Origin: Solirubrobacterales bacterium
GTDB taxonomy: Bacteria > Actinomycetota > Thermoleophilia > Solirubrobacterales > 70-9
Assembly: GCA_018883025.1 (NCBI GenBank)
Contig: VEQW01000005.1
Location: forward strand, 1-34,657
Direction: 5' to 3'
Length of the DNA stretch: 34,657 nucleotides
Part shown: piece by piece, positions 1 through 34,657 of the stretch
How the letters are laid out: every line of letters starts with the position of its first letter
Numbering within the stretch: the first letter of the stretch is position 1
Made by a program: the position numbers and the translations under genes
Notes under the pieces: generated by a model
The model's database searches: none
What the model was told of the DNA's origin: nothing
What the model saw: only the letters and a program-made list of their open reading frames with translations

Positions 1-8
1 CCGGAGGC

Positions 9-200
9 TCAGCGCGCCTTGGCGACCTTGTTGGCCTTCAGGCACCGGGTGCAGACGTTGACCCGCTTGCGAACACCGTTCTCGATGATCCTCACCCGCT
101 GGAGGTTGGCGTCGAAGCGGCGCCTGGTCGCGACCATCGAGTGGCTTCGGGAGTTCCCGAAGGAGGGACCCTTTCCGCAGCTGTGACATACCCGTGCCAT
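9..200 (-). CDS. rpmB: 50S ribosomal protein L28, zinc-binding (C+) form
   Basis: 63 aa [38 protein letters not shown]...[12 protein letters not shown]28 signature plus two CxxC pairs (CHSC, CTRC). Confidence 0.97.
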
Positions 201-208
201 CGCTGGCG

Positions 209-214
209 ATCGTA
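209..214 (-). promoter_or_regulatory. Candidate -10 (TACGAT), 8 nt before the rpmB ATG; predicts leaderless or near-leaderless mRNA
   Basis: Minus strand reads TACGAT-CGCCAGCG-ATG. No convincing -35. Confidence 0.45.
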
Positions 215-229
215 ACCGATCGGATGGGT

Positions 230-247
230 GGGGGCCGAAGCGCCCCC
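230..247 (-). terminator. GC hairpin between ribH and rpmB, possible ribH terminator
   Basis: GGGGGC-cgaagc-GCCCCC inverted repeat in the 60 bp ribH-rpmB gap; no U-tract. Confidence 0.45.
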
Positions 248-260
248 GGTTCGGGCCGCG

Positions 261-716
261 CTAACCGAGCTTTCGCCGCATCCCGGCCATCGCCACTGCA
301 GCCCGCGCGGCTGCCGCCCCCTGATCGCGGACCCCTCCCCCCGTGCGCTCGAGCGCCTGCTCCATGTCATCCACGGTCAGAACGCCGAAACCGCAAGGCG
401 TCCCGGTCCGGAGCTGTACCTCCTGGATTCCACGGGCAGCCTCGCTGCAGACGAAGTCGTAGTGGTCGGTCTCGCCCCTGATCACGGCCCCGAGGCAGAC
501 GACCCCCTGGTATGGGGGAGCGTCCGACTCGGCGCACCACAGAGCGGCGAGGGGCAACTCGAAGGCCCCTGGCACCTCGAAGACATCGATCCCGGCCCCG
601 TCGACCCCGGCTCGTTCCAGCTCTTCCCTTGCGCCCTTGACCAGCCGGGAGGCAAGCTCCTCGTAGAAGCCTCCGACGCAGATCGCCCAGCTTCCTTCGA
701 CCGGGTCGTCAGTCAC
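261..716 (-). CDS. ribH: 6,7-dimethyl-8-ribityllumazine synthase
   Basis: [55 protein letters not shown] at 716 ([21 protein letters not shown]) preferred over ATG at 749, which would overlap ribBA by 41 nt. Confidence 0.93.
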
Positions 717-2034
717 CGTCGGGAGCCTCGTCGTCGTTCTGGCGTTCACGGTCGCGCTCCCGTCCCTCGACGATCATCTCCTCGTCGAAGGGCAGGCCCT
801 GGTGGTGGAGGATGTGGCCCATCCGCTCCCGCTTGGTCCTCAGGTAGTCCTCGTTGTGACGGTTGGGCGGGGCGACGATCTCGATCTGTTCGGTGACGCT
901 CAGTCCGTGGCCCTCCAGGCCGACGATCTTCTTCGGATTGTTGGTCAGGATCCTGATCTCGGTCAGGCCGAGGTCCCTGAGTATCTGGGCGCCGATGCCG
1001 TAATCCCGGAGGTCGGCGGGAAGGCCCAGCCTCAGGTTGGCGTCGACGGTGTCCAGGCCCTCCTCCTGGAGTCGGTAGGCCTTCAGCTTGTTGAGCAGGC
1101 CGATCCCCCGGCCCTCCTGCGAGAGATAGAGGAGCACCCCTCTGCCCTCTTCCTCGATCATCGCCAGAGCGGCTGCGAGCTGCTCCCCGCAGTCGCAGCG
1201 CAGGGAGTGGAAGACGTCCCCGGTCAGGCATTCGCTGTGGACCCGGACGAGGGCCGGGCTGCCGTCGGAGACATCGCCCTTGACCATCGCGACGTGGTGC
1301 TTGTCGTCGACCAGCGAGCGGTATCCGACCGCCTGGAAATCACCGAAGCCCGTCGGGAGGGAGGTCTCCACCACCCGCTCGACCAGCTTCTCGTGCCGCC
1401 TCCGGTAGGAGATCAGGTCGGCGATCGTGATCATCTTGAGGTCGTGCTTTGCGGCGTAACCGACCAGGTCGTCGATCCTCGCCATCGTCCCGTCCTCGTT
1501 CATCACCTCGCAGATCACCCCGGCCGGGGTCAGTCCGGCAAGCCTCGCAAGGTCCACGCTGGCCTCGGTATGACCGGTCCGTTCGAGAACCCCACCCTCT
1601 TTCGACTTGAGCGGGAAGACATGTCCCGGAACGACGATGTCGCGGGGCCCGGACCCTGGGTCAATCGCGACCTGGATCGTGTGGGCGCGGTCGTGGGCCG
1701 AGATCCCGGTCGTCACCCCTTCGGCGGCCTCGATCGAGACCGTGAAGGCCGTCTCGAGGGGCGATTCGTTCTTGGCCGTCATCAGGCTCAGGCCCAGGCG
1801 GTCGCAGCCGGCCGGGGTCAGGGCGAGGCAGATCAGGCCACGCCCCTCCTTGGCCATGAAGTTGATCGCTTCCGGGGTGGCGAACTGGGCCGCCATCACG
1901 AGGTCGCCCTCGTTCTCGCGGTCCTCGTCGTCGACCACGACGATCATCCGCCCGCGCCTGATGTCTTCCAGCGCATCCTCGATCGACGCGAAGCCCGTGG
2001 TCGGCGTTGAGCCTGTTCGATCGGAGTCGTTCAT
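709..2034 (-). CDS. ribBA: Bifunctional 3,4-dihydroxy-2-butanone-4-phosphate synthase / GTP cyclohydrolase II
   Basis: N-terminal [18 protein letters not shown] (RibB); C-terminal [23 protein letters not shown]...[17 protein letters not shown] (RibA). Confidence 0.97.
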
Positions 2035-2037
2035 CGT

Positions 2038-2649
2038 CTAGTTCCCCGGTTCGGGGGCTGCCCCATATGGTGACAACATCTTCTCCACATAGCGGGCGAT
2101 CACGTCGAGCTCGACGTTGACCCGATCCCCCTCGACCAGTTCCCCGAGGCTGGTCCGTTCGAGGGTCTCGGGGATCAGGGCGACCGCCACGGTGTCTTCC
2201 TCGACCCCGGTGACGGTGAGGCTCACGCCCCGCAGGGTGATCGAGCCCTGGGGGATCACATACCGGCCCGCTCCCTCCGGGAGCTTCACCTCGAGGCGAC
2301 GGGAGAACCCGTCGTCCCCGACACCCGAAACGACCCCGACTCCGTCGACGTGGCCCTGGACGAGATGGCCCCCGAGCCGGTCACCGGCCGAGAGGGCCGG
2401 TTCTAGATTGACCCGGTCCCCCGTCGAGAGGTCCCCGAGCGAGGTCATTCCCAGCGTCTGGTTCATCGCCTCGACGGAGAACCGCTCCTCGCCGGTCTCG
2501 ACGACAGTCAGGCAGGCGCCGTCGATGGCAACCGAGGCACCATCCGAGAGCTCCGGGGCGAGCCTGCTCTCGAAGGAAAGGCGGGCGCCGTCCTCGGTCC
2601 GGTCCACCCCGGCAACCGTTCCAACGTCCTGGATCAGTCCAGTGAACAT
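2038..2649 (-). CDS. ribE: Riboflavin synthase alpha chain
   Basis: MFTGLIQDVGTV start and duplicated lumazine-binding domains (GDRVNLEPALSAGDRLGGHLVQGHVDG). Track ORF is over-extended upstream to 2886. Confidence 0.95.
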   Translation of the reverse strand: MFTGLIQDVGTVAGVDRTEDGARLSFESRLAPELSDGASVAIDGACLTVVETGEERFSVEAMNQTLGMTSLGDLSTGDRVNLEPALSAGDRLGGHLVQGHVDGVGVVSGVGDDGFSRRLEVKLPEGAGRYVIPQGSITLRGVSLTVTGVEEDTVAVALIPETLERTSLGELVEGDRVNVELDVIARYVEKMLSPYGAAPEPGN

Positions 2650-2653
2650 CGCC

Positions 2654-3760
2654 TTACCACTCTCGCAGCACGGCGGAAAGCCGGACGTCGGTCCCGGATC
2701 GTGAAACCGAGATCTCCTGCAGGTCGATCGTCCGCTCCAGCTCGACCATCGGTGGCCCTTCTCCGAGCAGACGGGGGGCGATGAATACCTCGATCCGGTC
2801 GACGCAGCCGGCCTCCAGGGCCGAGCCGGCCAGGCGGGGGCCACCCTCCAGGAGGATCGAGTGGATCCCCCGCTCGCCGAGGGCATCGAGTGCCGATTCG
2901 AACCGGGCCGGACCGTCGGCCGCCTCGACTTCGATCACCTCGACGCCCAGGTCGGCGAGATCCGGGGAAGGGCCCGATGCTTCGCCCGGCCGGGAGATCA
3001 GGATGACCGGGGCCTCACTGAGGTCCTCCAATACCGCCGACCCCGGTTCGATCGAATCGGAACCTCCGAAGAGGATCCGTCGGGGTTGCTTCGCAACCTC
3101 CACGCCCCGGGCGGTCAGCCTTGGATCGTCTGCCCTGACCGTTCCGGCACCGACGGCCACGCCATCGGAGGCCGCCCGCCACTCGTGGACCAGGAGGTCC
3201 GTGTCGGGCGAGGAAAGATGGATCGGCTCCCCACCCGGACCGGCGACCCGACCGTCGAGCGAAGTCGCCATCTTCAGGGTGACCAGGGGCCTCCCGGTGG
3301 CACTGAACTTGCGGAAGTCCTGGACCAGGCCCCTCGCCCTCGCAGCCTGGGCACCGCTGGCAAAGCGGACTTCGATCCCTGCATCCTCGAGCAGGGCCGG
3401 GCCTACCCCCGCGGTCTTCTCGCTGCTGTCGTCGCAGCCGACCACGACCTCGGCCACGCCCCGGTCGCGAAGGAGCTCGGCACAGGGGGGCTGGTTGCCA
3501 TGGTGCCCGCAAGGCTCGAGCGAGACGTAGACGGTCGATCCAGCGACGTCGTTCCCATTCGACTCGGCGTCCTCGATCGCAAGCCGCTCGGCGTGGGGTC
3601 CGCCGTACTCCCTGTGCCAGCCTTCGCCGATCACCTGGCCGTCCTTGACCACGACGGCACCGACGACCGGATTGGGGCTGACCTGGCCTCTGCCGTTGAG
3701 GGCGAGCTGCATGGCCCGGTCCAGATGCGGCCGATCTCCCGGTTTGACCGGTTTCACCAT
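2654..3760 (-). CDS. ribD: Bifunctional diaminohydroxyphosphoribosylaminopyrimidine deaminase / 5-amino-6-(5-phosphoribosylamino)uracil reductase
   Basis: Start MVKPVKPGDRPHLDRAMQLALNGRGQVSPNPVVGAVVV; deaminase motif HAE...EPCGHHGNQPPC; RibD C-terminal reductase domain. Track ORF over-extended to 4303. Confidence 0.95.
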   Translation of the reverse strand: MVKPVKPGDRPHLDRAMQLALNGRGQVSPNPVVGAVVVKDGQVIGEGWHREYGGPHAERLAIEDAESNGNDVAGSTVYVSLEPCGHHGNQPPCAELLRDRGVAEVVVGCDDSSEKTAGVGPALLEDAGIEVRFASGAQAARARGLVQDFRKFSATGRPLVTLKMATSLDGRVAGPGGEPIHLSSPDTDLLVHEWRAASDGVAVGAGTVRADDPRLTARGVEVAKQPRRILFGGSDSIEPGSAVLEDLSEAPVILISRPGEASGPSPDLADLGVEVIEVEAADGPARFESALDALGERGIHSILLEGGPRLAGSALEAGCVDRIEVFIAPRLLGEGPPMVELERTIDLQEISVSRSGTDVRLSAVLREW

Positions 3761-3779
3761 GTGACAATCTTCGCAACTG

Positions 3780-4775
3780 ATGAAGGTGATCATCCAAATC
3801 CCCTGCCTGAACGAAGAGGCAACCCTCCCGGCGACGCTCGCCGACCTGCCCAGGGAGCTGTCCGGTGTGGACGAGATCGAGACCCTGGTGATCGACGACG
3901 GCTCGACCGACGCAACGGTCGAAGTCGCCCGAGAGTGCGGGGTCGACCACATCGTCAGCCTCCCGGCCAACCGGGGCCTTGCCAATGGATTCCAGGCCGG
4001 ACTGGACGCCTGCCTGAAGCTGGGGGCCGACGTGATCGTCAACACCGACGCCGACAACCAGTACCGCGGCGAGGACATCGCCCTGCTGGTCGCCCCGATC
4101 GTCGACGGCGATGCAGAGATGGTCGTCGGGGACCGCGAAGTGTCGGAGATCGCCCACTTCTCTCCGGCGAAGAAGGCGCTCCAGTCGATCGGCAGCTGGG
4201 TGGTTCGCCGACTGTCCGGCACCGGGGTAACCGATGCGACCTCGGGCTTTCGTGCGTACAGCCGTGAGGCCGCCCTCCAGTTGGTCGTGGTCGACAACTT
4301 CACCTACACCCTCGAGAGCCTGATCCAGGCGGGCAAGACCCGGATCGCGGTCGACGAGGTGCCGGTCCGGACCAACCCGAAGACCCGGGAATCCCGTCTT
4401 TTCGACTCGACCGGCGGCTACGTCCGCAGGAATGGCCTGGCGATCCTGAGGATCTACACCCGGTACGAGCCGCTCAAGGTCTTCTCGATCCTCGCGCTGA
4501 TCGGCTTCATCGCCGCCCTCGCAGCCTGGATGCCGTTCCTCACCGACTGGATCCTCAACGGGGACAGCGAAGGGCACATCCAGTCGCTCCTGCTCGGGGC
4601 CGTCCTGTTCATTGCCTCGGTCCAGCTCTTCGCGCTCGGGATCATCGGCGACCTGCTCGCAAGCCAGCGCGTGATGACCCAGCGGGTATTCGAGCGGGTA
4701 AGGCGGGTCGAGCTCGAGGTCGGTGTCGAGCCGACCCACCAGACGGAGCCGCAGCGCCGCGAGACCCCGGTCTGA
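3780..4775 (+). CDS. GT2-family glycosyltransferase with C-terminal TM pair (polyprenyl-phosphate glycosyltransferase, GtrB/DPM1-like)
   Basis: MKVIIQIPCLNEEATLPATLADLP...VIDDGSTDATVEVA...NTDADNQYRGEDI; two hydrophobic segments near the C-terminus. Confidence 0.9.
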   Translation: MKVIIQIPCLNEEATLPATLADLPRELSGVDEIETLVIDDGSTDATVEVARECGVDHIVSLPANRGLANGFQAGLDACLKLGADVIVNTDADNQYRGEDIALLVAPIVDGDAEMVVGDREVSEIAHFSPAKKALQSIGSWVVRRLSGTGVTDATSGFRAYSREAALQLVVVDNFTYTLESLIQAGKTRIAVDEVPVRTNPKTRESRLFDSTGGYVRRNGLAILRIYTRYEPLKVFSILALIGFIAALAAWMPFLTDWILNGDSEGHIQSLLLGAVLFIASVQLFALGIIGDLLASQRVMTQRVFERVRRVELEVGVEPTHQTEPQRRETPV

Positions 4776-6159
4776 ACGGTTGGCCGAGCTGGACCGAACG
4801 GACTCGCCCGGGGAGGGCACCAGGGAGTACGGCCGCCGGGCCAGTCTCCTCTCGGTCGGCGTGGGCCTGACCGGCCTGCTGACCTACGTCTACTTCTTCA
4901 TCGCCTCCCACCAGCTCGACCGGGTCGACTACGGCGAACTGACGATCCTCTGGTCTGCCGTCTTCATCACGGTCTCGATCCTCTACCGACCGGTGGACCA
5001 GCTGCTCTCCCGACACATCGCCGAGAACATCGAGCGGGGCGGGACCGAACTCGAGCCGATCCGGGTAGCGGTCCGGATCCAGGCGCTGCTCGCCCTCGGT
5101 TTCGCGGTAGCGGCGATCCTGCTCAAGGGTCCCCTGATCGACCTGTTCGGGGGCAACGAGGACCTCTACTGGGTCTTCGTCGGCGCCGTCCTCTTCTACG
5201 CTGCGAGCTACTTCGCCCGGGGCTACCTCGCGGGGCTCCAGAAGTTCGGGCCATTCACCGCCCTGATCCTCTCCGAATCCTTCTTCCGGACCCTGTTCGC
5301 GGTCCTGGTCGCGGTCGGGATCCTGGCCGGCCAGTCGATGGTCGCCCTCGGAATCCTCGCGGCCCCGCTGCTCAGCCTGCTCGTGGTGCCGTTCGCGATC
5401 GGGGCGAGGAGCCGCCGCACCGCCGCGGACTCCGGACCCGATGTCAGCGAGGACCTGTCGCTGACCGATGGGGCGGGCTTCGTCGGCTCGGTGTTCCTGA
5501 TCATGGTCGGTGAGCAGGTCTTCCTCAATGCAGGCCCCCTGCTGATCAGGGGCATCGAAGGCGTCGCCGCGGCCGGGTTCATCTTCAACGTCCTGATGAT
5601 CGCCAGGGCGCCCCTACAGCTGTTCCAGGCCGTATCGACCAGCATCCTCCCCCACCTGACCGCCCTCCACCACAGTCACGAGCCGGAGTCCGAGCGCGAG
5701 TTCCACCACTCGGTCAGGATGGTCCTGCTCGCGGTTCTCGGGTTCACCGCTTTCACCGCCGTCGTCGTGGTCATAGCGGGGCCAGAGCTGATGCAGCTCG
5801 CCTTCTCGGACAAGTTCACCTACTACCGGTCCGATCTGCTGATCGTCACCGCCGGCATGGGTCTCTACCTGGCTGCGGTGACGGTGAACCAGGCCTGCCT
5901 CGCCCAGGGACAGGCGAGGCGAGCCGGGATCCGCTGGATCTCCTGTGCGGTCTTCTTCATCGTCTGGACGCTGCTCCCCGTCATCTCGAACGGCTCGCTC
6001 CGGGTCGAGGTCGGGTTCACCCTGACCGCCCTGATCCTGCTGGGTTCCCTCTTCCTGATCTACCGCAGGCCGAGGGAGGTCGAGGCCGACCTCCCGCTCG
6101 AGGGAACCCCGGAGCAGATCGAGACGAAGCTGGCCGGGTTCGAGGAGGGAGCGCCCTAG
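4723..6159 (+). CDS. Polysaccharide/oligosaccharide flippase, Wzx/MATE-like
   Basis: Multiple hydrophobic TM segments (LLTYVYFFIASHQLDRVDYGELTILWSAVFITVSILYRP...). The 52 nt overlap with the upstream gene makes the start uncertain; TTG at 4781 is an alternative. Confidence 0.8.
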   Translation: MSSRPTRRSRSAARPRSERLAELDRTDSPGEGTREYGRRASLLSVGVGLTGLLTYVYFFIASHQLDRVDYGELTILWSAVFITVSILYRPVDQLLSRHIAENIERGGTELEPIRVAVRIQALLALGFAVAAILLKGPLIDLFGGNEDLYWVFVGAVLFYAASYFARGYLAGLQKFGPFTALILSESFFRTLFAVLVAVGILAGQSMVALGILAAPLLSLLVVPFAIGARSRRTAADSGPDVSEDLSLTDGAGFVGSVFLIMVGEQVFLNAGPLLIRGIEGVAAAGFIFNVLMIARAPLQLFQAVSTSILPHLTALHHSHEPESEREFHHSVRMVLLAVLGFTAFTAVVVVIAGPELMQLAFSDKFTYYRSDLLIVTAGMGLYLAAVTVNQACLAQGQARRAGIRWISCAVFFIVWTLLPVISNGSLRVEVGFTLTALILLGSLFLIYRRPREVEADLPLEGTPEQIETKLAGFEEGAP

Positions 6160-6851
6160 ACGGCATCCGCCGCGTCGCGAATCGCGACGTATGCGGCAGC
6201 GGGATCAGGTGCGCCGAAGATCGCCGACCCCGCAACCAGCAGGTCGGCGCCGGCAGCACTCGCCAGCGGTGCGGTATCGCCGTCGATGCCTCCGTCGACC
6301 TCGATGATCGCCCCCGGGGCGAGCTCCCGGGCCTGACCGAGCCTGGCGTCCGAACCCTCGATCCAGGCCTGGCCGGCCCAACCGGGTTCGACCGACATCA
6401 CGAGGACGAGGTCGACGATCCCACCCACAGCCTCGATCGCGTCGATCGGCGTGTCGGGCTTGACCGAAACCCCGGCCAGGCAGCCCGCCCCATGTATCGC
6501 GCTGATCGCACCTTCGAGGTCATCGGTCGCTTCGGCATGGAAGGTGATCGAGTCGGCTCCCGCTTTCGCGAATTCACCGAACTGAAGCTCCGGGGTCTCG
6601 ATCATCAGGTGCACGTCGACCACCCCGCCCGCCTCGTGGACCTTTTCGGCAATCGAGGAGAGGACGACCGGACCGATCGTTATCGGGGGCACGAACCGGC
6701 CGTCCATGACGTCGAAGTGGATCACCCGGGCGCCTGCCCCGAGGACCTCGTCGAGGGCGCTGCCGAGGCGGGAGAAGTCCGCCGAGAGGATGGACGGCGC
6801 AATCCTTCGACCCTGGAAGGCCGGCGGCCTCTCCTCCCCTCCCGCGTTCAT
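6156..6851 (-). CDS. rpe: Ribulose-phosphate 3-epimerase
   Basis: IAPSILSADFSRLG...VIHFDVMDGRFVPPITIGP...VDVHLMIETPE...EVDGGIDGDTA. Confidence 0.96.
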   Translation of the reverse strand: MNAGGEERPPAFQGRRIAPSILSADFSRLGSALDEVLGAGARVIHFDVMDGRFVPPITIGPVVLSSIAEKVHEAGGVVDVHLMIETPELQFGEFAKAGADSITFHAEATDDLEGAISAIHGAGCLAGVSVKPDTPIDAIEAVGGIVDLVLVMSVEPGWAGQAWIEGSDARLGQARELAPGAIIEVDGGIDGDTAPLASAAGADLLVAGSAIFGAPDPAAAYVAIRDAADAV

Positions 6852-7114
6852 ACCGGCCTCAGCATCGAACCGGAGCAGCTGCGACAGCTCATGTCCTCGA
6901 CCGTGCTCATCCTGACGATCGTCTGGTGGTTTCCGCACTCCGGGCAGTGGGATACGAGCTCGAACCTGGTCAGGCAGTAGACGCAGCGAAGCCGCCCGGG
7001 TAGCTGGGTCGGCCGCAGCCAGGGCTCCCGGCATTCCGGGCACTCGGCTCCGACCGGCTTTCCAGCCGGCCCCCCGTCGGCCATTCCTTCAGGCGCTCCT
7101 TCCACCGGCGCCAT
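6848..7114 (-). CDS. Small double zinc-ribbon protein, resembling YfgJ/DUF1407-type proteins
   Basis: 88 aa with four CxxC pairs: CPEC...CVYC...CPECGNHQTIVRMSTVEDMSCRSC. Stop/start overlaps with rsmB (TAATG) and rpe (ATGA). Confidence 0.75.
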   Translation of the reverse strand: MAPVEGAPEGMADGGPAGKPVGAECPECREPWLRPTQLPGRLRCVYCLTRFELVSHCPECGNHQTIVRMSTVEDMSCRSCSGSMLRPV

Positions 7115-8499
7115 TATCCAGAAGCTTTCGGAGCCTCACGCTTCCGAAAGCGGGCGATGAAGAATCCGGTCGTCTGGTCCCGGTCGGGCAGGATCTGGAG
7201 GAATCGCGAGTCACTGGGGTCCGCCAGCCCAGGTGAGAGCTTCCCGAGATCGTCGATAACGAGTCCCGACCTGGCAGCGAAGGCAACGGCCTGATCACTG
7301 TTCTCCCTCCGCGAGATCGTGCAGGTGGAGTAGACCAGGGTGCCACCCGGCTCGACCAGTCCACCCGCACGGTCGAGCAGCTCTGCCTGCAGGTCGACCA
7401 GGCGGCTGACCACCTCGGGTGCCTTCCGCCAGCGGGCATCGGGGCGCGAGGCCAGTGCCCCGAGGTCGGAACAGGGCGCATCGACCAGTACCCGGTCGAA
7501 ACCGGCCAGGATCTCCCCTTCCCGGCCGTCCGCCTCGACCACCAGGGTGTTGTGCAGCCCGAGCGCCTCGACCCGGGCCGCGACGTCATCGGCTCGATCG
7601 GACTCGGGCTCGACCGCGACCACGTTCCCGTACCGCCCGACCCGGGCAGCGATCAGCCCCGTCTTGGTGCCCGGTCCCGAACAGAGGTCGAGGACCCTCT
7701 CACCGTCCTCCGGCCCGAGGACCTCGACCACGGCGGCAGACCCCCGGGAGAGGATCGTCAACAGTCCTTCCGCTGCCAGCTCCTCGGCCGGCGCAAGGCT
7801 CCCTTCGACCGTGAACAGGCCCTCCGGGGCAAGCGGCCAGGGACCCTCGGCCGGAAGTACCTCGGCCCCGTCGCCAGCCAGCCCAGCGAGCACGGTCGAG
7901 AGCTCCCGTCCCTCCCGTCCGACTTGCTCGGGATTCAGCTGTATGCACCGCTCCGGGGCGAGGTTGATCGCCGCGGCGACCGACCTGGCCCGTTCCGGCC
8001 CCAGCTCCTCCCACCACAGCCGGGCCAGCCACTCGGGGAGCGAGCAGGCAAAGGCGAGCTCGGCAGGTGAGTCCTCGTGGGAAAGCCGCGTCTCGATCCC
8101 GCCCCGTTCCCGGATCGCCCGGCGGAGGATTGCGTTTACGAACCCCCCGGCCCGGCCCTCTCCTGAGTCCTTGACGTACTCGACCGCCTGGTCGACCACC
8201 GCGTGCTCGGCCGGATCGCGACTGAAGAAGAGTTCGAAGAGGGCGAGGCGGAGGGCCGCGGCGACGGCAGGACCCGGCCGCGAGGTGCGGTTCCGGCTGA
8301 ACTCCGCAGCGATCCGATCAGAGGTTCCCTTCCTCTGGACCGACCCGAAGGAGAGGAACTGGGCCCTTGCCCGCTCCCTGCCCTCGAGGCCCAGCCGCTC
8401 TACCTCCTCTCGAAATGCCCGCTCGGCGAACTCACCGTCCTCGAAGGTCCTCCGCAGGACCGCCAGGGCGACCTGCCGTTCGACGGTGAGTCCGGCCAT
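7114..8499 (-). CDS. rsmB: 16S rRNA (cytosine-967 C5) methyltransferase, NusB-like domain + MTase
   Basis: VLDLCSGPGTKTGLIAARVG SAM motif, VLVDAPCSDLG and YSTCTISRRENSDQ; N-terminal NusB-like region. Confidence 0.92.
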   Translation of the reverse strand: MAGLTVERQVALAVLRRTFEDGEFAERAFREEVERLGLEGRERARAQFLSFGSVQRKGTSDRIAAEFSRNRTSRPGPAVAAALRLALFELFFSRDPAEHAVVDQAVEYVKDSGEGRAGGFVNAILRRAIRERGGIETRLSHEDSPAELAFACSLPEWLARLWWEELGPERARSVAAAINLAPERCIQLNPEQVGREGRELSTVLAGLAGDGAEVLPAEGPWPLAPEGLFTVEGSLAPAEELAAEGLLTILSRGSAAVVEVLGPEDGERVLDLCSGPGTKTGLIAARVGRYGNVVAVEPESDRADDVAARVEALGLHNTLVVEADGREGEILAGFDRVLVDAPCSDLGALASRPDARWRKAPEVVSRLVDLQAELLDRAGGLVEPGGTLVYSTCTISRRENSDQAVAFAARSGLVIDDLGKLSPGLADPSDSRFLQILPDRDQTTGFFIARFRKREAPKASG

Positions 8500-9422
8500 C
8501 AGGTCGCGGACGACGGAACTCCGTAGCCCCTGAGGTAGGAAGCGGCGTCCATCTCCGAGCGACCTTCGGGCTTGACCGTGGTCAGTTCGAGGGCGAAGTC
8601 AGCGCAACCCAGGAGCAGTCTCCCCGAGTCTTCGACGAACGAGCCCGGCTCAGGGGCGTTCGAAGGGTCGAGCCTCGATCCGGTCACCCCGAGCCGACCC
8701 CCGTCAACGAGGCCGACCCAGGCGCCGATGTGCGGGGTCAGGGCCCGGACAAGGTCATGGCACCGGGCCGCGCTCCGGGTCGGATCGAGCTGCCGTTCGG
8801 AGGGTTCGACCTTCTCCGCGTAGGTCGCTTCGGAATCGTTCTGCTCGACCCAGGCGATCGAGTCGCTCACCGCCAGGTCGAGCGCCCGCGTAAGCAGGTC
8901 GCCGCCGATCCCGGCTAGGCGCTTCGAAAGCTCACCGAAGTCTTCCTCCTCGCCGATCGGGGTCGTCTCGACCAGCGCGACCGGACCGGAATCCAGACCG
9001 GCGACCAGCTTCATCACGCTCACCCCGGTCTCCCGGTCGCCTGCCATCAGCGACCTCTCGATCGGTGCGGCCCCCCGCCACTTAGGTAGCAGGGACGGGT
9101 GGACGTTCAGCATCGGGGCCTCCGATAGCAGGGGCTCCCTGATCAGCTGTCCGAAGGCACAGATCGAGGCCCAGCCGACGCCTTCGGTTGCGGTGACGAT
9201 CCGTTCGCGGTCGATATCTGCGTTCACGTCTTCGCTCTTCAGGACCTCGAGGCCCAGCTCCCCGGCCCGCTCGGCGACCGCGGAAGGCTCCTCCCGCCTG
9301 CCCCTTCCCCGGCGTCGATCGGGAAGGGTTACGACCAGCGACGGCCTGAAGTCCGAGGCGGCGAGGCGGTCGAGCACCGTGGCCGCAAACGGTGTCGTCC
9401 CGAGGAAGGCTCCGCCGCTCAA
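8499..9422 (-). CDS. fmt: Methionyl-tRNA formyltransferase, TTG start overlapping the def stop
   Basis: FLGTTPFAATVLDRL at N-terminus; MLNVHPSLLPKWRGAAPIERSLMAGDRETGVSVMKLVAGLDSGPV. TTG at 9422-9420 sits in the TTGA overlap with the def TGA (9421-9419). Track ATG at 9728 lies out of frame inside def. Confidence 0.9.
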   Translation of the reverse strand: MSGGAFLGTTPFAATVLDRLAASDFRPSLVVTLPDRRRGRGRREEPSAVAERAGELGLEVLKSEDVNADIDRERIVTATEGVGWASICAFGQLIREPLLSEAPMLNVHPSLLPKWRGAAPIERSLMAGDRETGVSVMKLVAGLDSGPVALVETTPIGEEEDFGELSKRLAGIGGDLLTRALDLAVSDSIAWVEQNDSEATYAEKVEPSERQLDPTRSAARCHDLVRALTPHIGAWVGLVDGGRLGVTGSRLDPSNAPEPGSFVEDSGRLLLGCADFALELTTVKPEGRSEMDAASYLRGYGVPSSAT

Positions 9423-10045
9423 GCGAGGGCTTCTTCGGTCGCTTCCCCGTCGGTCTCGGGAGGGGACCAGGTCTCGCCCCTGCGGAGCGCCCCGAGTGCC
9501 GCCTTGCGCTGGTCCGGAGTGGCCCTGTCGAGGATCAGGATCCCATCCAGGTGATCGAGTTCGTGCTGAAGGATTCGGGCCGGCAGGCCCTCGAGCTCGA
9601 GTCGGACCTCGGCACCCGAAAGGTCCAGTCCGGTGAAGCGGCCGGCTACCGGACGAGCGACGTCGACGGCGATTCCCGGAATGCTGAGGCACGCTTCCTG
9701 CATCTCGTCGAGCTCCTCCGAGAGCCACTCGACCTCCGGGTTGACCAGGGCGGTAGGGGCCTCCTCACCGGGTGGCTCGATCACCAGGAGCCTCCTCAAG
9801 CGACCGACCTGGTTGGCCGCGAGTCCACAGCCGATCGCGTCCCGCATCAGGCTGACCATTTCCTCTGCCTCGGCTTCCAGGGCGGTGCCGAACTCGGTGA
9901 TCTCCGAGGCCCGGCTCTTCAACAGTGGGTCGCCGAAACGGACGATGCGGGACATCGCAGCCTCGCGTCGACGGGCCCTCTCCGCCTGCTCCTCGGCGCT
10001 CTCCCCTGCCTCCTCTTCCGGCTCGATCCGCTCTTCCTCACTCAT
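9419..10045 (-). CDS. def: Peptide deformylase with ~30 aa acidic/charged N-terminal extension
   Basis: GCGLAANQVG, EACLSIPG, LQHELDHLDG. Start set to ATG 10045 because a candidate -10 (TACACT) lies 7 nt upstream. Confidence 0.9.
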   Translation of the reverse strand: MSEEERIEPEEEAGESAEEQAERARRREAAMSRIVRFGDPLLKSRASEITEFGTALEAEAEEMVSLMRDAIGCGLAANQVGRLRRLLVIEPPGEEAPTALVNPEVEWLSEELDEMQEACLSIPGIAVDVARPVAGRFTGLDLSGAEVRLELEGLPARILQHELDHLDGILILDRATPDQRKAALGALRRGETWSPPETDGEATEEALA

Positions 10046-10052
10046 CGAGTCG

Positions 10053-10058
10053 AGTGTA
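10053..10058 (-). promoter_or_regulatory. Candidate -10 (TACACT) for leaderless def
   Basis: Minus strand TACACT-CGACTCG-ATG. Confidence 0.5.
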
Positions 10059-10095
10059 GCCGCCGATCGCCCTCGCCCCACCCCCTCGATGACCT

Positions 10096-12288
10096 CTACT
10101 GGGGATCGACGTCGACGCTGAGGACGACTCCTCGCAGCGCACCGTCCGAGCCGAGCTCCTCGACGACCTCCCTCACTGCAGTGACCGCGTCGGACCGATC
10201 TTCGGTCTTGACCAGGATCCTCATCCTGTGTCGGCCGCGCGCACGGAACATCGGGGCGGGACCGAGCAATGCCGAGCCGGGCGGCAGCCGGTCCCCGATC
10301 TCGCGGGCAGCCCGTTCGGCGAGCGCCGAGACCCTGGTCTCGTCCTCACAGGCGAAGACCAGCCGGATCAGGTCGGAATAAGGCGGGTAGTCGAGGGTCT
10401 TCCTTCTTTCGAGTTCCCCCTCGAGGAATCCAGGTGAGTCGTGTGATGAGGCCCTGGCGATCGCCGGCGCACCGGGGGCGAGGGTCTGGACGATCACCCG
10501 CCCCCCGGCCGGGCCCCGACCGCTCCTCCCGGCAAGCTGCGTGACCAGGGAGAAAGTCCTCTCCTCGGCCCTGAAATCCGGGAAGCGGAGGGTCGCATCG
10601 GCATCGAGCACGACGCTCAGGGTCACTTCGGGGAAGTCGTGACCCTTGGCGACCATCTGGGTACCCACCAGGATTGCGCTCGGTGCCCGGTCGAAGCGCT
10701 CGAGGATCTCCCCGTGCGCTCCCGAGGCCCCGGTGTCGGCATCGAGCCGGAAGACCTCCATCGGGGCCATCAGGTCCCTCAGTTCGACCTCGATCCTCTC
10801 GGTGCCGGCGCCGCTCCTGGCCAGGGTTGTGCCCGAACACTCGGGGCAGGAGGGTGGGACCGGTTCGCGATGGGCGCAGTGGTGGCAGACCAGTACGTCT
10901 GGGTCACGATGGACGATCAGCGAGACGTCGCAGTTCGGACAGCCCCAGTGGTGCCCGCACGTCCTGCAGGTGAGCCACGGGGAGAAGCCCCTTCGGTTGA
11001 TCATCACTATCGCCTTCTCGCCCCGTTCCCGCACGGTCGCGAGCGCATCGATGGTCGAGGGATGGAGCGCCCCGGTCCCCGGTGGGGCATCGCGCATGTC
11101 GACGACCTCCACCGGTGGCATCCCGAGTCCATCCACGCGGTCGGGAAGCTCGAGTCTCTCTGCCGAGAGCCAGGTTTCGGGGCGTGGGGTCGCGGTACCC
11201 AGCACGAGTACGGCACCGTTCCGGCGGGCCCTCATCTCGGCGACCCGGCGGGCGTCGTAGCGGGGATCGGACTCCTGCTTGTAGGAGGGGTCGTGTTCCT
11301 CATCCACCACGATCAGGCCGATGTCCTCGAGTGGGGCGAAGACGGCCGAGCGAGGTCCAACGCAGACCGTCGCTTCCCCCCTGCGAAGGCGCTCCCATTC
11401 GTCGTGGCGCTGACCTGCGGTGAGGCCCGAATGGAGGACCGCGACGGTGTCGCCGAGCCTCGCCCGGAAACGACTGACCGCCTGTGGGGTGAGGCCGATC
11501 TCGGGAACGAGGACGATCGCCGAGCGACCCTGTGAGAGGACATGCTCGACCGCACCGAGGTAGACCTCCGTCTTCCCGGAGCCGGTCACGCCGGCGAGGA
11601 GGAAGGTTTCGGGGCCTCCATCGCCTCGATTCCCGAGGGCCCGCTCGATCCGTTCCAGGGCGGCCGCCTGGGCCTCGGTCAGAGGCGGCGCACCATCGCT
11701 CTCGCTGCCGACCTCCCGATGCTCGGGTTCGCGCCGGACCTGCCTCTCCCCGATCTCGACCAGACCCCGGTCGGCCAGCCGCTTGACCGTCGAGGAAGAG
11801 ACCCCGGCTTCTCCGGCCAGCCGTGCCGTGCTCATCGCCCCTCCCCCGAGGATCTCGAGGGCGACCCGCTGCTTCGCTCCGAGCCGGGCGCCGTCTTCGA
11901 GTGCCCGGGAGCCCTCGGGGGTCAGTCGACAGGTCCTCTCGGTCCGCTCCTTGACCCGCCTCCCTCCCACGCCGGTCCCCGGGGGGAGGACAAGTCCCAG
12001 CGCCCGCGCCGGGGTGGAGCAGTACTGGTCGGCAACCTCGAGGGCGATTTCGACCAGCTCCGGGGTCGTCCCCTGACCGAGCTGCCTGATCGGCTCGAGC
12101 AGACGCTCCTCGGGGAAATCGGAGGAATCGGCCACCTCGACGACGACTCCGACCACCCTGCGCCGACCGAAGGGGACTTCCAGGACGGCTCCCGCCGTGA
12201 CCCCCTCGAAGCCCTCCGGAAGCAGGTAGTCGAACGGTCCCCGCAGGGCGCGGGCCGTCGTCAGCGGCTCGACCCTGGCGACTCTCAC
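10096..12288 (-). CDS. priA: Primosomal replication-restart helicase PriA, ATPase motifs present
   Basis: AGVTGSGKTEVYL Walker A, LIVVDEEHD Walker B, zinc-binding cysteines CRTCGHHWGCPNC...CHHC...CPEC, C-terminal helicase motifs GTQMVAKGHDFP and QLAGRSGRG. GTG start. Confidence 0.94.
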   Translation of the reverse strand: MRVARVEPLTTARALRGPFDYLLPEGFEGVTAGAVLEVPFGRRRVVGVVVEVADSSDFPEERLLEPIRQLGQGTTPELVEIALEVADQYCSTPARALGLVLPPGTGVGGRRVKERTERTCRLTPEGSRALEDGARLGAKQRVALEILGGGAMSTARLAGEAGVSSSTVKRLADRGLVEIGERQVRREPEHREVGSESDGAPPLTEAQAAALERIERALGNRGDGGPETFLLAGVTGSGKTEVYLGAVEHVLSQGRSAIVLVPEIGLTPQAVSRFRARLGDTVAVLHSGLTAGQRHDEWERLRRGEATVCVGPRSAVFAPLEDIGLIVVDEEHDPSYKQESDPRYDARRVAEMRARRNGAVLVLGTATPRPETWLSAERLELPDRVDGLGMPPVEVVDMRDAPPGTGALHPSTIDALATVRERGEKAIVMINRRGFSPWLTCRTCGHHWGCPNCDVSLIVHRDPDVLVCHHCAHREPVPPSCPECSGTTLARSGAGTERIEVELRDLMAPMEVFRLDADTGASGAHGEILERFDRAPSAILVGTQMVAKGHDFPEVTLSVVLDADATLRFPDFRAEERTFSLVTQLAGRSGRGPAGGRVIVQTLAPGAPAIARASSHDSPGFLEGELERRKTLDYPPYSDLIRLVFACEDETRVSALAERAAREIGDRLPPGSALLGPAPMFRARGRHRMRILVKTEDRSDAVTAVREVVEELGSDGALRGVVLSVDVDPQ

Positions 12289-12294
12289 TTGGCC

Positions 12295-12300
12295 AAGGTA
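12295..12300 (-). promoter_or_regulatory. Candidate -10 (TACCTT) for leaderless priA
   Basis: Minus strand TACCTT-GGCCAA-GTG. Confidence 0.45.
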
Positions 12301-12328
12301 TGGATGTGCCCGGACGCGGATCCACGGC

Positions 12329-12334
12329 TATCCT
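12329..12334 (+). promoter_or_regulatory. Candidate -10 (TATCCT) for the leaderless PH-domain gene
   Basis: Plus strand TATCCT-CGGCCG-ATG. Confidence 0.5.
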
Positions 12335-12340
12335 CGGCCG

Positions 12341-12823
12341 ATGGGCTTCTCCCTGGACGCCGGTGAAACGGTCATCTACGAGGGCCATCCTTCATGGCGG
12401 GCGATCATTCCGTTCTACCTGAAGGGCGTCGCACTGGCCGTGTTCCTCGCGCTGCTCCTGAGCGTCCTGGGCCGGGGTTTCGTCGACCTCTTCCTGGTCG
12501 TCGTGATCGTGCTCGGAGTCACCGTCCTGGCCGGGATAGCCAAGCGGAGCACGACCTCCTACACGGTGACCGACCGTCGGCTCCATCTGAGCCGAGGCGT
12601 CCTCTCCCGTGAGGTAGAGGAGACCCGGCTCGACAGGGTCCAGAACGTCTCCTACTCCCAGTCACCCATCGAAAGGATCCTGGGGATCGGTGACGTCGAC
12701 TTCGACACCGCTGGCGGCTCGGGCGGATCCCTCTTCGTCTTCGGCGGTGTGGCCGATCCGGGGGGTGTCGTCGAGTCGGTCCGCCAGGGTGGCCACTGGG
12801 GCATCGATCCGGGCCTCGGCTGA
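12341..12823 (+). CDS. Bacterial PH-domain membrane protein (YdbS/DUF304-like)
   Basis: GETVIYEGHPSWRAIIPFYLKG, TM helices, then TSYTVTDRRLHLSRGVLSREVEETRLDRVQNVSYSQSPIERILGIGDVDFDTAG. Confidence 0.85.
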   Translation: MGFSLDAGETVIYEGHPSWRAIIPFYLKGVALAVFLALLLSVLGRGFVDLFLVVVIVLGVTVLAGIAKRSTTSYTVTDRRLHLSRGVLSREVEETRLDRVQNVSYSQSPIERILGIGDVDFDTAGGSGGSLFVFGGVADPGGVVESVRQGGHWGIDPGLG

Positions 12824-12848
12824 GCGGCAGACCGCCGCCTCCGGCCGT

Positions 12849-12854
12849 TAGGAT
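12849..12854 (+). promoter_or_regulatory. Candidate -10 (TAGGAT) for leaderless tkt initiated at GTG 12862
   Basis: Plus strand TAGGAT-GCCGCGC-GTG; the hexamer overlaps the track ATG at 12853. Confidence 0.45.
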
Positions 12855-12861
12855 GCCGCGC

Positions 12862-14889
12862 GTGAACGAGCCGGGCGGACCGAGTGATACCGAGCAGCTG
12901 GCAGCCGACACGGTCCGGACACTCTCGATCGATGCGATAGATCGTGCCAACTCCGGCCACCCCGGCGCCGTAATGGCACTGGCCCCGCTCACGGTCAGGC
13001 TCTGGCAGGACTACCTCAGGTACGACCCGACCGATCCGGGATGGCCAGACCGGGATCGCTTCGTCCTCTCTGCCGGTCACGCCTCGATGCTCCTCTACTC
13101 GATGATCCACCTCACCGGAGTGACCAAGGCGGACGGCAGCCCGGCGATCTCGCTCGAGGACATCAAGAACTTCCGCCAGCTCGGGTCCCCCACACCGGGC
13201 CACCCCGAGTCCCACCTCACCGTCGGGGTGGAGACGACTACGGGTCCGCTCGGCCAGGGGGTTGCGACTTCAGTCGGCATGGCGATGGCGGGGCTCTGGA
13301 AGAAGGCGACCTTCGGTCAGGACCTCTTCGATTACGACGTCTACGTGATCTGCTCCGACGGGGATCTGATGGAGGGGGTCTCGCAGGAGGCCATCTCGCT
13401 CGCAGGCCATCAGCAGCTCTCGAACCTCTGCTGGATCTACGACAGCAACCGGATTTCGATCGACGGGAGCACGGACCTCACCTTTTCCGATGACGTCGGT
13501 GAACGCTTCCGGGCCTCGGGCTGGGCCGTCTCGGTCGTGGAGGATGCCAACGACGTGGAGGCGTTCAGCTCCGCGGTCGAAGGCTTCAAGGCGGAGGCCG
13601 ATCGACCGAGCCTGATCATCGTCCACAGCAAGATCGGCTTCGGCTCACCGAACAAGGTCGATACGGCTGGAGTCCATGGCTCGCCCCTGGGCGAAGAGGA
13701 GACCCGACTGACCAAGGAGGCCTACGGCTGGCCCGAGGACGCCCACTTCCTCGTCCCCGACGAGGTCCCTGAGTTCTTCCGGGATGGGATCGGGAAACGA
13801 GGTGCCGAACTGAGGACTGCGTGGCAGGCAAGGCTCGAGCAGGCGCCTGCCGAGCAGCGGGAGATGCTGGCGATGATGCTCGAGCGATCCCTGCCTGAGG
13901 GCTGGGACTCCGAACTGCCGAGCTTCGAGGCCGGCTCGGAGACGGCCACCCGAAAGGCTGCCCAGAAGGCCCTCCGTTCGGTCGCCCCGAACGTCCCCTG
14001 GTTGATGAGCGGGTCGGCCGATTTGACCGGATCGGCCTCGAGCGGACTCGATCCCGAGGTGTCGGGAACCTTCGAGCCCGGCGAACGAACCGGCCAGGGC
14101 CTCCACCTCGGGGTCAGGGAGCACGAGTCGGCGGCCCTCTCCAACGGTCTTGCCCTCGGGGACATGCGCCCGGTCTGGTCGACCTACCTGATCTTCTCGG
14201 ACTACGCCCGGCCGGCAATCAGGCTGTCGGCACTGATGGAGCTGCCGGTCATCCATTGGCTGACCCACGATTCGATCGGCCTCGGTGAAGACGGACCGAC
14301 CCACCAGCCCGTCGAGCAGTTGCCCTCGTTAAGGGCGGTCCCCGGGCTCGACGTAGTCCGCCCCGCGGATGGCGATGAGACCTCGGAGGCACTCAAGTAC
14401 GCGCTGTTGCGGAACGACGGGCCGACCGCCCTCGTCCTGACCCGGCAGGACGTTCCCAACCTGGATCGTTCCGTCCTGGCCTCCGCCGAAGGGCTGATGC
14501 GGGGCGGTTACGTGCTCTCCGATCCCGATGGTGCCCCCGAGGTGATCCTCATCGCCTCGGGGAGCGAGGTACACCTCGCGGTAGAGGCTGCCGAGGTGCT
14601 CGCGGGCGAAGGGATCGGGGCGAGGGTGGTGAGCCTTCCCTGCTGGGAAGCGTTCGACCGCCAGGACGCCGATTACCGGGACTCGGTTCTCCCTCCGGGG
14701 ATAACCGCGCGGGTCGGGATCGAGCAGGCCTCACCCCTCGGGTGGGATCGCTTCGTCGGGACCGACGGAGCGATGATCGCGATGCACGGGTTCGGTGCCT
14801 CAGCACCTTTCCGGGACCTCAGGACGCACTTCGGCTTCACGGTCGAAGCCGTGGTCGAGGCGGCGAGGAAACAGGTCCGGGGAAGCTGA
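12862..14889 (+). CDS. tkt: Transketolase
   Basis: AIDRANSGHPGAVMALAPL, VICSDGDLMEGVSQEA, YDSNRISIDG, THDSIGLGEDGPTHQPVEQLPSLRAVPGLDV. Track start is ATG 12853; GTG 12862 preferred. Confidence 0.95.
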   Translation: MNEPGGPSDTEQLAADTVRTLSIDAIDRANSGHPGAVMALAPLTVRLWQDYLRYDPTDPGWPDRDRFVLSAGHASMLLYSMIHLTGVTKADGSPAISLEDIKNFRQLGSPTPGHPESHLTVGVETTTGPLGQGVATSVGMAMAGLWKKATFGQDLFDYDVYVICSDGDLMEGVSQEAISLAGHQQLSNLCWIYDSNRISIDGSTDLTFSDDVGERFRASGWAVSVVEDANDVEAFSSAVEGFKAEADRPSLIIVHSKIGFGSPNKVDTAGVHGSPLGEEETRLTKEAYGWPEDAHFLVPDEVPEFFRDGIGKRGAELRTAWQARLEQAPAEQREMLAMMLERSLPEGWDSELPSFEAGSETATRKAAQKALRSVAPNVPWLMSGSADLTGSASSGLDPEVSGTFEPGERTGQGLHLGVREHESAALSNGLALGDMRPVWSTYLIFSDYARPAIRLSALMELPVIHWLTHDSIGLGEDGPTHQPVEQLPSLRAVPGLDVVRPADGDETSEALKYALLRNDGPTALVLTRQDVPNLDRSVLASAEGLMRGGYVLSDPDGAPEVILIASGSEVHLAVEAAEVLAGEGIGARVVSLPCWEAFDRQDADYRDSVLPPGITARVGIEQASPLGWDRFVGTDGAMIAMHGFGASAPFRDLRTHFGFTVEAVVEAARKQVRGS

Positions 14890-14891
14890 CC

Positions 14892-16511
<1,620 letters not shown>

Positions 16512-16526
16512 GGGTCCCTGCCCCGT

Positions 16527-17756
16527 CTAGTCGGTCGAGCCCGAGAGGCTCTCGGCCCGGTCCGTCTTCTCCCAGGTGAAGTCCTCACCGTCCCGGCCGA
16601 AGTGGCCGTACGCGGCGGTCTGGCGATAGATCGGCCGGTTCAGGTCGAGGTAGTCCCTGAAGGCAGCCGGTCGAAGGTCGAACTCGGAAGTGACCAGCTC
16701 GGCGATCTCGCGGTCCGGGATCCTTCCGGTACCGAAGGTGTCGACCATCACCGATACGGGTCGGGCGACGCCGATCGCATAGGCGACCTGGACCTCACAC
16801 CTCCGGGCCAGCCCGGAAGCGACGACGTTCTTCGCCGCGTAGCGAGCTGCGTAGGCGGCTGAGCGATCGACCTTCGAGGGGTCCTTGCCGGAGAAGGCTC
16901 CCCCACCGTGGCGGGCTGCACCTCCGTAGGTGTCGACGATGATCTTGCGTCCGGTGAGCCCGGCGTCCCCGACGGGACCCCCGATCACGAAGGACCCGGT
17001 CGGGTTGACCAGGAGCGACTCGTAGAGAGCATCGCGATCGGCCATCTCGCCGAATCCGGTGTCGAGTACCGGTACGACGACCGATTCCCATATGTCGGGG
17101 CGGATCCGTGTCTCGAGGTCGACGTCGGGGTCGTGCTGGGTCGAGACGAGGATCCGCTCGATCGCGACCGGCTCGCCGTCCCGATACCTGATCGTCACCT
17201 GGGTCTTGCCGTCCGGCCGCAGGTAGTCGACCGCCCCCTCCTTGCGCGCCTCGGCCAACCTCTCGGCAAGGCGGTGGGCGAGCAGGATCGGGAGCGGCAT
17301 CAGGGCGTCCGTCTCGGCGGTCGCGTAGCCGAACATCATTCCCTGGTCCCCCGCACCGGCGGAGTCGTACTCCTCATCCGAGCCGCCGGCCCGGATCTCG
17401 AGGCCGGCATCGACCCCCTGGGCGATCTCCGGTGACTGCTCGTCCATCGAGACCAGGACTGCGATCGAATCGGCCGAATACCGCAGGTCGCCATCGTCGT
17501 AGCCGATCGATGAAACCGTGTCCCTGACTATCGAGGGGATATCGATCGTCGCCGAGGTCGAAAGCTCCCCGGAAACGACGGCCATGCCCGTGTTGACCAG
17601 GGTCTCGCAGGCCACCCGGGCCCCGGGATCCTGCTCGAGGCAGGCGTCGAGGACGGCGTCGGAAATCTGATCGGCCATCTTGTCCGGATGGCCCTCGGTA
17701 ACCGATTCCGAAGTGAACAGGTGCTCGCCTTCGGCGAGGGGTGAGGGATCGCTCAT
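16527..17756 (-). CDS. metK: S-adenosylmethionine synthetase
   Basis: [73 protein letters not shown] 7 nt before the ATG. Confidence 0.97.
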
Positions 17757-17788
17757 CGTGGTTCCTCCGTGGCAGTGGCTTCGATCAC
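17753..17788 (-). other. Candidate leaderless micro-ORF ([11 protein letters not shown]) overlapping the metK start
   Basis: GTG ATC GAA GCC ACT GCC ACG GAG GAA CCA CGA TGA; stop/start overlap ATGA with metK; TAGGGT 8 nt before the GTG; codons 7-9 form the metK SD. Confidence 0.4.
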
Positions 17789-17796
17789 GGTCGTCA

Positions 17797-17802
17797 ACCC
17801 TA
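17797..17802 (-). promoter_or_regulatory. Candidate -10 (TAGGGT) for metK or its micro-ORF leader
   Basis: Minus strand TAGGGT-TGACGACC-GTG. Confidence 0.4.
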
Positions 17803-17816
17803 TTCGGATCGCCCGG

Positions 17817-19121
17817 TCACGGCTTTCGCCCCGCGAAGTCGATGATCAGCGGGACCCCGTCGAGGCCCCACTCCTCGCGCATCCGGTTCTCGAGGTGGTA
17901 GGACCACTCCCGGGAGACCAGTTTTCGGTCGTTCACCTTGATCGAGAACCGGGGTGGCGATTCGCCGACCTGTGCCCCGTAGAGCAGATTGAGGCGGCGA
18001 CCCCTCTTCGAGGGGGGCGGGGTCGTCGAGGCGACCTCGGCGATGAAGCGGTTGAGTTCGGGGGTCGGGACCCTGACTGCCGCCCGGTCTGCGAGCCCGA
18101 TCGCCCGGACGAGGAGGCCATCGACGTTCCTGCCGGTCTTCGCCGAGCAGGTGACCACTTCGGGCCTGAGCCTCAGCTTCCGGGCGACCCGTGCCCGGGC
18201 GTCATCGATATCGGTTTCGGTCTCGTCCCATTTGTTGAGCACTACGAGGGTCGCGCACCCGGCCTTCATCGCCTTCTCCCCGATCCTCAGGTCATCCGAC
18301 CGGACTCCCTCGGTCGCATCGCAGACCAGCAGGGCGACATCGGCGCGCTCGATCGCCAGGTCGGTCCTCATCTGTGCGTACTCGCCGACCGTGCCGGCAA
18401 TCCGCGACCTCTTCCGCAGCCCGGCCGTGTCGACCAGGAGCACCGGGCGGCCATCGACCTCCACCTCAGTGTCGATCGAGTCCCTGGTGGTCCCGGCCTC
18501 GTCCGAGACGATCACCCGTTCGGTCCCGAGCAGACGGTTGACGAGCGACGACTTGCCGACGTTCGGCCTGCCGACGACGGCAACCCGGACGGAGTCCGAT
18601 TCCCCGGGGGTGACCGGGGATTCCCCGAGCAGTCCGGTCACCCGATCGAGCAGGTCGCCGGTGCCGAGTCCATGGGTCGCCGAGACGGGGAGCGGATCAC
18701 CCAGCCCGAGTCCGTGGAACTCGGCCGTGGCGGGCTCGGCGGCAGGGGTATCCAGTTTGTTGACGGCGAGTACGACCGGGTAACCACCCTGCTGGAGCCT
18801 CCTGGCCAGGTCGAGCTCCCCGGAGCGGATCCCGGCACCACCGTCGACGACCATCAGGACCAGATCGGCGTCGTCGAGGGCCATCCCGGCCTGCCTCCGG
18901 ACCTCGGCCGACAGTTCGGAGCGGTCGGAGGAATCGATGCCCCCGGTATCGAGGAGGTCGAAGGCGATCCCGTTCCATTCACACGGGACCAGCTTCCTGT
19001 CCCGGGTCACCCCGGCCTCGTCGTGGACCACGGCCTCGCGTCCGCCAGCCAGACGATTGACGAGGGTGCTCTTGCCGACGTTCGGAAACCCGACGACGGC
19101 GACTGTGGGCCGACCGGACAT
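17817..19121 (-). CDS. der: Ribosome biogenesis GTPase Der (EngA), two G domains
   Basis: VAVVGFPNVGKSTLVNRLAG and VAVVGRPNVGKSSLVNRLLG, two DT(G/A)G, NKLD and NKWD, C-terminal KH-like domain. Start MSGRPTVAVVG at 19121. Confidence 0.96.
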   Translation of the reverse strand: MSGRPTVAVVGFPNVGKSTLVNRLAGGREAVVHDEAGVTRDRKLVPCEWNGIAFDLLDTGGIDSSDRSELSAEVRRQAGMALDDADLVLMVVDGGAGIRSGELDLARRLQQGGYPVVLAVNKLDTPAAEPATAEFHGLGLGDPLPVSATHGLGTGDLLDRVTGLLGESPVTPGESDSVRVAVVGRPNVGKSSLVNRLLGTERVIVSDEAGTTRDSIDTEVEVDGRPVLLVDTAGLRKRSRIAGTVGEYAQMRTDLAIERADVALLVCDATEGVRSDDLRIGEKAMKAGCATLVVLNKWDETETDIDDARARVARKLRLRPEVVTCSAKTGRNVDGLLVRAIGLADRAAVRVPTPELNRFIAEVASTTPPPSKRGRRLNLLYGAQVGESPPRFSIKVNDRKLVSREWSYHLENRMREEWGLDGVPLIIDFAGRKP

Positions 19122-19128
19122 CAGGCGC

Positions 19129-19767
19129 TCAGGTGATTCCGCGCTCGGCCGCCAGTCCCGCGATGCGCTCGACGACCTCGTCGATTCCGAGCTCCGAGGT
19201 ATCGAGTTCGACTGCATCGGGGGCGACTTCGAGCCTGCCGTGCTCGCGGGAGGAGTCGCGCTCGTCCCTCTGATCGATCGATCGCCGAACCGATTCGGCC
19301 TCCTCCCCGGCCTCAAGAGCCCTCCGCTCGGCCCGTACCTCCGGAGAGGCCGTCAGGAATACCTTGAGCGGCGAGTCGGGGCTGACCACCGTGCCGATGT
19401 CCCTTCCCTCGGCCACGTATCGGCCGGTATCGATCAACTCCCGTTGGGCCTGGACCATCACCTGTCGGACCTCCGGGTGGATCGAAACTCGTGAAGCTGC
19501 CTCCGTGACCCGTTCGGTGCGGATCTCCCCGGAGACGTCGATCCCGTCGAGGAGCACCGGACCCGGTCCGGGCACGATCTCGAGCGTCTCGGCCAGCTCG
19601 CCGGTCAGGGTTGCATCCTCCGGGTCGAGGCCCCGTTCGAGACAGGCGAGGGCGACGCACCGATACATCGCCCCCGAGTCGAGGTAGGTGAAGTCGAGGC
19701 GCTCGGCGAGCGCCTTCGCGACCGAGGACTTGCCGGCCCCGGCCGGTCCATCGATCGCGATCACCAT
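19129..19767 (-). CDS. cmk: Cytidylate kinase
   Basis: MVIAIDGPAGAGKSSVAKALAERLDFTYLDSGAMYRCVAL; YVAEGRDIGTVVSPDSPLKVFLTAS. Confidence 0.96.
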   Translation of the reverse strand: MVIAIDGPAGAGKSSVAKALAERLDFTYLDSGAMYRCVALACLERGLDPEDATLTGELAETLEIVPGPGPVLLDGIDVSGEIRTERVTEAASRVSIHPEVRQVMVQAQRELIDTGRYVAEGRDIGTVVSPDSPLKVFLTASPEVRAERRALEAGEEAESVRRSIDQRDERDSSREHGRLEVAPDAVELDTSELGIDEVVERIAGLAAERGIT

Positions 19768-19796
19768 CTCGGTGCTCCCCGGTCGGTCGAAGTCAT
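19761..19796 (-). other. Candidate leaderless micro-ORF (MTSTDRGAPRW*) overlapping the cmk start
   Basis: ATG ACT TCG ACC GAC CGG GGA GCA CCG AGA TGG TGA; TAGAGT 7 nt before the ATG; stop overlaps the first codons of cmk (ATGGTGA); contains GGGGAG, the likely cmk SD. Confidence 0.42.
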
Positions 19797-19803
19797 CGCG
19801 GGC

Positions 19804-19809
19804 ACTCTA
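19804..19809 (-). promoter_or_regulatory. Candidate -10 (TAGAGT) for the cmk micro-ORF/cmk
   Basis: Minus strand TAGAGT-GCCCGCG-ATG. Confidence 0.4.
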
Positions 19810-19828
19810 CGGCCAGAGACCGGGGCCC

Positions 19829-21127
19829 TCACGCTCCGGTCAACCCAGCCAGGTCCCGCTCGAATCCCGGATAGCTGACCGAGGCCGCATCGAACCCGGT
19901 CACCTCGACACCGTCACGGCTCGCCAACCCGGCAACCGCCCCGAGCATCGCGATCCGGTGGTCCCCTTCCGCATCGACTGCACCCCCCACCGGACGGTTG
20001 CCGCCCCGCACGACCAGTCCGTCCGGGGTCGGTTCGGCCGCGATCCCGAGGCCCTGCAGTGCACGACTGACGGTCTCGATCCGGTCAGACTCCTTCGCCC
20101 GGAGTTCGGCCGCGTCCCGAATGACGGTCTCGCCGTCAGCGAAACCGGCTGCCAGCGCGACCAGCGGCAGCTCGTCGATCGCCAGGGGGATCTCGGCTCC
20201 CCCGACCTCCGTACCGGTGAGTTCGGAATGACGGACGACCAGGGACCCGACCGGCTCCTCCCCAGAGGGGTCACCCTGCTCGATCTCGATATCCGCCCCC
20301 ATGCGGGAGAGGATCGAGAGGAGGCCCGTTCGAGTCGGGTTCGTGCCGACCCCCTCGAGCCTGATCTCCGATTCGGGAACGAGCAGGGCAGCAACCAGGG
20401 GGAAGGCGGCCGAGGAGAAATCCCCGGGCACCTCGACCGAATCGAGCTCGAAGGTCTCGGTCGGCCAGACCGTGATCGAGGAGCCCTCCCGGTCGAGCCG
20501 TACCCCAGCAAGGCCGAGCATCCGTTCCGTGTGATCACGGGTCGGGAGAGGCTCGTGGATGGTCGTCGGGCCGCCCGCCCTCAGGCCGGCCAGCAGCAGG
20601 CAAGACTTGACCTGGGCGCTGGCGACGGGGAGCGTGTACTCGATCCCGGCCAGTTCAGAGCCCTCCACGACGAGGGGTGGAAAACGGTCGTCGGTAGCTT
20701 CGATCCGGGCTCCCATCTCACCGAGGGGGGAGGCGATCCGATCGACTGGACGGCGCCGGATCGAATCGTCGCCGTCGACCTCCCACCTGCCTCCCTGCCA
20801 GCCGGCGAGCCAGCCGGGGAGGAGCCGGAGCAGGGTGCCTGAGTTGGCGACATCGACCCGCACACCCGTGGTCGGTCCGGTCGGCCCCACCCCGCTCACG
20901 ACCAGCCGCCCTGAACCGTCCCCCGCCCTCTCGACGCCGGCTCCCAACGCCTCCATCGCGACCAGTGTCGCCTCGGTGTCATCGGAGACCAGGTAATTGA
21001 TGATCTCGGTCGGACCCCCGCTCATCGCCCCGAGGATCGCCGCCCGATGGGAGATCGACTTGTCGGCCGGCGGGACGACGGAGCCCCTCAGGGGCCCGGA
21101 GGGCGCGAACCTCACTGCTTCGATCAC
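19829..21127 (-). CDS. aroA: 3-phosphoshikimate 1-carboxyvinyltransferase (EPSP synthase)
   Basis: VVPPADKSISHRAAILGAM, NSGTLLRLLPGWLAG, RAKESDRIETVSRALQGLG, GDHRIAMLGAVAGLAS. GTG start in a GTGA overlap with the tyrA stop. Confidence 0.95.
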   Translation of the reverse strand: MIEAVRFAPSGPLRGSVVPPADKSISHRAAILGAMSGGPTEIINYLVSDDTEATLVAMEALGAGVERAGDGSGRLVVSGVGPTGPTTGVRVDVANSGTLLRLLPGWLAGWQGGRWEVDGDDSIRRRPVDRIASPLGEMGARIEATDDRFPPLVVEGSELAGIEYTLPVASAQVKSCLLLAGLRAGGPTTIHEPLPTRDHTERMLGLAGVRLDREGSSITVWPTETFELDSVEVPGDFSSAAFPLVAALLVPESEIRLEGVGTNPTRTGLLSILSRMGADIEIEQGDPSGEEPVGSLVVRHSELTGTEVGGAEIPLAIDELPLVALAAGFADGETVIRDAAELRAKESDRIETVSRALQGLGIAAEPTPDGLVVRGGNRPVGGAVDAEGDHRIAMLGAVAGLASRDGVEVTGFDAASVSYPGFERDLAGLTGA

Positions 21128-22203
21128 CGGACTTCGTCTTCGGCAGGAGAAACCTGGAACCCCAGCTCTTCGATCGACCGGCTCGCCCGATCGACATCGG
21201 CCTCTCCGGCGACCCAGACCGTGATCGCTCCCGAACTCATGTCCGAGGCCGGCTCGAGAGACATGTCGACGATGTTCACGCCGTCCTCTCCTAGTGCGAG
21301 CGCGACCTGGGCGAGGACCCCAGGTCGGTTCGGTACGAGGATCCTGATCGCGTGGGTTGCCTCGCCGGCGCCCTCGACCGCCGAGAGGGCGGCGCGGGCC
21401 GAAGCTGCCCCCTCCTGCCACTCCCTGATCGCTTCCGGGTCGCCGGTCGCGATCACCTCCCTCGACCTCACCAGGCCGGCGATCGCGACTCCTATCGCTT
21501 CGGAAACGGAATCGCCGTTACTTGCGAGGATCTCGCTCCAGACGGTCGGATTGGAACCGGCGACCCGGGTCGCATCTCGAAGGCTCGGGGCTACGGCGCC
21601 GAGCCTCTCTGATCCGGCGAGTGCCTGGCCGGCGAGCTGGTTGGCGAAGACGTGCGGAAGGTGGCTGACCACGGCCATCGCCGCATCGTGTTCGGCGGCA
21701 TCGATCGCCGCTGGACGGGCCCCGAGCGATGTGATGAATCGGTTGAGGCGGTCGTAGAGGATTCCCGAGGACACCCCGGTCGGGGTCAGCAGCCATCGCG
21801 CCCCGTCGAACAGGTCGGCTCGTGCCGACTCGACTCCGGCCGTCTCGGCCCCGGCAAGGGGATGCCCGCCGATGAACCGCGGGTCATCCCCGAAGCGCCC
21901 GACCATCTCACCCTTGGTCGAGCCGACATCGGTCACCACCGTGTCCTCCCCGACCGCGGCGAGTATCCGCCCGGTCACCTCCGGCAGTGCCCCGACCGAG
22001 ACGCAGCTGAATGCGATCTCCGCATCGGCAACCGCCTCCTCGAGGGTAGGCGCGACTTCGTCGAGAGCCCCGCTCTCGAGGCAGGACTCGGCCCGAGCCG
22101 GGTCCCGAACCCACCCGACGACCTGTCCCAGGCCCCGCTCACGGGCCGCCTTGCCGATCGAGCCGCCGATCAGGCCGACCCCGATTACCGCGATCCTGGG
22201 CAC
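21124..22203 (-). CDS. tyrA: Prephenate (or arogenate) dehydrogenase with C-terminal ACT domain
   Basis: [57 protein letters not shown]-like [32 protein letters not shown]. Confidence 0.93.
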
Positions 22204-22205
22204 GC

Positions 22206-23234
22206 TCAGGCCCGGGAGACCGTCTTGCCCGCAACCTCCGCAACGGCCTCGATCTTCGCGGCCAGCTCGTCGAAGGTCCCGGACTCGACCTGCTGGGCGG
22301 CGTCACAGATCGCATGCTCCGGGTCGTTGTGGACCTCGATGATGATCCCGTCAGCCCCCGCAGCCACCGCGGCCAGCGCCATCGGCTCGACCCAGTCGCG
22401 TCGACCGGGTGCGTGGCTCGGGTCGACTATCACCGGCAGGTGGGTGCTCTCCTTGAGGGCCGGGACGGCGAGCAGGTCGAGGGTGAACCGGTAGGCATTC
22501 TCGAAGGTCCGGATTCCCCGCTCGCAGAGCATGACGTCGTCGTTGCCCTCCTTGAGCACGTACTCGCTGGCCATCAGCAGTTCCTCGACCGTCGCCGAGA
22601 GACCCCGCTTGAGCAGGACGGGCTTGCCGGCCCGCCCCACCTCGGTCAGCAGGGAGTAGTTCTGCATGTTCCGGGCGCCGATCTGGATCACGTCGGCCAC
22701 CTCGGCGACGTCATCGAGGTCGCGAAGGTCGAGCAGCTCGGTCACCACGGGGAGGCCCGTCTCCTCGCGTGCCTCGACCAGCAGTCGAAGGCCTTCCCGT
22801 CCGAGCCCCTGGAAGCTGTACGGCGAAGTCCGGGGCTTGTAGGCACCGCCCCTCAGCATGGTCGCCCCCGCTGCCGCCACATCCCTTGCCGACTCGAGCA
22901 TCTGGTCACGATTCTCGACCGTGCAGGGGCCGGCGATCAGACCGAAGTTGCCGCCACCCACCATCCTTCCATCGACTTCGATGACCGAGTCGCGCCCTTC
23001 CTTGAACTGGCGCGAGGCGAGCTTGTAGGGCTTCATGATCGGCAGGACCTGGTCGACGCCCGGAGAGCCTTCGAGACCGAGCTCGGCCACCCGGCCCTCC
23101 TTGCTGCCGATGGCGCCAATCACGGTCAGGACTTCCCCACGGGAGACGTGGGCCGAGAGGCCGATGCTCTCGACCCGGTCGACCACGTGGGCCACATCCT
23201 CCTCGGAGGCTCCCTGTTTCATCACGATCATCAT
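22206..23234 (-). CDS. aroF: 3-deoxy-7-phosphoheptulonate synthase, type I-beta with N-terminal ferredoxin-like regulatory domain
   Basis: [85 protein letters not shown]-terminal [25 protein letters not shown]. Confidence 0.95.
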
Positions 23235-23251
23235 TTGAGTGGTTCCTTCAT
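23231..23251 (-). other. Possible micro-ORF (MKEPLK*) overlapping the aroF start
   Basis: ATG AAG GAA CCA CTC AAA TGA with ATGA overlap; carries the aroF SD (GAAGGA). Very short; weakest of three similar cases. Confidence 0.2.
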
Positions 23252-23264
23252 CCGTCTTACGGAA

Positions 23265-23270
23265 ACTCTA
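23265..23270 (-). promoter_or_regulatory. Candidate -10 (TAGAGT) upstream of aroF
   Basis: TGGCCG-N17-TAGAGT on the minus strand; -35 is poor. Confidence 0.35.
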
Positions 23271-23328
23271 CGGACCGCCCGCAGTTTCGGCCACGCTGTG
23301 GGCCTTTCGAACGGTCCGGACCGGAGCC

Positions 23329-24426
23329 TCAGCCCGCGAGGGCCTTCTCCAGGGCGGCGATCATCCGGTCGTCCTCTGCCTCGGTCCCGTAAGAGACGCG
23401 GAGGTGGCCCGGAGCCCCGAGCACGGTCCCGGCCCGAACCAGGACCCCTTCACCCGCCATCGCGGAGACGACCTCCTCCTCACTTCGGTCGTCGCCGATC
23501 CTCACCCAGGAGAAATTCGCCTGGCTCTCGCTCGACGCGATTCCGGCCTCGGCCAGGGCCCCTTCGACTCGGGCCCGCTCTGCCTGGACCTCGGCGATCC
23601 TCGCCCGTACGTCGCCACCGTGCCGCAGGGCCTCGGTCGCCGCTGCCTGGGCCAGGACGTTGACCGGGAAGGGCTGCCTGACGGCATCCACGGCCGCCTT
23701 GAAGGAGGGCGGACAGATCGCGTAGCCGACGCGGAACCCGGCCAGGGAATGGGATTTGCTGAAGGTCCTCAGGATGATCAGGTTGTCGCGCTCGTGGAAC
23801 AGCTCCAGCGAAGCCTCGGGATCGTCGCGGTCCTGGAAGTCGATGTAGGCCTCGTCGAGGATGACCGCGACGTCCTCCGGGACAGATCGGACGAACTCGG
23901 CAATCTCGTCGGCTCCCCGGTAGGTGGCGGTCGGGTTGTTCGGGTTGCAGACGATCACCATCGCGGTGGACGGTCCGATCCTCTCGAGCATGGCCGGCAG
24001 GTCGTGATTTTCATCCGCGGTCAACGGGACCCGAACCTCCGAGCCCCCGTTCAACGGAGCGAGGGTCGGGTAGATCGAGAAGGAGGGCCAGGCGTAGACG
24101 ACCTCACGACCCGGGGAGAGCATCGCCTGTCCTGCCGCCACGAGGATCTCGCAGGAGCCGTTGCCCACCGCAATCTGGGACGGGTCCACTCCGTGGTGGG
24201 CCGCAAGGGCTTCCCTCAGCTCGCTGGCTTCGGGGTCGGGGTACCGGTTGGTCGCCGATGCCGCCCTCTCGATCGCCTCGACCACCCCGTCGAGCGGCGG
24301 GAAGGGCGATTCGTTGGAAGCCAGCTGGGCAACTTCGGACTCCTGGACCTCGCCAGCCGTTCGTCCTTTCGGCGACCCCGGGTGGTACCCCGGGACAGAT
24401 TCGAGGTTTGGGTTGAACCGGAGCAT
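23329..24426 (-). CDS. hisC: HisC-family class I/II PLP aminotransferase (histidinol-phosphate or aromatic aminotransferase)
   Basis: LASNESPFPP, NPNNPTATY, DEAYIDFQD, TFSKSHSLAGFRVGYAI. Confidence 0.9.
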   Translation of the reverse strand: MLRFNPNLESVPGYHPGSPKGRTAGEVQESEVAQLASNESPFPPLDGVVEAIERAASATNRYPDPEASELREALAAHHGVDPSQIAVGNGSCEILVAAGQAMLSPGREVVYAWPSFSIYPTLAPLNGGSEVRVPLTADENHDLPAMLERIGPSTAMVIVCNPNNPTATYRGADEIAEFVRSVPEDVAVILDEAYIDFQDRDDPEASLELFHERDNLIILRTFSKSHSLAGFRVGYAICPPSFKAAVDAVRQPFPVNVLAQAAATEALRHGGDVRARIAEVQAERARVEGALAEAGIASSESQANFSWVRIGDDRSEEEVVSAMAGEGVLVRAGTVLGAPGHLRVSYGTEAEDDRMIAALEKALAG

Positions 24427-24431
24427 CGGGA

Positions 24432-24824
24432 TCAGCCCTTCGAAGGCAGGTCGTCGCGGAGTTCCTCGGTCCTGCCGAGGTAGGTGGGCTGCGCCCTGTG
24501 CCCCTCCGGCGCATTGAAGTGGACCAGGACCCGGATCACCCGCTCCATCTTTCCCGGGACCGGTATTTCCTGCGCGCAGATCAGCGGGACCTCCGATAGC
24601 CCGGCCTCGCGTGCCGCCGTCGCCGGGAAATCGGCGTCTAGATCGGGGGTCGCGGTGAAGAGGACGCTGATCATCTCGCCGGGCCCGATCGAGTTGTTCT
24701 CCATCAGGGCCAGCATCAACTCACGGCTGGCCTTTCCGATCGCCTCGGCCGTGTTCTCTTCCGCCTGGACCGCGCCGCGCACGGCAGCGGTCGATACCGC
24801 AGGGCTGTCCCCGGTTTCAGCCAT
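24432..24824 (-). CDS. aroH: Chorismate mutase, monofunctional AroH class
   Basis: AVRGAVQAEENTAEAIGKASRELMLALMENNSIGPGEMISVLFTATPDLDADFPATAAREAG. Start 24824 or 24833. Confidence 0.93.
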   Translation of the reverse strand: MAETGDSPAVSTAAVRGAVQAEENTAEAIGKASRELMLALMENNSIGPGEMISVLFTATPDLDADFPATAAREAGLSEVPLICAQEIPVPGKMERVIRVLVHFNAPEGHRAQPTYLGRTEELRDDLPSKG

Positions 24825-25515
24825 CTCCGGCATCTTTCCAGAGCCGGCCAACCTCGTGTTCATCGAGCAGACGGTGGCGGCCCGGCGGCAGGCGACCCAA
24901 CCGAAGCGACCCGAACCCGGTCCTTTCGAGCGCGGTGACCCGGTTGCCGACGGCCTCGGCCATCCGCCTTACCTGGCGGTTCCGTCCTTCGGAGATCGTC
25001 ACTTCGATCTCGTCCGGTCCCAGCCTCCGGACCTCGGCCGGCGCAGTCGGCCCGTCCTCGAGCTCGACCCCTTCGGAGAGTCGCTCGACCATCCGGCCGG
25101 TGACCGGACGGCCCATGCTGACCCGGTACGTCTTCGGAACCTCGTAACGAGGGTGGCTGAGTCGGTTCGCCAGCTCGCCATCGTTGGTGACCAGGATCAG
25201 GCCGGTCGAGTCGACGTCGAGCCGGCCCACAGGGTAGAGCCGGAGGTCGCTCGGAACGAGGTCGACGACGGCCTGTCGCCGGCCGGGTTCGTCTGCGGTC
25301 GAAACGACGTCGAGGGGCTTGTTGACCATCCAGACCTCCCGCGGTTCCGACTCGATCGGCGTCCCGTCGACCCTGACCTCTTCGGAACCGGACACCCCGA
25401 ACGCCGGATCGGTGACCTGCCTGCCATCCACGGTGACCCTGCCTGAGGCGATGATCGCCTCAGACTTGCGACGGGAGGCGACACCGGCGTGGGCGAGGTA
25501 CTTCCCGAGGCGCAC
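24817..25515 (-). CDS. rluB: rRNA pseudouridine synthase, RluB/RsuA family
   Basis: S4-like MRLGKYLAHAGVASRRKSEAIIASGRVTVDGRQV; LYPVGRLDVDSTGLILVTNDGELANRLSHPRYEVPKTY; EGRNRQVRRM. Confidence 0.92.
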   Translation of the reverse strand: MRLGKYLAHAGVASRRKSEAIIASGRVTVDGRQVTDPAFGVSGSEEVRVDGTPIESEPREVWMVNKPLDVVSTADEPGRRQAVVDLVPSDLRLYPVGRLDVDSTGLILVTNDGELANRLSHPRYEVPKTYRVSMGRPVTGRMVERLSEGVELEDGPTAPAEVRRLGPDEIEVTISEGRNRQVRRMAEAVGNRVTALERTGFGSLRLGRLPPGRHRLLDEHEVGRLWKDAGDG

Positions 25516-25527
25516 CGGCGGCCCGGC

Positions 25528-26148
25528 CTAGCTGCCGACTCGCTGCTCGCCGATCGAGAGGAGCCTCTCCCTGAGTGCCCGCTCGTCCGAAGGGTCCGGA
25601 TCGAACTGCGCAGGATCGGGCAGCTGGTCGAGCGACTCGAGGCCGAAGAGCCTCTCGAAGAGCTCCGAGGTTCGGTAGAGGACGGCCCCGAACCGGGACT
25701 TGCCGGACTCCTCGATCAGGCCACGCTCACCCAGGCTGGCAACTGCCGACTCCGAGGACACGCCCCTGATCCTCGCGATTTCGGGCCTCGAGACCGGCTG
25801 GAGGTAGGCGACGATTGCCAGGGTCTCGGCCTGGGCCTTGGTCAGTGGTGGGGTCCTGGGCCGGGCGAGGAGCCGCCGCGCGGCATCCTCGCTCTCCGGG
25901 GCGCTGGCCAGGGCGACCCCACCGGCTACCCGTCTCAACACCACACCCCGCCTGGAGTCGCCGAGTCGTCCCTCGAGTTCGGCCAGGGCCGTCTCGACCT
26001 CCGCCTCATCGGCTTCACAGGCCTCGGCCAGCTCCGCGACCGAAACCGGCGAAGGCGCCAGGAAGAGCAGCGCCTCGAGGTCCGCGGAAAGGTCCGAAGG
26101 CCGGTCCGGACTCTCGGCCGGCTGTGGATCAGGCAGGGACACCGGCAC
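25528..26148 (-). CDS. scpB: Segregation and condensation protein B
   Basis: LEALLFLAPSPVSVAELAEA, RPRTPPLTKAQAETLAIVAYLQPVSRPEIARIRGV, Y.TSELFERLFGLESLDQLP. Likely GTG start overlapping the scpA end; track start 26238 is over-extended. Confidence 0.92.
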   Translation of the reverse strand: MPVSLPDPQPAESPDRPSDLSADLEALLFLAPSPVSVAELAEACEADEAEVETALAELEGRLGDSRRGVVLRRVAGGVALASAPESEDAARRLLARPRTPPLTKAQAETLAIVAYLQPVSRPEIARIRGVSSESAVASLGERGLIEESGKSRFGAVLYRTSELFERLFGLESLDQLPDPAQFDPDPSDERALRERLLSIGEQRVGS

Positions 26149-26884
26149 CCTCCCCGGACCTGATGATCGTGATCGGCCCGCAAATACTCTCCTGGTTCCA
26201 GGTTGCCTCGCCCTGGCCGTGGAGCTGAAGCAGGGCAAGGAGGGTGACCGCCTGGACCTCGCGGGCCTCGGCCCCGAAACTTTCGTCGAAGTCGAGTGAG
26301 GCCCGGGCAGCGAGGGCTGCCCGCAGGGCGGAGACCCTCCTCCTCAGGGAGATCGCGACGGGGATCCGTGGCATCTCGATCTCCTCCGGCGGGGTCAGCA
26401 GGTCCCCGATCGCCGAGCTGAGGATGTTGGGGTCATACGCCTGGGTGGCCGCCTCCACCGCGACCCGCCGGAGCTCCGGGGGGAGCGGAGCGCTTCGGTA
26501 CAGGAACGGCGTTGCGGCATCCAGCATCGAGACCAGTTCGGCCGAGGCCTCCTTGAACTTCCGGTACTCGAGCATGCGGGCGATCAGCTCCTCGACCGCT
26601 TCCTCGGGCTCCATCCCTTCGAGCTCCGGGTCGGCCTGGGGCAACATCAGGCGGGACTTCAGCTCGAGCAGGGAGGCGATCAGAAGCAGGAACTCGGTGG
26701 TTGCCTCGAGGTCTATCTCGCCCCGCTCGGAGAGGCTCTCGACGTAGGCCGAGACGACCTCGCCCAACTCGACCTCGAGCAGGTCGAGTTCCTCCCGCAG
26801 GACGATCGTCAGGAGCAGGTCGAATGGCCCCGCGAAGACGTCGAGATCGAGGTCTAGGTCGGCAAGTCCGGACCCGATTGCCAC
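26129..26884 (-). CDS. scpA: Segregation and condensation protein A
   Basis: FAGPFDLLLTIVLREELDLLEVELGEVVSAYVE...ATEFLLLIASLLELKSRLMLP. GTG start. Confidence 0.94.
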   Translation of the reverse strand: MAIGSGLADLDLDLDVFAGPFDLLLTIVLREELDLLEVELGEVVSAYVESLSERGEIDLEATTEFLLLIASLLELKSRLMLPQADPELEGMEPEEAVEELIARMLEYRKFKEASAELVSMLDAATPFLYRSAPLPPELRRVAVEAATQAYDPNILSSAIGDLLTPPEEIEMPRIPVAISLRRRVSALRAALAARASLDFDESFGAEAREVQAVTLLALLQLHGQGEATWNQESICGPITIIRSGEGAGVPA

Positions 26885-26890
26885 ATTCGA

Positions 26891-26896
26891 AGCGTA
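26891..26896 (-). promoter_or_regulatory. Candidate -10 (TACGCT) for leaderless scpA
   Basis: Minus strand TACGCT-TCGAAT-GTG. Confidence 0.45.
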
Positions 26897-26905
26897 GAGA
26901 AGGAT

Positions 26906-26932
26906 CCGGTCGAACGACCGGCCTGTCGCCGG
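26906..26932 (-). terminator. Overlapping GC hairpins in the trpS-scpA gap
   Basis: CCGGTCG-AA-CGACCGG (26906-26921) and CCGGC-CTGTC-GCCGG (26918-26932) share bases, so they are mutually exclusive. Confidence 0.4.
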
Positions 26933-26961
26933 CCCCCGAGTCAGCGACTGGCGAGCACCCT

Positions 26962-27948
26962 TCAGGCCGGGCCGAGGCCCATCGCCCTGCGGGCATCGGC
27001 GAGGGTCACCGAAGCCATCTCGCGGGCCCTGTCGGCCCCCTCGGACAGGACTCGTTCGAGGCCCTCCTCGTCCTCCCGGATTGCCGGATAGGCCTCCCTG
27101 ACCGGGGCGAGGTAGTCGGCTACGGCCTCGCCCACCGCCTTCTTGAAGTCGCCGTAGCCGGAGTCGGCGAACTCGGCCTCGACCTCGTCCTCCCCCCTTC
27201 CCGTGGCGACCGCCATGATCCCGATCAGATTGGTGATTCCGGCCTTCTCGGGGTCCCTGCGCACCTCGCGTCCGGAATCGGTCACGGCCGAGCCGAACTT
27301 CTTCCGGATCGCCCCGGGATCGTCGAGCAGGTAGACCCGTCCGGAATCCGATCCGACCGTGGTCGACATCTTCCGCTCCGGCTCCTGCAGGTCCATCACC
27401 CTGGCCGCGACCTCGGGCACCCGGAGCTCGGGTTCGACCAGGACGTCACCGAACCTCTCGTTGAACCGCCTCGCAAGCTCCCTCATCAACTCGACGTGCT
27501 GGCGCTGGTCCTCCCCGACCGGTACCTCCTCGGCCCGGTAGGCGAGGACGTCGGCTGCCTGGAGCACCGGGTAGAAGAACAGGCCGGCCGAGACCAACTC
27601 CCGCTGCCTGGCCGACTTCTCCTTGAACTGGTGCATCCGGTTGAGGTCACCGTGGGCACAGACGGTCGAGAGCAGCCAACAGAGCTCGGTGTGCTCGTAG
27701 ACGTCGGACTGCCTGAACAGGACGCATCGATCCGGCTCCAGGCCTGAGGCGAGCAGAACCGCGGCGGTGTCGTAGACCCTCTGCCGGAGCTCGGCCGGGT
27801 CGAATGGGACGGTTATCGCGTGCAGGTCGACGATGCAGTAGATCGCCGGATCGGCCCGGTCCTGTCCCTCGACGTACTGCCTGATCGCACCGATGTAGTT
27901 GCCGAGATGCTTCTCCCCGGTCGGCTGGATGCCAGAGAAGATCCTCAC
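26962..27948 (-). CDS. trpS: Tryptophanyl-tRNA synthetase
   Basis: VRIFSGIQPTGEKHLGNYIGAIRQYV; VGEDQRQHVELMRELARRFN; KMSTT in place of KMSKS. GTG start. Confidence 0.94.
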   Translation of the reverse strand: MRIFSGIQPTGEKHLGNYIGAIRQYVEGQDRADPAIYCIVDLHAITVPFDPAELRQRVYDTAAVLLASGLEPDRCVLFRQSDVYEHTELCWLLSTVCAHGDLNRMHQFKEKSARQRELVSAGLFFYPVLQAADVLAYRAEEVPVGEDQRQHVELMRELARRFNERFGDVLVEPELRVPEVAARVMDLQEPERKMSTTVGSDSGRVYLLDDPGAIRKKFGSAVTDSGREVRRDPEKAGITNLIGIMAVATGRGEDEVEAEFADSGYGDFKKAVGEAVADYLAPVREAYPAIREDEEGLERVLSEGADRAREMASVTLADARRAMGLGPA

Positions 27949-27958
27949 CGGGATCGGG

Positions 27959-29485
27959 TCAGGCAGACGACCCGACCGGCTGCCGGAGGACCGGCTCGCG
28001 GGTGGCCCGGACCTCGTCGAGGCGCCGGACCGGTGTCGTGTAGGGGGCGTCGGCCGCGATCGAGGGGTCCCGCTCCGCCTCCTCGAGGATTTCCTCGATC
28101 GCGTCGGCAAAGGCATCGAGGGTCTCGACCGACTCGGTCTCCACCGGCTCGATCATCACGGCCTCGTCGACCAGCTGGGGGAAGTAGACGGTCGGCGGGT
28201 GGAAGCCGTGGTCGAGCAGGCGCTTGGCGAGGTCGAGCGTCTTCAGGCCCAGCTCCTTCTTGAGCGGCGCCCCCGAGAGGACGAACTCATGCATGCAGGG
28301 CCGATCGAAGCCGATCGGCAGGTACTTGCCGGCCCGACCGTCCGCCAGCCGCCGTTTCAGGTAGTTCGCATTGAGGACGGCCCTGGTCGAGGCCTCCTTC
28401 AGGCCGTCCCCACCGAGACTGAGGATGTAGGCGTAGGAACGGACGAACACCCCGAAGTTGCCCTGGAAGCCCCTCAGCCGGCCGATCGAGAGAGGCCGGT
28501 CGTGGTCGAGTTCGAATACCGGATCCTGCTCGCTTCCCGAGCGGACGACCCGGGGGACCGGAAGGAATGGCTCGACCGCCTCGGACACCGCAATTGGACC
28601 GGAGCCTGGTCCACCTCCGCCGTGGGGCTGCGAGAAGGACTTGTGCAGGTTGACGTGGACGATGTCGAAGCCCATGTCGCCCGGGCGCGCGAGTCCCATG
28701 ATCGCGTTCAGGTTGGCACCGTCGTAGTAGAGGAGTCCGTCCACTTCATGTACCAGGGAGGCGATCTCGGCGATGTTCTCGTCGAACAGCCCGAGCGTGT
28801 TCGGGTTGGTCAGCATCAGGCAGGCGACGTCGTCGTCGAGCTTCGCCTTCAGGTCGTCGAGGTCGACCCCTCCGTTCGGATCCGTCGCCACCTTGACCGC
28901 CTCGTACCCGGCCATCGCAACCGAAGCCGGGTTGGTCCCGTGGGCAGTGTCCGGGGTGAGCACCTTGCCGGGCGAGCGTCCCCTGTCGTCGTGGTAGGCC
29001 CGGGTGAGCAGCAGGCCGGCCAGCTCACCCTGGGAGCCGGCGGAGGGTTGCAGGCTCACGTGGGGCAGGCCGCAGACCTCGGCCAGCGCCCCCTCCAGCA
29101 GGTACATCAGTTCGAGGGCCCCCTGCACCTCCCCGTCGTCGGAGGCCGGGTGGAGACCCGCGTGGCCGGGTAGTGCCGCCACCCTCTCATTGAGGCGCGG
29201 GTTGTACTTCATCGTGCAGGAGCCGAGCGGGTAGAGGCCCGTATCGAGGTCGTAGTTCCGTCGCGACAGCCTGTTGTAGTGGCGGACGATCTCTGGCTCT
29301 GACACTTCAGGCAGGCCTGGCGGTTCCTCGCGCAGGAGCTTCGAGGGGATCAGCTCGTCGAGGGCTGGCCCTCCGCCGTCCTCCGGGAGCTGGGCAGCCC
29401 GTCGGCCGGGGACCGACTTCTCGTAGATCGTCTTCGCCCGGTCCGCCTGCTGGGGCGTCTCGGTCGCGGGACCGGGGCCGTTCAC
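27959..29485 (-). CDS. gcvPB: Glycine dehydrogenase (decarboxylating) subunit 2
   Basis: LYPLGSCTMKYNPRLNE, LTPDTAHGTNPASVAMAGY, VHVNLHKSFSQPHGGGGPGSGP. GTG start in a GTGA overlap with gcvPA. Confidence 0.95.
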   Translation of the reverse strand: MNGPGPATETPQQADRAKTIYEKSVPGRRAAQLPEDGGGPALDELIPSKLLREEPPGLPEVSEPEIVRHYNRLSRRNYDLDTGLYPLGSCTMKYNPRLNERVAALPGHAGLHPASDDGEVQGALELMYLLEGALAEVCGLPHVSLQPSAGSQGELAGLLLTRAYHDDRGRSPGKVLTPDTAHGTNPASVAMAGYEAVKVATDPNGGVDLDDLKAKLDDDVACLMLTNPNTLGLFDENIAEIASLVHEVDGLLYYDGANLNAIMGLARPGDMGFDIVHVNLHKSFSQPHGGGGPGSGPIAVSEAVEPFLPVPRVVRSGSEQDPVFELDHDRPLSIGRLRGFQGNFGVFVRSYAYILSLGGDGLKEASTRAVLNANYLKRRLADGRAGKYLPIGFDRPCMHEFVLSGAPLKKELGLKTLDLAKRLLDHGFHPPTVYFPQLVDEAVMIEPVETESVETLDAFADAIEEILEEAERDPSIAADAPYTTPVRRLDEVRATREPVLRQPVGSSA

Positions 29486-30906
29486 GAGGCCCTCCTGAGG
29501 ATCGCCGGTTCCGGGATTGCCCTCGATCCGGCGCCACCTTCGGAGCCCTTCGCCCGCTCGGCCGAAGCTTCGAGGGAGGAGACGAGCCAATCGACATCGG
29601 CCGGAGTCCTCTTCTCGGTCAGGGCGACGAGGAAGGAGTCTTCGTACTCGGGGTAATCCCTTCCCAGCGGGTAGACCCGCAACCGCGGGCCCGAGGGGTC
29701 GCCCCCGGCCCTCAGGTCGGCGACCGGCACCTCGATCGAACGGACGGCGAACTCCCGTACCACCGGGGCATCGTGGAGCGACTCGAATCCGGGCAGGGCG
29801 GAGATCCGCTCCCTGGCGGCAGCGGTCCGCCTGGCGAGCAGCGTGCCCAGCTCGACGATCCCGGAGCGACCGAGCCACGAGAGGTGGATCGTCGCGGCAA
29901 GGGCGTTGAGCGCCTGGGAGGTGCAGATGTTGCTGGTCGCCTTCTCACGGCGGATGTGCTGCTCACGGGTCTGGAGCGCCAGGACGAAACCCCTCCGTCC
30001 GTCCGCATCCTCGGTCTCGCCCGCGATCCGGCCGGGCATCCTCCGAAGGTGCTCCTCCTTTGCGCAGAAGAAGGCAAAGGAGGGACCGCCGAAGTCGAGT
30101 CGGTTTCCGAGGGGCTGCCCTTCACCGAAGGCGATGTCCGCCCCGCACTCGCCCGGCGGCTTCAGGATCCCCAGGGTCATCGGGTCGACCGACACGGCGA
30201 CCAGGGCTCCTGCCTCGCGGGCCCGGGTGGAGAGGGCCTCGACGTCCTCGATCGAGCCGAGGAAGTTGGGGCTCTGGAGGATGACCACGGCCGTCTCCCC
30301 GTCGATCGCCTCCTCGAGCGCCGCCCGGTCGGTCTGGCCGTCCTCGAGGCCGACCTCGACCACCTCGCACCCGAATCCCGCTGCGTGGGTCCGCAAGACC
30401 TCCCGGGCGTGCGGGTGGAGGCCCCTCGAAACCAGGACCCTGCTGCGCCCGGTAGCCCCGAGCGCCAGGTAGGCTGCCGCGGCTGCCGCCGAGGGGCCCT
30501 CGTAGAGGCCTGCATTCGACACCGGAAGCCCGGTCAGCTCCGACATCGCGGTCTGGAATTCGAACATCGCCTGGAGCCCCCCCTGGGAGACCTCCGGCTG
30601 GTAGGGGGTGTACGGGGTGAGGAACTCCGATCGAGAGGTGATCGCGTCGACGATCGCAGGTACGTAGTGGTCGTACATCCCGGCCCCGAGGAAAGACGGC
30701 TCCGAATCCGGTGGCCGGTTGGCCCCGGCGAGGGCGGCCAGCCGTTCGAACACCTCGGCCTCGGGGAGCCCGTCATCCATCGCCAGCGGCCTGTCCAGCC
30801 GCAGGCCGTCCGGGATCGTCTCGAGCAGCTCCTCCTCGCTGCCCAACCCGAGCAGCTCGAGCATCCGTTGCCGGTCCCCGTCGGTCAGCGGCGTGTAACC
30901 GGCCAT
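29482..30906 (-). CDS. gcvPA: Glycine dehydrogenase (decarboxylating) subunit 1
   Basis: FLGAGMYDHYVPAIVDAITSRSEFLTPYTPYQPEVSQGGLQAMFEFQTAMSELTGLPVSNAGLYEG; ATSNICTSQALNALAATIHLS. Confidence 0.95.
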   Translation of the reverse strand: MAGYTPLTDGDRQRMLELLGLGSEEELLETIPDGLRLDRPLAMDDGLPEAEVFERLAALAGANRPPDSEPSFLGAGMYDHYVPAIVDAITSRSEFLTPYTPYQPEVSQGGLQAMFEFQTAMSELTGLPVSNAGLYEGPSAAAAAAYLALGATGRSRVLVSRGLHPHAREVLRTHAAGFGCEVVEVGLEDGQTDRAALEEAIDGETAVVILQSPNFLGSIEDVEALSTRAREAGALVAVSVDPMTLGILKPPGECGADIAFGEGQPLGNRLDFGGPSFAFFCAKEEHLRRMPGRIAGETEDADGRRGFVLALQTREQHIRREKATSNICTSQALNALAATIHLSWLGRSGIVELGTLLARRTAAARERISALPGFESLHDAPVVREFAVRSIEVPVADLRAGGDPSGPRLRVYPLGRDYPEYEDSFLVALTEKRTPADVDWLVSSLEASAERAKGSEGGAGSRAIPEPAILRRAS

Positions 30907-31301
30907 CAGGAGCCCTCCTCCAGGCTCGCGCCGTAGGCGGCGGCGTCCATCAGGGCCTCGGCTTCCGCCGAATCGGACATCCGGATCCGGACCATCCATC
31001 CGGCGCCGTAGGGATCGGCATTTATCGCTTCCGGCGCATCGGCAAGGTCGCCGTTGACGGCTGTCACCTCGCCCGAGAGCGGAGCGACTACGTCCGAGAC
31101 GGCCTTGACCGACTCGACCTCTGCGTAAGGGGAGTCCTTCGATACCTCGGTCCCGATGTCCGGGGGATCGAAGAAGACGACCTCGCCAAGCGCGTCCTGG
31201 GCGTACCAGGTGATCCCGAGCACGGCTTCGTCGCCCTCGATCCGGGCCCAGTCGTGTTCCGGGTGGTAGCGGAGATCTTCCGGGTAGGAGGCTTCGGCCA
31301 T
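30906..31301 (-). CDS. gcvH: Glycine cleavage system H protein
   Basis: YPEDLRYHPEHDWARIEGDEAVLGITWYAQDALGEVVFFDPPDIGTEVSKDSPYAEVESVKAVSDVVAP; lipoyl Lys in ESVKAVSD. Confidence 0.96.
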   Translation of the reverse strand: MAEASYPEDLRYHPEHDWARIEGDEAVLGITWYAQDALGEVVFFDPPDIGTEVSKDSPYAEVESVKAVSDVVAPLSGEVTAVNGDLADAPEAINADPYGAGWMVRIRMSDSAEAEALMDAAAYGASLEEGS

Positions 31302-31312
31302 CGTTCTAACCC

Positions 31313-31339
31313 TTTCCGTACTCGCAGATGCTACGGAAA
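31313..31339 (-). repeat. Inverted repeat spanning the gcvT stop and gcvT-gcvH spacer
   Basis: TTTCCGTA (31313-31320) / TACGGAAA (31332-31339), 11-nt loop; perfect 8-bp stem. Confidence 0.6.
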
Positions 31340-32410
31340 CAGGGGCTTCGAGGATACGCGTGCGGCCCGACGCTTCCCCCGCACGTCGATGGTCAGCGGA
31401 GTGCCCTTCTCGGCGAGATTCGCTTCCACGAGCGCGAGTCCGATCCCCTTGCCGGTCGAGGGGGAGAGGGTTCCGCTGGTCACCACCCCGACTGCCGACT
31501 CCCCGTCGAGCACCTCGTTGCCGGATCGGGGGATCCCCTCCCCCTCGATCACGAACGGAACCAGCTTTCGGCCCGGTCCCTCCCGACGGAGGGCCTCGAC
31601 CCGGTCGGCCCCCGTGTAGCCACCGCCGGGACGACAGGCCCATGCGAGTCCGGCCGTGATCGGGTCGATCTCCGGACCGAGGTCATTGCCATGGAGGTGG
31701 AAGCAGGCCTCGAGTCGGAGCGTGTCGCGTGCACCGAGGCCGCAAGGGACCACCCCTGCATCGATCAGCTCGTCCCAGATCGGGATCGCGACCTCGGGCT
31801 GGACCATCAGTTCGACCCCGTCCTCCCCCGTGTAACCGGTTCCACAGATGAAGGCCGGTCGCCCCCCTATCCGGTCGACCCGTATCCCGTTCCGGTCCGG
31901 CAGACCGACCCCGAGCACCGAACCGACCACCTCACGTGCGTTCGGCCCCTGGACCGCGATCATCGCCAGGTCGGCCGAGATGTCCCGAACGAAGGCATCA
32001 CGCTGCCGGGCTGCCGCTCCGAGGATCTCCAGGTCTCCCGCGTGATTGGCGGCGTTGGTGACGAGCAGGAAGCGGTCGGCGCCGAGTCGGTAGGCGATCA
32101 GGTCGTCGACCACCCCTCCCTCGGCATCGAGCATCAGCGTGTACTGGGCACCATCGATCGGGATCGCCGAAGCGTCGTTGGTGAGCGTCGCCATCAGCAG
32201 GTCGACGGCGGCCGGACCCTCGACCTCGATCCTCCCCATGTGGGAGACGTCGAACATCCCGACATGGGTTCGGACGGCGACGTGCTCCTCCCGGATGCCG
32301 TCGTACTGGACCGGCATCTCCCACTCGGCGAACGGGACCATCCGTGCCCCGGCTTCCAGGTGGGCTGCGTGGAGGGGGGTCTTTCGGGGCTCTTCGCCCT
32401 GGTCGGTCAC
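31331..32410 (-). CDS. gcvT: Glycine cleavage system T protein (aminomethyltransferase)
   Basis: TPLHAAHLEAGARMVPFAEWEMPVQYDGIREEHVAVRTHVGMFDVSHMGRIEVEG. GTG start. Confidence 0.96.
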   Translation of the reverse strand: MTDQGEEPRKTPLHAAHLEAGARMVPFAEWEMPVQYDGIREEHVAVRTHVGMFDVSHMGRIEVEGPAAVDLLMATLTNDASAIPIDGAQYTLMLDAEGGVVDDLIAYRLGADRFLLVTNAANHAGDLEILGAAARQRDAFVRDISADLAMIAVQGPNAREVVGSVLGVGLPDRNGIRVDRIGGRPAFICGTGYTGEDGVELMVQPEVAIPIWDELIDAGVVPCGLGARDTLRLEACFHLHGNDLGPEIDPITAGLAWACRPGGGYTGADRVEALRREGPGRKLVPFVIEGEGIPRSGNEVLDGESAVGVVTSGTLSPSTGKGIGLALVEANLAEKGTPLTIDVRGKRRAARVSSKPLFP

Positions 32411-32430
32411 CGGCCGATCCTAGTCGGCCG
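32411..32430 (-). promoter_or_regulatory. Dyad CGGCCGA-N6-TCGGCCG abutting the gcvT start, with candidate -10 TAGGAT (32417-32422) in its loop
   Basis: Minus strand CGGCCGACTAGGATCGGCCG-GTG; perfect 7-bp arms; -10 to GTG spacing 6 nt. Confidence 0.55.
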
Positions 32431-32445
32431 TCTGCCGCCGGGGAT

Positions 32446-33525
32446 TCAGTCCTTGAGGAAAGAGGGAACGTCTATGTCGCTGTCGCCGACCTCGAGATCG
32501 CGAATGTCGCGCTCCTCGTCCGGCACCCGCTTCTTGCTCTCGTAGCGCCGCCGGACCCGCTCCGGGGAGCGGGCGAGCAGCTCGAATCCTTCGAACCCTG
32601 TTGCGATGACCGTGACCCGGACTTCATCGACCATCGAGCGGTCGACCACGGAGCCGAAGATGATCGTCGCGTCGCGGTCGGCTTCCTCCTGGATCAGCTG
32701 GGCAGCCTCGTTGACCTCGAACAGTCCGAGGTCCTCGGGACCGGTGATGTTGAGCAGCATCCCGGTCGCCCCCGAGATCGACTCCTCGATCAGCGGTGAG
32801 GTGATCGCGGCCTTGGCGGCCTCGATCGCCCTGCTCTCCCCCTGGCCCGTACCGATACCCATCAGGGCTGAGCCGGCGTCGCGCATGATCGTCCTGACGT
32901 CGGCAAAGTCGAGGTTGATCAGGCCGGGGATCGTGATCAGGTCGGTAATCCCCTGGACTCCCTGGCGAAGGATGTCATCGGCCATCTGGAAAGCCTCGAC
33001 CAGGGTGGTCCTGCGTTCGACCGCCTCGAGCAGTCTCTCGTTGGGAACGATGATCAGGGTGTCGACGTTGTTGCGGAGCTTTTCGATCCCCTCGATCGCC
33101 TGCTGCATCCGCTTCTTGCCCTCGAACTCGAAGGGCTTGGTCACGGCTCCGACCGTCAGGGCACCGATCTCCTCCTTGGCGATCTCGGCGATCACCGGCG
33201 CGGATCCCGTCCCCGTGCCGCCGCCTTCACCGGCGGTGACGAAGACCATGTCGGCCCCCTTGAGGGCCTCCTTGATCTCGTCGCGACTCTCTGCAGCAGC
33301 GCCTGCCCCCACCTCGGGGCGCGCTCCGGCACCGAGGCCCTGGGTCAGCTCCTGGCCGATCGCGATCTTGACGTCGGCATCGCATTCCTCGAGTGCCTGA
33401 ACGTCGGTGTTGACCGCGATGAACTCGACGCCGCGGACTCCCGCGTCGATCATCCGGCTTACCGCGTTGGTACCGCCGCCGCCGCAGCCCACGACCTTGA
33501 TCACTGCCAGGTAACTGTTGTCCAC
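32446..33525 (-). CDS. ftsZ: Cell division protein FtsZ
   Basis: [55 protein letters not shown]-terminal peptide [13 protein letters not shown] start with SD GGGAGA. Confidence 0.98.
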
Positions 33526-33611
33526 GCTTTCTCCCGATCCCGCTCGTTCAGGTGTCCACGAGCTGCTGAAGCCTCGCCCCGGACCTCGCCCGGTTGGTGT
33601 GAAGATGGCCC

Positions 33612-33640
33612 AAAGTAGGCCACGGCGTCGGATCTGTCAA
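33612..33640 (-). promoter_or_regulatory. Strong housekeeping-sigma-like ftsZ promoter TTGACA-N17-TACTTT
   Basis: Minus strand TTGACA (33640-33635), 17-nt spacer, TACTTT (33617-33612); predicted ~80 nt 5' UTR. Confidence 0.8.
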
Positions 33641-33663
33641 CGGCCGAAACCGATCGTTCAGGA

Positions 33664-33701
33664 CCAAAGTCTCAAGTATCACTTTAGGGTTTGGCAACCC
33701 T
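33664..33701. promoter_or_regulatory. AT-rich dyad cluster upstream of the ftsZ promoter, candidate operator
   Basis: CCAAAGT-N10-ACTTTAGG (33664-33688, imperfect) and AGGGTT-TGGC-AACCCT (33686-33701, perfect 6-bp arms), overlapping. Confidence 0.5.
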
Positions 33702-33747
33702 CTACTTCAGCTGCAGCCTGCGGGCCTACGCGGGGCAATCAGAGCGG

Positions 33748-34590
33748 TCAGGGGCCTACCGCGGGCCTCCAGGGCACGGTCAGGTCGATGTAGCGGGCCG
33801 AGACCAGCTCCGGATCGGCGATCACCGTAGTCGCGGCCTTCCACTTCGCCCCGGCCTTCGAATCGTCGCCGAAGACCAGGACCAGGCCGTTCGAGAGTTC
33901 GACCTCTATTCCCTTCTCGCCCATCCTGCTCTCGACGACGAATGGCCTGATCTCGGTCGGCACGCTCCCCAGGACGATCGCCTGGGAGAGCCTCGGGCCG
34001 CCGAGCGAGGTGCTGTCCGTCGGGGGTGCCTTGCCCGGGATCAGCGGGAGCGTCTCGACTCCGTCGGGAACCGGCCCGAGCACCGTTCCGTCAGTCGCGA
34101 CGAGGACGGCCTCGTCCTCCTCCCCGACCACCGCCCCGTCCTCCCTCAGCTCCAGGCGCGCGGTGGCACCGTTCGGGAAGTCCGTCTCGACCTCGACGCC
34201 GGCGACCCTCGGATACGGCTCGAGTGCCTCCTCCAGGTCGCCCTGGCGGACGTGGACGGTGGTCATCCCCTCGAGGCTCGTGGTCACGGTCTCGGTCAGT
34301 TCGCTCGCCTCGGCCTCGCCATCCTCGCCCGAGAGCGTTTCGAGGCCGGTCACCTGGACCTCCCGGATCTCGAAGACCGGGAGGTCCCGGAGCCAGACGA
34401 ACCAGGCGATCGCGAGGCCGAGGAGGAGCACCATGAGGGCGAGGATCAGGAAGCGGAGGCGTCGTCTCCTGGCGACCCGCCCCCGGATCGTGGTTGCCGC
34501 CCCGGCCGGTCCGACCCCGGAGGTCCTTCCGGAACGGGCCTTACCGGCACTCCCGCTACCGGCCAACTTCCCAACCTTCCGGCCAGACAA
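33748..34590 (-). CDS. ftsQ: Cell division protein FtsQ (POTRA/FtsQ domain)
   Basis: Basic N-terminus, one TM (FLILALMVLLLGLAIAWFVWL), POTRA-like FEIREVQVTGLETLSGEDGEAEASELTETV...YPRVAGVEVETDFPNGATARLELRE; located between murB and ftsZ. Confidence 0.88.
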   Translation of the reverse strand: MSGRKVGKLAGSGSAGKARSGRTSGVGPAGAATTIRGRVARRRRLRFLILALMVLLLGLAIAWFVWLRDLPVFEIREVQVTGLETLSGEDGEAEASELTETVTTSLEGMTTVHVRQGDLEEALEPYPRVAGVEVETDFPNGATARLELREDGAVVGEEDEAVLVATDGTVLGPVPDGVETLPLIPGKAPPTDSTSLGGPRLSQAIVLGSVPTEIRPFVVESRMGEKGIEVELSNGLVLVFGDDSKAGAKWKAATTVIADPELVSARYIDLTVPWRPAVGP

Positions 34591-34657
34591 CGTCGCCCAG
34601 CACCTGCACCTCCGGCTCGAGGATCACCCCGAACTCCTCCGCGACGCGGTCCCGACC
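34556..34657 (-). CDS. murB: UDP-N-acetylenolpyruvoylglucosamine reductase, C-terminal fragment cut by the window edge
   Basis: Minus strand translates GRDRVAEEFGVILEPEVQVLGDVVWPEGWEVGR*; FGVxLxPEVxxLG is the usual MurB C-terminus; overlaps the ftsQ start. Confidence 0.75.
   Translation of the reverse strand, partial: GRDRVAEEFGVILEPEVQVLGDVVWPEGWEVGR

What the first reader, a model, noticed from the sequence alone, without database searches (positions are those of the whole stretch)
17753..17802. Leaderless 11-codon micro-ORF whose stop overlaps the metK start codon
Seen: on the minus strand, TAGGGT-TGACGACC-GTG ATC GAA GCC ACT GCC ACG GAG GAA CCA CGA TGA. The TGA overlaps the metK ATG as ATGA, and codons 7-9 (ACG GAG GAA) form the metK SD. 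Inference: transcription starts at or next to the GTG, a ribosome starts leaderless on [11 protein letters not shown], and termination delivers it to metK. This would couple SAM synthetase output to leaderless initiation. The cmk leader has the same 36-nt length. Leaderless micro-ORFs are established in mycobacteria, but I know of none described at metK in this lineage. Limit: short open frames are easy to get in GC-rich DNA, so the weight lies in the -10/start phasing plus the stop/start overlap.
Basis: partly seen in the sequence, partly recalled or inferred. Interest (0 to 1): 0.72.

Follow-up and report, generated by a model that had tools for sequence, protein, structure and literature searches.

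The report
Tiny leaderless ORFs before metK, cmk
The 11-codon reading frame in front of metK is really there but is private to this species and its closest relative and is probably incidental, whereas a sibling mini-frame in front of the neighbouring gene cmk is kept in all 16 genomes of the genus that could be checked and looks like a genuine device for loading ribosomes onto that gene.

Summary
The metK observation is confirmed base for base: minus strand TAGGGT (17802-17797), 8 nt, GTG at 17788, 11 codons, TGA sharing ATGA with metK. The lineage truly uses leaderless starts: TAnnnT+6-8+RTG is about threefold over background. But at metK the micro-ORF occurs only in this genome and a 99% sister; the nearest outgroup (G016) and 14 other congeners lack it. 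The ATGA overlap is free: 13 of 15 congeneric metK genes without a micro-ORF also start ATGA. Here metK has the strongest Shine-Dalgarno of those compared.

The same idea holds 2 kb upstream, at cmk. All 16 congeneric genomes with cmk carry a 7-14-codon mini-ORF starting 6-10 nt after a -10 box (degenerate in one) and stopping 7-10 nt into cmk. All starts lie at -(3k+2). Five scattered genomes supply the stop with a rare ATA codon, where relatives use ATC. Most cmk starts, often UUG/GUG, lack a clear Shine-Dalgarno. Outside the genus, cmk itself is usually leaderless. The kind is known (mycobacterial coupled leaderless small ORFs); this is a new, unusually well-conserved member. No transcript or ribosome data exist.

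The parts
17817..17819 (-). der stop codon (TGA); 60-nt der-metK gap follows
17797..17802 (-). -10-like box TAGGGT of the metK promoter
   Evidence: TAnnnT box just after the der stop recurs in relatives (TAAGGT, TAGGCT, TAGGAT); genome-wide TAnnnT+6-8+RTG excess. No TSS data.
17753..17788 (-). metK micro-[17 protein letters not shown] start 8 nt after the box, TGA overlapping metK ATG
   Evidence: present only in G000 and sister G014
17763..17768 (-). metK Shine-Dalgarno GGAGGA, duplex -9.5 kcal/mol, strongest of the metK set
16527..17756 (-). metK, S-adenosylmethionine synthetase, 409 aa
   Evidence: high-identity relatives across bacteria
19804..19809 (-). -10-like box TAGAGT before the cmk mini-ORF
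19761..19796 (-). cmk mini-ORF MTSTDRGAPRW*, ATG 7 nt after the box, TGA ending 7 nt into cmk (ATGGTGA); conserved in the genus
   Evidence: 16 of 16 congeneric cmk loci; frame, indels and stop conserved
19129..19767 (-). cmk, cytidylate kinase, 212 aa
23235..23270 (-). aroF (DAHP synthase) -10 box TAGAGT (23270-23265) and leader, used as a negative control: promoter conserved, no conserved mini-ORF

Best explanation
In this Solirubrobacterales genus many transcripts start at or next to the first codon. The metK gene of the window has its own promoter in the der-metK gap and is translated mainly from a strong Shine-Dalgarno; the GTG micro-ORF near the predicted 5' end is a lineage-private, probably incidental frame that may be translated a little. 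At cmk, 2 kb upstream, the same layout is under selection: the leaderless start of the ancestral cmk has been taken over by a 7-14-codon mini-ORF, a ribosome loads on the mRNA 5' end at the mini-ORF ATG, terminates 7-10 nt inside cmk, and reinitiates at the cmk start just behind. Shown: sequences, frames, conservation pattern, lack of a clear SD at most cmk starts. Inferred: the TSS, the translation of the mini-ORF, the reinitiation.
For: metK: micro-ORF in G000/G014 only, absent in G016 and 14 other congeners; SD -9.5 kcal/mol; ATGA present in 13 of 15 congeneric metK genes without a micro-ORF; three other single-genome mini-ORFs of the same layout (aroF, ubiE/menG-like, SDR) are likewise not conserved, so a lone match is weak evidence. 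cmk: 16 of 16 genomes keep an RTG 6-10 nt after the box (G011 with a degenerate box CATCGT), open to a stop 7 or 10 nt into cmk; starts at -17, -20, -26, -29, -38 are all 3k+2, so all indels are multiples of three; the mini-ORF start column (A9 G1, T10, G10) is better kept than the first base of the cmk start codon itself (A6 T3 G1). The stop is made by GTG-A, GTA-A or GTC-ATA-G: all 5 congeners with GTC use ATA, against 1 of 13 outside (Fisher p 0.0007, not corrected for relatedness), and in G001, G009 and G011 that ATA is the only one among 43-57 Ile codons of cmk+der+metK. cmk starts are TTG/GTG in 7 of 16 against 5 of 55 outside. Outside the genus none of 55 cmk loci has the mini-ORF, and 44 have a -10 box 6-10 nt before the cmk start itself.
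Against: No TSS, Ribo-seq or reporter data. Spacing from box to mini-ORF start at cmk is 7-10 nt in the clear cases, longer than the modal 6-7, so a 1-3-nt leader is possible. A 'GG' at -11/-10 of cmk is conserved in the 17-nt leaders and could act as a weak SD. In the window's own cmk a moderate SD (-7.1) exists too. The genomes are mostly metagenome assemblies, and related genomes are not independent.
Confidence: 0.72

Rival explanations
1. One reading: the metK micro-ORF is a functional leaderless loader that couples MetK synthesis to leaderless initiation in this species.
For: Box-to-GTG spacing 8 is within the enriched zone; ATGA overlap; same gene cluster holds the conserved cmk example; present in both sister genomes with one substitution.
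Against: Not in any other congener; strong SD makes it unnecessary; ATGA overlap is free; sister genomes are too close to show constraint; the comparable E. coli rhaB 5'-uORF with ATGA overlap had no knock-out effect (PMC4965119).
Confidence: 0.15
2. cmk is translated by ordinary initiation at its own start (weak GG-type SD), and the upstream ATG is a relic of the ancestral leaderless start with no role.
For: Conserved GG at -11/-10 in the 17-nt leaders; SD -7.1 in G000/G014 and -6.6 in G011.
Against: Multiple-of-three indels, retained frame and repeated use of three different stop-making codon combinations are not expected for a relic; most leaders have SD energies close to random sequence and some starts are TTG.
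Confidence: 0.12
3. The cmk mini-ORF is fused to cmk by a -1 frameshift at its last codon, giving a longer Cmk.
For: The mini-ORF frame always meets cmk in the same register, TGG then stop.
Against: No slippery heptamer seen, peptide not conserved, and stops appear actively maintained.
Confidence: 0.04
4. The mini-ORFs are leader peptides that sense an amino acid or a metabolite (attenuation), or the metK spacer is part of a SAM riboswitch.
For: Position before metK invites a SAM-related idea; cysteine-type leaderless uORFs exist in mycobacteria (PMC4633059).
Against: No Rfam match in the window; no Met-rich or conserved peptide; the leader at cmk is only 17-38 nt.
Confidence: 0.04

Closest known systems
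Coupled leaderless small ORFs of mycobacteria (Shell et al. 2015, PMC4633059)
   Different: There coupling is through RTGA and is backed by TSS mapping and ribosome profiling. At cmk here the stop ends 7-10 nt inside the gene, in another lineage (Solirubrobacterales), with conservation over 16 genomes and no transcript data. metK has the RTGA but no conservation.
5'-terminal uAUG mRNAs of E. coli with a downstream SD-led gene (PMC4965119)
   Same: 5'-terminal start codon on an mRNA that also has an SD-led cistron, as at metK; E. coli cmk and rhaB (ATGA overlap) are on that list.
   Different: In E. coli the cmk and rhaB uORFs were poorly translated and knocking out their start had little effect. 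The cmk mini-ORFs here overlap cmk, are conserved, and mostly lack a clear SD.
Termination-reinitiation at overlapping gene pairs (PMC6728339; review PMC12548453)
   Same: Stop next to start, ribosome delivered by the upstream frame.
   Different: Here the upstream frame is a mini-ORF that appears to serve only delivery.
TA-led leaderless genes of Actinobacteria (PMC3160421)
   Same: TAnnnT box about 12 bp before the first codon.
   Different: In this genus the leaderless codon at cmk belongs to a mini-ORF rather than to the gene.

Membership tests
Coupled leaderless small ORF (Shell 2015), metK micro-ORF | RTG at the transcript 5' end | not testable with these tools
   No TSS data; proxy spacing 8 is 1.8 times background
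Coupled leaderless small ORF (Shell 2015), metK micro-ORF | 5-50 codons, RTGA overlap with downstream start | tested here: met
   11 codons, ATGA; but the overlap is free
Coupled leaderless small ORF (Shell 2015), metK micro-ORF | Coupled architecture conserved in relatives | tested here: not met
   Only G000 and G014; absent in 15 other congeners
Coupled leaderless small ORF (Shell 2015), cmk mini-ORF | RTG at the transcript 5' end | not testable with these tools
   TAnnnT box 7-10 nt upstream in 15 of 16 genomes, degenerate in G011
Coupled leaderless small ORF (Shell 2015), cmk mini-ORF | RTGA overlap | tested here: not met
   Stop ends 7 or 10 nt into cmk, the 'overlapping' class of that paper
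Coupled leaderless small ORF (Shell 2015), cmk mini-ORF | Architecture conserved, peptide not | tested here: met
   16 of 16 congeners, peptide divergent
E. coli-type 5'-uAUG on an SD-led mRNA, metK | 5'-terminal start codon plus SD-led gene | tested here: inconclusive
   SD strong; 5' end unmapped; codon is GTG, not ATG
SAM riboswitch before metK | Match to a SAM riboswitch family | tested here: not met
   No Rfam family at gathering score in the window; gap only 60 nt

The most novel reading that the evidence does not exclude
A whole genus has replaced the leaderless start of an essential gene (cmk) by an obligatory leaderless mini-ORF that does nothing but deliver ribosomes, with selection on synonymous codons inside cmk (rare ATA, GTA) to keep the mini-ORF stop; metK in the window's species is a young, second instance of the same conversion.
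Probability: 0.3. Interest if true: 0.62.

Novelty: new member of a known kind. Interest (0 to 1): 0.4.

Why it matters
Coupled leaderless small ORFs have been argued mainly from mycobacterial data and from pairs of genomes. The cmk case gives a many-genome record of selection on such a frame (frame-keeping indels, stop kept by different synonymous solutions), in a different actinobacterial class, and a clear before/after contrast, since relatives have a directly leaderless cmk. That makes ribosome delivery by a 5'-terminal mini-ORF testable by evolution and by simple reporters. The metK case shows how easily a single-genome micro-ORF can mislead.

Tried and rejected
The genome-contig scan gave few close relatives and served only to place the lineage in Solirubrobacterales. 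Rfam and tRNA scans were empty. The RTGA overlap was tested as a signal and rejected: similar share at control spacings. Other mini-ORF candidates from the scan were checked for conservation and rejected: aroF, ubiE/menG-like and an SDR gene. Stop/start mini-ORFs at spacing 6-8 number 9 against about 3.2 expected from spacings 11-40, a real but small genome-wide excess.

Full report
Observation. The metK micro-ORF is in the sequence exactly as described. On the minus strand the der stop is at 17819-17817, then TAGGGT at 17802-17797, eight bases, GTG at 17788, eleven codons, and a TGA at 17755-17753 that shares ATGA with the metK start at 17756. The spacer also holds GGAGGA at 17768-17763.

Is leaderless initiation plausible here? 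Yes. In 1.2 Mb sampled from four genomes of the genus and one outgroup, ATG or GTG follows a TAnnnT box at 6, 7 and 8 nt 4.0, 3.3 and 1.8 times as often as at spacings 11-40, and many of these are starts of long genes. At spacing 8, the metK value, about half of the matches are expected by chance. For a leader like this one, a shuffled sequence gives an open frame running from such an RTG into ATGA in 1.2-2.1% of cases. Given many genes per genome this is not rare.

Comparison at metK. metK was found in 46 of 50 family genomes, and the upstream DNA was read in most. In genera g9 and g11 metK is mostly directly leaderless (for example CTCTAGGCTTCCGCCATG). In the window's genus g1 most metK genes carry a longer 5' UTR with AAGGAGA, and two (G015, G017) look leaderless. 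The micro-ORF is in the window genome and its 99% sister G014 only. The nearest outgroup, G016, has TAAGGT, GACGCGTC and then GCA where the start would be. The ATGA overlap is present in 13 of 15 g1 metK genes that have no micro-ORF, because the second codon is usually Thr, Ser or Asn. The SD in front of the window's metK has the best duplex energy of the set, -9.5 kcal/mol. The micro-ORF is therefore best read as incidental, possibly translated at a low level.

The neighbour that does behave as proposed. In the same cluster (aroF, tyrA-like, aroA, cmk, der, metK), cmk has TAGAGT at 19809-19804, seven bases, then ATG at 19796 and MTSTDRGAPRW*, whose TGA ends seven bases into cmk. All 16 g1 genomes with a cmk match have such a mini-ORF; in G011 the box is degenerate (CATCGT, 6 nt, GTG, VRFLRSSRSWS*; sequence, frame read by hand). 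Mini-ORF starts lie at -17 (ten genomes), -20, -26 (two), -29 (two) and -38, all of the form 3k+2, so every length change is a multiple of three. On a tree of cmk, der and metK these lengths and the stop types are scattered. The stop in the mini-ORF frame comes from cmk codons 2-3: GTG-AT(C/T), GTA-ATC or GTC-ATA-G. All five genomes with GTC use ATA, which in G001, G009 and G011 is the only ATA among 43-57 isoleucine codons of three genes. Outside the genus 12 of 13 GTC-Ile cases use ATC and have no stop (Fisher p 0.0007, not corrected for relatedness). With each genome's own codon usage the mean chance of a stop is 0.39, so even five or six independent lineages keeping it has p of 0.009-0.004; treating all 16 as independent would overstate this. 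The cmk start is TTG or GTG in 7 of 16, and most of these leaders have SD energies near those of random sequence.

Outside the genus none of 55 cmk loci of the order has the mini-ORF. In 44 a TAnnnT box lies 6-10 nt before the cmk start itself, so cmk is probably leaderless there (counts read from those outputs). The mini-ORF thus replaced a leaderless start in this genus.

Controls. A conserved promoter is not enough: aroF has a TAGAGT-like box in the g1 genomes but a short SD leader and no conserved mini-ORF. Two further mini-ORFs found by the scan, before a ubiE/menG-like gene and an SDR gene, are private to one genome; the SDR one is missing even in the sister genome. So single-genome mini-ORFs of this layout, which is what metK has, are usually not conserved.

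Mechanism. For cmk: a 70S ribosome loads at the 5'-terminal AUG, reads 7-14 codons, stops 7-10 nt inside cmk and reinitiates at the cmk start lying just behind. This is inferred from position, frame, missing SD and selection on the stop. It works like the coupled leaderless small ORFs of mycobacteria (PMC4633059), though the overlap is longer than RTGA. In E. coli, 5'-terminal uAUGs on SD-led mRNAs can be translated; knocking them out changes the gene below in some cases and not in others (PMC4965119). By coincidence or not, E. coli cmk is on that list too.

Limits. No transcript 5' ends, ribosome profiles or reporters. Spacing at cmk reaches 10 nt, so a very short leader is possible. Start codons are inferred from homology. 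A literature search found no report of leaderless coupling at cmk or metK in this class, but the library holds only open-licence papers.

Noticed in passing
   Followed up: yes
metK loci L002-L047: metK switches initiation mode: directly leaderless in genera g9 and g11, SD-led with a longer UTR in most of genus g1, leaderless again in G015 and G017.
   Followed up: partly
L010, L015, L016: Larger gaps between der and metK (about 764, 776 and 257 nt) in G001, G005 and G003, apparently an inserted gene or segment at the der-metK junction.
   Followed up: no
L165:3232-3267 and L194:13435-13467: Further single-genome leaderless mini-ORFs with stop at a gene start (SDR gene in G000, an uncharacterised gene in G016); the SDR one is not conserved in the sister genome, the other was not checked.
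   Followed up: partly
window 23235-23270 minus, and loci: aroF promoter box TAGAGT/TAAAGT with an AAAGG-type leader is strongly conserved across the genus.
   Followed up: partly
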